A stretch of 64,000 nt of DNA from Alkalimarinus sediminis (GTDB taxonomy: Bacteria > Pseudomonadota > Gammaproteobacteria > Pseudomonadales > Oleiphilaceae). Position numbers and translations under genes: made by a program. The notes beneath the pieces are model-generated. The model was not told the origin of the DNA, ran no database searches, and saw only the letters and a list, made by a program, of their open reading frames with translations. Of this stretch, positions 1 through 64,000 are shown piece after piece; the first letter of the stretch is position 1; each line of letters opens with the position of its first letter. Where the stretch lies: assembly GCF_026427595.1 (NCBI RefSeq), contig NZ_CP101527.1, forward strand, positions 3,653,001 through 3,717,000. The letters are read 5' to 3'.

Positions 1-420
1 CTACTGGCTTGGCTCGAACAGCTCAATCGCCACCACTTCCCTAATGCAACATCGATGCGAAGTGATGACGTTAAAGGTAGCGATGCTAAAAGTAGTCATC
101 CTCAAAACGATATGTCACACCTTAAACCACTGCTAAAGACCATCTGTGAAACCTATGTACCGCTTATGCATCAAAACTTCCAAGCGTGGGAGCAATACAG
201 AAAACAGGGTGAAACAACATTTAATGAAAAAGCCTTCTGGAAAAACCAGGCGCTCTTTGACGGCGCTGTGCGAGGGGTTAAATATCGCGCTGTGGTCAAA
301 ACATTCCAGGTTAAAAGCTGGATAGTCCTGCGCTCCCAATGGGAGTCGCTATCGAATAGTGCAAAAAACGAGCTAAAAAATTATCTTCCTGTTAATCACG
401 GTCTTGATCGTGACTATTGA
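1..420 (+). CDS. C-terminal fragment of a gene cut by the window edge, possibly glutathione S-transferase-like
   Basis: The frame is open from base 1 with no need for the internal ATG at 55, so this is the 3' end of a gene that starts outside the window. The visible 139 residues begin with a short helix-like stretch (WLEQLNR), then a polar linker, then an alpha-helical tail containing FNEKAFWKNQALFDGAVRGV and VVKTFQVKSW. The layout is reminiscent of the C-terminal helical domain of some bacterial glutathione S-transferases, but I see no decisive motif and the N-terminal thioredoxin-like half is missing. It ends 123 bases before the acyl-CoA-binding protein gene. Treat the family call as tentative. 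Confidence 0.4.
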   Translation, partial: LLAWLEQLNRHHFPNATSMRSDDVKGSDAKSSHPQNDMSHLKPLLKTICETYVPLMHQNFQAWEQYRKQGETTFNEKAFWKNQALFDGAVRGVKYRAVVKTFQVKSWIVLRSQWESLSNSAKNELKNYLPVNHGLDRDY

Positions 421-543
421 CCCAATCAACAACATGAGGTCACGAAGAATGCCACTGTCACAGGCTTAACTATCAGGTTATAATCAATTTCGAGTTTACA
501 CTTATAGATGTTTCAAATTTTCCATAGACCTTAGGTAACAATA

Positions 544-807
544 ATGAGCGACTTAAAGCAAAAGTTCGAAGAAACCGTAAACTATGTTCAAACCGCTGAA
601 GGCGATTTCAAACCTTCAAATGAACTTAAACTCGAGATGTATGCACTATTCAAGCAGGCCACTGAAGGTGATGTAAGCGGTAAAAAACCAGGTATGATGG
701 ACTTTGTTAACCGCGCGAAGTTCACCGCATGGGAAGAGTGCAAAGGTTTGTCAGCTGATGAAGCAATGCAGCGTTACATTGACCGAATCGAAGAGCTAAA
801 GCAGTAA
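544..807 (+). CDS. Acyl-CoA-binding protein
   Basis: An 87-residue protein that matches the acyl-CoA-binding protein (ACBP) family along its whole length. These four-helix cytosolic proteins bind medium- and long-chain acyl-CoA esters and buffer or deliver them to lipid metabolism. Visible family features are the N-terminal FEETVNYVQ helix, LYALFKQATEGDV-like helix 2 (here MYALFKQATEGDVSG), the KKPGMMDFVNRAKFTAWEECKGLS segment that holds the CoA-contacting Lys, Tyr/Phe and Trp, and a final AMQRYIDRIEEL helix. The ATG follows a loose purine-rich stretch. Bacterial ACBPs occur in a minority of proteobacteria, often marine ones. It appears to be monocistronic. Confidence 0.93.
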   Translation: MSDLKQKFEETVNYVQTAEGDFKPSNELKLEMYALFKQATEGDVSGKKPGMMDFVNRAKFTAWEECKGLSADEAMQRYIDRIEELKQ

Positions 808-828
808 CAGCCTCTCGCCTCGGCTCTG

Positions 829-884
829 GCGCCTATACAGTTGGTTTTAGTAACAAAACAACCAACTCTGGCGCCAACATTTTG
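829..884. repeat. Imperfect inverted repeat and 9-bp direct repeat after the ACBP gene
   Basis: AGTTGGTT (about 839-846) pairs with AACCAACT (about 860-867) around an A-rich loop. Copies of TCTGGCGCC flank or overlap the arms at about 824 and 866. No T-run follows the hairpin, so it is not a textbook terminator. It could be a weak 3' end for the ACBP transcript. Confidence 0.3.
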
Positions 885-1002
885 TCATTCCCACCTCTAC
901 TCGATTAACCCACCAGCAATCTTTGCAACTGTCATCGCTATGTAATAGAATCCGCGCAAAATCTGAATAATTAGAATAACAAACCAATAGGGATTACGAA
1001 TT

Positions 1003-1329
1003 ATGGATAATGCAGAGGCATTGGATCAGAGCCAATCAGGGTTACTGCAACAAGTTCGCAAGGTCGTAAAAAAGCAACACTTCAATATCCGCACAGAACA
1101 AACATATCAACACTGGATTACTCAGTACATTTTCTTTAACGATCTGAAGAACCCAACACTCTTGTCAGAAAACAACGTTAACGAGTTCTTAGGGTATCTA
1201 GCAGACAAAGTAGGTCTTTCGAGAGCGAAGTTAAACCAAGCTAAAGAAGCTCTGACCTTTTTATATGAAAAGGTGCTCAACCAGCCCCTTGAACTAGTTC
1301 CAGCCCACACTCCAATTCAGAGTCGTTAA
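1003..1329 (+). CDS. Stand-alone integrase core-binding (SAM-like) domain protein
   Basis: The 108-residue product looks like only the N-terminal, DNA-contacting SAM-like domain of a tyrosine recombinase of the integron-integrase type. LLQQVRKVVKKQHFNIRTEQ followed by TYQHWITQYIFF corresponds to the first helices, ENNVNEFLGYLADKV to the middle and LNQAKEALTFLYEKVL to the last helix before the catalytic domain usually begins. The frame stops soon afterwards. No catalytic Arg/His/Arg/Tyr block follows, since a terminator lies at 1357-1389 and a gene on the other strand comes next. It could be a decayed integrase remnant or a small DNA-binding protein in its own right. The intact frame and clean start favour the latter. 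Confidence 0.75.
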   Translation: MDNAEALDQSQSGLLQQVRKVVKKQHFNIRTEQTYQHWITQYIFFNDLKNPTLLSENNVNEFLGYLADKVGLSRAKLNQAKEALTFLYEKVLNQPLELVPAHTPIQSR

Positions 1330-1356
1330 TCTATACAAAAACTCGTTAAGTGATAC

Positions 1357-1389
1357 AAAAAAGGTGGGCTAATGGCCCACCTTTTTTAT
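1357..1389. terminator. Bidirectional rho-independent terminator
   Basis: GGTGGGC and GCCCACC pair around a five-base loop, with an A-run on the left and a T-run on the right. It can therefore end both the integrase-domain gene on the plus strand and the secreted-protein gene on the minus strand, which converge here. Confidence 0.85.
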
Positions 1390-1405
1390 TTTACTGGAGA
1401 AGTAT

Positions 1406-1849
1406 CTACCGTTCAGTAAGGTTTATATTCTGTTGTTGATAAATCCTATTGCCTGGATCTGGGGCAATCACATAATTGTTGGTATAAACATTACCCTCTA
1501 CATTCCGTGGTTCAGAGTAGTTAACTCTAACAGGAATTTCATAACGGCCTAAATCAGTTTGGCGGTCTCGAGGCTGAAGTAGTGATGTATCTTCATAAAC
1601 AGTTACAGGCTGACTACTTTGGCCACCAGCGCTCGTTGGTTCTAGCCCACCTGCAATAACAGCTTCAGACAACTCTTCTGAATCAATTTCTTTCAAGTGA
1701 AAGGTTTCAAGGGTCGACTTCTCTTTGTGCGCCAATTGATCGATCGTCTGAGCTTCTTCGGCCCATGAAGGACTGGTAACCATCGACAAAGCAGCCACTA
1801 TTATGGCTGTTGAGGATAATCTGCCTTGTAGTAATGTATTTATTTTCAT
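1406..1849 (-). CDS. Hypothetical secreted (periplasmic) protein
   Basis: 147 residues with a clear Sec signal peptide: KINTLLQGR, a hydrophobic stretch (AIIVAALSMVT) and a likely cleavage site after SWA, before EEAQ. The mature part is polar and low in cysteine, with a Gly/Ser/Gln-rich middle (AGGLEPTSAGGQSSQ) and a C-terminal half rich in Tyr, Asn and Val that could form short beta strands. A good ribosome site (GGGAG) lies about eight bases before the ATG. I do not recognise a family. The gene is transcribed towards the shared terminator at 1357-1389 and sits downstream of the VanZ-like gene, 107 bases away. Confidence 0.7.
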   Translation of the reverse strand: MKINTLLQGRLSSTAIIVAALSMVTSPSWAEEAQTIDQLAHKEKSTLETFHLKEIDSEELSEAVIAGGLEPTSAGGQSSQPVTVYEDTSLLQPRDRQTDLGRYEIPVRVNYSEPRNVEGNVYTNNYVIAPDPGNRIYQQQNINLTER

Positions 1850-1956
1850 ATTAGTAACTCCCTACTCTCTACTTCCTTCGGTCATTTTATAGACAATTCA
1901 TCACCAAAGAAAAAACAAACATGAAAAATGTGAATTAACGCGGTTTTTATTTTGTA

Positions 1957-2919
1957 TTATTTGCGCAACAGCATCACCTGATCAAGATATATTGTTTCAG
2001 TTGTACCTAGATTATAGCTAAACCAACCAACCCCTTCGACCTCATCTAATCTGAATAATCTCCCTTTTGGGGCATGAAGTACATCATTTAGATCAATCAG
2101 TATTCTATTCCACCCTTTCTTAAGCTGATAGCGTCGATTAAAGCGGTCATTGTAATGCTGCTCCCCCTCTACATGTTGCATATCGTGCATGCGTACTGTT
2201 AGGGGCAGGAATGATAAAGGGCTCCAGACATCAAACCTAAAATAATCATACTCCTGCCAGTCAGCAGGAAAATCATTCACCGAGGTACCGCTATATCCTT
2301 CAGGTAATAATAGCACTTTTAAAGAATACTGCCCCTCTGTTGCTCGATCCCGGGACTGTTCGAAGCCACCTCTAGCGCTCCAGCGGCTCAACTCACTTGA
2401 GCTTTCAAACCCCGCAATTAAAGGAAACTGTCTTTTAGCTAGCACCTCATCATATACAGTTATCGCAGGTTTTGTGAGCACCCCCCCCCCAAGCCCCAGA
2501 GCCAAACCATAGAAGAGCACTTTCCATTTAAACCGTCTTCCTTTTGGATAGCACCCAATATACAACCAAGCTAACAAAGCCCCCCATAAGTCTGCCAAAA
2601 CATCAGAGAGGCTCGTTATCCTGCCTACTTTACCTTGTAGGTATTCTGTTACCACAGCGATCATCACCGCGATGCACGCATATAACCCGAAAAAAGCCCA
2701 ATATGGCATGACAGCTAGGCGGGACAACAGACTAACCAACAATAAACCGGTAAAAAACATGAAAGGGATATGACCAAGGTCCCACAACAGCTTGATGATG
2801 CGGTTATCGTAGTAATTGGGGCCACCAATAAACAAAAGAGGCACACTTACCAATAGAGAAACGACGATGAGCCAAAGAGGGATCGTCACCAAGAATGTTT
2901 TATGGTTTATATCAGTCAC
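1957..2919 (-). CDS. VanZ-like membrane protein with C-terminal carbohydrate-binding-like domain
   Basis: The first 150 or so residues contain about five membrane segments (for example LWLIVVSLLVSVPLLFIGG, FMFFTGLLLVSLLSRL and YACIAVMIAVVTEYLQG). They carry the VanZ-type pattern, with a conserved E in TEYLQ and D in SLSDVLADLWGALLAW. Residues about 165-320 form a soluble beta-rich domain (GFESSSELSRW, ATEGQYSLKV, DWQEYDYFRFDVW, LKKGWNRILIDLNDV, YLDQVMLLRK), the pattern of jelly-roll carbohydrate-binding or CIA30-like modules. This domain probably faces the periplasm. VanZ relatives are linked to teicoplanin resistance in enterococci, but in Gram-negative bacteria the role is unknown. The start is GTG. 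A G-to-C-rich run of ten C lies at 2481-2490. Confidence 0.75.
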   Translation of the reverse strand: MTDINHKTFLVTIPLWLIVVSLLVSVPLLFIGGPNYYDNRIIKLLWDLGHIPFMFFTGLLLVSLLSRLAVMPYWAFFGLYACIAVMIAVVTEYLQGKVGRITSLSDVLADLWGALLAWLYIGCYPKGRRFKWKVLFYGLALGLGGGVLTKPAITVYDEVLAKRQFPLIAGFESSSELSRWSARGGFEQSRDRATEGQYSLKVLLLPEGYSGTSVNDFPADWQEYDYFRFDVWSPLSFLPLTVRMHDMQHVEGEQHYNDRFNRRYQLKKGWNRILIDLNDVLHAPKGRLFRLDEVEGVGWFSYNLGTTETIYLDQVMLLRK

Positions 2920-3057
2920 TCCTGCACATCCAAACTATCTCTAAACACCATCAAAAAGGGACAGTATAGTAGATACACATAACAACAAACCACTCTTGTC
3001 ACCAAGCATCCCTGCGCGTTACAGTATGCGTGACAACACAATAGACGACAGCACTTC

Positions 3058-3528
3058 ATGAAAACAAACCTGATTACCCGTGAAGGGTACGACGCACTGA
3101 GGCAAGAGCTTGACTACCTTTGGAGAGAAGAGCGCCCTGAAATCACCAAAAAAGTATCATGGGCCGCTAGCTTAGGTGATAGAAGTGAAAACGCAGACTA
3201 TCAATACAACAAAAAAAGGCTTCGAGAGATCGATCGACGCATCAGATATCTACAAAAACGCTTAGACGACCTTAGAGTTATCGACTACTCCCCCGAACAA
3301 GAAGGTCGCGCTTTTTTTGGGGCGTGGGTCGAGATTGAAAACGATGACGGTGAGACTAAACGATTTCGTATAGTAGGTGTTGATGAGATATACGGTAGAC
3401 ACGACTATATCTCAATCGACTCTCCCATGGCTCGAGCATTACTCAAAAAAGAAGTAGGTGATGAAGTCGTCGTAGAGACACCTGCAGCAAAAGCCTACTG
3501 GTATGTCCTTAACATTTCTTACAGCTAA
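3058..3528 (+). CDS. greB: Transcription elongation factor GreB
   Basis: The 156-residue product has the GreA/GreB layout: an N-terminal coiled coil of about 75 residues, then a C-terminal FKBP-like domain. GreB inserts the coiled coil into the RNA polymerase secondary channel and stimulates cleavage of backtracked RNA. The acidic tip SLGDRSENADY, with its Asp and Glu, is intact. YDALRQELDYLWREERPEI at the start and FFGAWVEIENDDGE, FRIVGVDEIYG and SPMARALLKKEVGDEV later are typical of GreB rather than GreA. The gene is divergent from the VanZ-like gene. In E. coli greB sits next to ompR-envZ. Here a two-component pair lies about 1.4 kb further on, with other genes in between. Confidence 0.95.
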   Translation: MKTNLITREGYDALRQELDYLWREERPEITKKVSWAASLGDRSENADYQYNKKRLREIDRRIRYLQKRLDDLRVIDYSPEQEGRAFFGAWVEIENDDGETKRFRIVGVDEIYGRHDYISIDSPMARALLKKEVGDEVVVETPAAKAYWYVLNISYS

Positions 3529-3578
3529 TGACTCGTTTTACCTAACCGAATAACACCTGAATAAATGCTACAACACAC

Positions 3579-3634
3579 TTACTACTAAACGATTACTACT
3601 AAACGATTACTACTAAACGATTACTACTAAACAG
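3579..3634. repeat. 14-bp tandem repeat, four units
   Basis: TTACTACTAAACGA occurs three times in perfect tandem (3579-3592, 3593-3606, 3607-3620), followed by a variant ending ACAG (3621-3634). It lies between the convergent greB and the membrane-protein gene, 18 bases from the latter's stop codon. There is no dyad symmetry, so it is a simple slippage repeat, not a terminator. Confidence 0.9.
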
Positions 3635-3651
3635 TTACTTAAACACAAACT

Positions 3652-4062
3652 CTACAACCTGCTTTTTTTATAGATACTTGCACCATAAAAAGCTGCGACC
3701 ACCCCCATCATTTGTGCTAGTACCTCGTACCATAACGGTATCAAAGATTCGCCTTTAAGCGCGGCGTGCAGCAACATAACTGTCATAATCATAAACAAAG
3801 CATGCCAATACTCTAAGTAACCTGCAAATTTGGCGGTAAGGTAACCTGCGACGGCATCTGCAAACACGCCAACACTGATCAAGACTAACGCAAAAGTTGC
3901 CGTACTCAACGGGTCACTTAGATTCAGCTGTATTTCTGCCTCAGACATACCTTTAGCAGCCAAAATTGAAGCATAACCGATGAGCACCACAAAGCTTAGC
4001 GCAATCGATAACGCTACATCGATCAGGGCTCCAAAAACAACCGCACTCCATTTTAGTTTCAT
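3652..4062 (-). CDS. Hypothetical four-helix inner-membrane protein
   Basis: 136 residues with four predicted membrane segments: VVFGALIDVALSIALSFVVLI, TATFALVLISVGVFADAVAG, WHALFMIMTVMLLHAAL and EVLAQMMGVVAAFYGASI. A short polar loop (AAKGMSEAEIQLNLSD) lies between the first and second. It has no signal peptide distinct from the first helix and a basic C-terminus (YKKSRL). I do not recognise the family. It faces greB tail to tail across the 14-bp repeat and has its own 5' region to the right. Confidence 0.65.
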   Translation of the reverse strand: MKLKWSAVVFGALIDVALSIALSFVVLIGYASILAAKGMSEAEIQLNLSDPLSTATFALVLISVGVFADAVAGYLTAKFAGYLEYWHALFMIMTVMLLHAALKGESLIPLWYEVLAQMMGVVAAFYGASIYKKSRL

Positions 4063-4575
4063 AAGGTTGAGCTCAAAGTTTCTCTTCAGCTGTCAGACTA
4101 AATCACTAAAAACGAATAGCAGCCAATACATATAAAAAGCATAGGACAATAAAGTGGGGGAGACTAACAGATTTTTATGCCGCTAAACATAAAAAAGCTC
4201 CGCCTGTTACAGGAGGAGCTGAAGCATTTAAACTCTTCGAAGGGAGCAATAACCGTAAACAACTCAGTTCTGACAAAACGAGCGTCTAAATATTTCTAAC
4301 AACAATCAAACAGCGTATGGAGAGAGCACTTCATATCTGCTGATTATTAGAGTAGCTCAGCCTCTGTTGCCATAAGGTTTCTTTAGTATTACAAATAATT
4401 TATCTAGCTGCCGCCTGCTTTTGCTCTATTAACAATATTGATAATTAGGTTGTTTACCCTATTTTTTATCGATAACCTGCCACCCATTATTTACAATAGC
4501 GCTTATTTTAAATATGTCCTTTTTGAAGTTCATAAAAAGGCGCAAACAGAACACTGCATTTGAGAGGGTAACCCA
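4063..4575. other. 513-base intergenic region with a hairpin, no recognised gene
   Basis: This divergent region separates the four-helix membrane protein (minus) from the small helical protein (plus). It is AT-rich. The one clear structure is the hairpin at 4196-4220 described separately. A purine-rich ribosome site (GAGAGG) at about 4561-4566 belongs to the plus-strand gene. I see no coding potential beyond short chance frames. Confidence 0.6.
4190..4220 (-). terminator. Minus-strand terminator-like hairpin with no obvious upstream gene
   Basis: GCTCC (4197-4201) pairs with GGAGC (4215-4219), and CCTG (4203-4206) with CAGG (4210-4213), leaving a three-base loop and one G-A mismatch. Six A residues at 4191-4196 become a U-run on the minus strand. 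On the plus strand no T-run follows. A minus-strand transcript ending here would have to start between about 4220 and 4575, or read through from the histidine kinase gene. Confidence 0.6.
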
Positions 4576-4887
4576 ATGAAAGTAAACCAGAATATCAACA
4601 CCTTGGTTGAAACTGCACTAAGCGGACTAGACAACTTAGGCTTTCAATTAGACGCTATGGGCATTACCAGTCAGGTTAATCGCCATACCCTAATAGGCTA
4701 TGTTATGGCAGAGCAGAAGCACCTTGAAGGTGAACTTGATAGCATTAAAGCTCGCGCTGTCACCGCACAAGTAAAAGTTGAAAAGACAATTAACAATGTA
4801 GAAGCTCTGGTTAACAACGGTGTAGATTTAGCACTCAAACCAGCTAAATTTGTAACAAGCACGTTAAAAGGGTTTGTAGGCAAGTAA
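4576..4887 (+). CDS. Hypothetical small helical protein, phasin-like in character
   Basis: 103 residues, almost entirely predicted alpha helix with amphipathic repeats: LVETALSGLDNLGFQLDAMG, then EQKHLEGELDSIKARAVTAQ, then VEKTINNVEALVNNGVDLAL. It has no signal peptide, no cysteine, and Lys-rich ends (LKPAKFVTSTLKGFVGK). The composition and length recall phasins and other granule- or membrane-surface amphipathic proteins, but there is no diagnostic motif, so this is only a description. A ribosome site GAGAGG precedes the ATG at a suitable distance. It converges on the histidine kinase gene, with an 11-bp inverted repeat between them. Confidence 0.65.
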   Translation: MKVNQNINTLVETALSGLDNLGFQLDAMGITSQVNRHTLIGYVMAEQKHLEGELDSIKARAVTAQVKVEKTINNVEALVNNGVDLALKPAKFVTSTLKGFVGK

Positions 4888-4907
4888 TCTAGCCTTCCTG
4901 TATCTAG

Positions 4908-4947
4908 CTGATTAAACCTAAGCGTATTTCTAGCTCGGTTTAATCAG
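4908..4947. repeat. 11-bp perfect inverted repeat between convergent genes
   Basis: CTGATTAAACC (4908-4918) pairs with GGTTTAATCAG (4937-4947) around an 18-base loop. The right arm lies inside the last codons of the histidine kinase gene. There is no clear T-run on either side, so it may be a weak bidirectional terminator or an mRNA-end stabiliser. Confidence 0.5.
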
Positions 4948-6318
4948 TGATGCTTTAGGCAGCTTAACAGAGACTTTTAATCCGGGCTCTGCATCTGCCA
5001 AATTTATCTCTCCTTTATGCATCGCTATAACCGCCGCCACAAGACTCAACCCCAGACCATTTCCGGGCAATGAACGGCTCTTGGCAACGCGGTAGAAACG
5101 CTGAAACACCTTCTCCTTCTCGCCTTCTGGAATACCGATGCCCGAGTCCGCAACTTGAAAGAATACACCCTCTTTGGTTTCAATCAATTGTAACGAGACA
5201 CTTCCACCCTCTGGGGTATATTTAATCGCATTATCAATTAGATTACTGATCACTTGAAAGAGTAGATCTTTGTCTCCAAGCGTAATCACATCTGGTTGGA
5301 TGTTCATCTCCATGGTCTGATTTTTATCTTCAGCCAAAGCCTCATACAGCTCTGCTGCATCACTCATCAAATGCGATAGATTTACAGCTTCAGGTTTGGC
5401 AACCTTGCCACCCGTTTCAAGACGAGCAATTCGCAGCAATGCATTAAACGTTGCCAACAGTTGGTCGGCCTCGGCAACCGCCGTAGCAATCTGGTCGCGG
5501 TCTTCCTCTTTTTCAGCCGAAATAAGTGCACTTTCGAGTTGGTTTCTCAAGCGGGTTAGTGGTGTTCTAAGGTCATGGGCAATGTTATCTGAGACATGCC
5601 GAATACCATCCATCAATTGAACAATTCGATCTAACATCTGATTAAGGTTTTCGGCCAACTGATCAAAATCATCGCCGGTACCTCTACCCGGTATTCTTAG
5701 CGCTAGGTTACCGGCCATAATCTTGCGGCTAATTTGGTTTATCACCTCTATTCGCTTGGCGGTACTTCGACTCATCATAATGCCGCCAACCAAGGCCAGT
5801 GCAAGGGTAATACCCATCCCCCAATTGATAGCTCTTTCGATCAACCGTTTTACCACTAACAGGTCATGAACATCTCGACCTACTAATAGACGCAACCCGC
5901 CCTGCACAACAAAAATACGCGCACGGGCGATATGCTCTTTGCCTTCCCAGCCGACCTGCTCATCTAGCTGAAAGTTAACCCAACCATCCTGCACTTGTGC
6001 ACTTTCGGGCCACTCGTCAAGGTTTCCTGCCAGTTTGATATAATCACGAGCGGTAAATAAGTAAAGAGACTTACCGTTTGGGTCTCGTGCAACTCGCTCA
6101 CGAATAACACTAATCAGCCCATTAAGCCCTTGCCGGCTGTATTGCTCTGCTAGTCCAACAATTTCAGCTTCGATCGTTTCATCCGTCTGATCTGCCATAT
6201 ACCCGGCAGTTGCCCAGTAAATGAAACCGAGCAAGATAAACACAGAAGTCGCAAACAGCACCATATACACAAGTGCTAACTGAAAAGAAGATGTACGTAG
6301 CAGACCCAATAACTTCAC
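4930..6318 (-). CDS. Sensor histidine kinase, OmpR-type two-component partner
   Basis: 462 residues. A first membrane helix lies at about 13-35 (LALVYMVLFATSVFILLGFIYW), a periplasmic sensor loop of about 125 residues follows, and a second helix spans about 165-183. Then come HAMP (SRSTAKRIEVINQISRKIMAGN), the dimerisation/phosphoacceptor helix with His248 in SDNIAHDLRTPLTRLRN, and an ATPase domain with N box (NLIDNAIKYTPEGG), G1 (DSGIGIP) and G2 (GNGLGLSLV) motifs. It is predicted to autophosphorylate on His248 and pass phosphate to the regulator encoded 74 bases upstream in the same operon. The signal is not evident: the sensor loop has no known domain that I recognise. The start is GTG. 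PhoQ/QseC-like kinases share this plan. Confidence 0.93.
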   Translation of the reverse strand: MKLLGLLRTSSFQLALVYMVLFATSVFILLGFIYWATAGYMADQTDETIEAEIVGLAEQYSRQGLNGLISVIRERVARDPNGKSLYLFTARDYIKLAGNLDEWPESAQVQDGWVNFQLDEQVGWEGKEHIARARIFVVQGGLRLLVGRDVHDLLVVKRLIERAINWGMGITLALALVGGIMMSRSTAKRIEVINQISRKIMAGNLALRIPGRGTGDDFDQLAENLNQMLDRIVQLMDGIRHVSDNIAHDLRTPLTRLRNQLESALISAEKEEDRDQIATAVAEADQLLATFNALLRIARLETGGKVAKPEAVNLSHLMSDAAELYEALAEDKNQTMEMNIQPDVITLGDKDLLFQVISNLIDNAIKYTPEGGSVSLQLIETKEGVFFQVADSGIGIPEGEKEKVFQRFYRVAKSRSLPGNGLGLSLVAAVIAMHKGEINLADAEPGLKVSVKLPKASLIKPS

Positions 6319-6392
6319 TTATGTTTCACTCAATTTCATTGATTATTCCTCTGTTATGCCTTGGCGAACGGTTTTATATCCTCCAAGACTCG

Positions 6393-7070
6393 TTATTTCT
6401 CACTGAGGATATACCCTGCACCCCGAACAGTTTGCAGTAGCGGTTTATCAAACTCTTTATCTATTTTCGATCTGAGGCGGCTAATATGAACATCTATAAC
6501 GTTGGTCTGAGGATCAAAATGATAATCCCATACTTGCTCTAACAACATGGTTCGAGTCACCACTTGCTCTGCATGACGCATCAAATACTCCAGCAGACGA
6601 AACTCTCGGGGCTGCAAATCTATTTTCTGATCGCCTCGTTTAACCACACGAGATAGCAGGTCCATCTCTAAGTCTGCCAGCGTGAGAGTCGTGACCTGCT
6701 CGGCTTGCGAACTACCTCTTCGTAACAAGGCATCCATTCTGGCTAGTAGTTCTGTAAATGAGAAAGGTTTGGTAAGGTAGTCATCCCCGCCTCCTCTTAG
6801 GCCTTCAACTCGATCATCAACATCACCCAAGGCGCTCAGTATTAATATGGGCGTTTGGTTACCTGTCGCTCTAACGGTTTTGATAATCGCAAGCCCATCC
6901 ATCCCCGGCAGCATTCGGTCGATAATCATGATGTCATAACTTTCACTTGCAGCTAACAACAACCCATCTTTACCATCTGCGGTGTGGTCGACAACATGGT
7001 CACACTCCTGCAGACCTTTTACCAGATATGCTGCAACATCTTTGTCGTCTTCAATTACTAATACACGCAT
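6393..7070 (-). CDS. OmpR/CopR-family response regulator
   Basis: 225 residues: a receiver domain at 1-115 with acidic pocket EDD (7-9), phosphoacceptor Asp51 in MIIDRMLPGMDG and conserved Lys in DYLTKPFSF. It is followed by a winged-helix DNA-binding domain (about 128-223) with LQPREFRLLEYLMRHAEQVVTR and VIDVHISRLRSKID and the terminal TVRGAGYIL, typical of OmpR-type effectors. It comes first in an operon with the histidine kinase, and itself follows djlA by 85 bases on the same strand. Closest by motif to the CusR/CopR/IrlR branch, but metal responsiveness cannot be inferred from sequence alone. Confidence 0.93.
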   Translation of the reverse strand: MRVLVIEDDKDVAAYLVKGLQECDHVVDHTADGKDGLLLAASESYDIMIIDRMLPGMDGLAIIKTVRATGNQTPILILSALGDVDDRVEGLRGGGDDYLTKPFSFTELLARMDALLRRGSSQAEQVTTLTLADLEMDLLSRVVKRGDQKIDLQPREFRLLEYLMRHAEQVVTRTMLLEQVWDYHFDPQTNVIDVHISRLRSKIDKEFDKPLLQTVRGAGYILSEK

Positions 7071-7155
7071 TAATCTTCCAACCTATTCAATCAATGTGAT
7101 AAAACCTACAAAACAACTTGCCAGGCTAGAGTGAATTATCCTTTTTAATTCGACT

Positions 7156-7971
7156 CTAGATCTTTTTTCGTGAGGCTTTAATTACCTCATAAGCGGCTTT
7201 GATTTCTCTGGTTTTTTCAGTCGCAATTTTCATCATCTCCTCCGGCAAACCTTTCGATACTAGTTTGTCAGGGTGGTGCTGACTCATAAGGCGCCTATAC
7301 GCTTTTTTAACCTCTGCGTCTGTTGAGTCGGACGTAACGCCTAATAATTGGTATGCTTCTGATATAGACTCCTTAGCAACTGGCGCTTCTCTTCCACCAC
7401 CTCGCCTAGAAAATCGTTGCTGTGCAACCACCATTGCCAGCAGCCGCTCAAACTGACCGCGGGATACACCCAAATGATCTGCTACTAGCATTAGTACTTG
7501 TTGCTCAGCAGGGTGTAGATCACCGTCTGCCAACGCGGTGGCAATTTGAATCTCCAGAAACATCTGTATCAAATTAACCCGGCGATGACACTCTCTCTTT
7601 AACTGTTCAAGTACCTCAACCAGCGGGAAGTCATCTTGCTTACCACTATTAAACAGCTCGATTGCAGTTCTACGCTGGGCTTCATCGAGCTGCATACTGT
7701 TCATCGTTTGGCGAGCTAGCTCAATCTCATCTTCTGTGACACGACCGTCCGCTTTGGCAAGGTGCCCCATAACAGAAAATGTCGCCGTAAAAAATGCGGC
7801 CTGCACTCGCTCTTGCGAGCCACCTTGCCAGGTCTGATCAGAGCTCAGAAGGTCTATACCGTTCAAGCCTTTATCGAAACCATGCCCTAAAGTAGCCCCT
7901 AGCAATCCTCCTAGCGGCCCACCTAGCATAAAGCCAAAAGCACCACCGATTACCTTGCCCCACCAACTCAT
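7156..7971 (-). CDS. djlA: DjlA-type membrane-anchored J-domain co-chaperone
   Basis: 271 residues with the DjlA plan: an N-terminal Gly-rich membrane segment (WWGKVIGGAFGFMLGGPLGGLLGATLGHGFDKG), a central TerB-like helical domain (about 55-180, with LAKADGRVTEDEIELAR and ALADGDLHPAEQQVLM), and a C-terminal J domain (about 205-271) with the HPD motif in LMSQHHPDKLVSKG. The J domain should stimulate DnaK ATPase at the inner-membrane face. E. coli DjlA is about the same length. The strong Gly-rich helix and the two Asp-Gly loops of TerB make the call secure. It is likely the first gene before the two-component pair. Confidence 0.92.
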   Translation of the reverse strand: MSWWGKVIGGAFGFMLGGPLGGLLGATLGHGFDKGLNGIDLLSSDQTWQGGSQERVQAAFFTATFSVMGHLAKADGRVTEDEIELARQTMNSMQLDEAQRRTAIELFNSGKQDDFPLVEVLEQLKRECHRRVNLIQMFLEIQIATALADGDLHPAEQQVLMLVADHLGVSRGQFERLLAMVVAQQRFSRRGGGREAPVAKESISEAYQLLGVTSDSTDAEVKKAYRRLMSQHHPDKLVSKGLPEEMMKIATEKTREIKAAYEVIKASRKKI

Positions 7972-8329
7972 TGTTTTAATCTCATGTATGCATCTCAGGT
8001 AAAACCTCTGCTAACAAACCAAGCCTCAAACGGTACTAATGTATCTCACCCCAAGGCCTTCAATAATAACCAAGGTCAGATAAGTTTAGTGTCGTGCTTT
8101 CTTAACATAACCACACTAACTTAATGTATCGCTGCTTGAGGTTGGTCTTATGGATTAACGCGATAGCCTTGTTTTAGATGCCTAAAATATAGTTATCTAG
8201 CTTAAGGGACGCGCCATCAAAGGCATAATTAATTGTTTGTAATTTGTAGGTCATATAGTCATTAAACGATAAACGCCAAGCAAAAAAAAACCGCCTACAT
8301 CGAGAGGCGGTTTTTACAAGTAGTTAACG
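7972..8329. other. 358-base intergenic region between djlA and rpoH
   Basis: Both neighbours lie on the minus strand, so this holds the djlA promoter region and the rpoH 3' end. The rpoH terminator lies at 8283-8315. I see no open frame of note and no repeat in the rest. A promoter for djlA must lie here, but I could not pick convincing -35 and -10 boxes. Confidence 0.6.
8283..8315 (-). terminator. rpoH rho-independent terminator
   Basis: CCGCCT (about 8291-8296) pairs with AGGCGG (about 8305-8310) around an eight-base loop. On the minus strand the stem is followed by an unbroken run of U from the A-run at 8282-8290. It lies 15 bases after the rpoH stop codon. Confidence 0.9.
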
Positions 8330-9184
8330 TTAACCTTCCATCAACGCTCTTACTTTTTTCATGGCGTTTTTCTCTAGCTGACGAATACGCTCCGCCGAGA
8401 CGCCATATTTGTCGGCCAAATCATGTAGCGTTGCCTTGCCTTCAGACAACCAACGCTGAGTGAGTATGTCTTGGCTTCTTTCGTCTAGCGTGCTCATCGC
8501 AGTACTTAAACGAGTATTTGAGTCCTCGGTCCAATTCTCCTGCTCAATACGCCTTGCAGGATCATGACTATGATCTTCAAGATAGTTCGCTGGTGCCTGA
8601 AAAGCAGAGTCTTCATCATCATCCATACCGCCATCAAATGCAGCATCATGAGAGCTTAACCGGCCTTCCATCTCGCGCACTACTTTCGGCTCAACACCAA
8701 GGTCTTCAGCGACAGCTTTAACCTCTTCATGGCTCAACCAAGCTAAGCGCTTTTTGGCACTTCGAAGATTAAAGAATAACTTACGCTGCGCTTTGGTGGT
8801 CGCTACTTTAACGATTCTCCAGTTACGCAGAATAAACTCATGTATTTCAGCTTTAATCCAGTGCACAGCAAAAGAGACCAAACGCACACCAAACTCAGGG
8901 TTAAAACGTTTTACAGCTTTCATCAAGCCAACGTTACCCTCTTGTATTAAATCAGCTTGAGCCAAACCGTACCCTGAATAACTCTTGGCAATGTACACCA
9001 CAAAACGAAGGTGAGACATAACCAAGTGGCGAGCGGCCTCAAGATCTTCTTCTTTATGTAAGTTTTCGGTCAGTTTACGCTCTTCTTCAACTGACAAAAC
9101 AGGAATGCTGTTAACGGCCTGCATGTACGACTCTAGGTTTCCACCTGGAGAAAGCATATCTACTGGCTGTAAGCTCGTACCCAT
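8330..9184 (-). CDS. rpoH: RNA polymerase heat-shock sigma factor, sigma-32
   Basis: 284 residues, the usual RpoH length. Region 2 is visible ([56 protein letters not shown]), followed by the RpoH-box QRKLFFNLR that marks this family and takes part in DnaK/FtsH control, and region 4 ([37 protein letters not shown]). It directs polymerase to heat-shock promoters. The ATG has a near-perfect GGAGG ribosome site. It follows ftsX by 202 bases, the arrangement seen in E. coli and Pseudomonas, and ends at the hairpin at 8283-8315. Confidence 0.97.
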
Positions 9185-9386
9185 CTAAACCTCCAAAATT
9201 AACTAGACGCCGAATATATCATCTTTACTATATGACTTCTAGTGGCGCAAAAAGTTCCTTTTTGCATAAGTTAATATCTATTTTCCGCTTTATCTTTGTT
9301 ATTTAGTCTAGCGAATATTGAAGCAAACCCAATAAGTAATTCCCCTCATTCGCTTACGCTATCTGCGTTTGAGGTAAACACACTCT

Positions 9387-10493
9387 TTAGCTTGGTTCTA
9401 TAGCACCTAAATGGCGACGCACCGCGACCCAGGCACCTAACCAACCAAGTAGCATACTGGTGCTTAGCAGAAGAAGTGTAGACTCTACATTCAAGCCTGA
9501 CAAACTAAACGAGCTATAGTAGAGATGAGCAAGTTCACTAATAGGAGCATCGAGCCAGAATAGCGTCATTTGCACCAACAAAAACGCGATTAATCCGCCG
9601 CCCAAGCCATACCATAAGCCGGTATACAGAAAAGGACGTCGCACAAAACCATCAGTCGCCCCTACCAGTTTTACAACGACTATTTCATCGCGGCGATTTT
9701 CTATGGCAAGCCGGATTGTATTACCTATCACCAACAATACCGCCAGTGCCAATAACAATGCCAACGCCCACACACCTCGCTGTATTAATTCAGTCATGGT
9801 ATGAAGGCGTTGTACCCACTGAAGATCAAGTTGGGCTTTTTCAACCTGTTTAATGTCTGATAGTTGTTGCTGCAGCAAATCTGTCTGCTCAACGGTCGCT
9901 AGAGTTTTCGCCGGCTTAACGATAATGACATGAGGCAAGGGGTTTTCATCCAAATAATTGAGTACCTCACCAAAGCCAGAGAGCGATTTAAATTCATCTA
10001 GCGCAGTAGTGCGACTGATAAAGTCTGCCTGAGCAATGGTCGGCCGGGTAGATAGCTCCAAAGCAAGATTTGAAGCATCTTTATCGGCGACATCCATTTT
10101 CAAAAACAGCGTAATCTGCGCCGAGCCATCCCAACCGCTACTAAGCTGTTGCACATTAGCTAATAAAACAGATAACCCGACGGGCAGTGACAACGCTATC
10201 CCAATTACCGCCCAAGTCATTAAACTCGAAACAGGCTGTTTAATCAGTCGACGAAAACTCTCTTTTGCAATTTTACGGTGGTTTGCGATATAACTTTCAA
10301 ATGAACCCTGCTTACGACTTGTTCTAGCACCCGTCCCCTCTGGTTTTGGGGTCGGTTTTAGCTTAACCCTGCCTTTCATGTTCGACCGCGTCTTTAATGT
10401 TGCCCCACCTTTTGACGATGCTGCAGAAGCTGTACGCGACTGACCTGCGCGCATAGGGCTTGCCCCTTTGCTTTTGTTACCAGGCTCCATCAT
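9387..10493 (-). CDS. ftsX: Cell division protein FtsX
   Basis: An integral membrane partner of FtsE that links division to peptidoglycan hydrolase activation. Four membrane segments are visible: one after the basic N-terminus (LMTWAVIGIALSLPVGLSVLLA) and three C-terminal (VWALALLLALAVLLVIGNTIRL, YTGLWYGLGGGLIAFLLVQMTLF, TLLLLSTSMLLGWLGAWVAV). A periplasmic loop of about 100 residues and the conserved NRRDEIVVVKLVGATDGFVRRPFLY stretch lie between them. The frame is open up to 10571, but a GGAG site sits just upstream of two adjacent ATGs at 10493 and 10490, overlapping the end of ftsE by 14-17 bases, so I start here. The Lys/Arg/Ser-rich cytosolic N-terminus (about 80 residues) is longer than in E. 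coli. Confidence 0.93.
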   Translation of the reverse strand: MMEPGNKSKGASPMRAGQSRTASAASSKGGATLKTRSNMKGRVKLKPTPKPEGTGARTSRKQGSFESYIANHRKIAKESFRRLIKQPVSSLMTWAVIGIALSLPVGLSVLLANVQQLSSGWDGSAQITLFLKMDVADKDASNLALELSTRPTIAQADFISRTTALDEFKSLSGFGEVLNYLDENPLPHVIIVKPAKTLATVEQTDLLQQQLSDIKQVEKAQLDLQWVQRLHTMTELIQRGVWALALLLALAVLLVIGNTIRLAIENRRDEIVVVKLVGATDGFVRRPFLYTGLWYGLGGGLIAFLLVQMTLFWLDAPISELAHLYYSSFSLSGLNVESTLLLLSTSMLLGWLGAWVAVRRHLGAIEPS

Positions 10494-11217
10494 GTTCTCC
10501 AAATTCACCTGCTGATGCATCATATTCGTCAAAAGAGTCACCTTCCCCCATGAGCTCCCGAGGTGTTTCAAGCATCTCTCCTGCGCTCAACTGAAGTACT
10601 CGATGCTTGAGGTTAGCAATTAAGGCAAGATCGTGACTGGCAATTAACACGGTTACACCGACCTGGTTGAACTGCTCGAACAAATTCATAATATCTGAAG
10701 AGAGCGCCGGGTCCAGGTTGCCTGTGGGTTCATCAGCCAATAACAAGGCAGGTTTATTCACAACAGCACGTGCGATACCGATACGCTGCTGCTCTCCTCC
10801 TGAAAGCTGGATCGGGTTTAACTTCTCTTTGCTCAACAGCCCTACTTTGTCTAGAGCTGCTCGCACACGGCGGCCGATTTCTCGATGCGGCATCCCGGTA
10901 ATTTCTAAGGGTAACGCAACATTATCGTAGACAGTGCGATCAAAGAGCAGGTGGTGGTTCTGAAAAACCACACCAATATGACGTCTAAAGTAAGGTATTT
11001 GACGACGAGGGATTCTATTTACATTTTGCCCCCCCACAATCAACTGTCCATGAGTTGGTCGCTCCATTAGCATAATCAGCTTTAGAAGCGTACTCTTTCC
11101 AGCTCCTGAGTGCCCTGTCAGAAAGGCCATATCTCCACGTTTCAAGTGGAAACTGACCTGAGATAAGGCTTCATGCCCACCTTCATAGCGCTTACTAATA
11201 TTATCAAACTTAATCAT
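10477..11217 (-). CDS. ftsE: Cell division ATP-binding protein FtsE
   Basis: 246 residues. An ABC ATPase with Walker [10 protein letters not shown] at about 35-43, Q loop in FQNHHLL, signature LSGGEQQR, Walker [13 protein letters not shown] and switch His in [31 protein letters not shown] at the start and [16 protein letters not shown] are FtsE-like. Binds FtsX and couples ATP hydrolysis to amidase activation at the septum. The C-terminal tail of about 25 residues ([16 protein letters not shown]) is acidic and not needed for the ATPase fold. It lies between ftsY (16 bases upstream) and ftsX (overlapping). Confidence 0.97.
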
Positions 11218-11233
11218 CGGCAGGCTTAATCAA

Positions 11234-12415
11234 CTACTTTTCAAATAGAGCTTTTACAAACTCTTCAGAATCAAATGGACGCAAATCATCTATCTGCTCT
11301 CCAACACCAATAAACCGTATAGGCAACCCTAACTGTTTGCCAATGGCGAAAATAATGCCGCCTTTTGCAGTGCCATCCAACTTCGTTAATGTAATCCCGG
11401 ATACACCTACAATCTGTTTAAATAACTGTGCTTGACTCAGCGCATTCTGCCCCGTGCCCGCATCTAACACTAGCATGACCTCATGGGGTGCAGAGCCATC
11501 TAGTTTTTGCATGACCCTAACAACCTTTTCCAACTCAGCCATTAAGTTGTCTTTATTTTGCAAACGCCCTGCAGTATCTGCAATTACAACATCTACTCCT
11601 TTGGCTTGAGCAGACTGCACTGCATCAAAGATCACCGATGCACTGTCTGCTCCAGTATGCTGTGCCACAACAGGGACACTATTTCGCTCGCCCCAAACCT
11701 GCAGCTGTTCTACCGCAGCGGCACGGAAAGTATCACCAGCAGCCAACATAACCGACTTACCTTCCTGCTGAAAACGCTTCGCTAGCTTACCAATAGTTGT
11801 CGTTTTACCGACGCCATTCACACCAACCATCAAAATAACAAATGGCTGACCGTTATTTTCAACCGATAAAGGCTCACTGCTATTTTCCAAGAGTGCGGTT
11901 AGCTCCTGCTGAAGTATCTCATTTAAAGCAGCAGGATCTGATAACTGGTTTCGTTCAACCTTTTCAGTCAGTGCCGTTATAATTTGTGTGGTTGCCTCGA
12001 CCCCAACATCTGCAGATAGTAGTAGCGTTTCTATCTCTTCCAGTAGGTCATCATCAATGGTTTTCTGCCCCAAAAACAGGCTTGCCATCCCCCCCGAAAG
12101 CGTTGATCGAGTTCTACTTAACCCCGCTTTTATGCGAGAGAAAAAATTAACCGGCTCATCAGCCGATACCAATTCTTCCGTAGGCTCTACCTTTGCAACC
12201 TCTGAAACGACTACAGCAGGCGTCTCTTTGACAGTTTCATCGTCTTTAACATCCGCAGACTCTGCTACTTTCTTTACCCCAGACGCAACAGGCTCTGGGC
12301 GCTGCTCTACCTTTTTGGGTGTAGGGCGACGACTTTTAAGTGTGTAGAAATCAATAAACCAACTTAAAACCAGAGCAGCCAACACCGCTAATGCAATAAA
12401 ATTTGCCGTATCCAT
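11234..12415 (-). CDS. ftsY: Signal recognition particle receptor FtsY
   Basis: About 393 residues. It begins with a membrane-anchoring hydrophobic segment (NFIALAVLAALVLSWFIDF), then a Glu/Val/Pro/Lys-rich acidic A domain to about residue 90, then the NG GTPase domain. Motifs are P-loop GVNGVGKTTT near 200-209, GDTFRAAAVEQL, DTAGR, and TKLDGTAKGG, with the closing FIGVGEQIDDLRPFD. It receives ribosome-nascent-chain-SRP complexes at the inner membrane. The frame is open from a GTG at 12421, and I take the ATG two codons later. First gene of the ftsY-ftsE-ftsX operon. Confidence 0.97.
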   Translation of the reverse strand: MDTANFIALAVLAALVLSWFIDFYTLKSRRPTPKKVEQRPEPVASGVKKVAESADVKDDETVKETPAVVVSEVAKVEPTEELVSADEPVNFFSRIKAGLSRTRSTLSGGMASLFLGQKTIDDDLLEEIETLLLSADVGVEATTQIITALTEKVERNQLSDPAALNEILQQELTALLENSSEPLSVENNGQPFVILMVGVNGVGKTTTIGKLAKRFQQEGKSVMLAAGDTFRAAAVEQLQVWGERNSVPVVAQHTGADSASVIFDAVQSAQAKGVDVVIADTAGRLQNKDNLMAELEKVVRVMQKLDGSAPHEVMLVLDAGTGQNALSQAQLFKQIVGVSGITLTKLDGTAKGGIIFAIGKQLGLPIRFIGVGEQIDDLRPFDSEEFVKALFEK

Positions 12416-12692
12416 ATTCACTCAACTACCATTATTCGCTTATATTTAACTCATATTAATAAGATTGTGCTCAGCTTACCCTTTCGCTAACCACTAAACT
12501 AGTGCAGATCCAACTAGCAAGAGCATCTATTGCTCATTTTAAAAGGTTACAGAGCCGCCTATTCTATTATTGATTTGTAACCAGACCAAATCCCTTTTAA
12601 CATGCACCTCTTATTCACCCTCTATATAATGCGCGATAGGCTACTTAGTCTAAGCCCATTAAGCATTACTTAAAACGATCAGTCGACACAAT

Positions 12693-13304
12693 ATGGCCAG
12701 CCGAAAACCTCAACAACGTAACCCCAAGCAGCGCAAAGGCAGCGAAACAACCGGCACCCTCAGAGTAATTGGGGGGCAGTGGAGAAGTCGACGTCTTTCG
12801 TTCTCGGCTGTTGAAGGTCTACGCCCGACTACCGACAGGGTAAGGGAGACACTTTTTAACTGGGTTGCTCCGGTCATCACTGGTGCTCGCTGTCTTGACC
12901 TGTTTACCGGGAGTGGAGCTCTCGGCCTCGAAGCACTCTCCAGAGAGGCTGGCTCAGTCACATTTATTGACCAATCTTCGATTGCTACCCGCTCATTAAA
13001 ACAAAACCTTCAATTGCTCAATGCAACCAATGCCACCGTCATCAATACTGACGCCGTTAAATGGCTTAAAACTGAAACGCCAGAATCACCTTTTAATATT
13101 GTATTTATCGACCCGCCCTTTCGCTGCGGTTTAGTTTACGAGTGCGTCGAGCAACTACAGTCGAGACCACTCTTAACCTCAGGCGCTTATATTTACATTG
13201 AGATCGAAAAAGAAGCGATGCGCCCCAACGTCCCGCCCAACTGGCAACTGCACCGAGAAAAAGAGGCAGGGCAAGTTCGTTACATGCTATTTATTAGCGA
13301 TTAA
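12693..13304 (+). CDS. rsmD: 16S rRNA (guanine(966)-N2)-methyltransferase
   Basis: 203 residues with the RsmD signature: GTLRVIGGQWRSRRLSF, the LRPTTDRVRETLFNW motif near 50, SAM-binding CLDLFTGSGALGLEALSR, and the catalytic NIVFIDPPF (DPPF). It modifies G966 of 16S rRNA during 30S assembly. Divergent from ftsY, a common arrangement in gammaproteobacteria. The last codons overlap the stop of the convergent hydantoinase-type gene by four bases. Confidence 0.96.
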   Translation: MASRKPQQRNPKQRKGSETTGTLRVIGGQWRSRRLSFSAVEGLRPTTDRVRETLFNWVAPVITGARCLDLFTGSGALGLEALSREAGSVTFIDQSSIATRSLKQNLQLLNATNATVINTDAVKWLKTETPESPFNIVFIDPPFRCGLVYECVEQLQSRPLLTSGAYIYIEIEKEAMRPNVPPNWQLHREKEAGQVRYMLFISD

Positions 13305-15304
13305 TCCAAGCCGAGACAACTTTGGCCATCAACTCTATCTAACAATAAGTTCCCATAAGTGTCACAGACCACTTGCCAGCCTCGCTCAACCATTGTGGTG
13401 GAAACTTTTTCTGCGATAAGTAGAGGCCCAACAAGCGCCTTACCTACCACAAGAGCTTCTCTCTGATAAACCGGCACTGGCTGCTCATACCCCTCAATGG
13501 ATACCGAATCAAAAGCTTCGCCGGAGCCATTACTGCTGGCACGCATATTAAATTGTTGCCCTGGTGAGGTTACCGAGACTCGCAGATTCACCATTTCAAC
13601 TTGACGCGCCATTCTATGACCATATCGAGCGTTGTGCTGAGCGTGAAATACCTCTTCAAGTAAAGCGGGTGAGTTCCAATCAAGGTTTAAGGTAAAACTC
13701 TGACCAAGATAACGTAAGTCAACCGAGCACTTCACCTCTATATTTTCAGGTGCGACGCCCTCTTGCTCTAACTCCGCCCGCCCTTTCGTGGCCATCTCTT
13801 CAAACGAGCCTAGCAGTATAGCCTCGTCAACGTCACTTAATAGCTTAATATGTGTATGAGATAACTGCCGTTCGTGAGGAGCGACTAACATGCCAAAAGC
13901 AGAAAGAACACCACCATGAACTGGCACTATCGCCTTTTTCATCGACATGGCGTCTGCTAACGCACAAACATGAAGACCGCCCGCACCACCAAAACAGCAC
14001 AAACGAAATTGCGTTGGATCATAACCACGCTGAATAGATATAGCTCTTAGCGCTCGGTTCATATGCTCATTGGCGACACTAATAATCCCTAGAGCCGTTT
14101 GTTTAACGGTAAAACCCATCTCTTCTGCTAACGGTGCTACTGCCTTTTCAGCCGCACCAACATCAAGCGACATGCTGCCACCCAAAAACGCCTCAGATCT
14201 CAACTTTCCAAGTAGCAAGTTGGCGTCTGTCACCGTTGGCCTTGTTCCTCCCTGGCCATAACAAGCAGGGCCTGGCGCGGCACCTGCAGATTCCGGCCCT
14301 ACCTGCAACATACCTCCGCCATCAATCCAACCAAGAGAGCCTCCGCCAGCTCCGATGGTATGCATATCAACCATCGGAACAGCCACAGGCCAATGACCTA
14401 TTCGGCCTTCATTGGTTAACCGAATATCACCATCTATCAATGCAACATCCGTCGATGTCCCTCCCATATCAAAGGTAATAAAGCGAGATTCACCAATCAT
14501 TTCACCTATAAATTGAGTCGCCGCCAAGCCACCCGCAGGCCCAGACAGCAATAGGTTAACCGTTCGTTTAGAAGCCTGAGCGACCTCGATAGTCCCCCCT
14601 GATGATTGCATCATTGACACCGAACAACCATTAAGTTCAGACACCAATTGTCCGAGATAGTGGTCAACCTTCGGTCCAAGCCAAGCATTCAACCAAGTAG
14701 CAATTCCTCGCTCATACTCTTTATACTCTGGCAGCACAAACGATGAACGTGAGACAAAAAATGAGTCTGCCAATTCAGCCTCTATACGCTTTTCATGATC
14801 ATCATCTAAAAAGGAGAATAGTAAATTAATGGCTACCGCCTCAGGCTTGAGAGCCTTTATATCACTCACTAATTGTTGAATATCGTGATCTTCAAGTGGT
14901 TTAATTTCCTTGCCTTCAAAGTCTAACCGGCAATCTACTTCCAAGCATAATGACTCAGGCACAGGAGGCTCTACTGACTCTGGCGTCAGGTTATAGAGCT
15001 GAGCTCTATTTTGACGTGCCAGAGTTAGCACATCTTTTAAACCTTTATTGGCAATATAAACGGTCTTTACACCTTTTCTTTCAAGCGCAGCATTCGTCGC
15101 GACCGTACTACCATGAACAATCACCAAACGCCCTTTTGAGGCCTCTTCTGATAATCCTAGCTCATCAATACCTTGCATAATGGCTCGGGACGGGTCATCA
15201 GGTGTAGATAAAACTTTGTGGATTGAGATTGCTTCGCCACTTAACAGCACAAAGTCAGTAAACGTGCCACCGGTATCAATCCCCATATAATGATAGTTTT
15301 TCAA
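13301..15304 (-). CDS. Hydantoinase/oxoprolinase family protein, HyuA type
   Basis: 667 residues, matching the HyuA (hydantoinase A) architecture: an N-terminal ATPase-like domain opening with MGIDTGGTFTDFVLLSG, then the Hydantoinase_A core with FDMGGTSTDVALIDG, VDMHTIGAGGGSLGWIDGGG, GPESAGAAPGPACYGQGG and CCFGGAGGLHVCALADAM, and a C-terminal domain. Relatives catalyse ATP-dependent opening of 5-oxoproline, hydantoins or acetophenone carboxylate, normally with a HyuB-type partner. No HyuB gene lies next to it here. The substrate cannot be told from sequence. The likely start is TTG with AGGGGA five bases upstream. An ATG six codons later is the alternative. Confidence 0.9.
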   Translation of the reverse strand: MKNYHYMGIDTGGTFTDFVLLSGEAISIHKVLSTPDDPSRAIMQGIDELGLSEEASKGRLVIVHGSTVATNAALERKGVKTVYIANKGLKDVLTLARQNRAQLYNLTPESVEPPVPESLCLEVDCRLDFEGKEIKPLEDHDIQQLVSDIKALKPEAVAINLLFSFLDDDHEKRIEAELADSFFVSRSSFVLPEYKEYERGIATWLNAWLGPKVDHYLGQLVSELNGCSVSMMQSSGGTIEVAQASKRTVNLLLSGPAGGLAATQFIGEMIGESRFITFDMGGTSTDVALIDGDIRLTNEGRIGHWPVAVPMVDMHTIGAGGGSLGWIDGGGMLQVGPESAGAAPGPACYGQGGTRPTVTDANLLLGKLRSEAFLGGSMSLDVGAAEKAVAPLAEEMGFTVKQTALGIISVANEHMNRALRAISIQRGYDPTQFRLCCFGGAGGLHVCALADAMSMKKAIVPVHGGVLSAFGMLVAPHERQLSHTHIKLLSDVDEAILLGSFEEMATKGRAELEQEGVAPENIEVKCSVDLRYLGQSFTLNLDWNSPALLEEVFHAQHNARYGHRMARQVEMVNLRVSVTSPGQQFNMRASSNGSGEAFDSVSIEGYEQPVPVYQREALVVGKALVGPLLIAEKVSTTMVERGWQVVCDTYGNLLLDRVDGQSCLGLD

Positions 15305-15474
15305 AGATTCCCCTCATCTAATGTAAGCGCTGGCCAGGTCATTCAAATCGCAATTATACGTGAGCAAGGTTCCGTTGTATTATGGAAGGCAAATAAATTC
15401 AACAGACAACCGAGTAGTAGCTGAAGAATAGACAACATTCACAGCACGCTCTAGACTACCAGAAAGGTCATACC

Positions 15475-16284
15475 TTGCCAGAACTACCAGAAGTTGAAAC
15501 CACCCGAAGGGGAATACAGCCATATGTTGAACACAAACATATTCATAGCGTCACAATAAGAGAGCGCAGACTACGTTGGCCTGTTTCTGATACGCTAACC
15601 TCACTCTCCATGGCTCGGGTCAATAAACTAGAGCGTCGAGCAAAATATCTGATACTGTATCTGCCCGATGGGTTTATCATCATTCACCTTGGTATGTCGG
15701 GGAGTTTAAGGGTTGTCGATAGCAGCGCACCCATCGGTAAACATGACCATATTGACCTGCTTATGGATGACGGGAAAATTGTCAGATACAACGACCCTAG
15801 GCGGTTTGGTTCAGTATTATGGGTTGATGACTGGGAGAACCATCCGCTGTTTACCAAACTAGGGCCCGAACCTCTAGATGAGGCTTTTGATGCAGATTAT
15901 CTATATCAACAAGCAAAAGAAAAAAAAGCGCCTATAAAACAGTTTATTATGGACAACAAAAATGTCGTCGGTGTGGGTAATATTTATGCTAGCGAAGCAC
16001 TATTTCTAAGTGGCATTCACCCTAAGCGACCGGCAGGAAGTATATCCAAGAAGCGCATCACACAGCTCGTGGCGCATATTAAAAAGACGCTCACAGCCGC
16101 CATTACTCAAGGGGGCACCACGCTAAGAGATTTTGTTGGAGGAGATGGCAAACCAGGCTACTTTCAACAGCAGTTAAACGTATATGGCAGAGGCGGCGAG
16201 CCTTGTACAGCATGTCAAACGCGCTTAAAAGAGATTAAACTTGGGCAAAGGGCAAGTGTTTATTGTCCAAAGTGTCAGCATTGA
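15475..16284 (+). CDS. mutM: Formamidopyrimidine-DNA glycosylase (Fpg/MutM)
   Basis: 269 residues. A bifunctional base-excision repair enzyme that removes 8-oxoguanine and formamidopyrimidines and cleaves the abasic site. MPELPEVETTRRGI places the catalytic Pro2 and Glu3. The lysine loop (LERRAKYLILYLPDG), the helix-two-turn-helix (DNKNVVGVGNIYASEALF) and a C-terminal zinc finger with four cysteines (CTACQTR...VYCPKCQ) are intact. Because Pro2 must become the N-terminus, the start is fixed at the codon before it, which is TTG, not ATG. An AAAGGT ribosome site lies upstream. Divergent from the hydantoinase gene. Confidence 0.97.
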   Translation: MPELPEVETTRRGIQPYVEHKHIHSVTIRERRLRWPVSDTLTSLSMARVNKLERRAKYLILYLPDGFIIIHLGMSGSLRVVDSSAPIGKHDHIDLLMDDGKIVRYNDPRRFGSVLWVDDWENHPLFTKLGPEPLDEAFDADYLYQQAKEKKAPIKQFIMDNKNVVGVGNIYASEALFLSGIHPKRPAGSISKKRITQLVAHIKKTLTAAITQGGTTLRDFVGGDGKPGYFQQQLNVYGRGGEPCTACQTRLKEIKLGQRASVYCPKCQH

Positions 16285-16482
16285 TACATTAAAATAGCGA
16301 TAAAAATGATGTGCCGCGTTAAGTTATGTAACATATTTGGCAGATTCGTAAAAATCGCCCTAAAAACAGCCAATAACAGGGCAAATCTAAACTATTTTTT
16401 TAGACACTTTGAATATACCTGTTATAGTTAAGAGAATTATATTTTTAAACTGCGTTCAACCTTATCTCTGGGAGAAGTATTG

Positions 16483-16818
16483 ATGCGATCCAAATTCCTA
16501 AGCACTCTTTTTGCTATCGTAGCGACATTAAGCCTGACTCTACCAGCCGTCAGCTCAGCAAATGCAATTCAAGAAACGCCTTCAGCATTGGCTATGACAG
16601 GCGACGCACTCGTCGCAAGACCTGTATTGTTAGCTATAACTGCTGTCAGCTCTGTTGTATATCTGGTATCACTACCCTTTTCAGCTCTTGGTGGAAATGC
16701 AGGTGAAGCAGCTGACGTAATGGTTATAGGCCCAGCAAAAGCAACCTTCGTACGCTGCTTAGGTTGTACCATGAGCGGCCGTAAGCTTGAGAAAGTAACT
16801 GAGCAAGAAGCAAGCTAA
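16483..16818 (+). CDS. Hypothetical small exported or membrane protein
   Basis: About 111 residues, starting at an ATG with GGAGAAG five bases upstream. The TTG one codon earlier is not needed. An N-terminal signal peptide (FLSTLFAIVATLSLTLPAVSSANA) is followed by a mostly hydrophobic second helix (RPVLLAITAVSSVVYLVSLPFSALGGN), a short linker, and a conserved-looking ATFVRCLGCTMSGRK motif with a CxxC pair near the C-terminus. Proteins of this size and pattern occur in many pseudomonads, sometimes mislabelled as transporters. The CxxC pair could bind metal or form a disulfide. I do not know the function. Confidence 0.75.
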   Translation: MRSKFLSTLFAIVATLSLTLPAVSSANAIQETPSALAMTGDALVARPVLLAITAVSSVVYLVSLPFSALGGNAGEAADVMVIGPAKATFVRCLGCTMSGRKLEKVTEQEAS

Positions 16819-16860
16819 TTATCTCTGCTGCAATACTCTCAAAGCGCTAAAGAGCAATAC

Positions 16861-16887
16861 AGATGAGCACATTCAGAGTGCTCATCT
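16861..16887. terminator. 10-bp stem-loop between convergent genes, no T-run
   Basis: AGATGAGCAC (16861-16870) pairs perfectly with GTGCTCATCT (16878-16887) around a seven-base loop. It lies between the convergent small exported protein gene and cysQ, so a terminator role is likely, but there is no U-tract on either strand. Confidence 0.5.
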
Positions 16888-16927
16888 AGTCAAACATCTG
16901 ACCTTGTTACCTGCAACACCGTTTATC

Positions 16928-17803
16928 TCAATGGTTAAGCGCTCTATCCACTAGGCTTTTCCAGTCATAACTACCGTCTGCCACCGCATGAAAGTATGGA
17001 TTTAACATCGAGTCTTTACGATTACACTCCATTGGATTAAATTCAGCATCATATATAACACCACCCGCTGCCTCTAATACCGCTTGAGCAGCTGCTGTAT
17101 CCCACTCAGATGTAAGCGCCAACCTTGGATACCAGTCAGCCGAACCGTCCGCAAGCATGCAGATTTTTAGTGAACTCCCCATACTCACTTTTTCAACACA
17201 ACCAAACACTTTCTCCGCCTCAGAGATCATTTTTTCGACCTCTTCAGCACCATGCCGGCGGCTGGCTACGACTTTTAATGCCTCGTGTTCACCCACTGTA
17301 CGGGCGGTAATCAACATCGCCCCTTTACAGCTCTTCTTCCAACTGCCCACCCCTTTTACACCATAGTAAAAGACCTTTTTTACAGGCACATAAACAACCC
17401 CTAATACCGGCTGATGATCTTCGACCAAGGCGATATTTACAGTATATTCACCGTTTCGGTTAATAAACTCTTTAGTGCCGTCTAGGGGGTCTATAAGCCA
17501 GTATTGGGCCCAGTTAGCACGCTCGTTAAATGGCGGAATCTCCCCCTCCTCTGAGAGCTGAGGAATGTCCGGGGTGATACGACTCAACCCTGCGGCTATA
17601 ACCTTATGTGCGGCATAATCGGCTTGAGTAACCGGGGAGTCATCGCCTTTGAGAGTAAACGCAATGTTGTCTGACGGCACGCTGCCTGAAACGTCCCCTT
17701 TAGACGCATTATAAACTGCCAATATTGCTTCACCGGCCTGCTCAGCAATATTTAGCAGCTCGGGAAGCATCTTCATCAACGACTGATTCTGTTCACTCAC
17801 CAT
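16928..17803 (-). CDS. cysQ: 3'(2'),5'-bisphosphate nucleotidase CysQ
   Basis: 291 residues of the lithium-sensitive phosphatase superfamily. Metal-binding motifs are present: Glu in LSEEGEIP, the DPLDGTKEFINRNGEYTVNIAL box and WDTAAAQAVLEAAGG near the C-terminus. It hydrolyses 3'-phosphoadenosine 5'-phosphate made during sulfate assimilation, and protects from its build-up. The gene is divergent from yrfG across 211 bases. Its length is slightly above that of E. coli CysQ owing to an extra loop near 33-45. In pseudomonads cysQ is linked to the same yrfG/nudE region, consistent with its place here. Confidence 0.94.
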   Translation of the reverse strand: MVSEQNQSLMKMLPELLNIAEQAGEAILAVYNASKGDVSGSVPSDNIAFTLKGDDSPVTQADYAAHKVIAAGLSRITPDIPQLSEEGEIPPFNERANWAQYWLIDPLDGTKEFINRNGEYTVNIALVEDHQPVLGVVYVPVKKVFYYGVKGVGSWKKSCKGAMLITARTVGEHEALKVVASRRHGAEEVEKMISEAEKVFGCVEKVSMGSSLKICMLADGSADWYPRLALTSEWDTAAAQAVLEAAGGVIYDAEFNPMECNRKDSMLNPYFHAVADGSYDWKSLVDRALNH

Positions 17804-18014
17804 CTAAACTCCCAATACCTAAAACATCACATTACCTGGGTTCAATGTAACAGGCCTGCAAACAACGCCCACATCACTGACTATTTAGTTTAACTAACGT
17901 AAACTACCCCTAATAACAACACCCCAAATTATATAGCTTAAGCGCAGCAAACGCTCTCAGATAGTTACCGCTAGCTGCGCCTGCATCACCAGACCAATAT
18001 TAGGTAAGTATCAC

Positions 18015-18674
18015 ATGATTAACTGGAATAACGTTGACTCAGTCTTTCTCGATATGGACGGCACCCTGCTCGACCTTCATTTCGACAATTACTTTTGGCT
18101 GACTCATCTACCTAACAGATATTCAGATATCAAAGGGGTCTCAAAATCTGAAGCCAATGAAACGCTGCTTAAATTAATCAAGCAAGAGGAAGGCACTTTA
18201 AACTGGTACTGCCTAGACTTCTGGACAGAAACACTAGGCGTTAACATTACAGAGTTAAAGCAAGAAATACAGCATTTGATTGCATTTAGACCTCATGTGA
18301 AAACGTTTTTACAAGAGTTGCAAGACACTAGACATCGAGTGGTTTTAGTCACTAATGCCCATAATAAAAGCCTAAACCTTAAACTCAGCATCACCGGCTT
18401 GGATCACTACGTTGATGCAATCATTTGCTCTCACGACCTCAAACTCCCCAAAGAGAACCCGTATTTTTGGGAAAAACTCCAAAATGTAGAGCCTTTTGAC
18501 AAAAGCCGCACCATGCTCATAGATGACAGCCTGGCTGTATTAAAGTCTGCGCAAGAGTACGGTATTCAGCATATATACTCTATTGTTCAACCTGATAGCA
18601 AAAAGCCTCCCAGAAAAAACGAGGAGTTCCCATCCATTGATCGGTTTGATCTGCACTCTGCTAAAGGCCGCTAA
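18015..18674 (+). CDS. yrfG: GMP/IMP nucleotidase, HAD superfamily (YrfG)
   Basis: 219 residues. A haloacid-dehalogenase-like phosphatase with motif I DMDGTLLDL (nucleophile Asp in DxDGT), motif II VLVTNAHN, motif III Lys in LKLPKENPYFW and motif IV MLIDDSLAVL. FDNYFWLTHLPNRYSDI just after motif I is the YrfG signature cap region. E. coli YrfG dephosphorylates GMP and IMP. It is followed by hslR and hslO on the same strand, the same order as in E. coli, so a shared transcript is plausible although the gap to hslR is 117 bases. Confidence 0.93.
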   Translation: MINWNNVDSVFLDMDGTLLDLHFDNYFWLTHLPNRYSDIKGVSKSEANETLLKLIKQEEGTLNWYCLDFWTETLGVNITELKQEIQHLIAFRPHVKTFLQELQDTRHRVVLVTNAHNKSLNLKLSITGLDHYVDAIICSHDLKLPKENPYFWEKLQNVEPFDKSRTMLIDDSLAVLKSAQEYGIQHIYSIVQPDSKKPPRKNEEFPSIDRFDLHSAKGR

Positions 18675-18791
18675 GCCAGAGACTAAACATTGAACACATA
18701 GCAGCATCTACTTTTGCAGCACAAAACTGCTACAATAGCATTTAATTACACACATACTTGAACCTTTAACCCACCCACTACAAGCATAGCA

Positions 18792-19205
18792 ATGGCTAAA
18801 AACGAAGAGTCTGAAAAAGTTAGGTTGGATAAGTGGCTTTGGGCCGCTCGTTTTTATAAAACCCGCGCAATTGCAAAAGATGCCATTGAGGGTGGAAAAG
18901 TTCACTACAACGGAGCTCGAACAAAGCCCGGAAAGGCCATTGAGTTAGATGCTCGCCTTAGCATCCGCCAAGGTTTCGTTGAAAAAGAGGTCGTCGTCAT
19001 TGCGATTAGCGACAAGCGGCGAGGCGCGCCAGAGGCTCTTTTACTCTACAATGAAACCAATGAGAGCATAGCCAAACGAGAAAAAGCGGCAGTAGAGCGC
19101 AAAATAATGATGGCAGGTCAGCTACCACCAGCAAGACGCCCCAACAAAAAGCAAAGACGCCAAATACATCGGTTCGAAAACATCAATAATGTTGATGAAA
19201 GCTAA
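18792..19205 (+). CDS. hslR: Ribosome-associated heat-shock protein Hsp15
   Basis: 137 residues. An S4-type RNA-binding domain begins near residue 10 (VRLDKWLWAARFYKTRAIAKDAIEGGKVHYNG, with RTKPGKAIELDARLSIRQG after it), followed by a strongly basic C-terminal helix (RRPNKKQRRQIHRF). Hsp15 binds 50S subunits carrying a stranded nascent chain, helping rescue them after heat shock. Lies between yrfG and hslO as in enterobacteria. Confidence 0.95.
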   Translation: MAKNEESEKVRLDKWLWAARFYKTRAIAKDAIEGGKVHYNGARTKPGKAIELDARLSIRQGFVEKEVVVIAISDKRRGAPEALLLYNETNESIAKREKAAVERKIMMAGQLPPARRPNKKQRRQIHRFENINNVDES

Positions 19206-19279
19206 CCACTCAAGTAGCAGAAACAAACAACTCAACCTTAACACGCCCCATATTGACCATAAGTAATAGGCTCACAAGC

Positions 19280-20137
19280 ATGAAACATAGTGACACCTTT
19301 CAACGCTTCTTATTCGATAACCACCAGATTAGAGGCGAACTTGTTCGTCTCGATAAAAGCTTTCAAGAGGTAAAACAACGCAAACAGTACCCTGCGCCTT
19401 TAGAGCGTTTATTAGGTGAAGCCTTGGCCGCATCGGTGCTAATGAGTGGCACACTCAAGTTTGAAGGCATGCTCTCTATTCAAGCCAGAGGTAATGGCGC
19501 TGTTAAAATGCTCATGGCAGAGTGCACCCATGACAGAAAAGTTAGAGCTATTGGTCAGTGGGAAGGGGATATTCCAGAAGAAGGTCTAGCGGCCCAACTA
19601 GGTGCCGCGCAGCTTGCAATTACGATAGAGCCGGCTAAGGGCAAGCGTTATCAAGGAGTAGTTCCGCTAGAAAACGACACACTGGCAAACTGCTTGATGC
19701 AATATTTTGAGCAATCAGAACAGTTGAGCACCAACATCCTTCTCTTTTGCGATGAGCGGCATACGTCAGGACTATTCTTACAGCAGCTACCCGCACAAAA
19801 TAATGAAGCTAAAGACACTGACGCCTGGAACAGAATCACGCAACTAGCGAGCACCCTTACAGCAGAAGAGATCCACACGCTTGAAGGCGAAAACTTGCTA
19901 AATCGACTATACCATGAAGAAGACGTAACCATTTACCCAGAGGAGCCGGTTCGTTTCGAGTGCAGCTGCAGTAAACAGCGTACATCAAGCGCTCTGGTGT
20001 CATTAGGTCAAGATGAAATTTATGACATTCTAGCTGAGCAAAAAGCAATCGAAGTTAATTGTCAGTTCTGCAACGAACACTACAAGTATGAAAAAGCAGA
20101 AATAGACCAACTTTTTGGCAACGAGAAATTCCACTAA
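19280..20137 (+). CDS. hslO: Redox-regulated chaperone Hsp33
   Basis: About 285 residues from the ATG at 19280, which opens MKHSDTFQRFLFDNHQIRGEL as in other Hsp33 proteins. The frame extends upstream only through a TTG without a good ribosome site. The C-terminal zinc-redox switch is intact: CSC near 228 and CQFC about 35 residues later. Reduced, zinc-bound Hsp33 is inactive. Oxidation of the four cysteines releases zinc and exposes the holdase surface. Conserved core motifs include LLGEALAASVLMSGTLKFEG, SIQARGNGAVKMLMAEC and the CTHDRKVRAIG region. Confidence 0.95.
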   Translation: MKHSDTFQRFLFDNHQIRGELVRLDKSFQEVKQRKQYPAPLERLLGEALAASVLMSGTLKFEGMLSIQARGNGAVKMLMAECTHDRKVRAIGQWEGDIPEEGLAAQLGAAQLAITIEPAKGKRYQGVVPLENDTLANCLMQYFEQSEQLSTNILLFCDERHTSGLFLQQLPAQNNEAKDTDAWNRITQLASTLTAEEIHTLEGENLLNRLYHEEDVTIYPEEPVRFECSCSKQRTSSALVSLGQDEIYDILAEQKAIEVNCQFCNEHYKYEKAEIDQLFGNEKFH

Positions 20138-20390
20138 CCCCCTCCCGTTTCGCCCACTGTATTCAGTGGGCATCCTAAAATGTCTTTTCTACTATTTTGC
20201 TTGTTTTAGAGTAAGTTACGGCCTGACAGTGGCAACAAACTCACTAAAAGCGTCAATCAAAATCACAAATAGTCGTTTTTTATTCTGCATTTTGGCATAA
20301 TGGCGCCCCAGAATTTTTTAGATTACTATTTTGGTGCCTAAAATGGCCTTCAAACTAGTAGTAAAACACCAGCAAAAGGGTGAGGTACAA

Positions 20391-21926
20391 GTGAGTAACA
20401 CTTATATTGATCTAAGCACCGCTCAACTTGTTGAGCAAGCACTTGAACGTAAGGAAGGCCAACTGGCCGATAACGGATCTCTGGTTATAAAAACCGGAAA
20501 AAGAACAGGCCGCTCGCCGCTAGATCGATTTATCGTTGAAGAGCCTAGCACTTCAGACCTGATCCATTGGGGGCCAATCAACCGTCCTTTCGATGCCGAC
20601 AAGTTCGACGCACTATGGGACCGTGTAGAAGCATACCTTGCTGAGAAAGACAGCTTTGTTTCTCACCTACATGTTGGCGCAGACCCTGATCATTACCTTG
20701 CAGTAAAAGTCTCAACTGAAACTGCTTGGCAAAACCTATTTGGTCGCAACCTGTTTATTCGTCCTACTGAGTACAACCCAGCAGACAAGCAAGAGTGGCA
20801 GATCCTTAACGTTGCAAGCTTCACCTGCGACCCAGAAAGAGATGGCACCAACAGCGATGGCGCAGTAATGATCAACTTTGCACAGCGCAAAGTGTTACTA
20901 GCAGGTATGAGCTACGCTGGCGAAATGAAGAAAGCCATGTTCTCTGTACAAAACTTCCTACTACCAGAAAAAGACGTGCTACCAATGCACTGTTCTGCAA
21001 ACGTAGGCGATGACGGCGAAACCTGCTTGTTCTTCGGTTTATCAGGTACAGGTAAAACAACGCTATCTGCTGACCCTGAGCGATTCCTAATCGGTGATGA
21101 TGAGCATGGTTGGGGTAAAGGTGTCGTTTTCAATATTGAAGGCGGCTGTTACGCTAAAACTATCGACTTGTCACAGAAAAATGAGCCTATCATTTGGGAT
21201 GCAATCAAGTTTGGCGCAATCGTCGAAAACGTAAAAATCTCTGAAGATAAGCGTATCCCTGACTATCATGACACTAGTCTGACTGAAAATGGTCGTTGTG
21301 CTTACCCTCTAGAACACGTTGAAAAACGTGTTGCTGAGAACCTAGCTGGCGAGCCGAAGTCGATTGTCTTTTTGACTTGCGATATGACTGGCGTTCTTCC
21401 TCCTGTATCGGTCTTATCTAAAGAAGCCGCCGCTTATCACTTCTTAAGTGGTTACACTGCGCTTGTTGGCTCAACTGAGATGGGGTCAGACTCAAAACTA
21501 AAGTCTACCTTCTCTACTTGTTTTGGTGCACCATTCTTCCCTCGTCCAGCAGGCGAATATGCTGAATTGCTAATGAAGCGTATGGAAGAGTTTGGCAGCC
21601 GAGTATATCTTGTAAACACCGGTTGGACAGGTGGCTCTCACGGTGTTGGTACTCGCTTTAGCATTCCAACAACCCGTGCCATTATCAGTGCTATACAAAA
21701 TGGCGACATTAGCGATACTGAAACTGAACATTTGGACAACTTAAATCTTGATGTGCCTAAGCAAGTCCCTGGTGTTGACGCTGGATTGCTAAATCCACGA
21801 AACACATGGAGCGATAGCGCTGCTTACGATGCTAAAGAACAAGATTTGATCAAACAGTTCGTTGAAAACTTCAAGAAGTTTGATGTTTCAGACGCAATCA
21901 TTAACGCAGGCCCAAAACTAGGCTAA
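20391..21926 (+). CDS. pckA: Phosphoenolpyruvate carboxykinase (ATP)
   Basis: About 511 residues. It decarboxylates and phosphorylates oxaloacetate to PEP for gluconeogenesis. Visible are [16 protein letters not shown], the kinase 1a P-loop [11 protein letters not shown], the metal-binding [10 protein letters not shown] and the [11 protein letters not shown] adenine region. The frame is open from a TTG at 20331, but the family normally begins just before the NTYIDLS segment, and GTG at 20391 has a strong GGGTGAGG-type ribosome site six bases away, so I choose GTG. Gluconeogenic PckA fits growth on fatty or organic acids. Located after hslO, as in enterobacteria, and ended by the terminator at 21970-22010. 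Confidence 0.96.
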
Positions 21927-21969
21927 GCAGTTAGTGCTGTAGCGCTTAACACCTAAGCGCTACAAGAAA

Positions 21970-22010
21970 TAAAAAAGCCCCGACTGAGACATCAGCCGGG
22001 GCTTTTTTAT
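21970..22010. terminator. Bidirectional rho-independent terminator after pckA
   Basis: AGCCCCG and CGGGGCT pair around a loop containing CTGAGACATCAGC. An A-run lies to the left and seven T residues to the right. It can also stop minus-strand transcripts from the binding-protein gene that ends at 22152. Confidence 0.92.
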
Positions 22011-22151
22011 TATCTAGCCAATCTATACACCCAACTCTAGCTTTCCGTAGCCGTGATGCAGCGCAACGGAATCAAGGAAACACTAAATCACCAGCAACTG
22101 ACCTCTGGTTACAGTCGTGCCTCCTTTCATCAACGCTAAAAACGATATAAA

Positions 22152-23189
22152 TTACTCAGTTTTTTCAATACACTCAGCATTTGAAGGTGCTTGAGAGCAA
22201 CGCACCTTGCGCATTAGCGTAAGCATTTTAGGGCTATAAACCCCCTCATCTCGCAAACCTATGCGCACACTTCTAAACATTTCACCATAGCCATCGACTT
22301 CTGAAGCTTTTGGCGAGACCCATAGGTCATTTTCTATTGTCGCTTCAGCCTCAGCGATCATCTGAAATGCTTCGTCATATTTTGAAGCAGCATAGGTTCT
22401 AAAGTTCTGGCCAAAGCCTTCAGGGAACTTAGTAGAGTCAATCACAACCTGAAAGGTCAACTGCGCCACTTTATAACTAAAAACACCACCGGTATCACCA
22501 ATCCCTTTATGCAGTTCAAGAGGCTCATAGGCAACTGCTGGAGCATAGGCAATGTCTACACTGCCGTTATTAAATTTACCAGCAAAGTTTGCAGTACTTG
22601 AACCTACGATCGATGCACCAACGTGACGAACCATGTGCATGGCAGCATTATCGTAATCAAATGTCGCAATTTTCTTACCCTGAAGCTCTCCAACGGTATC
22701 AATCGTTCGATCACGGGCAAATAGATAAACGGCTCCCGCAGGCAGTATTCCAGCAATCTCGTATTTGCCGTTCTTTAATAACTTGGCAGCCTTTGGCTGA
22801 CTCAAGGTATCAAGAATCATCCGCATCTCTTTTTTGCTCTGGATCGCACCTAATGCACCAATAGAGCCTGAAAATGTATTGAACTCTCGCACCCGAACGT
22901 CGGTGATCAATACCGCATCACATTGACCGGCCTTGAAGTCTTCAGATGCGATTTTCTCGTCGGTATAAGCTCGAAGCTCTAAGTCTACCCCCCACTTCAT
23001 TGCAGCGGTTTTAGAAGACTTCATTAAATTATAGAGCGGCCCATTTGCACCAACTGCATCCCATACACAAAATGACCGTTTATCCATTTCTGCCTGAACC
23101 GGCGCCGCTGAAATTAGAGCGCTAGCAGCTAATGCAAGTACAGACTTTACGGGGCGAATAGATTTGAGTTTGTTTTTATTTATTTTCAT
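22152..23189 (-). CDS. Second putative TRAP-type solute-binding protein (DUF6091-like)
   Basis: 345 residues with a signal peptide (VLALAASALISAAPVQA, then EMDKRSFCVWDAVGANGP). The family is that annotated as putative solute-binding protein, DUF6091, linked to TRAP-type transport. It aligns along its whole length with the protein at 25705-26724: FKAGQCDAVLITD, ILPAGAVYLFARDRTIDTV, FAGKFNNGSVDIAYAPAVAYEPLEL and the C-terminal IGLRDEGVY / MRKVRCSQAPSNAECIEK with three or more conserved cysteines. ATG with TGGAG upstream. A terminator at 23378-23407 separates it from the permease, so it probably has its own promoter within 23190-23377. The ligand is unknown. Confidence 0.82.
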   Translation of the reverse strand: MKINKNKLKSIRPVKSVLALAASALISAAPVQAEMDKRSFCVWDAVGANGPLYNLMKSSKTAAMKWGVDLELRAYTDEKIASEDFKAGQCDAVLITDVRVREFNTFSGSIGALGAIQSKKEMRMILDTLSQPKAAKLLKNGKYEIAGILPAGAVYLFARDRTIDTVGELQGKKIATFDYDNAAMHMVRHVGASIVGSSTANFAGKFNNGSVDIAYAPAVAYEPLELHKGIGDTGGVFSYKVAQLTFQVVIDSTKFPEGFGQNFRTYAASKYDEAFQMIAEAEATIENDLWVSPKASEVDGYGEMFRSVRIGLRDEGVYSPKMLTLMRKVRCSQAPSNAECIEKTE

Positions 23190-23377
23190 GTGAACTCCAC
23201 TGAACTTTTATTATTTTAGGCTCAACACTTGGTATTCATGCCAATTATTTTCCCTACTTTGGCGTTACCGCCCAAAGGAGAATAATTACAGAATTGAATA
23301 GCCAATACTGTGAACGCATACCTGATTACGAGATGTTACATTCCAGTATTTGGCAATAATACTATTTCTTAAAGGCA

Positions 23378-23407
23378 TAAAAAAAGGGTAAGCAGCTGCT
23401 TACCCTT
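23378..23407 (-). terminator. Terminator of the TRAP permease transcript
   Basis: AAGGGTAAGCAG (23384-23395) and CTGCTTACCCTT (23396-23407) form a perfect 24-base palindrome. On the minus strand the stem ends in a run of U from the A-run at 23379-23385. It sits 29 bases after the permease stop codon and before the second binding-protein gene. Confidence 0.9.
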
Positions 23408-23435
23408 AGCATGAATCAAAATAATCTACTTGTTT

Positions 23436-25502
23436 TTAATAGCCAATGGCTAAAGGCACGAAGGCAACAAGTAGTAAGGAGATACCCATCACGATTAATG
23501 GCATGATGATACGCTCATGTCGCTGATAGAATGTACCGCCCTCTTGTAGGGCCAACTCCACCTCTTCTTGCCCAACAACCTGTCGGGTCAATAGATGGTT
23601 CAATGCCACCGGCGGGCTTAAATAACCCAATTCAAATGCGACAAGCGTAACCATCCAGAAGTGTACAGGGTGTATTCCGCTCTGGTAGGCAATTGTCGCA
23701 ATAGTAGCGCTTACCAAAATAACCGCGCCAAACGCGTCCATAATCATGCCCAGTATGACAAGTACAATAACCAACAACACCATCGCACTCCAGGCACTAT
23801 CAAATGAGTGCGGGAACATTTCCATCATACCAGAACGTTCAATAACACCACCGATACTGACAGAACAACCAATTAACAATAGCAGTGCACCGATTTCTGA
23901 TGTTGTTTCATTAGTAGCCGATCGAATACTTCTTTCCAACCCTTGATGATTAATTTCACCAGAGACATTCTTCTTACCTCCTTTGAGGGTAATATGCTCA
24001 TAGATCAGAATAGCAAGAAGCATCACAGGAAGTACTCTGGGAGCTGAAAACTCATCCATTTTCACGTCGAGTGCAAAACGATAAAACAGCACAATACCCG
24101 CAATCACTAAGATATAGGGCACAAGGTGTTTAAACTCTTTAATCATCGCCGGGAACGCTTCTCCCGCTGGCGCTAACTCAAGCTTGCTCTGACGGTTAAC
24201 GCTCATACTAACAACCATAAACATACCAGCGGTTAGTAAAAAGACCCAAATCCCCCATCCAAACAGATCATCGGTGGTGACCTCTCTGTTTAGATAGGCG
24301 ATCACTACAACCAACAAGCAAGGTCTTAAAACAACCCCTAGACTGCCTGACATAGCCGTCGCAGCCAAGGCAAGCTGCCGGCGTGCACCGGCACTTCTCA
24401 ACTCGTGATAGATAACGGCACCTGCCGCAATAACAAAGATACCTGATGCCCCCGTGTAAGCCGTTGGAATCGCCGCAGCGATAACCGCTACAACCGCCAA
24501 CATCTCAGGAGGCATTTTCCATGGCTTAAATACATTAAAGACCAGTGTTGCCAATCGAGTCTCTTTGAGCATCATACCGACCCAAACATACAAGCCGACA
24601 TTCAAGAACATATCGGATAGATCCATCATTTTATCTAGATAGATACCTATACCTGCTACGTGGCCCTCGATGGCAAAATAGGTACCAGCGATTAAGCACA
24701 TAGTCGTATATAAGGGAACAGACAGCAGCGCATGGGTAAGGTTTCCACCTGGTTTTGCATCCGCCGGAATTCTGAATAATTTAATTGCACTAATTATGGT
24801 CAGCAGTCCGAAGCCCGCTATCCACAAGTCATGGAGAATCTCTTTAGAAAGCTCAATTTCTGCTCCGCCTGAATGAGAGAGCGCTCTAAATGACAGCGTA
24901 GAAACCAAGAGCATGCCATTGGCAATAAACTGAAGCGTAAAAGACACAGTGTGATCAAGCTGAGTCTGCATCGCTCGCATGGCTATATGATGACGAGTCA
25001 TCGTGGCGGTTGCGGCGCATAGCAACACCAATAGAGCCAAAATAAACCGCTGGGAGGTAAGACCAAACGCAACAAGGTCAGAAACAAATAGCTCTACCGC
25101 TCGAAATGCTTTGACCCCGGGCGAAATTCTATCTTTAAGGACTTCATACTCTACATATTTAGCGGCGCAGTCAGACTTGGCATTTTCAAGTGAGCTGCGC
25201 AGGATAGCGGGATCGACAGGCTCATCTTCAAACAGATCCATATCATCATCAGATGAACTCTGGTCGGCTAACAACTGTTCTTGAACACGCTGTTCCACAT
25301 CAAAAGTAGCATCACAAGTTGGCTGCTGAGGGTCTATTCGAAGCTTATAATAACCACCCCAAAGCTGCTCACCCATTTTGAGCATTTGATTATGTATATC
25401 ACTACCTGTACTAAAGATAACAACAGCTAACAGCAGAATACAGGCGGGAAAAGACGATATCCACTCCCTGGCAGAACGATTAGCAAATCCACGTTTTTCC
25501 AT
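23436..25502 (-). CDS. TRAP transporter permease, small and large subunits fused
   Basis: 688 residues with many membrane helices. One N-terminal helix (FPACILLLAVVIFSTGSDI) is followed by about 90 periplasmic residues containing a very acidic patch (SSSDDDMDLFEDEPVD). Then come three or four helices resembling a DctQ-type small subunit, and from about residue 270 a DctM-like large subunit: MCLIAGTYFAIEGHVAGIGIYL, AIPTAYTGASGIFVIAAGAVIY, GSLGVVLRPCLLVVVIAYL, MIMDAFGAVILVSATIATIAY and the closing YLSPPVALNHLL motif typical of TRAP/DctM proteins. TRAP systems are ion-driven importers of organic acids and related solutes. Flanked by two binding proteins and a TatT-like lipoprotein. Confidence 0.88.
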   Translation of the reverse strand: MEKRGFANRSAREWISSFPACILLLAVVIFSTGSDIHNQMLKMGEQLWGGYYKLRIDPQQPTCDATFDVEQRVQEQLLADQSSSDDDMDLFEDEPVDPAILRSSLENAKSDCAAKYVEYEVLKDRISPGVKAFRAVELFVSDLVAFGLTSQRFILALLVLLCAATATMTRHHIAMRAMQTQLDHTVSFTLQFIANGMLLVSTLSFRALSHSGGAEIELSKEILHDLWIAGFGLLTIISAIKLFRIPADAKPGGNLTHALLSVPLYTTMCLIAGTYFAIEGHVAGIGIYLDKMMDLSDMFLNVGLYVWVGMMLKETRLATLVFNVFKPWKMPPEMLAVVAVIAAAIPTAYTGASGIFVIAAGAVIYHELRSAGARRQLALAATAMSGSLGVVLRPCLLVVVIAYLNREVTTDDLFGWGIWVFLLTAGMFMVVSMSVNRQSKLELAPAGEAFPAMIKEFKHLVPYILVIAGIVLFYRFALDVKMDEFSAPRVLPVMLLAILIYEHITLKGGKKNVSGEINHQGLERSIRSATNETTSEIGALLLLIGCSVSIGGVIERSGMMEMFPHSFDSAWSAMVLLVIVLVILGMIMDAFGAVILVSATIATIAYQSGIHPVHFWMVTLVAFELGYLSPPVALNHLLTRQVVGQEEVELALQEGGTFYQRHERIIMPLIVMGISLLLVAFVPLAIGY

Positions 25503-25611
25503 GGAACAACAGCCCCCAAAGCTAATTATTTATTTTGTTTATTCTTGTATGATCTGAAATGACGAGGCAGCCAACTCTCAATTAGTTACCTATACTCGAT
25601 GCGTTGCGAGA

Positions 25612-25647
25612 AACTGGCGACACTCAAACAACAAGAGTCGCCCAGTT
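25612..25647. repeat. Stem-loop between binding-protein and permease genes
   Basis: AACTGG-CGAC-CTC at 25612-25625 pairs, with two small bulges, with GAG-TCGCC-CAGTT at 25635-25647. No U-run follows on the minus strand. Placed between the binding-protein gene and the permease gene in a shared transcript, it may protect the 3' end of the upstream message or cut down read-through. Confidence 0.45.
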
Positions 25648-25704
25648 CAGCGACCCTTATCAAGTTATTTAACGGCATATTCACTATCAGAACATACCTA
25701 TCCA

Positions 25705-26724
25705 TCACTCTCTTTTTTCAGCACACTCAGAGTTTGTTGGGTTCTTTTTACAACGAACTTTTCTCATTAGACGCAACGCTTTGGCATCATAAACACCTTC
25801 GTCTCGTAACGAAATACGCACTTCTTGAAGCATTTTGGCGTAACCGTCTAACTGCTCAGCAGTCGGCTTCATCCAGTATTCTGGTTTGATTTCAGCTTCT
25901 GCTGCTTCAACTAGTTTATACGCCTCTTCAAAACGTGTAGCCGAGTAGTCTCGTACTTTTTGGCCGTACCCTTCAGGAAAACGATCGATGCGCGCAATAA
26001 TCTGGAAGTTCATCTGCGCTAGTGAAAATTGAAAAACACCGCCATTTTCACCTAAGCCTTTGTATAGCTCTAGAGGGGTGTAAGCAACAGCAGGCGCGTA
26101 GGCGACGTCAACACTACCGTTATTAAACTTACCGGCAAAGTTCGCAGTACTAGCACCCACTACCGATGCGCCTACATGGCGAACCATTGTCATAGAAGCC
26201 TGGTCGTAATCCAGAGTCGCGACTTTTTTACCTTGTAGCTCTTCAACCGTGTCGATTGTGCGATCTCGAGTATATAGGTAGATCGCACCTGCAGGTAGAA
26301 TACCCGCTACTTCGTACTCACCACTCTTCATTAATTTAGCCGCTTTTGGTTGCGTCAGAGTTTGCAGTACCAATCTCATCTCTTCAGTGCTTGGAATAGC
26401 ACCTATGGCTTCTAACGAACCCGTAAACTTATTGAACTCTCTTGCGCGAGTACCGGTCAAAAGAACCGAATCACACTGCCCTGCTTTGAAGTCTTCTGCA
26501 GCGATCTTTTCATCCGTGTATGCAACAAGCTCGAGGTTAATGCCCCACTTCATCGCACTTGGCTTAGCAGACTTCATAACATTAAACAAAGGGCCATTAG
26601 CGCCAATAGGGTCCCATACACAAAATGTTCTATCCATCATTTCTGCCTGAACAGCTCCACTGGTAGCGGATGCTGAGACAACAGCGGCAACTGAGAGCGC
26701 CTTAATATTCTTCAATAACTTCAC
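25705..26724 (-). CDS. Putative TRAP-type solute-binding protein (DUF6091-like)
   Basis: 339 residues, exported by a Sec signal peptide (NIKALSVAAVVSASATSGAVQA, then EMMDRTFCVWDPIGANGP). It is a paralogue of the protein at 22152-23189 over its full length, sharing KWGINLELVAYTDEKI, EDFKAGQCDSVLLTG, QPKAAKLMKSG, ILPAGAIYLYTRDRTIDTVE and MRKVRCKKNPTNSECAEK. The fold should be a two-lobed periplasmic binding protein. The GTG start has AAGGG about eight bases upstream. Upstream by 68 bases is the lipoprotein gene, and downstream is the permease, consistent with an operon lipoprotein-receptor-permease. Confidence 0.85.
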   Translation of the reverse strand: MKLLKNIKALSVAAVVSASATSGAVQAEMMDRTFCVWDPIGANGPLFNVMKSAKPSAMKWGINLELVAYTDEKIAAEDFKAGQCDSVLLTGTRAREFNKFTGSLEAIGAIPSTEEMRLVLQTLTQPKAAKLMKSGEYEVAGILPAGAIYLYTRDRTIDTVEELQGKKVATLDYDQASMTMVRHVGASVVGASTANFAGKFNNGSVDVAYAPAVAYTPLELYKGLGENGGVFQFSLAQMNFQIIARIDRFPEGYGQKVRDYSATRFEEAYKLVEAAEAEIKPEYWMKPTAEQLDGYAKMLQEVRISLRDEGVYDAKALRLMRKVRCKKNPTNSECAEKRE

Positions 26725-26792
26725 GGGTTTGCCCTTATTTCCTAGTATTTAAATATGATAACGGATGCTTAAATGTCTCTGATTTATCCCTT

Positions 26793-27839
26793 TTATAAGA
26801 GATCGTCCAACTCCATTACTTCTACATTTGAGTCTTTCTTATCATCCCAAAATGTACCAAGCCCACCCAACGGAGTTCTATGGCCTGTATTCTCAGTCCA
26901 AAGCCTGTCTGATAATGCTTGTAGTTGAAGTGTCGCTGTTGTGTCTATCAGAATGTATTCAGGGTCTGCAGGGTGTTTTTTAACTTGGTCTGCATGACGA
27001 CGAATAATATCTTTAACCAGGTCATCTTTACCGTTGGTAAAAGCAGCCATCGCATACATTACATTGGGAAGTCTAACCCTCGCTTCTTCACCCTTAGCTT
27101 GAGCAGTTTCTAAGCGCTCCCAAGCATTTTCTCCCTGAGGAAGAGCCCCTGGCAACATCGCCCAAACAGCTGCCTTCATCGCCATAGGCACACCCCACCA
27201 CTGGTCGTCATTTAAGCAGCTAGTGCCACGCTCTACTTTAGAAGCGATATTCTTGGGCACACCAATACTAGAGGTTGATTGAATTTCATTATTCAGAGCT
27301 TGCAAGCCCGCTAGCATACCGGCAATCCAGATAAACTGATCAAACTCATCATCAAGATCTGGGCACTCACCGCCAGGCTCGCCATAGTAATTGACTAAGT
27401 GATTATAAGCTGCAAATTGTCGCTTAGATGCATTGATCAAATGACGCTTTTGAGTGATTAAGGCGTCTTCAGCCTCATCTGGACGCAAATCACGCATTGC
27501 TCTCAGGTAGCGTAGTTCGTTATCCCAGGCTCTCTGCTCTTCACACGCACCCGCAGACAACCCCATCATTACACCTAGTTGATCGGGGTTTGATGTAACT
27601 CGACCAAAAGCCATCAGCAGAGGAGACATAGCTTCACTCATCGCGCAGCTCACCGCTAAGTCTTCAGTACCGAGCATATAGGGCACTGTATGCTCCTTCG
27701 CAAGGTTCTGCATTACGTCTCCAGCCGGGGCATAGACCACTTTATCTTTGAAGGTTTGACACCCAACCAGTGGTATCGAGACAGCCGCTAGCAGTAAGCT
27801 GTTTTTAAGTAGACTTTTTATTACCCCGAAGTTTTTCAC
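26793..27839 (-). CDS. Lipoprotein resembling the TRAP TatT component
   Basis: 348 residues with a type II signal peptide: NSLLLAAVSIPLVGC, where Cys27 is the likely lipidated residue. The remainder is mostly alpha-helical with repeating pairs (LRYLRAMRDLRPDEAEDALITQKRHLI, FIWIAGMLAGLQALNNEI, AMKAAVWAMLPGALP, ERLETAQAKGEEARVRLPNVMYAMAAFT), the character of the TPR-like T component of the tripartite TatPT-TRAP systems known from Treponema. It is likely anchored in the outer or inner membrane leaflet facing the periplasm, handing solute to the adjacent binding protein. The start is GTG with GGAG six bases upstream. First gene of the cluster. The family call is by pattern and context. Confidence 0.7.
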   Translation of the reverse strand: MKNFGVIKSLLKNSLLLAAVSIPLVGCQTFKDKVVYAPAGDVMQNLAKEHTVPYMLGTEDLAVSCAMSEAMSPLLMAFGRVTSNPDQLGVMMGLSAGACEEQRAWDNELRYLRAMRDLRPDEAEDALITQKRHLINASKRQFAAYNHLVNYYGEPGGECPDLDDEFDQFIWIAGMLAGLQALNNEIQSTSSIGVPKNIASKVERGTSCLNDDQWWGVPMAMKAAVWAMLPGALPQGENAWERLETAQAKGEEARVRLPNVMYAMAAFTNGKDDLVKDIIRRHADQVKKHPADPEYILIDTTATLQLQALSDRLWTENTGHRTPLGGLGTFWDDKKDSNVEVMELDDLL

Positions 27840-28108
27840 CTGAATCTCCTGTTACAACATTTATATTTTGTTGTTTTATTGTTATCGACTTATTGTTTTT
27901 TGTGTCGAACTGCTTGATTTAGCAGATTATGGACTAGATACAAACGCAATTGTGAGATCAATTACACAAAGCAGAAAAAAAATCGGGACAAACGTTCAAT
28001 TTTCAAGGTTAAATTTTAGTATCACAGCCGCATAACCCTCTATAAATCATAAATCTAAGCATTATTGACTTAAATATCGAAAAATCCGTGGCAAATCATA
28101 AAATCGCT

Positions 28109-28136
28109 TTGACAGCCCTCAGAAACTCGCTATAAA
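28109..28136 (+). promoter_or_regulatory. Strong sigma-70 promoter for the HU gene
   Basis: TTGACA (28109-28114) and TATAAA (28131-28136) are separated by 16 bases. Start of transcription would be near 28143, giving a leader of about 128 bases before the HU ATG at 28271. HU genes are highly expressed, which fits a near-consensus promoter. Confidence 0.75.
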
Positions 28137-28146
28137 TATAGTGAGT
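28125..28146. promoter_or_regulatory. 22-bp palindrome over the -10 box (possible operator)
   Basis: ACTCGCTATA (28125-28134) and TATAGTGAGT (28137-28146) are inverted copies with one mismatch, separated by two A. The palindrome covers the -10 box and the expected start site, the classic position for a repressor operator. No protein is identified. Confidence 0.5.
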
Positions 28147-28270
28147 TCGCTAAACACCCCTACCTGACAATCACCTTCAATACGCTGTTTAAAGCGTCTA
28201 AATAGATTGTTAGCCGGACATGGGATTTGCTAATCCGATATAACAACATCAATAACACCAGGAGAGTTTC

Positions 28271-28546
28271 ATGCGTAAACCAGAATTGGCTGCTGCGATC
28301 GCAGAAAAAGCAGAATTAACTAAGGACAAGGCCAACGAAGTTATTAATGTCATCACTGATGAGATCACCAACGCATTAACCCGCAATGAAGCGGTTACAT
28401 TAATTGGGTTTGGCACATTTAGCCAACGTGAAAGGAGCGCACGAACCGGAAAAAACCCACAAACTGGCGCAACCATTCAAATTGCAGCCAGTAAGTCAGT
28501 TGGCTTTAAACCAGGAAAGTCACTTAAAGATGCAGTTAACGTGTAA
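28271..28546 (+). CDS. hupB: HU-family DNA-binding protein
   Basis: 91 residues. Nucleoid-associated protein with the HU/IHF fold: N-terminal helices (LAAAIAEKAELTKDKANEVI) and the DNA-bending arm GFGTFSQRERSARTGKNPQTG with KSVGFKPGKSLKDAV after it. It binds DNA without strong sequence preference. The symbol hupB is by family likeness to beta-type HU and could equally be called hupA. Single gene with its own promoter and terminator. The sequence lacks the IHF-specific loop pattern. Confidence 0.93.
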   Translation: MRKPELAAAIAEKAELTKDKANEVINVITDEITNALTRNEAVTLIGFGTFSQRERSARTGKNPQTGATIQIAASKSVGFKPGKSLKDAVNV

Positions 28547-28574
28547 TCGTATTCGTTAACTGAAGTTAGATATC

Positions 28575-28604
28575 AAAAAAGGAGACCCTAGGATCTCCTT
28601 TTTA
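28575..28604. terminator. Bidirectional terminator between HU and comEA-like genes
   Basis: GGAGA (28581-28585) and TCTCC (28594-28598) close a hairpin with CCTAGG in the loop, flanked by an A-run on the left and T-run on the right. Confidence 0.8.
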
Positions 28605-28639
28605 GCTTTTATACTTGCACAGATAAATCAGTCGCTTGA

Positions 28640-29080
28640 TTATAACTCTACAGAAATAAGCGCTTTGACCTCATTAAACATCTCTTCTGAAATCCCTTGC
28701 ACCTGCTTCACCTCAGCAATACTTGCGTAAGGCCGACCTTCTACAATGCGCTGCGCCAACGCTTTGCCTATGCGAGGCAGTTTCATTAACTCTTTTACAC
28801 TAGCCGTATTGATATTCACAATATTTGATACCGCCTCAGCACCAGACGCACCGGCATCAACCAGTGCTGGGGCATCACTCTTTTTTGCCGTTTTTTTCTC
28901 GCTTGCAGGGTCTGCGGCTTGAGGAGAGAGCTTATCAGATAAAGCCTCTAGTTTTTTTTCTAACGACACTAGCTCATATTGGATAGCCGTCTGTTTATCC
29001 AACGCATCCCCTGTATTCTTGCAAATATTCCAAAGCAGCCAAACCGCTGCACACACTAAAAGAAACATCAGATAAAACAT
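28640..29080 (-). CDS. ComEA-like helix-hairpin-helix protein, membrane anchored
   Basis: About 146 residues. A single N-terminal membrane helix (FYLMFLLVCAAVWLLWNI) is followed by a coiled region (YELVSLEKKLEALSDKL), an Ala/Lys/Ser-rich linker, and two tandem helix-hairpin-helix motifs (VNINTASVKELMKLPRIGKALAQRIVEG and IAEVKQVQGISEEMFNEVKALI), the ComEA DNA-binding module. It could bind DNA on the outer face of the inner membrane. ComEA in natural transformation usually has a shorter N-terminus with a cleavable signal, so the coiled coil here is an addition. ATG at 29080 has AAGGAG six bases upstream. Confidence 0.8.
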   Translation of the reverse strand: MFYLMFLLVCAAVWLLWNICKNTGDALDKQTAIQYELVSLEKKLEALSDKLSPQAADPASEKKTAKKSDAPALVDAGASGAEAVSNIVNINTASVKELMKLPRIGKALAQRIVEGRPYASIAEVKQVQGISEEMFNEVKALISVEL

Positions 29081-29160
29081 TATCAACTCCTTACAATAGA
29101 ACCCATCAATGGTTAACTATAGTAAACATAGATCAAATATGAGCAGGTGCAAACAAGACG

Positions 29161-29808
29161 CTATACTGCTTTAGGATGCAACATCTCCTGCACTATAGGC
29201 GTCAAGCCACTAAAGAAGAACTCAACCGCAATAACCATGACGATAAGCCCCATTATCCTCATCATCACCTTGTTGCCACTATCGCCCAAAAAGCGCAGCA
29301 ATCGACTTGCGCCAACTAACCCCAAGTAGTTGATGGCGATAACAGCAGCAATAGCTCCCACCAACACGAGTTTGTGCAGCAGCGTTTCGCCATCGTGCAT
29401 AAAAATAATCACATTCGCAATGGCACCGGGGCCGCAGAGGATCGGTATGGCAAGAGGCGTAATGGCGATATCATTACTATAACTCTCTAGATCATCAACC
29501 TGATCAGTTTTCATGCGGGATAATTTTGCTTGCAGCAACTCGTAACCTAGCAAGAAAAAAATCACCCCGCCCACAATACGCAAACTGTTTACCGACACCG
29601 CAAAGAAGTCGAAGATAAACTTGCCCACCAAGGCAAATATAACCAGAATTACAAATGCGGTAAGGGATGCTTTAAGTGCAACCTGTCGAGATTGTTGATG
29701 CGTCATATTGGTGGTCATCGGTTGAAACACCGGCGCAACACCAAACGGGTTTATCATGGCAAAAAGTGACGTAAAACAGAGCAGGGCAAACTCCGACAAC
29801 TCATGCAT
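29161..29808 (-). CDS. MarC-family inner-membrane protein
   Basis: About 215 residues from the ATG at 29808, which overlaps the stop codon of the pseudo-dihydroorotase gene (ATGCATGA). An ATG five codons upstream is an alternative. Six membrane segments are visible (FALLCFTSLFAMINPFGVAPV, ASLTAFVILVIFALVGKFIFDFF, LRIVGGVIFFLLGYELL, PLAIPILCGPGAIANVIIFM, LVLVGAIAAVIAINYLGL, MRIMGLIVMVIAVEFFFSGL). MINPFGVAPVF and IPILCGPGAI are the MarC/NAAT signature. Function in this family is poorly defined. The E. coli namesake is not itself needed for multiple antibiotic resistance. Translationally coupled to the pyr operon. Confidence 0.93.
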   Translation of the reverse strand: MHELSEFALLCFTSLFAMINPFGVAPVFQPMTTNMTHQQSRQVALKASLTAFVILVIFALVGKFIFDFFAVSVNSLRIVGGVIFFLLGYELLQAKLSRMKTDQVDDLESYSNDIAITPLAIPILCGPGAIANVIIFMHDGETLLHKLVLVGAIAAVIAINYLGLVGASRLLRFLGDSGNKVMMRIMGLIVMVIAVEFFFSGLTPIVQEMLHPKAV

Positions 29809-31072
29809 AGACAATACGACCATCAATAATCGTTGTCTTAACGTGCCCTTGTAGCTCTTCTCCAAGCCAAGGGCTACTCTTACCTAAAGATTTGATCGTT
29901 TCTTCATTCACAACCCAGCGAGCGGCCGGATCAAAAATACAGATATCCGCACTCTCGCCAACACTCAAATGACCGCCGTTTACACCTAACACTTTGGCAG
30001 CCCCGACTGAGAGAGCCCGAATGAGGGTGTCCATTGAAAAAACTGCATCTCGCTCAAGCCCTAACAATAGCGGTAACACCGTCTCAATTGAAGATATCCC
30101 AGGCTCTGACTCGGCAAACGGGGCCTGCTTCGCGGCGGCTTCATGAGGCTGATGCAAACTACATACAGCATCTATCACGCCACTCTTAACCCCTTCAATC
30201 AGTGCCTTTCTATCAGACTCTGTGCGGAAGGGAGGTAGGCAGTGGAACCGACTATCAAACCCACTAACCGAGACATCCGTTAACAGTAGGTGTTGGGCCG
30301 AAACATCTGCGGTTATCGTCACCCCTCGCTGCTTGGCACTTGCTACTAATTCAACCGATTTTGCTGCAGTTAGTTGCGACATATGAATTTGTGCACCAGT
30401 CTCTTCTGCTAACAAAATAAGCTGAGATACTGCTACTGTCTCCGCCAGTACAGGAATACCCGACAAACCGAGTCGCGTGGCAACAGGCCCTTCATGCACA
30501 CAGCCATCTGATGCTAGAGAGACATCTTCAGGGCGAATAAAAATAGTCATTTCCTGAGTTCTGGCGTATTCGCAACAACGCTTCAATACGCTAAGGCTTG
30601 CCACAGGTCGACCGCTATTTCCCACACCAACGCAGCCTGCTCGTTTAAGTGCGTAAACCTCACTTAACTGCTGCCCTTTAAGGCCTTTAGTTAACGCTCC
30701 AATGGGGTAGACTTTGGCATTACCTGCTCGATTGGCAAGATCAAGAATCAGGTTGGTCACCGCCCCTGAGTCATTCACCGGTAAGGTTTCGGGTGGACAG
30801 CAAACAGCGGTATATCCACCTTTTGCAGCAGCATAGGTTTCAGATGCAATAGTCCCCTTATACTCATATCCCGGCTCACGCAAATAAGCGCATAAATCAA
30901 TAAAACCTGGCGCTACAACACAACCTGCTGCATCGAGTGTTTTATCTGCGACAAAACCTTCAGGCGCAGCCCCTAGCGCAACAATTTTACCTTCAGCCAC
31001 ATACAAAGACTGCACTTTGTCTATACCGTTTACGGGGTCTACAATCCGGCCTGACTTTATTTCAATGTTCAT
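29801..31072 (-). CDS. pyrC': Non-catalytic dihydroorotase-like protein (PyrC')
   Basis: 423 residues of the class I dihydroorotase fold, but the zinc-binding and catalytic residues are replaced. The HxH motif of active enzymes (usually DLHVHLREPG) is DLCAYLREPG here. The catalytic Asp in TDHAPH is Ser in VCSLHQPH. In Pseudomonas such pseudo-dihydroorotases are needed to hold the aspartate transcarbamoylase dodecamer together and have no hydrolase activity, and pyrB and pyrC' are adjacent as here. A separate catalytic pyrC must exist elsewhere in the genome. Follows pyrB by 28 bases and overlaps marC. Confidence 0.93.
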   Translation of the reverse strand: MNIEIKSGRIVDPVNGIDKVQSLYVAEGKIVALGAAPEGFVADKTLDAAGCVVAPGFIDLCAYLREPGYEYKGTIASETYAAAKGGYTAVCCPPETLPVNDSGAVTNLILDLANRAGNAKVYPIGALTKGLKGQQLSEVYALKRAGCVGVGNSGRPVASLSVLKRCCEYARTQEMTIFIRPEDVSLASDGCVHEGPVATRLGLSGIPVLAETVAVSQLILLAEETGAQIHMSQLTAAKSVELVASAKQRGVTITADVSAQHLLLTDVSVSGFDSRFHCLPPFRTESDRKALIEGVKSGVIDAVCSLHQPHEAAAKQAPFAESEPGISSIETVLPLLLGLERDAVFSMDTLIRALSVGAAKVLGVNGGHLSVGESADICIFDPAARWVVNEETIKSLGKSSPWLGEELQGHVKTTIIDGRIVYA

Positions 31073-31100
31073 CTACTCACCAGCACTCAATCAGAACTCA

Positions 31101-32099
31101 TTATTCAGAGGTTGCGGCAGAAATAGCCGCCGTTTGCCCACTCATTGCCATCGACATGACCGCCATCCTAACAGCAATACCGTTGGTGACCTGATTCAGA
31201 ATCACCGATTGTGGTCCGTCAGCAACAGCCGATTCAATTTCTACTCCACGATTAATCGGGCCCGGGTGCATCACGATAGCATCTGGCTTTGCATACTTGA
31301 GCTTCTCTGTTGTGAGGCCGTACAACTCATAGAACTCATGTTCACTCGGCAGCAAAGCCCCCTCCATACGCTCTTTTTGCAGTCGCAGCATAATAATCAC
31401 ATCAACACTATCTAGCCCCTCTTGCATCGTGCTAAACACGTTTGCACCAAGGCTTTCGATGTCAACGGGCAGCAGCGTATTAGGGGCAATAACCCTAACC
31501 TCAGCAACACCCAACGTATTCAGAGCTCTAATCTGCGACCTCGCCACGCGTGAGTGGAGAATGTCGCCCACAATCGCAACCTTCAAACCTTCGAATTGGC
31601 CTTTATGCTGACGAATCGTAAGCATATCCAGCATAGCCTGTGTTGGGTGAGCATGACGACCATCACCCGCATTAATAATGGATACATTGGGGGTAACAGA
31701 TTCAGCAATAAAGTGCGGAGCGCCACTCTGAGAGTGTCTAACCACAAACATGTCGCTAGCCATCGCTTCTAAATTTTGCAAGGTATCGGAGAGGGACTCC
31801 CCTTTTGATGTGGCGGAAGTACTAATATTCAAATTCAATACATCCGCTGACAGGCGTTTTGCTGCTAATTCAAACGTACTTCGGGTTCGGGTGCTCGCCT
31901 CAAAGAACAAATTAACAACAGTTTTACCACGCAGTAGCGGCACTTTTTTTATCGACCTTGCACCGACTTCGATAAACGAGTCAGCGGTATCCAAAATTTC
32001 TGTTAAAGTCGCCTTATCCAAACCATCTAAAGTCAGAAAGTGCCTCAGTCGCCCCTGATCATTCAGCTGAAGGCGACTAGGATCTTTAGGTTCTGCCAT
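31101..32099 (-). CDS. pyrB: Aspartate carbamoyltransferase, catalytic subunit
   Basis: 332 residues. Commits carbamoyl phosphate and aspartate to pyrimidine synthesis. The carbamoyl-phosphate loop [15 protein letters not shown], the [13 protein letters not shown] loop, [20 protein letters not shown] and [13 protein letters not shown] motifs are intact. The N-terminus has the extra short basic segment ([20 protein letters not shown]) found in class A/Pseudomonas-type enzymes that assemble with PyrC'. Second gene after pyrR, with a likely attenuator hairpin between. Confidence 0.97.
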
Positions 32100-32160
32100 A
32101 ACGTTTTATCCAATCCAAAATTTCTGTGCCTGTCAAAATCAACAGTTTAGTATAACGCCC

Positions 32161-32192
32161 AAAAAAAATAGCCCCAAATAAAGGCTATTTTT
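32161..32192 (-). terminator. Attenuator-like terminator between pyrR and pyrB
   Basis: Transcription runs from high to low coordinates. AAAAATAGCC (32164-32173) pairs with GGCTATTTTT (32183-32192) around a nine-base loop. On the minus strand eight U residues follow (from 32168-32161). The stem includes the last codons and stop of pyrR. As it lies inside an operon, it would lower read-through into pyrB and marC unless antitermination occurs. Confidence 0.75.
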
Positions 32193-32688
32193 CAGTGACT
32201 TCTAACACCAGTTTTTCTGGCCCTTTTAACTTAACCTGCTGATTCTCTTTTAAACTCATTTTCTGCCCAACAATATCTGGCTGAATAGGTAGTTCACGAC
32301 CATCTAAATCGATCAATGTGACCAGTGTAATACTGGCAGGCCGACCATAGTCAAATAACTCATTCATGGCCGCTCTTATGGTTCGCCCAGACATGACCAC
32401 ATCATCAACTAATACAATATCTCGCCCTTCTGTCTCAAATGGCAAACTAGAAGGCTTGACTGTGGGATTCAAGCCAATACGAGTAAAATCATCACGATAA
32501 AACGAGATATCCAGTTCGCCGCAAGGCTCACTTACCCCCAGCTTTTTATGGATATAACTCGCCAACCAAACGCCACCAGTGCGAATACCAATCACACAAG
32601 GGTTCTTGATATTTTTGGTCGCTAGGTGCGCACTCAAACTGTCACACATTTCACCTAGCAAGCTCTCTACATCTAATAACGCGGTCAT
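32185..32688 (-). CDS. pyrR: PyrR, uracil phosphoribosyltransferase-like pyrimidine regulator
   Basis: 167 residues. Type I phosphoribosyltransferase fold with the PRPP-binding loop [22 protein letters not shown] and the upstream [13 protein letters not shown]. In Gram-positive bacteria PyrR binds pyr mRNA and promotes attenuation in response to UMP. In Pseudomonas pyrR lies before pyrB and acts as a regulator as well. The hairpin right after this gene makes an RNA target for it plausible here. Located between ruvX and pyrB. Confidence 0.94.
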
Positions 32689-32732
32689 ATTTTTATCTCA
32701 GTAATATTCACAAACTACATTCTAGATCAACA

Positions 32733-33152
32733 TTAAGACTCAGCCTGCTGCGCAAACCAACTCTCTAGTATTAAAACAGCAGCAATGCCATCGACGGAGT
32801 TTCGCCCAAAATCACGATCACCGCCTTGATCAATGACATAACCTTTGGCCTCATGGCTAGATAAACGCTCATCCATCATAAAATAAGGCTTATTAAAGCG
32901 CCCTTGCAGACGTTTTCCAAACTTCGTTGCTCGAAGAGACATCTCACTGGTGCTGCCATCCATATTCAAGGGCAGACCGACAACGAATGCGTCTGGCTTC
33001 CACTCATCAACCAGCGCTTCAATCTCAGACCAGCTAGGAATGCCGTCACGAGCGGCAAGGGGTGTTAAAGGGGAAGCAGTGCCTAACAAGCTTCTTCCAA
33101 TGGCAACGCCTATTCTGCGCGTACCAAAATCAAAACCAAGGCATGTGTTCAT
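32733..33152 (-). CDS. ruvX: RuvX/YqgF Holliday-junction resolvase-like protein
   Basis: About 139 residues from the ATG (the frame is open to a TTG at 33164). RNase H-like fold with the motif GFDFGTRRIGVAIG carrying the first catalytic Asp, VVGLPLNMDGS, and MMDERLSSHEA with the later acidic residue, plus GVIDQGGDRDFG-like loop near the end. In E. coli this protein is needed for pre-16S rRNA processing. It follows yqgE in the same transcript and precedes pyrR. Confidence 0.94.
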   Translation of the reverse strand: MNTCLGFDFGTRRIGVAIGRSLLGTASPLTPLAARDGIPSWSEIEALVDEWKPDAFVVGLPLNMDGSTSEMSLRATKFGKRLQGRFNKPYFMMDERLSSHEAKGYVIDQGGDRDFGRNSVDGIAAVLILESWFAQQAES

Positions 33153-33221
33153 CTCTGTAGACAAATGAGTAGTCCCGATTAATATCTCAAAAACGCCAAT
33201 AAAGATTCTGCAGCGGAGCCT

Positions 33222-33779
33222 TTAAGCATGCCCCGCTTTATCGCTTAATTGACTGGGGTCGAAGCCCAACAATGCGATAGCAGCGTCAAATTTTTTATCA
33301 TGCGGTGTTCTAAAAAGTATACCTTCATCAGCAGGACAGGTCAGCCAGCAATTCTCAGCGATCTCTTGCTCTAACTGCCCCGCACCCCACCCGGCATACC
33401 CTAGCGCCACCAGACTTTCATCAGGCCCCTGAGATTCAGCCAACGCTTCTAAAACATCTTTGGAGGTTGTTAAGCAGATGCCCTCTGATATTGTGAGGGA
33501 CGACTGCCACTCACCTTGAGGGGTGTGCAAGACAAACCCTCTCTCCATTTGCACAGGGCCGCCGGCATAGATAAGACTATCGATATTTTCACCCCCAAAA
33601 TTTAACTGCGCGAGTATTTCGCCTAGTTTCATATCCAGGGGGCGATTGATTACAATACCCATTGCACCATGTTCATTATGGTCACAAATATAGCTCACCG
33701 TCCCCTCAAAATTAGGGTCTTTCATGCTAGGCATTGCAATCAAGAATTGATTGCGCAGTGATGTCATCTTGTCGCTCAT
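33222..33779 (-). CDS. yqgE: YqgE/AlgH family protein (UPF0301)
   Basis: 185 residues matching the UPF0301/AlgH family from FLIAMPSMKDPNFEGTVSYICDHNEHGAMGIVINRP through GGPVQMERGFVLHTP and the GYAGWGAGQLEQEI motif. In pseudomonads it is called AlgH and has been linked to alginate regulation. The molecular function is unclear. It nearly always sits before ruvX, as here. Confidence 0.95.
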   Translation of the reverse strand: MSDKMTSLRNQFLIAMPSMKDPNFEGTVSYICDHNEHGAMGIVINRPLDMKLGEILAQLNFGGENIDSLIYAGGPVQMERGFVLHTPQGEWQSSLTISEGICLTTSKDVLEALAESQGPDESLVALGYAGWGAGQLEQEIAENCWLTCPADEGILFRTPHDKKFDAAIALLGFDPSQLSDKAGHA

Positions 33780-33848
33780 ACTCTAAGTATCAGTCCGGTT
33801 ATTGAGATTAGCAATAATTAAGGTTTATTTTGCACCCAACAGCAACAC

Positions 33849-34709
33849 TTACTCGCCCTTGAACTGGAGCGTTCTAATCAACTCCAACTCATCACGCTCC
33901 TTTAGAACTTCTTCAGGAAAAGGAGGAAACGGCGCTGCCATGCGGACAATTTTCAACGCCTTGTCATCTAACACATTGTTGCCTGATGACTGGAGTACGC
34001 TGATATCTCTAAGTGTACCATCTGAGCGAATCGCGATAAGCAGTCTCGGGCGGCCATAGAGCTTCGATCGCGCCTCTTCGGGGAAGTTCAACGCACCAAT
34101 GCGCTCTATTTTATTCTTAACTAAAGAGATATATTGCGCATCAACCACTTTCATCGCTGACGCAGCATTAAACCTTGTCACCTTTGGTCGCTTAGAGTAT
34201 TCACGCTGCTGACGCTGTAACTCTGCTTCAAGACTAGCGATCTCCATGCTTCTTGCCAGCAGAGAGCGCTTAGGTTTTTTAACAGGGTCCGGCTTTTCAG
34301 TTTTTTTGTTCTCAATTAACGGTGTCTTTTTCTTACTGGTTGCCTCGGTAGCTACCAACGTCTTCTTTTTAACAACCGGCTCTGGCCTGCTTGCCGCCTC
34401 TCGCTGAACTTCTTCGGTTTCTCTCACAACGGTATCGTTCTGCTTAGCTTTAACAGGAGTACTCAGCTTGGACACCTCCTCTACCGTACCACTACCCTGC
34501 TGATTAGCTTGTGCGAGAAAATCAGCCTTCTCAGGTTTTTCGCCATCGTCATACTGAGCTAACGTTATCTCCATTGTATGAGGTGCCGGCTTAGGATCTT
34601 CCAAGCCAAACGTTACACCCAGCACAATAATCGCGTGGAGCGCCAACGCCAAAAACACTGTAAAGCTTAATCTGTCTGCCGCTCCTGCGGTCACCACTGC
34701 TGCTGACAT
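33849..34709 (-). CDS. tonB3: Energy transducer TonB-like protein
   Basis: 286 residues. A short cytosolic N-terminus, one membrane helix (LSFTVFLALALHAIIVLGVTFGL), a long Lys/Glu/Pro-rich periplasmic linker (PKPAPHT, EEVQREAASRPEPVVKKKT, KTEKPDPVKKPKRS) and a C-terminal TonB domain with YGRPRLLIAIRSDGTLRDI and SSGNNVLDDKALKIVRMAAPFPPFP. In P. aeruginosa the equivalent gene between yqgE and gshB, tonB3, is required for twitching motility, and the pil-chp cluster lies nearby here too. No exbB or exbD is next to it. Symbol by synteny with Pseudomonas. Confidence 0.88.
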   Translation of the reverse strand: MSAAVVTAGAADRLSFTVFLALALHAIIVLGVTFGLEDPKPAPHTMEITLAQYDDGEKPEKADFLAQANQQGSGTVEEVSKLSTPVKAKQNDTVVRETEEVQREAASRPEPVVKKKTLVATEATSKKKTPLIENKKTEKPDPVKKPKRSLLARSMEIASLEAELQRQQREYSKRPKVTRFNAASAMKVVDAQYISLVKNKIERIGALNFPEEARSKLYGRPRLLIAIRSDGTLRDISVLQSSGNNVLDDKALKIVRMAAPFPPFPEEVLKERDELELIRTLQFKGE

Positions 34710-34844
34710 TGGCTATGCTTGCCCATTAGTAAAAATCATATCGCTGAAGCTGACTGACAGCGCCCTCTTAACCCAAGTATATATTGGCAGGTTAGTCTGA
34801 CTACACACCTTTATTTTGTCTAGCACGTTAACCTCTGCAAGTTA

Positions 34845-35801
34845 TTAGCGTCTACTGTTCAGCTTCTCTTCAATTTTATCCATCAACTGACCTGCAATGT
34901 CCAACCCATAATCGCGGTCAAGCTCACGAATACAGGTAGGGCTGGTCACATTAATTTCGGTCAGGTAATCGCCAATAACATCAATCCCGACAAATAGAAG
35001 CCCCTTGGCTTTTAATACAGGCCCTACTTGCTCGCAAATCCAGCGGTCGCGATCAGTCAGCGGCCGTCCTTCTCCTCGCCCACCTGCTGCTAGATTGCCT
35101 CGATTCTCACCCTTAGCAGGTATTCGAGCTAAACCATAGGGAACCGGCTCACCATCAATCAACAATATACGCTTATCGCCTTCTGTTATCTCGGGTATAA
35201 ACTTCTGCGCCATAGCTTGCTGAGTTTCATGCTGCGTGAGTGTCTCCAAGATCACTCCGATATTTGCATCACCCTCTTTAACCCTGAAGATATTAACCCC
35301 ACCCATGCCATCTAGCGGTTTGAAAATAACGTCTTTATGTTTGATAAAGAACGCCTTGAGTCGCTCTTTATCTCGCGACACCAACACATCAGGGCAGCAT
35401 TGAGGAAACTGGGTAGCAAACAGCTTCTCATTACAATCTCGAAGGCCTTGCTGATTATTCACCAGTAGAACACCACCCTCTTCAGCACGACTTAAAATGA
35501 GAGTGGAATAAAGAAACTCACTATCAAAAGGAGGATCCTTGCGCATCAGTATCGTGTCAAGCTCAGTCAACGCCTGGTCCTCTCTCTCAGAGAGTGTATA
35601 CCACTGGTTCGGATCTTCTTTTACGGTCAATTGCCTTAAAGAGGCTTTTGCGACACCCTGCTCGAGATAGAGATCTTTAAGCTCCATATAATAAAGCTCC
35701 CACCCTCTCTTTTGTGCCGCCAGCAGCATAGCAAAAGAACTGTCTTTTACTATATTAATGTCGCTGATAGGGTCCATCACTATTCCGAGCTTTATTGTCA
35801 T
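34845..35801 (-). CDS. gshB: Glutathione synthetase
   Basis: 318 residues. An ATP-grasp ligase that joins gamma-glutamylcysteine and glycine. Visible are LGIVMDPISDINIVKDSSFAML at the N-terminus, MRKDPPFDSEFLYSTLIL, the ATP-binding KPLDGMGGVNIFRV and the glycine-rich loop GENRGNLAAGGRGEGRPLTDRD, then the metal-binding TEINVTSPTCIRELD. The pathway's first enzyme, gshA, is at 62285-63892. Transcribed away from pilG, as in Pseudomonas. Confidence 0.97.
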   Translation of the reverse strand: MTIKLGIVMDPISDINIVKDSSFAMLLAAQKRGWELYYMELKDLYLEQGVAKASLRQLTVKEDPNQWYTLSEREDQALTELDTILMRKDPPFDSEFLYSTLILSRAEEGGVLLVNNQQGLRDCNEKLFATQFPQCCPDVLVSRDKERLKAFFIKHKDVIFKPLDGMGGVNIFRVKEGDANIGVILETLTQHETQQAMAQKFIPEITEGDKRILLIDGEPVPYGLARIPAKGENRGNLAAGGRGEGRPLTDRDRWICEQVGPVLKAKGLLFVGIDVIGDYLTEINVTSPTCIRELDRDYGLDIAGQLMDKIEEKLNSRR

Positions 35802-36132
35802 AAAATACCTATTAACCTACCAAGTTATTTATTTTGTACTAATCTTAACCCTAAGCCGAATCGAAAACAGCTTTCACCGTGCCGGAGCACTTTATCAAAG
35901 TACTGAATATGGAGCTACTTATCATTCGGTTAAGATTTGTGACAAATTATATACAAACAATTTCTTTATAATGATTCTCAAATAAACTATAAATAATAAA
36001 TGTTTATAGAATGCTTTAGAATTCTGTGTTAAAAATGCACGTTAACATATTGGCCGTCACAGACTTTAGCAGGCCGCCCCATGGCCACAAAAAATATAAA
36101 ACGACCTTCTAAACGCTTAGGGCAGTTGGATA
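35802..36132. other. 331-base divergent region between gshB and pilG
   Basis: AT-rich. Holds the promoters for gshB (minus) and the pil-chp cluster (plus). A TATAAT sequence lies at 35967-35972 with no good -35 at the right spacing. No repeat or hairpin beyond short AT palindromes. Confidence 0.55.
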
Positions 36133-36519
36133 ATGGAAGACAATTTTGAGAACCTGAAAATCATGGTGATTGATGACAGTAAGACAATTCGTCGTACTGC
36201 AGAAACACTATTAAAGAAGGTTGGATGCACAGTAATAACCGCTACAGATGGCTTTGATGCACTCGCAAAAATAGCGGATTCACACCCAGACATCATTTTT
36301 GTAGATATCATGATGCCTAGGTTAGATGGCTACCAAACCTGTGCTCTGATTAAAAATAACAGTGCGTTTAAAGCGACACCGGTCATTATGCTATCCAGTA
36401 AAGATGGCCTATTTGACAAGGCTAAAGGGCGCATAGTTGGGTCGGATCAATATTTGACCAAGCCATTCAGTAAAGATGAGCTTTTGGGCACGATAAGAAC
36501 ATATATTCCTGCCAGCTAG
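36133..36519 (+). CDS. pilG: Twitching-motility response regulator PilG
   Basis: 128-residue single-domain receiver. The acidic pair Asp14-Asp15, phosphoacceptor Asp58 in IIFVDIMMPRLDG, and Lys110 in YLTKPFSKDELL are all present. In P. aeruginosa PilG is phosphorylated by ChpA, controls pilus extension and raises cAMP through adenylate cyclase CyaB with FimL. First gene of the pilGHIJK-chpABC cluster, 99 bases before pilH. Confidence 0.96.
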   Translation: MEDNFENLKIMVIDDSKTIRRTAETLLKKVGCTVITATDGFDALAKIADSHPDIIFVDIMMPRLDGYQTCALIKNNSAFKATPVIMLSSKDGLFDKAKGRIVGSDQYLTKPFSKDELLGTIRTYIPAS

Positions 36520-36618
36520 TTTTTACCGACAAGATTAGAAAACACTGTACACATTTTTGGGCATGCCACATGTCCAAAAATATTTTATTTGTAGCCAAGA
36601 AATTCATCCGGGGGAATT

Positions 36619-36981
36619 ATGGCTCGCATTTTAATCGTTGATGACTCACCTACTGAAGTCAGAAAAATTTCAACTATTCTAGAAAAGCACAAACACGAAA
36701 TCATTACTGCAGATAACGGCGCCGACGGCGTGGCAACAGCGCGAGCTGAAAAGCCAGATTTAGTATTGATGGATGTGGTAATGCCAGGTCTAAACGGTTT
36801 TCAAGCAACTCGTCAGCTGACGCGTGCGGCAGAAACAGCAGATATTCCAGTGGTAATTGTCACCACCAAAGACCAAGAAACAGACCGAGTATGGGGTACA
36901 AGGCAAGGCGCAAAAGGCTACCTTGTTAAACCAGTTAACGAGGACGACTTGATTAGCACTATCAATCAACTTCTCTCATAA
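36619..36981 (+). CDS. pilH: Twitching-motility response regulator PilH
   Basis: 120-residue receiver with the acidic pocket at 8-9, phosphoacceptor Asp52 in LVLMDVVMPGLNG, and Lys in GYLVKPVNEDDL. In Pseudomonas PilH acts on retraction or as a phosphate sink that lowers signalling through PilG. A GGGGGAATT ribosome site precedes the ATG. Separated by 20 bases from pilI. Confidence 0.96.
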   Translation: MARILIVDDSPTEVRKISTILEKHKHEIITADNGADGVATARAEKPDLVLMDVVMPGLNGFQATRQLTRAAETADIPVVIVTTKDQETDRVWGTRQGAKGYLVKPVNEDDLISTINQLLS

Positions 36982-37001
36982 TTGATCGAGTACTACTAAC
37001 C

Positions 37002-37547
37002 ATGTCTGCAAAGATAGCCCCTTTTGCCGCTCTCTCAGATATCGCTTCGAGAAGTAAATCGTTCGCAGAAGGTCTGCCTGCACAAGAAGAAGCAGTCGAA
37101 CTCTGGAGCGGCATTGGATTCACTCTTGCGGGGGAACACTTTGTTGCCCCGATGGGTGAAGTCACCGAAATCCTCCATATCCCTCGATTTACACAGATCC
37201 CTGGCGTAAAAAGTTGGATGCAAGGCTTGGCCAACGTTCGAGGCCGACTCCTACCCATCATGGATCTTGGACACTTTTTTGAGCTTCCTAAAACCTCTGT
37301 TTCAAGCCGAGACAGACGCGTACTAGTTGTTGAGCACGGAGAAGTGCTGAGCGGGCTCATTGTCGACAGTGTACTAGGCATGCAGTATTTCGCTGTAGAC
37401 GGTTTTAAAGACACGGTTGAAAACGTCACACGCTCAATGGCACCTTTTATCAACGGTGCCTACATTAAAAACGATGAAGTATGGAAGGTATTCAGTGCAT
37501 CTACGTTCACTGAAGACCCAAAGTTTCTGAGCGTGTCACAATGGTAA
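37002..37547 (+). CDS. pilI: CheW-like adaptor PilI
   Basis: 181 residues with a CheW-like domain (about 30-175): GIGFTLAGEHFVAPMGEVTEIL, PGVKSWMQGLANVRGRLLPIMDL and RVLVVEHGEVLSGLIVDSVLGM. It should couple the receptor PilJ to the kinase ChpA at the inner-membrane face. The N-terminal 25 residues are a helical extension common to PilI proteins. Directly after pilH and 167 bases before pilJ. Confidence 0.95.
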   Translation: MSAKIAPFAALSDIASRSKSFAEGLPAQEEAVELWSGIGFTLAGEHFVAPMGEVTEILHIPRFTQIPGVKSWMQGLANVRGRLLPIMDLGHFFELPKTSVSSRDRRVLVVEHGEVLSGLIVDSVLGMQYFAVDGFKDTVENVTRSMAPFINGAYIKNDEVWKVFSASTFTEDPKFLSVSQW

Positions 37548-37714
37548 TGGTCAGCTTTTAGTGCAACTTTGTTGACACTAAAAAATGACGTTAGTAGCGG
37601 CTGTTAGCAGTAATATCAGCAGTTAGTAAATTTAATGCGGTAACAGTGTTCCATAACAGGTTCACTATCACTCGAAAACAACAACTTAGAATATAAGAGG
37701 CCGGGAGCCAGAAA

Positions 37715-39760
37715 ATGAAAAGTAAATCTGGAAAGTTTAATTCAGGCCAGGGCAACAACTCGCTCCTCCTTGGATTAGGTGGAGTATTGGTCGTCCTGCT
37801 GCTCTTTCTTGCATATGTATCATTCATAATCGTAAGAGATAGTAACCACGATAAAGAATATGCAGGCCATGCAAGTGACCTACGAGTGTTATCGCAGGAA
37901 ATCGCTAAAAACGCATCGGAAGCATCTGGTGGTAAGCCAGAAGCATTTGATCAGTTAAAGCGATCTCGTGATGACTTTGAACGCAAATTAAACCTTATCG
38001 TTCAAGGTAACCAAGAGACTAACCTTCCACCAACAGAGCTCGCGACAGAAACAGGCGTAGTCAAACGTTGGAACGAAGTTAAAAACAACACTGACCAAAT
38101 TTTGGCAAACCAAGATACAGTTCTATCACTTCATCTGGTTGCAGAAACACTCAACGAGACAATCCCGCAGTTGCAGGTTGAGTATGATGATGTTGTACAG
38201 ATTCTTCTAGAAGGTGAAGCGCCGGCCGATCAAATTGCGGTTGCACAGCGCCAATCACTACTTGCAGAACGTATCGTTCGAAGTGTTAACAATGTACTTT
38301 CTGGTGATGAAGATGCGGTAATTGCCGCTGACCGATTCGGCCGTGACGCCAAACTATTTGGTCGTGTACTTAACGGCATGGTTGAAGGTAACAGCGTAAT
38401 GGGTATCAGTCAGGTTAGTGATGAAGATGCTATTTACGGCCTTGAAGCAATCGCAGAAATGTTTGAGTTCGTCAGTGAAAACGTTGACGTAATTTTGGAA
38501 AAATCACCTGAGCTATTTAAAGTTCGTACTGCAGCAAACAACATCTTCCAAGATTCTCAAGCACTACTAAAAGAAACAACCTCACTGTCTACTCAGTTTC
38601 AAACTCAGGCAGAGTCTCGTACGATCAGCCCTACGCTTGCATACCTTATTTTGGGTGGTGTAATTCTTGTTATCGTTTTGATTGGTTTATCTCTATTCCG
38701 TGAGAGTCAGGCTCGTCTACAGACAACCACCGAACAGAATGAGCAAAACCAGAACGCAATCTTGCGACTACTTGATGAACTTGCTGACCTTGCTGACGGT
38801 GACTTAACAACAGAAGCAACCGTAACAGAAGACTTTACTGGGGCTATCGCTGACTCTATCAACTTCGCAATCGACCAAATGCGTGGTCTTGTTAAGGCGA
38901 TCCGAGATACTGCGGTACAGGTTGCTGCTGCTGCACAAGAAACACAAGCCACAGCAATGCATCTAGCCGATGCATCTGAGCACCAAGCACAAGAAATTGC
39001 CGGAGCATCAGCCGCTGTAAATGAAATGGCCGTTTCTATCGACCAAGTATCTTCAAACGCTGGTGAGTCATCAGCGGTTGCGGAAAGATCGGTTGCGATC
39101 GCGAAGAAAGGTGCTGAAGTTGTACAAAACACCATCCGAGGCATGGACACGATCCGTGAGCAGATTCAAGAAACCTCAAAGCGTATTAAACGTCTGGGTG
39201 AATCGTCTCAAGAGATCGGAGATATCGTATCCCTGATCAACGACATTGCCGATCAAACCAACATTCTGTCATTGAACGCAGCAATCCAGGCATCGATGGC
39301 CGGTGACGCAGGTCGAGGCTTCGCGGTTGTTGCCGACGAAGTACAGCGACTGGCAGAGCGTTCATCTGCGGCAACAAAACAGATTGAAGCACTGGTTAAA
39401 ACGATCCAGACCGATACTAACGAAGCCGTTATATCGATGGAACACACCACTGCAGAAGTTGTTCGAGGAGCACGATTAGCACAGGATGCGGGTGTTGCAC
39501 TAGAAGAGATCGAGAACGTATCGATGAACCTAGCTGACTTGATCCAGAACATCTCTAACGCAGCTCGCCAGCAGTCATCATCTGCGGGCCACATCTCTAA
39601 CACGATGAACGTTATCCAGGAGATCACTTCGCAGACCTCTGCAGGTACTAACGCAACTGCGAAATCGATCGGAAATCTTGCTGAAATGGCAAACCAGCTT
39701 CGAAGTTCTGTGGCAGGCTTTAACCTACCAGAAGAAGGCGAGTCTGAGACTGCAGCATAG
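37715..39760 (+). CDS. pilJ: Methyl-accepting chemoreceptor PilJ
   Basis: 681 residues, close to the P. aeruginosa PilJ length. Membrane helix 1 spans about 18-42 (LLLGLGGVLVVLLLFLAYVSFI). A periplasmic region of about 265 residues with PilJ-type helical repeats follows (LRVLSQEIAKNASEASGGKPE and QRQSLLAERIVRSVNNVLSGD). Membrane helix 2 is at 308-328, followed by HAMP-like sequence, then a cytosolic signalling hairpin with the conserved tip SLINDIADQTNILSLNAAIQ and [17 protein letters not shown]. PilJ is thought to sense pilin monomers or surface contact. Adapted by PilK and ChpB. Confidence 0.97.
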   Translation: MKSKSGKFNSGQGNNSLLLGLGGVLVVLLLFLAYVSFIIVRDSNHDKEYAGHASDLRVLSQEIAKNASEASGGKPEAFDQLKRSRDDFERKLNLIVQGNQETNLPPTELATETGVVKRWNEVKNNTDQILANQDTVLSLHLVAETLNETIPQLQVEYDDVVQILLEGEAPADQIAVAQRQSLLAERIVRSVNNVLSGDEDAVIAADRFGRDAKLFGRVLNGMVEGNSVMGISQVSDEDAIYGLEAIAEMFEFVSENVDVILEKSPELFKVRTAANNIFQDSQALLKETTSLSTQFQTQAESRTISPTLAYLILGGVILVIVLIGLSLFRESQARLQTTTEQNEQNQNAILRLLDELADLADGDLTTEATVTEDFTGAIADSINFAIDQMRGLVKAIRDTAVQVAAAAQETQATAMHLADASEHQAQEIAGASAAVNEMAVSIDQVSSNAGESSAVAERSVAIAKKGAEVVQNTIRGMDTIREQIQETSKRIKRLGESSQEIGDIVSLINDIADQTNILSLNAAIQASMAGDAGRGFAVVADEVQRLAERSSAATKQIEALVKTIQTDTNEAVISMEHTTAEVVRGARLAQDAGVALEEIENVSMNLADLIQNISNAARQQSSSAGHISNTMNVIQEITSQTSAGTNATAKSIGNLAEMANQLRSSVAGFNLPEEGESETAA

Positions 39761-39794
39761 CGTAGTTGGTGAGGTTTAACTCCCTGTTGTGAAT

Positions 39795-40688
39795 ATGATG
39801 GCTAACTACAATGACAAGGCTCAACCCACTGGCTGGGCCTTGAAACCATTACCCGAAATGGATAATGACCAATTTCGAAAGTGGCAGGAGCTACTTGAGA
39901 GCCGAACCGGTATGAGTTTGCCCATAGGCCGCAAGGTCTTTTTGCAAACCAGCCTGGGTATAAGGATGCGTGAAATTGGCTGTAGTGACTATCAAGAGTA
40001 TTTTGAAAAGGTAATTAGCGGTCCTGGCGGCATTATCGAATGGACCACCCTAGTTGATCGGCTTACTGTACAAGAGACACGTTTTTATAGAGATATAGAT
40101 GCGTGCAACTTGGTAACAGACTATGTACTTACACGGCCTATCGACAACCTTAAAAAGTCATCACTCGAAGTATGGAGTGTTGGCTGTTCAACAGGTGAAG
40201 AGCCTTACACCTTAGCAATGCTGCTCAGTGAAAGTATGTATATGCTAGGGCTCAAGCATTATTACGGTATCACGGGTACCGATATAAGCACCCCAGCCCT
40301 AGAGAAAGCGCGAGCCGGGATATATACCGAGCGTAAGCTGGTAACAGTTGAAGATACGCAACGGGAAAAATATTTCAAAAAACACGACAACGGCCAATAT
40401 GAAGTCATTCCGGCTATCAAAGACCGTGTTTGTTTTGCCAGAGTCAACATTTTAGATCTCGGTAACGCACCCATGCATGGGATGAATGTAATTTTTTGCC
40501 AAAACGTACTGATCTATTTTCGTCGCTGGAGACGGAAAGAGATCTTAAGCAGATTGGTTGAGAGACTAGTACCAGGTGGATTACTGGTTCTAGGCCAAGG
40601 TGAAATGGTCGACTGGGAACACCCCGACTTAGAACGGGTTCCTAGCGACAATACTCTTGCGTTCATCCGACGCCCAGAAAAGAATTAG
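39795..40688 (+). CDS. pilK: CheR-type protein-glutamate methyltransferase PilK
   Basis: About 297 residues. N-terminal CheR helical domain (FRKWQELLESRTGMSLPIGRKVFLQTSL), then the SAM-dependent methyltransferase domain with the motif VWSVGCSTGEEPYTLAMLL, GTDISTPALEKARAGIY and the NVIFCQNVLIYF motif. It should methylate PilJ. The frame is also open from a GTG at 39789, but I see no strong ribosome site for either, so the start is uncertain by two codons. Ends 16 bases before chpA. Confidence 0.93.
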   Translation: MMANYNDKAQPTGWALKPLPEMDNDQFRKWQELLESRTGMSLPIGRKVFLQTSLGIRMREIGCSDYQEYFEKVISGPGGIIEWTTLVDRLTVQETRFYRDIDACNLVTDYVLTRPIDNLKKSSLEVWSVGCSTGEEPYTLAMLLSESMYMLGLKHYYGITGTDISTPALEKARAGIYTERKLVTVEDTQREKYFKKHDNGQYEVIPAIKDRVCFARVNILDLGNAPMHGMNVIFCQNVLIYFRRWRRKEILSRLVERLVPGGLLVLGQGEMVDWEHPDLERVPSDNTLAFIRRPEKN

Positions 40689-40704
40689 AAATACTGGAGA
40701 AGTT

Positions 40705-43700
40705 ATGGGTAATAGCCATGACTATGTAGCACTCGACTGGGTTCGAGGCGAAATAGATGAAACACTAAATCAGGCAAGGCAGGCACTGGAAGCCTACGTC
40801 GAAAATACGGAAGATACCTCCCGTATACGGTTCTGTCTGAACTATATCCATCAAGTGCATGGCACATTGCAGATGGTGGAGTTCTATGGCGCTGCACTTC
40901 TTGCAGAAGAGATGGAGAAGCTCGCCCAAGCGCTGCTAAATCAGGCTGTTCCCAATTTAAGAGAAGCCGTAGAAGTGCTTATGCAGGCAGTGCTACAGCT
41001 TCCAAGTTATCTAGAGCATCTGCATGCTGGTCGCAAAGACCTACCATTAGTGATTCTCCCTATTCTTAATGACTTGAGAGCATCCAGAGGAGAGTCATTA
41101 CTCTCTGATACTTCTCTATTCACCCCTGACTTATCTGCCGCTCGAATCACAGCACCTGCAGGAGTTGTGCAACGCCTGCAAGATGAAAAAGTCATTGCAA
41201 GTCTTCGCAAGCTACGCCAGATGTTCCAATTTTCACTAGCGGGTGCTGTTAGAGGTAATGAAGTTAAAGCTAACACCGCTTATATGGTTAAGGTGTTAAC
41301 TCGGGTTGAACGACTCTGTCAGCATACATCTATAGGTCAACTTTGGTCTGTCGCCATTGCCTTTATCGAAGTCTTTGATGATAACGAAGTTGAATTGACC
41401 TCTGCGACTAAGACACTGCTAAGAGACCTGGATCATCAGCTAAAACGCCTAATTGACGAAAGCGTTGATATTTTACTGCAACCTATTCCTGAAGATTTAC
41501 TGAAGCACCTTCTCTACTACATTGCCAAATCTGACACCGATACGGAGCATGTCAGAAAAGTTCGAGAGCTGTTTAATCTAGACCAATCGTTGCCGAAAGA
41601 TGAAGAGGTCGATGCCGAAAGAGCTCGCATGCAAGGTCCCGATAAAGATGCTATCGAATCGGTAGTATCTGCGTTAAATGAAGAGCTTGCTAGAATAAAA
41701 GACCAACTAGACCTATTTGTGCGCGGTGAGTTTAGAGATAACGCCGACCTTGAAGAGCTGCTGCCTGGTCTTAAACAAGTTGCTAACACCATGGCCGTAC
41801 TTGGATTGGGTATTCCGAGAAAGGTCATACTCGAACAAGTTGAAGTGATCGAAGCGTTAATAGAAGAGCGTGGAGAAGCCGAAGATAGCACGTTGATGGA
41901 TATCGCTGGTGCGCTTCTTTACGTTGAAGCTACGCTGACAGGTATGACAGAAGAACACGCTTCCACTTTACCCACTCAGACAGAGTCTGACATTCCTGCT
42001 GAACAGTTAGGCAATGCCCATGACGCACTGTTAAGAGAAGCCAGAAATGGGCTAGAACAAGCCAAAACCTGCATCGTTAACTTTATCGCTTCGCAGTGGG
42101 ATCATAGTGAAATAGAAGGCGTTCCTGCAATACTCGACGGTCTTCGTGGTGGATTACAGATCATCCCTCTTACCAAAGCATCAGAGCTTATTAACTCTTG
42201 TAATCAATACATACAACAGGCACTGCTTTCGAAGCGCAGCGTACCTGACTGGAAACAGCTCGACACCCTTGCCGATGCAATAACCAGTATCGAATATTAC
42301 ATTGAGCGGTTAACTGAAGGCGCACAAGACAATGAGCTTATTCTACAAGTAGCAGAAGAGAGTGTTACTGAATTAGGATTTCCTCCTGGCGAAGCGCCAA
42401 CCTATACCGAAAGCAGCACTGAACAAGAAAGCTCGTCTGAAGAACCCCTGTCAGACTTCTCACCTGATGCGCCAAGCAAGGAATCTGATGCAGAGCTTAT
42501 CGATGATGAAATCATTGAGATTTTCATTGAAGAGGCAGAAGAAGTTCTCAGCACGATTGCAGAGTTTTATCCTAAGTTTCTTAAAGACCACCAGCAGAAA
42601 GGTGCCATCGTTGAATTACGAAGAGCCTTTCACACACTCAAAGGAAGCGGCCGCTTAGTAGGCGCTGCAACCCTTGGAGAGTTGGCTTGGTCTGTAGAGA
42701 ACATGCTTAATCGTGTTCTTGATAACACCATTTCGATCTCTAAAGAGATATTCCCACTTCTTGAAGACGTTATTCAGAAACTACCTCAATTAGTGAGCGA
42801 CTTTAAAGAGAAGCAACCTTCCGAAGACGTCAGCGATCTTATCGATCAAGCCAATGTGATTGCCGGTGTGCCGCGCTCTGGAGCTAGCAAAGAAGCAAGC
42901 ATTGAAGCGGCCTCCTCAACAAGCGAGACTGAGCAGCATGAGGAGATTGCAACAGCAACAGCACCAGAAGCAGATGCAACAGAAGCGACTGAATCGATAG
43001 AAGTAGAAGACGCTGCAACTAGCAGCGACGCCGCTGCTGATAGCGACAACACAGTTGTAGAAGAGCAAGCGCCTATTGCCGCCACAAGTCGCAGCAACGA
43101 TGACGATGACCTAATTGATGATGAGATCATCGAGATCTTTATCGAAGAGACTGAAGAAGTTCTCGAAACAATAGCCGAGTACCTGCCGACATACCTCAGT
43201 CAGCATGACAATCGCGAAGCACTAACAGAGTTACGAAGAGCGTTCCACACCTTAAAAGGCAGTGGCAGAATGGTAAGCGCGACCACTGTTGGAGAACTCT
43301 CGTGGGCCGCTGAAAACATGATGAACCGAATAATAGACGGTTCAATTGTCATGAGTAACGAAATCGGCGACGTATTAAGTAACGTCACTGCACTGCTGCC
43401 AGATCTCATCGAAGACTTCAAACTACAACAGGCGCCTCGCCATGATGTAACACCGCTTATTCAGCAGGCAGAGTCGCTCTCTGAAGGTCAGCCCGCAGCG
43501 GCCTCAGATAGCAGCACAGCAGAGACAACAGCTGCAAGTATCACAAGTGACGTAGAAACCGATAGCGGTGTTGACCCCGTATTACTGGATATATTCCGCA
43601 GCGAAACAGACACCCACCTCGACACAATCAATGAGTTTGTCGACAAGGCTGAAGCAGAAGGTGAGCTGGCATTTACCGATGCTATTTCTCGAGCGCTTCA

Positions 43701-46700
43701 CACCCTTAAAGGTAGTGCCAACACGGCAGGGATTGGCCCAATAGCCAGTATTATCGTGCCGGTTGAGAAGTTTGTTAAAGATGCACGAGCTCTCAATATT
43801 CCCGCTAACCCAGCCGTTTCTGACATGCTTCGCCAGGCTGCTGGTTATGTAAGACAAGGGATCGAGCAGCTATACAATGATCCTCAGCACGTCCTTGAAG
43901 GTACAGAAGAGTTCTTATCTCATCTAAACGAACTCAGCGAATTGACCTTTGCTGAAGTGGCGGATGTAGAGCAAGTTCAGAGCGTTACCACAGACCCTCA
44001 ACTGATCAATATATTCCTGACAGAAGGGATTGATATTCTTCTTGATGCTGAGTCAATCCTGAATAACTGGCGTAACAACCCGGTACCAGGTGAAGAGCTT
44101 GAAAAACTGGTTGGCGAACTGAAAACACTCAGCCAGGGTGCACAGGTAGCCGGACTAGATGATATTTCTGAATTTGCCGACCTTCTCGAAGAGGCTTATG
44201 AGCTTATCGAGTCAGGCGATGTCGTCGCTAATGATAACTTCCTTGATACGATCGCCCACGGCCACGAAGCATTACTCAGTTTGATGGATCAAGTTGCCGC
44301 AGGCTTGGCCACTCAACCTAATAACAAACTGATTGCTGAAATTAAAGAGCTGATTCAGAGCATTGAAGCTAACAAAACAGCCATCAGCGAAGCAGAACAG
44401 CAAGCAATTGCTCAAGCAGCAGCAGAAGCTGAGAAGTTAACTCAACAAGAGCAGGAAGCGCTCAAAGAACTTGATGAAGAGTTGGAGGTTGAAATTCCAA
44501 CACTCTCTGGCTTTGACGTGGAAGAAGAGATCCCAACGCTAGACAGCACTGAAGAGTCTGAAACGGCCCTACCTCAACTATCAGCAGAAGACAGCGCTTC
44601 GCTGTTAGACCCTGAGTTGGTTGAGATCTTCCTGGAAGAAGCTAATGACATTATCAACAATACTGGAGAGTTGCTGCAGCAATGGTCAGAAGATACCACT
44701 AACCCTGACCTATTAGTTGAACTGCAAAGAGAGCTTCATACCTTAAAAGGTGGTGCTCGCTTAGCAGATATCTCCTCTATTGGTGACCTGTCTCACGAGT
44801 TAGAGACACTGTTTGAGGGATTAACCGATAAACGCTTAACTGCCGACGAGTCTCTGGTGACCTTACTATTCAGTTGCCACGACCGATTAGCCTCAACCAT
44901 TGATGATATTGCTTCTGGCAATAGCGGTGCGCCTGCTACAGACCTAATCTCGCAAATACAACAAGTCATTTCAGCGACACCAGAATCTGCTGTTGACGCG
45001 CCGATTATCGAAGAAGCGCCTGAAGAGACCATCGAAACGGAGAGCCTCAGCGCTGCAACTGAATTAGAAGCATCCGTAAGCGAAGAAACAGCAGAAGCTG
45101 TTGATGAAAGTCAGCAAGCACCTGTCGATTTAGACCCTGAGCTAATTGAGATATTCTTAGAAGAAGCCAACGATATCGTCGAAAACTCAGGCAACTTAAT
45201 TCAACAGTGGCAAGAAGACCCTTCACAGCACCAGGTTGTGAATGAGCTTCAAAGAGAGCTACACACCCTCAAGGGTGGTGCTCGTATGGCAGAAATTACA
45301 GCGATTGGCGACCTATCCCATGAGCTAGAAAGCCTATTTGAGCGAATTGTCGACGGCCAAATTAATACCGACAGCGATATCATTAATTTATCCCTCTCTG
45401 TTCACGACCGTCTTGCCACTATGGTGGAAGAGATTGAAGCAGGGCAAATGTGTCGACCTGCCCCCGAATTAATCTCTCAAATCACAGCACTGATTAGCGG
45501 TGAATCAACCGCTACGACAGATGAGCCGGATGAAATAATTCCTGAGCTTACACTTGAGGATGCCGTCGATGAAGAACAGGCTGAAACATCTTTAGATGAG
45601 TCATCAGAACTAACAGAAGAGACCGCTGAACAGTTTATAGAGGCGGTTAACGAAGAAATTGATGAACAGCTTGAAGAAAATGTTAGCGAAGAGATTGATT
45701 TCGGTGATATCCCGACACTTGAAACAGACGAAGAAGAGCTCGAGTCCTTAGACGAGATTCCATCTGATGATGAGCTATTAAGCACCATTGACGAGCCCTC
45801 GGTTGAAATAGAAGAAGCATTAACATCTGAAGCTGACAGTGTTGAAGACGTTGAGTTCGAGCTTGAAGCTACTGAACCCGAAACAGGCGCAATCGAACCA
45901 GAAGCAGCAGACGCAGAATCACTAGAACTTGATTCTGAAAGCGATGAGACTGAGACAACTGATGCTGTCTCGGAAGAAGCAACACCGATATTAGCCGAAT
46001 CTCTTGACCCTGAACTGGTTGAGATTTTCCTCGAAGAAGCTAGCGAAATTATCGACAATACCGGAGAGCTTCTGCAATCTTGGTTAGAAGATATAAACGA
46101 CACCAGTAACGTTAAAGAACTACAACGAGAACTACACACCTTAAAAGGTGGTGCTCGTATGGCCGAAATCGGCCCACTGGGTGACTTAGCGCACGAGCTT
46201 GAAACACTGTTCGAAGGAATAGTTGAAAATGGTTTGGTCGTAGATAGCTCTATTTCTGACCTAATGCTCGCGTGTCACGACAAACTCGCGACCATGGTTG
46301 ACCAAATTGGCAGCGGTTCCGCGATATATCCAGCCAACGATCTAATTGCATCGGTTATTGCAATTACTAATGGTGATGAGCAGCCTGTCGATTCAGCTGC
46401 AACTGATATAGGCGATAGTGAAGTACAGGATAGTGAAGTACAGGATAGTGAAGTACAGGATAGTGAAGTACAGGCAGCAGACGACGCAGAAGATGATAAC
46501 GTCATCGAGCTAACAGCGCCTATCACCGACGATGAAGCCTTGGCTTCCGAATCCGAGGCACTATCTCATGAGAGCGAGCACTTAGCTCAAGAGAGCGAGC
46601 CTGAAGAGTTAACCTCTGAGACTGCTGCATCAGAAGAGCTAGAAGATAAGCCAGTTAGTGAGCAAGATTTTGCTGACGACTTAAATGCTATATTCCTTGA

Positions 46701-49521
46701 AGAAGCCCGTGAAATCTGTGAGGCCATCACCGACAGCCTCGATCATTGGAATGAAGCACCTGCAAGCCTTAACGGGGTAATCGACCTACAGCGTGAGTTA
46801 CATACGCTAAAAGGCGGCGCACGACTTGCTGATATCGATAATATCGGCAACTTGGCTGACGCGCTCTACGAGAAACTAGAGGCCGCGCTAAACGCAAGTG
46901 CAACGGATAATAAGGCGTTAATTCAAGTCACAAACCGTAGCGCAGAACAACTCACGTTAATGTTAAATGAGCTCGAAAGCTCAGGCCAAACTACTCCTGC
47001 GGTCGATCTAATCGATGCGATAAATGCAATCGCAATTGATGCCGACCAGAGTGATGCAGTGAGTACAGATACAGACAGCGAAGACGCTAATGAAGCGGCG
47101 GATGCTGAAATACTCGAGATATTCCTCGACGAAGCTAACGAAATACTTGAAGCGCTCGATAATCAAACATCTGATTGGTCGACCGACACCAGTAATAATG
47201 ACTTCAATCTTGAAATCCAGCGTTTGCTCCATACCCTCAAAGGTGGCGCACGACTTGCCGGGTTAGAGGAGTTAGGTAACGTTAGTCATGAGTTAGAAAG
47301 CAAGCTTATAGCAGCAGCAGAGCAAGGCGATGGCCTTACTAGCGATCTTCTAAGTACGGTTAACCAGTATCAAGATAAGCTCAATTCACTTATCACAGAG
47401 GTTAACCATCGCTTTATCGCGCTCACAGCAGAACAAGCAACACAGTCAGACGATAAACCGGTTGAGAAAGAAGCCAGTGCACCACAACAGACTGGTGATA
47501 CACAAGCGCCTGAGCTACAGGCTGATCACGAGGAAGCAAAAGCACCTGAAGCTACAGCAAGTGTTGACGCCTCAGGTGATAATGCAGCGTCTACCGAGCC
47601 CGCAACAACCGCTCAACAGCAGGATCGCGTAACTACAACGGCTAAAAAGCCAGACACTCAAGCGAAGAAAGCTGCAGCAGCGAGACCTGCACAGCAAGAA
47701 ACCGTTAGGGTATCAGCTGCACTTATTGATGACTTGGTAAACCTTGCAGGTGAAACCAGTATCACCCGTGGTCGACTAGAGCAACAGATCAGTGACTTTA
47801 GCTTCAACCTTGATGAAATGGTATCCACTATCGAGCGTCTCCGTGAGCAGCTTCGAAGAATGGATATGGAAACAGAAGCTCAAGTACTGTTCCGTACCGA
47901 AAAAGAAGGTGTCGGACCTGATTACGCAGACTTTGACCCGCTGGAAATGGACCGTTACTCATCGATCCAGCAACTCTCAAGGGCATTGACTGAAAGTACC
48001 TTCGATCTACTTGACCTACGAGAAACCCTTGCAGATAAAGCAAGAGATGCTGAAACCTTGCTGCTTCAGCAGTCAAGAATACATACCGAGCTACAAGAAG
48101 GTCTGATGAAGACCCGCATGATTCCATTCTCATCAATGGTTCCAAGATTGAGAAGAATCGTTCGCCAAATCAGTGGTGAGCTAGGTAAGAAAGCAGAATT
48201 TGATGTGCAGAATGCTGAAGGTGAAATGGACCGTACCGTTCTCGAAAGAATGGTTGCACCGCTTGAGCACATGCTCAGAAACGCACTCGACCACGGCATC
48301 GAAAGCATCGAAAAACGAAAAGCAGCAGGCAAACCAGAAGCCGGCACCATTAGCCTTTCGCTTAACCGAGAAGGCGGTGACATCGTATTGCGTATGAAAG
48401 ACGATGGCGGCGGTATCAAAGTTGATGTGATCCGCGACAAAGCGATCGCTCAAGGTTTGATGAAGAAAGGTGCTGCACTTTCAGATCATGATATTTTACA
48501 GTTCATCATGAAAGCTGGCTTTAGTACCGCAGAGCAGGTTACTCAGATTTCTGGTCGTGGTGTCGGTATGGATGTTGTGGCTAGTGAGATTAAGATGCTA
48601 GGCGGAAACATCAGCATAGACTCGAAAGAAGGTGCCGGTACCACATTTACCGTTAGACTGCCGTTTACCGTTTCGGTTAACCGCGCACTCATGGTTAATA
48701 CCGGTGACGACTTCTACGCCATACCGCTAAATACTATTGAAGGTATTGTGCGCGTTAGCCCATACGAACTTGAAGAGTACTACAAACCTGACGCCCCTCT
48801 ATACGAGTATGCAGGGCAACAATATCGCTTACAGTATCTGGGTAACGTATTACACAGTGATCACAAGCCGAAGTTACAAGGCCAACCACTGCCGCTACCT
48901 GTAATTCTGGTACGTGGAACTGATCACCCTATCGCGCTGCAAGTAGATAGCTTGATGGGTAGCCGCGAGATCGTTGTTAAGAGTCTTGGGGCGCAGTTCA
49001 GTAAAGTACCTGGTGTATCAGGTGCAACCATACTCGGTGATGGCAGCGTGGTTGTGATCCTTGATCTACCTGCGCTAATACGCGCTGATGATGGTCGAGC
49101 ACTCACCACCACCGTTAGCGAAGTTGAAGTGGCCGCACCTGTAGAGCAACGACCTACATTGGTAATGGTGGTAGATGACTCGGTTACAGTAAGAAAAGTT
49201 ACTACTCGACTACTCGAGCGAAACGGCATGGATGTTATTACGGCAAAAGATGGCGTAGATGCAATTGCACAACTACAAGATCACAAGCCCGACGTTATGC
49301 TACTCGATATCGAGATGCCTCGAATGGACGGCTTTGAGGTTGCAAGTCTGGTTCGCCACGATGAAAACCTCAAAGATGTACCGATCTGTATGATCACCTC
49401 GCGTACTGGACAGAAGCACCGCGAGAGAGCCATGTCTATTGGTGTAAATGAGTATCTTGGTAAGCCATTCCAAGAGAAAGAACTACTCAATACCATTGAG
49501 AAGCTAACTGATCTGTCATGA
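40705..49521 (+). CDS. chpA: ChpA chemosensory hybrid kinase with expanded Hpt array
   Basis: About 2,938 residues, starting at the ATG at 40705, which has GGAGAAG close upstream and opens GNSHDYVALDWVRGEID as in Pseudomonas ChpA. An upstream extension is not needed. Eight canonical Hpt modules each carry HTLKG with phosphoacceptor His at 643, 848, 999, 1345, 1520, 1811, 2033 and 2176. An N-terminal ChpA-type domain has HQVHG (His49), and a degenerate module has Lys1140 in place of His. Long acidic linkers separate them. From about 2334: CheA P3 helices (IDDLVNLAGETSITRGRLEQ), ATPase N box near 2526 (MLRNALDHGIES), G boxes (DDGGGIK, GRGVGMD), a CheW-like domain, and a receiver with Asp2868 in MLLDIEMPRMDG. 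It phosphorylates PilG and PilH. Confidence 0.95.
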   Translation: MGNSHDYVALDWVRGEIDETLNQARQALEAYVENTEDTSRIRFCLNYIHQVHGTLQMVEFYGAALLAEEMEKLAQALLNQAVPNLREAVEVLMQAVLQLPSYLEHLHAGRKDLPLVILPILNDLRASRGESLLSDTSLFTPDLSAARITAPAGVVQRLQDEKVIASLRKLRQMFQFSLAGAVRGNEVKANTAYMVKVLTRVERLCQHTSIGQLWSVAIAFIEVFDDNEVELTSATKTLLRDLDHQLKRLIDESVDILLQPIPEDLLKHLLYYIAKSDTDTEHVRKVRELFNLDQSLPKDEEVDAERARMQGPDKDAIESVVSALNEELARIKDQLDLFVRGEFRDNADLEELLPGLKQVANTMAVLGLGIPRKVILEQVEVIEALIEERGEAEDSTLMDIAGALLYVEATLTGMTEEHASTLPTQTESDIPAEQLGNAHDALLREARNGLEQAKTCIVNFIASQWDHSEIEGVPAILDGLRGGLQIIPLTKASELINSCNQYIQQALLSKRSVPDWKQLDTLADAITSIEYYIERLTEGAQDNELILQVAEESVTELGFPPGEAPTYTESSTEQESSSEEPLSDFSPDAPSKESDAELIDDEIIEIFIEEAEEVLSTIAEFYPKFLKDHQQKGAIVELRRAFHTLKGSGRLVGAATLGELAWSVENMLNRVLDNTISISKEIFPLLEDVIQKLPQLVSDFKEKQPSEDVSDLIDQANVIAGVPRSGASKEASIEAASSTSETEQHEEIATATAPEADATEATESIEVEDAATSSDAAADSDNTVVEEQAPIAATSRSNDDDDLIDDEIIEIFIEETEEVLETIAEYLPTYLSQHDNREALTELRRAFHTLKGSGRMVSATTVGELSWAAENMMNRIIDGSIVMSNEIGDVLSNVTALLPDLIEDFKLQQAPRHDVTPLIQQAESLSEGQPAAASDSSTAETTAASITSDVETDSGVDPVLLDIFRSETDTHLDTINEFVDKAEAEGELAFTDAISRALHTLKGSANTAGIGPIASIIVPVEKFVKDARALNIPANPAVSDMLRQAAGYVRQGIEQLYNDPQHVLEGTEEFLSHLNELSELTFAEVADVEQVQSVTTDPQLINIFLTEGIDILLDAESILNNWRNNPVPGEELEKLVGELKTLSQGAQVAGLDDISEFADLLEEAYELIESGDVVANDNFLDTIAHGHEALLSLMDQVAAGLATQPNNKLIAEIKELIQSIEANKTAISEAEQQAIAQAAAEAEKLTQQEQEALKELDEELEVEIPTLSGFDVEEEIPTLDSTEESETALPQLSAEDSASLLDPELVEIFLEEANDIINNTGELLQQWSEDTTNPDLLVELQRELHTLKGGARLADISSIGDLSHELETLFEGLTDKRLTADESLVTLLFSCHDRLASTIDDIASGNSGAPATDLISQIQQVISATPESAVDAPIIEEAPEETIETESLSAATELEASVSEETAEAVDESQQAPVDLDPELIEIFLEEANDIVENSGNLIQQWQEDPSQHQVVNELQRELHTLKGGARMAEITAIGDLSHELESLFERIVDGQINTDSDIINLSLSVHDRLATMVEEIEAGQMCRPAPELISQITALISGESTATTDEPDEIIPELTLEDAVDEEQAETSLDESSELTEETAEQFIEAVNEEIDEQLEENVSEEIDFGDIPTLETDEEELESLDEIPSDDELLSTIDEPSVEIEEALTSEADSVEDVEFELEATEPETGAIEPEAADAESLELDSESDETETTDAVSEEATPILAESLDPELVEIFLEEASEIIDNTGELLQSWLEDINDTSNVKELQRELHTLKGGARMAEIGPLGDLAHELETLFEGIVENGLVVDSSISDLMLACHDKLATMVDQIGSGSAIYPANDLIASVIAITNGDEQPVDSAATDIGDSEVQDSEVQDSEVQDSEVQAADDAEDDNVIELTAPITDDEALASESEALSHESEHLAQESEPEELTSETAASEELEDKPVSEQDFADDLNAIFLEEAREICEAITDSLDHWNEAPASLNGVIDLQRELHTLKGGARLADIDNIGNLADALYEKLEAALNASATDNKALIQVTNRSAEQLTLMLNELESSGQTTPAVDLIDAINAIAIDADQSDAVSTDTDSEDANEAADAEILEIFLDEANEILEALDNQTSDWSTDTSNNDFNLEIQRLLHTLKGGARLAGLEELGNVSHELESKLIAAAEQGDGLTSDLLSTVNQYQDKLNSLITEVNHRFIALTAEQATQSDDKPVEKEASAPQQTGDTQAPELQADHEEAKAPEATASVDASGDNAASTEPATTAQQQDRVTTTAKKPDTQAKKAAAARPAQQETVRVSAALIDDLVNLAGETSITRGRLEQQISDFSFNLDEMVSTIERLREQLRRMDMETEAQVLFRTEKEGVGPDYADFDPLEMDRYSSIQQLSRALTESTFDLLDLRETLADKARDAETLLLQQSRIHTELQEGLMKTRMIPFSSMVPRLRRIVRQISGELGKKAEFDVQNAEGEMDRTVLERMVAPLEHMLRNALDHGIESIEKRKAAGKPEAGTISLSLNREGGDIVLRMKDDGGGIKVDVIRDKAIAQGLMKKGAALSDHDILQFIMKAGFSTAEQVTQISGRGVGMDVVASEIKMLGGNISIDSKEGAGTTFTVRLPFTVSVNRALMVNTGDDFYAIPLNTIEGIVRVSPYELEEYYKPDAPLYEYAGQQYRLQYLGNVLHSDHKPKLQGQPLPLPVILVRGTDHPIALQVDSLMGSREIVVKSLGAQFSKVPGVSGATILGDGSVVVILDLPALIRADDGRALTTTVSEVEVAAPVEQRPTLVMVVDDSVTVRKVTTRLLERNGMDVITAKDGVDAIAQLQDHKPDVMLLDIEMPRMDGFEVASLVRHDENLKDVPICMITSRTGQKHRERAMSIGVNEYLGKPFQEKELLNTIEKLTDLS
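46414..46473 (+). repeat. Four perfect 15-bp repeats in a chpA linker
   Basis: GATAGTGAAGTACAG is repeated four times without a mismatch (46414, 46429, 46444, 46459), giving four copies of the peptide DSEVQ (residues about 1904-1923). It lies in the acidic linker between Hpt modules seven (His1811) and eight (His2033) by canonical order. Copy number changes would keep frame. Confidence 0.97.
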
Positions 49522-50594
49522 GCGGAATTGAGCGACCCAGAATAGGGATTCTTTCAGACAGTCCGCTGCAACGTCATATGCTCCAACACGCGATTTCAAG
49601 CTACGGGCTTGAAATCGCCATTAGTTGCGACCCTGTTCGATTTGAAAACGCTCAAGAGAATGAATTAAATAACATTGGTTGTTGGATTCTAGAGCTGGAA
49701 AATGAAGATGATTTTCCTGACCTAATCGATAGTTTACTCGACTCAACAGAGGCCGGTGTACTCTTTGGATTAGGTAAAGCACCTGAACGACATAGCGATG
49801 AATATCCTCGCTGGGAAAGAAGGCTATTCTCCAAGCTCAGGGACGAAATAGGCACACTAGAACTTCTCGACTCAGAAGCCTCATTAGACCTGCTAGGAGA
49901 CTCATCTGATCAGCAAAAAGGGCCACTCCCACTACCTAGCATTTTGTCTAATGCTTTGCAGTCCAACGCAGCAGAGAACAATGTCCCGCAACATGTCTGG
50001 ATACTGGCTGCGTCACTAGGAGGCCCCGCAGCGGTTAAAGAGTTCCTAGACCAACTACCTGCAGGTCTGCCAGTATCATTTATATATGCTCAGCATATTG
50101 ATGCAAACTTTTCATCAGTGCTCTCAAAAGTACTCGCAAGGCACTCAAGTTTTGAACTCAAACAAGCCCAAGCAGGCGACAGTCTTAAGAATGGACAAGT
50201 CTTAATGGTGCCTGTCGAACGAGAAATGGTGCTAGATGAACAAGGCAAGATTCAGTTTAAAGAGACCCCGTGGCCAGGTCCTTATGGCCCGTCTATCGAT
50301 CAAGTCATGCTAAATATGGCTAACCACTACGGGGCTAACTGTAATGTAATGGTGTTTAGCGGCATGGGGAACGACGGCGCAATTGCGGCCCCACTACTCA
50401 AAGCTTATGGCTGTAAAATATGGGTGCAAAACGCCGATAGTTGCGCGAACAGCTCTATGCCGGATTCTGTAGAAGCGACAGGTTGTAGCTCTTTTATAGG
50501 AAACCCCACGCAACTTGCCGCCAACCTAATAAAGACTATTGAACAAGAAACAATTCAGTCAGGCGCAGGATCCAAGGCCACGCCAGGACAATAA
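49518..50594 (+). CDS. chpB: CheB-type methylesterase ChpB
   Basis: 358 residues, overlapping chpA by four bases (ATGA). The C-terminal esterase domain (about 160-345) has the catalytic triad: Ser in LAASLGGPAAVKEF, His in IYAQHIDANF and Asp in FSGMGNDGAIA. The N-terminal region (GILSDSPLQRHMLQHAISSYGLEIAI, WILELENEDDFPDLIDSL) looks like a receiver that has lost the usual acidic phosphoacceptor pattern (no clear DD pair, no LDxxMP), as noted for ChpB proteins. It should remove methyl groups from PilJ. Confidence 0.93.
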   Translation: MSGIERPRIGILSDSPLQRHMLQHAISSYGLEIAISCDPVRFENAQENELNNIGCWILELENEDDFPDLIDSLLDSTEAGVLFGLGKAPERHSDEYPRWERRLFSKLRDEIGTLELLDSEASLDLLGDSSDQQKGPLPLPSILSNALQSNAAENNVPQHVWILAASLGGPAAVKEFLDQLPAGLPVSFIYAQHIDANFSSVLSKVLARHSSFELKQAQAGDSLKNGQVLMVPVEREMVLDEQGKIQFKETPWPGPYGPSIDQVMLNMANHYGANCNVMVFSGMGNDGAIAAPLLKAYGCKIWVQNADSCANSSMPDSVEATGCSSFIGNPTQLAANLIKTIEQETIQSGAGSKATPGQ

Positions 50595-50618
50595 TAATTG
50601 ATGCTGAGGAGCTGAAAA

Positions 50619-51086
50619 GTGGAAGAGTCCGTAAGTATTTTATCTAGCCTTTACCTGCCTGTAGTAGGAGGCAGTTTAGTGCTACCAAACGTTTCAGTCG
50701 CCGAAATCGTAGACTACCAGACGCCAGAAGCAATACCTGATTCTCCAGAGTGGTTTTTAGGTAATATAAAGTGGAGAGGTGTGACCCTTCCGGTTATCTC
50801 ATATGAGCGACTTAATGACACGCCGCTACCCGATAACTTAAATAACACCCGAATCGCTGTTATCAACACTATCGGCAAAGATCATCAGGCGCTGCCGTTT
50901 TTTGCACTTGTGACTCAGGGTATCCCGCGTCAAACCAAAATAGATCAAGAGAGCATTAAAGAAGTAGAAGAAGGTGACGCACTTGGCGCTGCAGACTTAA
51001 TGAAAGTTGTCATTATGGGTGATGAAGCGATTATTCCAAATGTGGAATATATAGAAAGCATGATTATGCAAAGCCGCCCAGCATAG
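50619..51086 (+). CDS. chpC: CheW-like adaptor ChpC
   Basis: 155 residues with a GTG start preceded by GAGGAG. CheW-like domain: LYLPVVGGSLVLPNVSVAEIVDY, PEWFLGNIKWRGVTLPVISYERL, AVINTIGKDHQALPFFALVTQG. In P. aeruginosa ChpC is an extra adaptor that may connect receptors other than PilJ to ChpA. Last gene of the cluster, followed by the hairpin at 51142-51161. Confidence 0.93.
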   Translation: MEESVSILSSLYLPVVGGSLVLPNVSVAEIVDYQTPEAIPDSPEWFLGNIKWRGVTLPVISYERLNDTPLPDNLNNTRIAVINTIGKDHQALPFFALVTQGIPRQTKIDQESIKEVEEGDALGAADLMKVVIMGDEAIIPNVEYIESMIMQSRPA

Positions 51087-51141
51087 CAATCCCTCACCAA
51101 AAGAGCTCTTTATTGCGAAGTCAGCTCTTCTCTATTGATAA

Positions 51142-51161
51142 ATCCCCGCCTTCGCGGGGAT
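51142..51161. terminator. GC-rich stem-loop after chpC
   Basis: ATCCCCGC (51142-51149) and GCGGGGAT (51154-51161) pair perfectly around CTTC, a stable tetraloop. No long T-run follows on the plus strand. It lies between the convergent chpC and the DUF3422 gene, where a terminator is expected. Confidence 0.6.
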
Positions 51162-51291
51162 AACTGTAGCCAGTAACGAACCAACTTAACCCATCACCAT
51201 AGACTGCTGCACTTATAAGGGCTGCATTAATAGGATTGCAGCATACAACCTTATTCCGGCCGCGATCACAGAGCTATTGTTGGCACTTGAT

Positions 51292-52638
51292 TTATCTGTC
51301 CCCTTTAAGCTTTTTGTTGACGGTCTTCATGCTCTTTTTCATGCGTATCAACCCCAACATCACAACCCCCACAGCAACCGGAACAAAGAGCCCTGTAACT
51401 AAACTACTATTGCTGATGATACCCATCGCCTTAGCACTTTCTGCCACATACTTGAACAACCCTACCAAGTAATAACTGATAGCCGCTACAGATAGACCTT
51501 CTACTGCCTGCTGCATTCTCAATTGTAGTTTACTTCGGCGGTCCATCGACTGGAGCAGATCCTGATTTTGCTCTTCGATGGTTAAGTTAACCCTTGTGCG
51601 CAATAGCTCACTGGCGCGATCGATCCTGCTAGATAAGTCATCAAGATCTTCCCTGACTGTCTCGCAGGTTCGATAGGCAGGCGTTAAACGTCGCCCTAAA
51701 AACTCGCTAAAAGTTTGTAGGCCACAGACCTCCTGCTCACGAAGCTCTTCTAATCGGCTCATCGCCAACCGGTAGTAGGCCTCTGTGGCAGAAAAACGAT
51801 AATTGGTATCGGATATGATCTGTTCAATTTTAGCCGACAGTGTGGTCAACTCACCCAACAGCCGGCGCTCATCATCAAGGCTCTCTATATCTGTAATCTG
51901 CTGGATAATCGTAGCAAGTTGCTGATCCATCTCTCTTACATTGGGTGCAATTTGTCTAGCAAGCGGGAACGATAACAAGGCAACCATTCGATAGGTTTCA
52001 AGTTCAAGAACTCGCCTCACCAGTCGCCCTAACTGACAGGGGTTAAGGCCATTGTTATAGACTAGGAAACGCCCCATATTGTCACTGTGAATGCGATAAG
52101 CCGTCCAGATTTGTGCACGCTTATCATTGGCGTAACAACTCAACAGACGATGGCCCTCAAAGTGCACACGCTGCGACTCAACAGTCGGAGACAACTCAGG
52201 CATCTGCTCAATTTCAAGGTGCAACCCGCTAATGACTTTACCGGGTATAGCACTTAACCACTCGTCTGGCAGTAATGACAGTGCCGTGCGTTGAAAGACC
52301 CCTGACTCTAGCTTGTGCAAAAATGTATAAGTTGAAAACTCGGTATGACGCTCCCATCTAAACTCAAAGCCACCGAAATCCTGATAGTAGCAAGAGGCAT
52401 CTTGAGCTGGCGGGTTAACACTGTAACGATTGCACAGCGCACATATATGCTGAAACTCTTTCAACTGGTTTGCGGCGCGCTCATTATCGCCACCAGAGTT
52501 GAGTACCGCTAACTGGGAGATTCGCGTGTGCGAATCAATAACCGGAAAAGGCCGAGTATGAAGCTCATTAAAAAGCGCATCTCTTTGATCATGAAAATCA
52601 AACATCATCGATGAAATTTTTGGAGCCTGCTCTGTCAT
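51292..52638 (-). CDS. DUF3422 family protein
   Basis: 448 residues of a conserved family of unknown function. FDFHDQRDALFNELHTRPFPV at the start, RWERHTEFSTYTFL, DNMGRFLVYNNGLNPCQLGRLVRRVLELETYRM and a C-terminal pair of membrane helices (about 385-440: GLSVAAISYYLVGLFKYVA and SLVTGLFVPVAVGVVMLGLI) are typical. A coiled-coil region (about 220-380) precedes the helices. The large soluble part is likely cytosolic, with the C-terminus in the inner membrane. Function unknown. Relatives sit in many proteobacterial genomes. Confidence 0.88.
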   Translation of the reverse strand: MTEQAPKISSMMFDFHDQRDALFNELHTRPFPVIDSHTRISQLAVLNSGGDNERAANQLKEFQHICALCNRYSVNPPAQDASCYYQDFGGFEFRWERHTEFSTYTFLHKLESGVFQRTALSLLPDEWLSAIPGKVISGLHLEIEQMPELSPTVESQRVHFEGHRLLSCYANDKRAQIWTAYRIHSDNMGRFLVYNNGLNPCQLGRLVRRVLELETYRMVALLSFPLARQIAPNVREMDQQLATIIQQITDIESLDDERRLLGELTTLSAKIEQIISDTNYRFSATEAYYRLAMSRLEELREQEVCGLQTFSEFLGRRLTPAYRTCETVREDLDDLSSRIDRASELLRTRVNLTIEEQNQDLLQSMDRRSKLQLRMQQAVEGLSVAAISYYLVGLFKYVAESAKAMGIISNSSLVTGLFVPVAVGVVMLGLIRMKKSMKTVNKKLKGDR

Positions 52639-52757
52639 AACTAAACACCTACAGCCTAAAAGGCGGACACTTTAACACATTAATAAATGTCTCAACAAAA
52701 TCAAACTATACAAACTTTTTGCCAAAGTGTGATTAAGGCTAGTCAAGAAACGAGAGG

Positions 52758-52770
52758 GTTATATGATAAC
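52758..52770. promoter_or_regulatory. Probable Zur box upstream of znuC
   Basis: GTTATATGATAAC differs at one base from the core GTTATAnTATAAC of gammaproteobacterial Zur sites. It is an inverted repeat (GTTAT/ATAAC). TATAAT lies at 52794-52799, placing the box near the -35 region where zinc-bound Zur would block polymerase. Confidence 0.7.
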
Positions 52771-52908
52771 GTTAATGAAACCAATATTAATGCTATAATC
52801 TTCGCCGTTAACTGAGGGTTAGCAATAACACCTTTTAAATCGACAGTTCCCGATAAACGCTAGCACCCAATAGACACTTATGAAGAGCATGGTTATGCCG
52901 AGGGTTCA

Positions 52909-53682
52909 ATGACATTATTAGTAGAAGCTCAGCATATCTGTGTCCAATACAATGACCATATCGCTGTCAATGATGTTACGCTCAGCATCAATAAAGGAGA
53001 GATCGTAACGCTTATCGGGCCAAACGGTGCTGGTAAAACCACTCTAGTGCGCGCTATTTTAGGTCTAACGCCTGTATCCTCCGGATTACTAACCAAAAAA
53101 CCGGCACTATCGATCGGTTATATGCCGCAGAAGTTACAAATCGACTCGACATTACCCGTTACCGTCAATCGGTTCTTAGCGCTTGCGAGCCGCCACAGCA
53201 GTAATATAAATAATGCACTGAAGATGGTCGGTATCGAACACTTGGGCCAAAAGCCTATCCAAGCTATTTCTGGCGGTGAGCTACAGCGTGTTTTGCTTGC
53301 TCGAGCAGTACTACGACAACCAGAGCTACTAGTATTGGATGAACCAGCCCAAGGAGTCGACATTACCGGGCAGACAGAGTTATATGCGCTTATAAAACAG
53401 ATTCGAGATCAGCTTGGCTGCGGGGTTTTAATGATATCTCACGACCTTCACTTGGTGATGGCTGCAACAGACAACGTCATCTGCCTTAACCAACACATCT
53501 GTTGTTCAGGTCACCCCGAGACAGTATCAAATGACCCCGCTTATCAAGAGCTATTTGGTCAGACTGGGGCTGCTCAAATAGCGGTATACCATCATCATCA
53601 TAATCATGAGCACACAATTAACGGTGAAGTTGTTGCCTGCCAACACGACGCTCCCTCCATTACCCCTAAAGAGAATTCTTAA
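52909..53682 (+). CDS. znuC: Zinc ABC transporter ATP-binding protein ZnuC
   Basis: 257 residues. ABC ATPase with Walker A GPNGAGKTT, signature SGGELQRVLLARA, Walker B LLVLDEPAQGVD and switch His in MISHDLHLVMA. The ATPase core has ZnuC features (NQHICCSGHPETV). The C-terminal tail is rich in His (YHHHHNHEHTING), seen in zinc-uptake proteins and possibly a metal sensor or store. Drives uptake of zinc across the inner membrane with ZnuB. No znuA gene is adjacent. GAGGG precedes the ATG. Confidence 0.95.
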   Translation: MTLLVEAQHICVQYNDHIAVNDVTLSINKGEIVTLIGPNGAGKTTLVRAILGLTPVSSGLLTKKPALSIGYMPQKLQIDSTLPVTVNRFLALASRHSSNINNALKMVGIEHLGQKPIQAISGGELQRVLLARAVLRQPELLVLDEPAQGVDITGQTELYALIKQIRDQLGCGVLMISHDLHLVMAATDNVICLNQHICCSGHPETVSNDPAYQELFGQTGAAQIAVYHHHHNHEHTINGEVVACQHDAPSITPKENS

Positions 53683-53693
53683 ACGAGCCATTT

Positions 53694-54482
53694 ATGCCTG
53701 ATTTTATGATTTATGCACTCTTGGGTGGTCTAGGCGTCGCGGCGATATCCGGCCCCCTCGGTTGCTTTGTAGTCTGGCGTCGCATGGCCTATTTTGGTGA
53801 TACCCTTGCTCACTCTGCATTGATGGGCATTGCTCTAGGTCTGTTACTGGATATCAATATGAACATCGCCATCACAGCGGTGTGTATATTTATTGCTATT
53901 GCACTGGTGATACTGCTCAAACAGCGACAATTGGCTTCAGATACCTTATTGGGCATCCTCGCCCACTCCAGCTTATCGATTGGACTTGTGGTGGTAAGTT
54001 TTATAGAAGAAGTCAGAATCGACTTAACGGGCTATCTATTTGGTGACCTGCTTGCTATTTCGCTAACTGATTTAGCCTGGATATACGGTGGCGCGGTAGC
54101 AGTAGGCCTCGTGTTGGCAATATTGTGGAAGCCACTGCTCATGATGACCATTCATGAAGAGTTGGCCAAAGTAGAAGGCTTACCCGTCGACTGGCTAAGG
54201 CTGGTTTTAATGCTGCTATTTTCTATCGTAATAGCGGTCGCTATGAAGATTGTTGGTGTACTACTTATCACTGCGATGCTGATTATTCCAGCGGCAACCG
54301 CAAGGCGGGTTAGTAACACACCTGAATCAATGGCGTTAAATGCCAGTTTATTGGGCATGTTATCTGTCGCACTTGGCCTCACACTCTCTTACTTTTCCGA
54401 TACTCCAGCGGGCCCTTCTGTAGTTGTTAGCGCATTTACCCTATTTATACTCTTTTATCTCGCTCGCCCTCAAAAAGGCTAG
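53694..54482 (+). CDS. znuB: Zinc ABC transporter permease ZnuB
   Basis: 262 residues with about seven or eight membrane helices (YALLGGLGVAAISGPLGCFVVW, ALMGIALGLLLDINMNIAITAV, LLGILAHSSLSIGLVVVSF, MKIVGVLLITAMLIIPAATARR, LNASLLGMLSVALGLTLSYF). CFVVWRRMAYFGDTLAHSALMGIALG and VGVLLITAMLIIPAA are the ABC-3 zinc/manganese permease signatures. Eleven bases after znuC, so one operon. Confidence 0.95.
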   Translation: MPDFMIYALLGGLGVAAISGPLGCFVVWRRMAYFGDTLAHSALMGIALGLLLDINMNIAITAVCIFIAIALVILLKQRQLASDTLLGILAHSSLSIGLVVVSFIEEVRIDLTGYLFGDLLAISLTDLAWIYGGAVAVGLVLAILWKPLLMMTIHEELAKVEGLPVDWLRLVLMLLFSIVIAVAMKIVGVLLITAMLIIPAATARRVSNTPESMALNASLLGMLSVALGLTLSYFSDTPAGPSVVVSAFTLFILFYLARPQKG

Positions 54483-54584
54483 CAGGAAGGGGCAGATTAA
54501 ATTCTGCACAATCAAACTCATCCTGCTATGCTGTGATGTGAATGGAACGCATTTTAGGCGCTGTCACAAACAGGAATTTGAGCC

Positions 54585-56066
54585 ATGGAAAAAGCCTACA
54601 CTCAAAACTCAGGACCCGATAAACACATACGTTATTTAGCTCCCCGTTTTTTTGTTTTAGGGGTGGGTGTACTGCTCTCAATCGGCTGCTATTTCTACCT
54701 CTCTGCACTGGATTATGAAAAAGCGGTTAAGCAAATTGAGAGCCAAAACAAACAACGCGCTCTCGCGATTGCCTCCAATGCTAACGACCGTTTGGTCGTA
54801 TTACGGTCGCTGCGCAGCTATATTCAAGCGCAAGAGACCTTTGCTGAACCAGAGTTTTCACAGCAGGCGTCTCTCTTTCTCGACCACTACCCTGATATCC
54901 AGGCCATTGAATGGGCACCTCGTATCCCCGATGCTCTGCGCCCTGACTTTGAGAGTGCTATGCAATCAGCAGGCAGAGAGGGCTACCAGATACGCCAATA
55001 CAGTGCGGCTAATAAGACCCAATCAAGCAAGCCACAATCCAGTTATCTACCCATTCAATTTGTAGAGCCAGCAGCAGAACGAAAAGCCGCTCTAGGGCTC
55101 GACCTTAACAGCGTGCCACACTGGACAGACTTGCTGGAAAAAGCAAAAACAAAGAACGCACCCGTCGCCTCTGCAGTGACCACGATCACTCAAGGAGAGA
55201 GTCAACAGATCAGCGTGCGTATATTCTATCCAGTCTTCGATGATGCGGGCTTGGTTAGTGGTTTTCTGTCTATGGTGATCAAGCTAGAGCCGTTTATCCG
55301 TTACACCTTACAAGGTTATGGCCTGAGTTCCATCAATACTGAACTATTTGACCTGAACCAACACTCCAAAAACCCGATTTATAGCTGGTTTGGTGAACAG
55401 ACTAACCTTATTTCAATTAAAACAGAGAGTGCACGCGCCCGAGAAACCATTCCATTTGCGGATCGACAATGGTTGGTGATGAGCACTCCAACTCATCGTT
55501 ACCTAAAGAGTCAACGCTCAAATGCTCCGCGAAACCTTATGCTAGGAGGATTGCTACTCACCGCACTCGCTTATTTAAGCCTGCACTGGAGCTATAAAGT
55601 CAGGCTAAAACTGGCAACACAGCTTGCAGCAATACAAGAAAGGCAAGACATCGACGGGCGAGCACTACAAAACAAGATAATCGAAAAAGGTGTGTTATCC
55701 CGCGCTTTAGAAGATAGTGAAAAGCGCTGTCGTGATGTCATTGCACTTTCGAGAGATTATACATGGGAGACAGACACCCGCCATGAATACACATACCTAT
55801 CTCCCCAAACCGCTAAAATAAAGGGTTTCCCGCCAAAACAGCTGGCAGGAAGTTGTTTTTTTGACTGTTTGATAGAAGAAGACCGCATTAAGGCCGAAGA
55901 AGCCTTCCGCATGTCACAGAAAAATCAGAGCAATATCGAACTAGAGCTAAGATTTGTGGGGCCGTCAGGAGAGACGGTTACCGAACTGATTAGAGCAGTC
56001 CCATTAGCCGATACCTTAGGCCAATGGGATGGTTTTCGCGGGACAGGGCACTTAATCGACGACTAA
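54585..56066 (+). CDS. CHASE-PAS membrane receptor without an output domain
   Basis: 493 residues. Membrane helix 1 at about 22-42 (RFFVLGVGVLLSIGCYFYL). A periplasmic CHASE-type sensor domain follows (about 75-250, LDHYPDIQAIEWAPRIPDALRPDFE and PVFDDAGLVSGFLSMVIKLEPFI), then membrane helix 2 at about 323-340 (LMLGGLLLTALAYLSLHW), a short coiled coil and a single PAS domain (SEKRCRDVIALSRDYTWETDTRHEYTYLS to GFRGTGHLIDD). The protein stops at the point where a kinase or GGDEF domain usually begins. The last 15 bases overlap plsC on the other strand. It may be a truncated receptor or act through another protein. Confidence 0.88.
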   Translation: MEKAYTQNSGPDKHIRYLAPRFFVLGVGVLLSIGCYFYLSALDYEKAVKQIESQNKQRALAIASNANDRLVVLRSLRSYIQAQETFAEPEFSQQASLFLDHYPDIQAIEWAPRIPDALRPDFESAMQSAGREGYQIRQYSAANKTQSSKPQSSYLPIQFVEPAAERKAALGLDLNSVPHWTDLLEKAKTKNAPVASAVTTITQGESQQISVRIFYPVFDDAGLVSGFLSMVIKLEPFIRYTLQGYGLSSINTELFDLNQHSKNPIYSWFGEQTNLISIKTESARARETIPFADRQWLVMSTPTHRYLKSQRSNAPRNLMLGGLLLTALAYLSLHWSYKVRLKLATQLAAIQERQDIDGRALQNKIIEKGVLSRALEDSEKRCRDVIALSRDYTWETDTRHEYTYLSPQTAKIKGFPPKQLAGSCFFDCLIEEDRIKAEEAFRMSQKNQSNIELELRFVGPSGETVTELIRAVPLADTLGQWDGFRGTGHLIDD

Positions 56067-56777
56067 AAGCTGTTGATCCAATCGATCAATAGTCTGCTTC
56101 ATTTTATCCCAACAGAGCTTTTTTAACTTGTCGATATCATCAACCGTCATACCCTTGGTAGAGATAGGTTCGAGTATTTCAACATTCACACGACCACTCA
56201 CTCGTTTGTTCAATTTTAGTCTACCCGAGTAACTGCTCACACAAATGGGTACGATGGGCACACCCGCTTCTATCGCCATACGAAAAGCACCGGCCTTAAA
56301 AGGCAACAAATTCTTACCATAGTTGCGAGTCCCTTCAGGAAACACCCATATCGAACGATTGCCTTTGGTTAACGCTTCAGTCGTGGCATTCAGCATCGCC
56401 TTAGAACTTTTGCTACTGCTGCGGTCAATCAACACATTACCCGCTAACCAGTACAGCAACCCAAACCCCGGAATATATAATAAGCTTTTTTTACCTACCG
56501 AGACCGTTCGCTTGGGTACTGCTCCACCACAGATATAGAGATCGAGGTTATCCTGATGATTAGCAATCACCACCGAAGGCGGCATCTGTGAAACACTGTC
56601 TAGCCCTTTAATATTGAGCTTGATACCGAGTATTCGGGTACCACCCCATGAGTAAATTCGCCCAAAGACTCTGGTATTGTCTGGATTAAAAGGGCGAAAC
56701 AGCAATAGAAAACAGCCAATAACAGCCACTGCAACAAAAAAGAATAACGCTAAAGGAACACGAATAATCGACAACAT
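56052..56777 (-). CDS. plsC: 1-acyl-sn-glycerol-3-phosphate acyltransferase family protein
   Basis: 241 residues. An N-terminal membrane helix (ALFFFVAVAVIGCFLLLFRPF), then the acyltransferase block: motif I VIANHQDNLDLYI (HX4D), motif II LIDRSSSKSSKAML, motif III VFPEGTRNYGKNLLPFKAGAF, motif IV VPIVPICVSSYSG. It makes phosphatidic acid in phospholipid synthesis at the inner membrane. The symbol reflects the family. Other PlsC paralogues may be present in the genome. Convergent with the CHASE-PAS gene. Confidence 0.93.
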   Translation of the reverse strand: MLSIIRVPLALFFFVAVAVIGCFLLLFRPFNPDNTRVFGRIYSWGGTRILGIKLNIKGLDSVSQMPPSVVIANHQDNLDLYICGGAVPKRTVSVGKKSLLYIPGFGLLYWLAGNVLIDRSSSKSSKAMLNATTEALTKGNRSIWVFPEGTRNYGKNLLPFKAGAFRMAIEAGVPIVPICVSSYSGRLKLNKRVSGRVNVEILEPISTKGMTVDDIDKLKKLCWDKMKQTIDRLDQQLLVVD

Positions 56778-56844
56778 AACAAGTTTCTACTCCCAAGAAG
56801 GCGGTCAGCGTACACCTGTACTCTTGATTATTCAACCTGAGTTG

Positions 56845-57891
56845 TCACAAAGTCGAACTTCGATGCCTATCCCTAAAGGCAGTTGGGGATAACCCCGTCC
56901 AACTTTTAAATGCATGGTTAAACGAGCTTTGCTCTTGATACCCCACCAGAAATGCAATCTCGCTCATTGAAACAGTCGCTTCCGTTAGATAAAACTCAGC
57001 TAACTGCCTTCTAACATCATCCAAGAGTTGTTGATAGTTGCAGCCACTCTCTTTTAGCTTTCTCTGCAGGGTTCGTACACTCATATTCAGCTGGCCCGCG
57101 ACCTCTTCTATACGGTAGGTCTGTCTTCGAAGCGCTTCAGGAAGGCTCGACTTTAACTGCCAAACCAGATCTCTCTGGCTATCTCTGGCATTAAGTAACG
57201 ATTCTGCATGAGATGTAAGTGCATCAAATGATGCGACATCACCATTCAAAACCGGCCACGCCAATACACTACTCTCAACCACAACGGCGTTAACTGGCTG
57301 ATTATATTGGATATCTGTATCAAAGAAAGAGGTATACAACGATGCATTTTTTGGTTCTGGTGCCATAAAGCAAAGTTTTTTAATCGGAATGCTTTGGTTG
57401 ATCAACCATGGCGAGAATGTACGAATGCCTGCAAACACACTGACAATTAAATTAAAGCTCAGGTTACTTGTCGGGTCTGGCACGTACAGAGGGTTAGGTG
57501 TCCAGTGGTAAGCACTCTCGGTGACGCCAATGTCTAACCGAGAGGTGCCAAGGTCATGATTTAAACTTTCGTATCGAACAACTTGCTCCAGCACCTGCCT
57601 GAGACTTTGACAGCTAAGCAACGTCATACCCAGTACCGGATACGATCCGGGCGTAACAGACTGCCCCACTTCTAAGCCAAAATCATCACAGTTTGTTATG
57701 CCAGCCTTCATAACGTTTATGTACTGCTCCACCATAATGGAGGGACTGGATTCACCACTATTGAGTATGCGATTAATTTGTTCGCGCTCGACCCCTTTTC
57801 GTTCAGCGGATCGAACCAACGTTTGCCAATAGGATTGGGCAACCTCACCATGATAAGGCGTTGCTGTCGTCGAGTAACAAGATGCTGTCAT
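56845..57891 (-). CDS. AraC-family transcriptional regulator
   Basis: About 348 residues from the ATG at 57891. The open frame extends a few codons to a TTG. An N-terminal ligand domain resembling the arabinose-binding-like part of OruR/ArgR-type regulators (SERGVEREQINRILNSGESSP-like opening, LGMTLLSCQSLRQVLEQVVRYESL) is followed by a C-terminal double helix-turn-helix of AraC type (about 250-345): VAGQLNMSVRTLQRKLKESG and SEIAFLVGYQEQSSFNHAFKSWTGLSPTAFR. Divergent from the sterol desaturase-like gene, which it may control. Confidence 0.92.
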   Translation of the reverse strand: MTASCYSTTATPYHGEVAQSYWQTLVRSAERKGVEREQINRILNSGESSPSIMVEQYINVMKAGITNCDDFGLEVGQSVTPGSYPVLGMTLLSCQSLRQVLEQVVRYESLNHDLGTSRLDIGVTESAYHWTPNPLYVPDPTSNLSFNLIVSVFAGIRTFSPWLINQSIPIKKLCFMAPEPKNASLYTSFFDTDIQYNQPVNAVVVESSVLAWPVLNGDVASFDALTSHAESLLNARDSQRDLVWQLKSSLPEALRRQTYRIEEVAGQLNMSVRTLQRKLKESGCNYQQLLDDVRRQLAEFYLTEATVSMSEIAFLVGYQEQSSFNHAFKSWTGLSPTAFRDRHRSSTL

Positions 57892-58035
57892 AGTTCCACA
57901 AGCCAATCAAAATGGGATGGTTTATCTTCTGAGCATAGACTCTTTTGAGCATAGATTCTTTTAAACATACGACAAAAATAATAAACATCGCTATAGATGA
58001 TGTTATCGCCATTAGAATTTTTTCAGAGGTACACT

Positions 58036-58857
58036 GTGAACACTTTTTTAAGTAATTGGGCCGCTCTTTATGAAGACCCAATGTTTATTCTGTTTCCAGT
58101 CATGACACTCGCACTGAGCGTCGGATCGTTTTTACTATTTGCCTTTCCTTGGACGTTACTCGCTTGGTTTGATCCAAAATGGGCCAGGCCATACAAAATT
58201 CAAAACAAACCGTTTCAGGTAGGGAAGTATTTTTTGCCTAATCTGGCTCGCATAACCATCAACTCGACCATGATGTTGCTACTCCTTATTTTGGTCTGGC
58301 CGCTATTGCGCCTCAGCAATGTTCACCTCGGAGAAGTCCCGCCTTGGTATGTCTGGGTTATCCAAATTGTTTTCTTCTTGATTCTCGATGATTTTCTATT
58401 CTATTGGATGCATCGGTATATGCATGAAAACAAATGGGTACTAAAGCATATTCACTCAGTACATCACCGGATCAAAAACACCTGCGCACTGGATGGCAAT
58501 TATTTTCACTGGGTGGAGTTTGTTTTGATTGGGTCGCTGGCCATGTTGGGACCTGTAATACTGGGCAGCCACCTATATGTGATCTACGCGTGGATTATTA
58601 TTAGGAATTTAGAGGCGGCTGATGGTCATGCCGGTTATGACTTCCCTTGGAACCCTTTACGGTTTCTACCGCTCTATGATGGGCCGGTCTACCATGATTT
58701 TCATCATGCACGCTTTAAAGGCAACTATGCAGGGGCTCTACATTATGTGGATCGTTACTTTGGTACGTATATTAAAGAGTATTTGGAGTACAAGCGAACT
58801 CACTCTTATCCGGGCTTAAGTGCCAACCAGGCCGCATCTGAAAACAAACCGATATAG
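58036..58857 (+). CDS. Sterol desaturase/fatty acid hydroxylase-family membrane protein
   Basis: About 273 residues. The GTG at 58036 has AGAGG six or seven bases upstream and is chosen over the ATGs at 57997 and 58000, which have no ribosome site. Four membrane segments are visible (YEDPMFILFPVMTLALSVGSF, ITINSTMMLLLLILVWPLL, VWVIQIVFFLILDDFLFYW, FVLIGSLAMLGPVILGS). Three His-rich metal motifs are intact: HRYMH, HSVHH and HDFHHA. This places it in the di-iron hydroxylase/desaturase superfamily. The substrate could be a lipid, carotenoid or sterol and cannot be told here. Flanked by an AraC regulator and a TetR gene that overlaps its 3' end by 52 bases. Confidence 0.9.
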   Translation: MNTFLSNWAALYEDPMFILFPVMTLALSVGSFLLFAFPWTLLAWFDPKWARPYKIQNKPFQVGKYFLPNLARITINSTMMLLLLILVWPLLRLSNVHLGEVPPWYVWVIQIVFFLILDDFLFYWMHRYMHENKWVLKHIHSVHHRIKNTCALDGNYFHWVEFVLIGSLAMLGPVILGSHLYVIYAWIIIRNLEAADGHAGYDFPWNPLRFLPLYDGPVYHDFHHARFKGNYAGALHYVDRYFGTYIKEYLEYKRTHSYPGLSANQAASENKPI

Positions 58858-59402
58858 TCACGAATATCGCGACTTGCCCTTCCCGATAACCAGCGCCGAG
58901 CATAGTCTTGCGCTGGGCCAATAATAATCGAGCTATAACACTCGCTAGGCAGCCGTTTAATGGTCTCATTCGCGACCAATGGAGCAAACCACTCCTTTAA
59001 CATCCCCCAGTGCTCTCGATTATCTTGCTTAATAGCTTCGTCTTTATCAATTTGAGCCACTTGTGATCGAGAATAGAACACAAATCTCGCCCATTCTGGA
59101 TTATCCGCAATCCAGTTAATAAAGGTCGCGACTATCGTTTTAACACCCTCTTCTGCTGAATCCGTTTTAGCCAAGGCATCTCGAAGTTTGGTGTAATGAT
59201 CTCGCATACCCTCGGTATAAAGAGCAACTGCAATTTGTTCTTTGTTGCCGAAGTGATGGTACAAACTGCCGACGCTAGCGCCGGAGCGTACTTTAATCAT
59301 CTCAATGGTTGCACCTGCAATACCCTGCTCACAAAAACAGGCTAACGCTGCCATCAGAATCTCTCTGCGACGCCCTTCACTTCGATCTTGTGGTTTTCTC
59401 AT
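58806..59402 (-). CDS. TetR/AcrR-family transcriptional regulator
   Basis: About 198 residues from ATG 59402, with AAGG five bases upstream. A GTG at 59420 is the alternative. N-terminal helix-turn-helix (RREILMAALACFCEQGIAGATIEMIKVRSGASVGSLYHHFGNKEQIAVALY) is typical of TetR. The C-terminal ligand domain is variable: it includes WARFVFYSRSQVAQID and a tail (YSSIIIGPAQDYARRWLSG) of the TetR_C type. Probably represses its own gene or neighbouring genes. The convergent overlap with the desaturase gene suggests tight packing. The ligand is unknown. Confidence 0.9.
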   Translation of the reverse strand: MRKPQDRSEGRRREILMAALACFCEQGIAGATIEMIKVRSGASVGSLYHHFGNKEQIAVALYTEGMRDHYTKLRDALAKTDSAEEGVKTIVATFINWIADNPEWARFVFYSRSQVAQIDKDEAIKQDNREHWGMLKEWFAPLVANETIKRLPSECYSSIIIGPAQDYARRWLSGRASRDIRDYIGLFSDAAWLALKPG

Positions 59403-60102
59403 ATCAGCCTTGTAGATCACCTAACAAAGAACATTTCTAGAATAATATTCTACTTATAGTAAACCCTCTACGACATAATGCAATATCACTCTACACTCCC
59501 CAGAAGCAGCATGCTTAGCATCGCCCCTCCCCGAAAGCTAGTCAACGACGGCACCATAACCACAGACTTGACACCTCAGCTTGATAAGCACCATCAGCTA
59601 TATCAAAGCACCGCTCACTATAAAGAGTTACAACGTTTTTTAACTTTTTTCAGGCGTTTTTAGAATCCCCGTCTAAACTTTAAAGATAATCTAGATGATC
59701 TGATCAGGCTCTGAAGGGGAGAGATATCAGTAAACCAGTAACCAGTGTTGAAGCCAGCGTCTATGCCAACAGAGCATTTATGTGAAAATGAGCTTCTACA
59801 AGGGCTAACAGCCTTATCTTTACCGTTAGCACAGCACCCATTAGTTCGTCGGTATCTAAGGTTTGGCTCAAGACCGTCCCCCCTCGGCCGATAAATAAAA
59901 AGCACAAAGTGTTTATAGGTTGCATGTTTGAAGGTTCTAATCACTGGGGCCATGAATACAACTAGAAGTTGCAGCCTCTATACAGATAACAATAAAACTG
60001 ACTTGCCAGTTTAATAACGTACCATGTCCCCTACGCGGTGTTTGGGTATGCAGCAGTAGGCGCGACGCTTGAAAATACAAATAATGAATAACAGGTATCA
60101 TT
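59403..60102. other. 700-base region without a convincing gene
   Basis: Lies between the TetR gene (minus) and the soluble chemoreceptor (plus). A 61-codon frame at 59478-59663 (plus) opens MQYHSTLPRSSMLSIAPPRK and ends LQRFLTFFRRF. It has no good ribosome site and I cannot tell whether it is real. A 97-codon minus-strand frame at 59660-59953 has an unnatural, Cys/Arg/Ser-rich composition and is likely chance. I see no terminator, repeat or RNA gene. It could hold decayed sequence. Confidence 0.5.
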
Positions 60103-61005
60103 ATGTTTGGATTTGGTAATAGCTCACTCAAAGAAAACGAAGTTGCGGTAGATAAAAATGAACTGAGTGAATTAGAGCGTAAGGCATCAATTCTTGATCA
60201 GTTGTTAGTCGACAACCCTCTGCACGCGGCAAAAAGTGTGGTAGACAACGCTCAAAATGTACATGCATCTTCGGGTAGGCGGTTAAATGACATTGAAGAG
60301 AGCCATCAAGAGTTAATCTCTTTTGTTGAGCAGATACAACATATCCAAAGTAGCGCTCAAGAATCTGAAGAGTCAGCCAAGCATACTGTTGATATGACCG
60401 GACAATGTTTTAACGATATGAACCAGCTGTCCAACAATATCGAAGCATCTGCTCGTGATATTACTGAGTTTACAACGCTACTTGAAAGCCTTGATGAAAG
60501 TAACAAAACCATTAGCAAGTTACTTGAGTCCATAAAAGCGATTGCCGATCAAACCAACCTGCTAGCGCTAAACGCTGCCATTGAGGCCGCCCGCGCAGGC
60601 GAGCATGGCCGAGGCTTTGCGGTGGTTGCAGACGAAGTTCGCCAACTGGCCAACACGTCAAACGAATCTGCAGAAGAGATTCAACGAGAGATCACTAAGA
60701 TCACCGAAATATCTAACTCTGTTATTAGTAAGCAACAAGAAGTTGCTGAAGTTATCAACAGCAGTGTCACTATTGCAAACGAGACAATGAATAACCTTTC
60801 TGGTTTAAAAGAAGTAGCCAACACCAGTGCAGACGCAGTTCAAGCGGTTCTTCAGAATATATCCCACCAACTTCACGATGCAGAGACGATACGCAGCCGT
60901 GTAGAACATTTAGTTGAAGAAACCCAAGAGGCGATTGCAGGCTCTGAAGAAAACGTAAACCTTGGACAACAAATCGTCAGTCAATTATCCTCATTAGACC
61001 GTTAA
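60103..61005 (+). CDS. Soluble methyl-accepting chemotaxis protein
   Basis: 300 residues with no membrane helix or signal peptide. It has a short N-terminal region (coiled, [21 protein letters not shown]), then the cytosolic signalling domain. The conserved hairpin tip is at about 143-185: [39 protein letters not shown]. Flanking helices carry Glu/Gln pairs that could be methylation sites. As it lacks an evident sensor module it might be a cytosolic adaptor receptor. No ligand is evident. It is followed by a FliL-like gene and lies far from the Pil-Chp cluster. Confidence 0.94.
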
Positions 61006-61073
61006 ATTAGTAATAGGACGACCCATTGATACATCCTACAAGTAGATACAGAACGAAGCAGAACCACTCATTA

Positions 61074-61511
61074 ATGCAAACTTTATGGCAGCGGGCTATT
61101 AAGCGCCTTACAGCAGGGATATCGCTTCTTGTTTTGGCAATGATGAGTAGCCTGAGTGTTGCTGAAGAAGATGGTGAAACTGCAATCAATGTTCAATATG
61201 TTGATTTAAAACCCTCTTTCGTTGCTAACTTTGGTGGCCCAGCCACTAAGTTAAAATTCGTTAAAACAGATATATCCGTAAGAGCCAATACTGTTGCCGC
61301 TGCCAATCTGATTGAGCAGCACATGCCATTGATCAGAAACGAGATCGTATTACTACTAAGCGCACAAGCAGAAGCCGACATCAGCTCAATGGAAGGGCAA
61401 GAGAAGTTAAGATTAGAAGCCTTAGAACGCGTCAAAAAAGTGCTTGAAGATGAAACAGGCTCCCCAACTGCTGAGGACCTTCTGTTCACTAATTTTGTTC
61501 TGCAACGCTAG
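61074..61511 (+). CDS. FliL-like protein
   Basis: About 145 residues from the ATG at 61074. The frame extends to a TTG at 61026. A hydrophobic N-terminus (AGISLLVLAMMSSLSVA) may be a signal peptide or an anchor. The rest has the FliL-type pattern: VQYVDLKPSFVANFG, LKFVKTDISVRANTVAAANLIEQHMPLIRNEIVLLLSAQ, LRLEALERVKKVLEDETG and a C-terminal LLFTNFVLQ. FliL surrounds flagellar stators in flagellated bacteria. This copy is isolated and lies 68 bases after the soluble chemoreceptor, so a link to another motor or to signalling is possible. Confidence 0.8.
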   Translation: MQTLWQRAIKRLTAGISLLVLAMMSSLSVAEEDGETAINVQYVDLKPSFVANFGGPATKLKFVKTDISVRANTVAAANLIEQHMPLIRNEIVLLLSAQAEADISSMEGQEKLRLEALERVKKVLEDETGSPTAEDLLFTNFVLQR

Positions 61512-61643
61512 GCAATAAACGAAATAACGCTAAGTCACCAATAATGTTTTAGAGTGATTAGTGATGGTCAGAACTGATTGAGGATAGACGAGTTTAGTCA
61601 TTAAACCGAATAACAGACAGTCTTAATGCTACCCATTAATAAC

Positions 61644-61681
61644 TAAAAGAACAGGTGAAGTTGTAGACCGGGCTTCACCTG
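61644..61681 (-). terminator. Probable rmf terminator
   Basis: CAGGTGAAG (61652-61660) pairs perfectly with CTTCACCTG (61673-61681) around a 12-base loop. On the minus strand TTCTTTTAG follows (61651-61643), a moderate U-tract. It lies 41 bases after the rmf stop codon. Confidence 0.6.
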
Positions 61682-61721
61682 AAACAAAACCCGAACTACA
61701 AACTGTATGCATGAATAATAA

Positions 61722-61922
61722 TTATGCGATCTTATGGACAGGCGCCTTAAGTTCACATGATTCATATCCATCTTCCCAGCCTGCTTCCCATGCTGCCGAT
61801 ATGACCTCTCCGTTGTAAGGACATTTTTGGCGATTCATCCCCATCAGTCCGGCCATATAACCTTGCTGGTATGCTTTATTTAGGGATTCGAGATCCCAAC
61901 CTAATGAAAAGTCTTTGGCCAT
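61722..61922 (-). CDS. rmf: Ribosome modulation factor
   Basis: About 66 residues from the ATG at 61922, which has AGGAG seven bases upstream. The frame is open a little further. Family features are AYQQGYMAGLMG, KCPYNGE and AAWEAGWEDGYE, corresponding to the RMF pattern (GYQAG, CPY, WLGGWREA) in E. coli. RMF binds ribosomes in stationary phase or starvation and dimerises them into inactive 100S particles. The N-terminal 14 residues and the C-terminal tail are longer than in E. coli, which is 55 residues. Single gene with its own terminator. Confidence 0.88.
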   Translation of the reverse strand: MAKDFSLGWDLESLNKAYQQGYMAGLMGMNRQKCPYNGEVISAAWEAGWEDGYESCELKAPVHKIA

Positions 61923-62284
61923 GAGGCCGCTCCTTTCGTTTTCCACTTATCGCCAGTAAAGTCGACAATATGATAAAAACCATATTTATCAACAAGTTTA
62001 CGAGAGCTGTCATGCGTGCATCACTGCATTACCTATTTGGTTCGGCCCTATAGATAATGCCCTCTCTACCCCTGAGTACTAAGTGGTAGCCCTACCCTAT
62101 CGCGGAATTTGATCCACAGTTTATTATTATGATTTTACAATAGCGCAACATAGTGAAATATGAAGCACATTTTTAGATCATTTGTTACTTTTTGTATATT
62201 GGACTCCCCAATACGCAATCAAAGTTAACACAGCTTACATTCTGCAACAATAAAGCAGGTTATTTTTTGTGCGACAGGTAACGT
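61923..62284. other. 362-base region between rmf and gshA
   Basis: Both neighbours lie on the minus strand. The part next to rmf holds the rmf ribosome site and an inverted repeat TGATAAA (61971-61977) / TTTATCA (61985-61991) that could be an operator or promoter part. The gshA 3' side (62050-62284) contains no clear hairpin and no coding frame. Confidence 0.5.
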
Positions 62285-63892
62285 TTAAGATAGATACTGC
62301 GTCATATATTCTGAGAATTTACTTACATCAGCATCTTTAAGTTGCTGTTCTTTAAGAAAAGACTCTTTGGCCATGACGTGATACTTTTCATGGATAGATT
62401 CATCATTACAGTGTTGTTTAGATAACTGCTGATGCTTAAATGATAACTCACCCACAATTTCAAGCCATGAGAGTGACTCAGACTTCATTACGGAGAGAAT
62501 ACTAGCCGATGGGGTCAGTTCAGGTTGAACAAGCTTGCTACGCTGCTCTTCGATTGCCCCATGGTAACGGTTGTTCGCCAAGGCATCATCGCTTTTTGCC
62601 TTGCCTGCGTCCGCAGCCTTACAATGCATGTCATCAAAAATAGCGGCAACTCGACCAATCTCATCTAACAGAGCAAGTCCCAGGTCTTTAAGAGGCGCTT
62701 CACCTGCAGGGGTTTTTAGTTTAAGGCCAGGCTCTCGGCCGCGATTAACCACGGTTTCAAAGTTCCAATCCAATGCCTGACACTCTTTCTCAGATACAAC
62801 AGGGCTATCTGCTACAAGACAGTAGACCAAGAACGCATCCATAAATCGAACCTGCTGATCACTAATCCCAAGTGGCAGGTAAGGGTTAAGGTCAAGGCAA
62901 CGAACTTCAATATATTCAACACCACGCTGCTTGAGCGCATGAATGGGCTTTTCGCCAGATTCTGCGTTTCGTTTTGGCCTTATGGCGCTGTAATACTCAT
63001 TCTCAATCTGAAGAATATTAGTGTTGAGTTGTATATATTCGCCATCTTTTTGTGTCCCCATCACCTCATAAGCGGGGTATGGCTTATGTATTGCTTCTTC
63101 GAGAGTATGAGTAAAGTTGCTCAAACTATTGAAACAGATAGCCAGCGATGATTGTGCATTACTATGATAACCCAGGTCCCCCATACGAAGAGATGTCGCA
63201 TAAGGTAAATACCAAGTACCTTTATCGTCAAATGGCTGGAGTGGGTGTCTCATGCCCGCCAAGAAGCTCTGGTCCGCAGCCGGGGATGCGCCAAATAGAT
63301 ACATCAATAACCAAGAGTGTCGACGGAAGTTTCGAATAAGTGAAAAATACTGCTCTGATTTAAAATCCTGAAGAGGCTGCGTGTCACCTTTTACGACCTG
63401 CCACTCTTTCCAAAACGCATCTGGCAATGAAAAGTTATAGTGTAGACCCGCAATACTCTGCATGATTCGTCCGTAACGGGCATCTAGTCCTTTACGATAA
63501 ACATGCTTGAGTTTGCCTAAATTTGAATCTCCAAACTCGGCAATTCTAATACTGTCATTACCGTCAATTTTACAGGGCATACTACCTGACCAAAGCACCT
63601 CTTCACCCAAGTGACTCTGCACAAAACAGTGTACATCGCTCAGATCTTTCATCAGTTGATCGACCGTTTGTGATACCGGTGTAATCAACTCCATGAGTGC
63701 TTCGGAGTAGTCTGTCGTAATTTGCGAGTGTGTGAGCGTGTGCCCTAACACCTCTGGATGGTTTGTCTGTGAGATAAAATGACTTGAATCGGCTCGTAGC
63801 CCTTCCTTTTCTATACCTCGCGAAATATTTAACAGTTCACGTTGAGCTGATTCGGAGAGTAGTTCCAGTCGAGCTTCCAGAGCATTTATCAT
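62285..63892 (-). CDS. gshA: Glutamate-cysteine ligase
   Basis: About 535 residues. The ATG at 63892 has AAAGG seven bases upstream, so the TTG at 63898 is not needed. It makes gamma-glutamylcysteine, the first step of glutathione synthesis, completing the pathway with gshB at 34845-35801. Family motifs of the proteobacterial type 1 enzyme are visible: GIEKEGLRADS, TTDYSEALMELITP, GLHYNFSLPD, FGASPAAD, EYIEVRCLDLNPYLPLGI and the ERSKL-like EEQRSKLVQPELTPSA. The window ends about 100 bases upstream of its start. Confidence 0.96.
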   Translation of the reverse strand: MINALEARLELLSESAQRELLNISRGIEKEGLRADSSHFISQTNHPEVLGHTLTHSQITTDYSEALMELITPVSQTVDQLMKDLSDVHCFVQSHLGEEVLWSGSMPCKIDGNDSIRIAEFGDSNLGKLKHVYRKGLDARYGRIMQSIAGLHYNFSLPDAFWKEWQVVKGDTQPLQDFKSEQYFSLIRNFRRHSWLLMYLFGASPAADQSFLAGMRHPLQPFDDKGTWYLPYATSLRMGDLGYHSNAQSSLAICFNSLSNFTHTLEEAIHKPYPAYEVMGTQKDGEYIQLNTNILQIENEYYSAIRPKRNAESGEKPIHALKQRGVEYIEVRCLDLNPYLPLGISDQQVRFMDAFLVYCLVADSPVVSEKECQALDWNFETVVNRGREPGLKLKTPAGEAPLKDLGLALLDEIGRVAAIFDDMHCKAADAGKAKSDDALANNRYHGAIEEQRSKLVQPELTPSASILSVMKSESLSWLEIVGELSFKHQQLSKQHCNDESIHEKYHVMAKESFLKEQQLKDADVSKFSEYMTQYLS

Positions 63893-63975
63893 GGGCAACC
63901 TTTAGGCCATAGTTTAAATGTGAGTTTAAATGAGGGCGTTTTTTAAAAACACAAGGAGCCGCCCTTAAACCAAAC

Positions 63976-63991
63976 GGTGCGCAAGCGCACC
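63976..63991. repeat. Perfect palindrome near the window end
   Basis: GGTGCGC and GCGCACC pair with two A between them. It lies 84 bases upstream of the gshA start. The surrounding ACGGTGCGCAAGCGCACCCTA resembles a palindrome scattered in intergenic DNA of many gammaproteobacteria, by recollection only. Confidence 0.5.
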
Positions 63992-64000
63992 CTATAATTA

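Follow-up and report, generated by a model that had tools for sequence, protein, structure and literature searches.

A conserved cluster of a TatT-like lipoprotein, AdeT1_2 receptors, and a fused TRAP permease, most likely a TPAT-like importer of hydrophobic compounds

TRAP permeases working with a receptor import their substrates into the cytoplasm. In the TPAT of Treponema pallidum (TatT-TatP(T)-TatQ/M; Tp0956-Tp0957 and a permease), the permease and receptor are encoded together with a helical lipoprotein, and we know of no TPAT with a proven substrate. The passage of oily molecules across the periplasm of hydrocarbon-degrading bacteria is likewise largely an open question. In TRAP receptors, one arginine, present in 96.8% of DctP proteins, binds the carboxylate of the ligand, and T. 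pallidum TatP(T) has alanine at this position and a hydrophobic pocket (PMC4646407). BstC of Methylococcus, a protein of the T-component superfamily, binds sterols (PMC10942540). The AdeT1_2 family (PF19582) is a binding-protein family of the PBP clan with a fold most like that of DctP (PMC11467057); surveys have listed its members AdeT1 and AdeT2 of Acinetobacter baumannii among the RND efflux pumps (PMC5622949). Neither the pairing of PF19582 with a T-like lipoprotein and a TRAP permease nor the term 'DUF6091' was found in the literature searched.

The cluster described here lies in a window of 64,000 nucleotides (the whole stretch of DNA analyzed) from Alkalimarinus sediminis, the genome of which is a single 4.2-Mb contig. 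The first-pass annotation had proposed four genes, and all four were confirmed on the minus strand at the positions below, together with its strong terminator ahead of the second receptor gene.

27982-27922, minus strand: 60-nt conserved block 5′ of the lipoprotein gene with the inverted repeat TTGTG...CACAA, probable promoter/operator
27839-26793, minus strand: lipoprotein gene, 348 aa, lipobox LVGC at Cys27, TatT-like all-helical model
26724-25705, minus strand: receptor 1, 339 aa, AdeT1_2 (PF19582), signal peptide, Ala169 at the arginine position
25661-25630, minus strand: hairpin in the gap from receptor 1 to the permease, probably an attenuator or a partial terminator, found in all 5 genus genomes
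25502-23436, minus strand: permease, 688 aa, fused DctQ-DctM, hydrophilic insert at residues ~48-127
23407-23384, minus strand: Rho-independent terminator 3′ of the permease, followed by a T run, present in 5/5 genus genomes
23189-22152, minus strand: receptor 2, 345 aa, AdeT1_2, genus-specific duplicate of receptor 1

Compensating base changes preserve the terminator hairpin in all five genus genomes, and the same holds for the hairpin at 25661-25630, which the earlier annotation had missed and which may lower the expression of the permease relative to that of the receptor. An 18-nt conserved motif 5′ of receptor 2 was considered as a regulon signature and rejected; the genome contains one exact site and no second site at any related gene. 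The cluster is flanked by pckA/pyrC genes, with no pathway gene adjoining. The neighbors (pyrC/pyrB, pckA, and hslO) were discarded as a clue to function since the same neighbors are found in Marinobacter, and the location thus reflects inheritance rather than function.

The C-terminal part of the permease matched DctM (PF06808) with 73.6 bits against a cut-off of 23.8. The predicted model of the permease (pLDDT 83) aligned over ~600 columns with the cryo-EM structures of fused IseQM/SiaQM (best E 2.5e-11). Both the assignment of the locus to the TRAP type and the fusion of the permease, as originally suggested, were thereby borne out. The Q part carries a hydrophilic stretch between the first two membrane helices (mean Kyte-Doolittle value of -0.76), with Cys63 and Cys112 invariant in 29/29 sequences. 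Given a positive N-terminus inside, this insert is probably periplasmic and may serve to dock the receptor or the lipoprotein.

Both receptors belong to PF19582 (292.7 and 271.4 bits; cut-off 27) and share 66% identity, in agreement with their earlier description as paralogs. Their similarity to DctP is weak: receptor 1 scored 17.4 bits with PF03480, below the cut-off of 23.4, and 49.3 bits was obtained with NF037995 against a cut-off of 50. Searches against PDB sequences (phmmer/hmmsearch) returned marginal matches to TRAP receptors. The column equivalent to Arg-147 was placed through HMMER alignment to the SiaP structure 2XWK, which by its sequence there is an R147A form, and to 4N91, which has the arginine. 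Among 37 receptors, this column contained Ala in 31, Gly in 4, Ser in 1, Pro in 1, and Arg in none. One DctP protein of the same genome, when aligned, retained the arginine, and three TPAT receptors from the class had tryptophan at this position. In lacking this arginine, the receptor family, like the Treponema system, lacks the contact normally made with the carboxylate.

The lipoprotein matched no Pfam or NCBIfam family above the cut-off. Its AlphaFold2 model is all-helical (pLDDT 91.6), and a Foldseek search against the PDB placed TatT (3U64), TatT of the TatP(T) complex (4DI3), BstC (7T1S), and a TPAT protein (8G53) within the first six matches. These top non-designed folds were returned with probabilities of 0.99-1.00 but with E values of 0.05-0.24 and TM-scores of 0.31-0.54; the model scored 0.38/0.45 to 3U64 and 0.54 (target-normalized) to 8G53. 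Sequence homology to TAtT, indicated at first by hhalign (E 4e-5), was rejected as the signal came from the leader/signal peptide; the mature lipoprotein compared with TAtT without signal peptide gave an E of 0.44, equal to that of shuffled controls. No usable match to PDB sequences was obtained with phmmer/hmmsearch, and PF16811 (TAtT) had no match in the lipoprotein or anywhere in the genome. True PF16811 proteins are present in 33 of 143 sampled genomes of the class, and one genome (G125) carries both TAtT and the present lipoprotein family. The lipoprotein thus appears TatT-like in its predicted fold, as the first-pass annotation had it, and nearest to the T-components of TatT and TPATs, but it is not a demonstrated homolog, and membership of the TatT family (PF16811) is not detectable in its sequence. 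The lipobox Cys27 and Cys65, Cys99, Cys159, and Cys208 are invariant in 35/35 relatives. The residue after the lipobox cysteine (+2) steers the sorting of lipoproteins. No row of the lipoprotein alignment has Asp at +2, for which an outer-membrane location is expected; the sequence therefore suggests that the lipoprotein sits in the outer membrane.

The conserved core of the locus is formed by three genes, those of the lipoprotein, an AdeT1_2 receptor, and the fused DctQM permease. Lipoprotein and PF19582 were found in an identical set of 95 of the 147 relative genomes. Of these 95, 93 also have a full-length permease of this type; the two exceptions are G061 and G017, a genome 88% complete. 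The 52 relatives without lipoprotein and receptor all lack such a permease (best E 3.6e-29). In an even sample of the class (274 genomes), the lipoprotein occurred in four genomes, the receptor in five, and both in four. Lipoprotein and permease genes were close together in 34 of 40 fetched loci, and in 28 of these 34 the receptor lies directly between them. Named loci were gathered by permease alignment; the lipoprotein alignment offered no conserved stretch for scanning. In the 80 best-matching of them, which are the nearest permease matches and not a sample of the whole family, the lipoprotein gene adjoins the permease in all 80 and the receptor is also there in 73. They come mostly from Marinobacter, Hahella, Oleiphilus, and Oleispira, and also from Thalassolituus, Halospina, and others. 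Hence, the genes are kept together as a three-gene core across genera and not as the four-gene unit proposed earlier, receptor 2 being specific to the genus.

A wax-ester synthase (WS/DGAT) was observed in 90 of the 95 genomes with the lipoprotein and in 22 of the 52 without it, a comparison that is confounded by relatedness.

The receptor tree, built from 52 sequences, resolved the receptor 1 and receptor 2 proteins of the five genus members into two separate clades, which were sisters with moderate support (87/79). By this phylogeny, receptor 2 is a duplication confined to the genus and kept in 5/5 genomes. Other genera have multiplied their receptors independently, with the extra receptor placed upstream. 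The window genome has four AdeT1_2 receptors, two at the cluster and two orphans, and one lipoprotein; among relatives, up to 11 receptors accompany a single lipoprotein (G036), and A. baumannii has five receptors.

A clue to the substrate came from a paralogous lipoprotein-receptor-permease cluster, present in many genomes of the Marinobacter family, the lipoprotein of which is 31-38% identical. The gene atuA is a marker of acyclic-terpene catabolism, and it was found within 5 kb of the paralogous lipoprotein gene at 48 of 56 places, with a median gap of 1.1 kb. In the loci read, a divergent operon codes for AtuA, an SDR, a carboxyltransferase, an acyl-CoA dehydrogenase, an enoyl-CoA hydratase, a biotin carboxylase, a further SDR, and an acyl-CoA synthetase, with a gene for a TetR regulator between it and the paralogous cluster. 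This order matches that of the atuABCDEFGH genes for acyclic-terpene catabolism. The window cluster is away from such genes, atuA of the same genome being 1.1 Mb distant, and for the window copy the terpene clue is accordingly indirect, at the level of the family. A complete atuA-H-like operon beside the paralog offers a concrete and testable class of ligand in Marinobacter, which is genetically tractable.

On balance, we favor the view that the cluster encodes a TPAT-like TRAP importer of a hydrophobic compound, probably alkyl or isoprenoid. A hydrophobic substrate is plausible owing to the loss of the carboxylate-binding arginine and the position of the paralog beside acyclic-terpene genes; of the import of 'hydrophobic or aromatic' compounds put forward at the outset, there is no evidence for the aromatic part. 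The lipoprotein, at the inner face of the outer membrane, would take the ligand into its all-helical ring and hand it over to the periplasmic AdeT-type receptor. The receptor would hold it without an arginine-carboxylate salt bridge and deliver it to the fused QM permease, with import presumably driven by an ion gradient. Receptor 2, behind the terminator, may widen or tune the range of ligands of the same permease.

The cluster could instead take up a small organic acid or another hydrophilic solute in the manner of an ordinary TRAP system, with a lipoprotein that only scaffolds or positions the receptors. The normal fused QM fold of the permease and the near-threshold NF037995 score of the receptor are in line with this, and carboxylates are the cargo of most TRAP systems (PMC4646407). 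We nevertheless consider it unlikely, as the carboxylate-coordinating arginine is absent from all 37 receptors, the paralog is linked to acyclic-terpene genes, and the lipoprotein is nearly always retained with the permease.

That the system traffics endogenous lipids between the membranes of the envelope, as proposed for BstABC, and imports no nutrient appears quite improbable. The fold of the lipoprotein does resemble that of the sterol-binding BstC, and within the family the cluster shows broad conservation, vertical inheritance, and a housekeeping location. However, a TRAP permease with its receptor is an importer into the cytoplasm, the paralog sits with a catabolic operon, and the absence of the system from 52 of the 147 relatives indicates that it is not essential. 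A role as a drug efflux component, as implied by the AdeT1/AdeT2 name, the 'RND transporter' annotation in A. baumannii, and their treatment as markers of efflux in published work (PMC5622949), is very improbable since both Pfam and a published comparison of folds (PMC11467057) class the receptors as periplasmic binding proteins, they are partnered by a TRAP permease and a T-like lipoprotein rather than by an RND pump, and family profile searches of the cluster proteins found no match to an RND inner-membrane or adaptor family.

Going beyond the favored reading of a hydrophobic-compound importer, it is possible, although we put this forward only tentatively, that the lipoprotein and permease serve as a hub for an expandable and interchangeable set of AdeT receptors. 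They would then represent a second T-protein-assisted TRAP class for the import of alkyl and isoprenoid compounds, either of independent origin or strongly diverged. If so, the proteins known as 'AdeT efflux pumps' in Acinetobacter would be import receptors.

In comparison with known systems, the lipoprotein resembles Methylococcus BstC in being all-helical and in the same structural neighborhood (7T1S, probability 0.99), and the BstC cavity is reported to be hydrophobic; the partners of BstC, however, are the RND protein BstA and the phosphonate-type binding protein BstB, whereas here the partner is a TRAP permease. The receptors share the family PF19582 with AdeT1/AdeT2 of A. baumannii. The genome of A. 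baumannii VB958 contains homologs of the lipoprotein (E 1.3e-117, labeled 'hypothetical protein') and of the permease (E 4.8e-240), lying together, and three tandem PF19582 receptors, two labeled RND transporter and one hypothetical. Unlike in the window, the VB958 receptors are away from the permease, and a gene of the rhomboid family lies between the lipoprotein and permease genes. The present system suggests that AdeT1/AdeT2 of A. baumannii may be uptake receptors.

The proteobacterial TPATs (TAtT PF16811, DctP, DctQ, and DctM) have the same lipoprotein-receptor-permease order and a likely hydrophobic ligand. They differ in that DctQ is a separate gene in the four loci read clearly (L229-L232), whereas it is fused here, and in that three of these loci have tryptophan at the arginine position, which is mostly alanine here. 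The TPAT of T. pallidum shares with the present cluster the joint encoding of a TRAP permease, a receptor, and a helical lipoprotein, a predicted lipoprotein fold nearest to TatT, and alanine at the Arg-147 equivalent, as in TatP(T). In contrast to the T. pallidum system, the lipoprotein falls outside PF16811, without demonstrated sequence homology; the receptors belong to PF19582, below the DctP cut-off, and are not lipoproteins as TatP(T) is; the permease contains a hydrophilic stretch of 80 residues, in which two cysteines are invariant; and extra receptors are present. The cluster was not filed as a TPAT, its lipoprotein lacking the TAtT sequence signature and its fold matches having modest scores. 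The cluster is conserved and new in its composition, and most likely it encodes a TPAT-like importer for hydrophobic compounds.

The region upstream of the lipoprotein gene carries a conserved element in the genus:

27922-27982, minus strand: 60-nt block located 5' of the lipoprotein gene, near-identical in four genus members

The block, which includes the inverted repeat TTGTG...CACAA, is probably an operator/promoter. In the genus member G004, the lipoprotein ORF encodes just 212 aa (L103:10681-11319), reflecting either a truncated gene or an assembly error.

Two AdeT receptors are present as orphans in the Alkalimarinus sediminis genome. One is positioned immediately 5' of a Cache-domain chemotaxis receptor gene (L226:5034-7918; approximately C1:2484000-2487000) and could possibly also feed a chemotaxis signal. 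The other (L225:4593-6944; approximately C1:596600-599000) has the gene for a DUF445 membrane protein on one side and that for a divergently oriented AraC-family regulator on the opposite side. In Acinetobacter baumannii VB958 (CP040042.1; loci L235:2322-5936 and L233:4069-8181), three AdeT1_2 receptors are arranged in tandem, two of them annotated as RND transporter. Homologues of the lipoprotein and permease, separated by a rhomboid-family gene (rrtA), are found in the same record away from these receptors.

Analysis of the paralogous lipoprotein-receptor-permease cluster, surveyed at 56 places, revealed atuA and a TetR gene adjoining it at loci L095, L096, L098, L100, and L101, where a full atu-like operon runs divergently from the cluster. 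Immediately 3' of the cluster, the same strand encodes an S8 subtilase together with a PrcB-C protein (L096:12972-16237), and genes of similar length occupy this position in L095, L098, and L101. Plasmid pHP-187 of Marinobacter adhaerens HP15 also carries a copy of the paralogous cluster (L234:3726-7941), around which the atu operon was absent within the 14 kb read. The paralogous cluster beside atuA offers an immediate lead for a terpenoid transporter.
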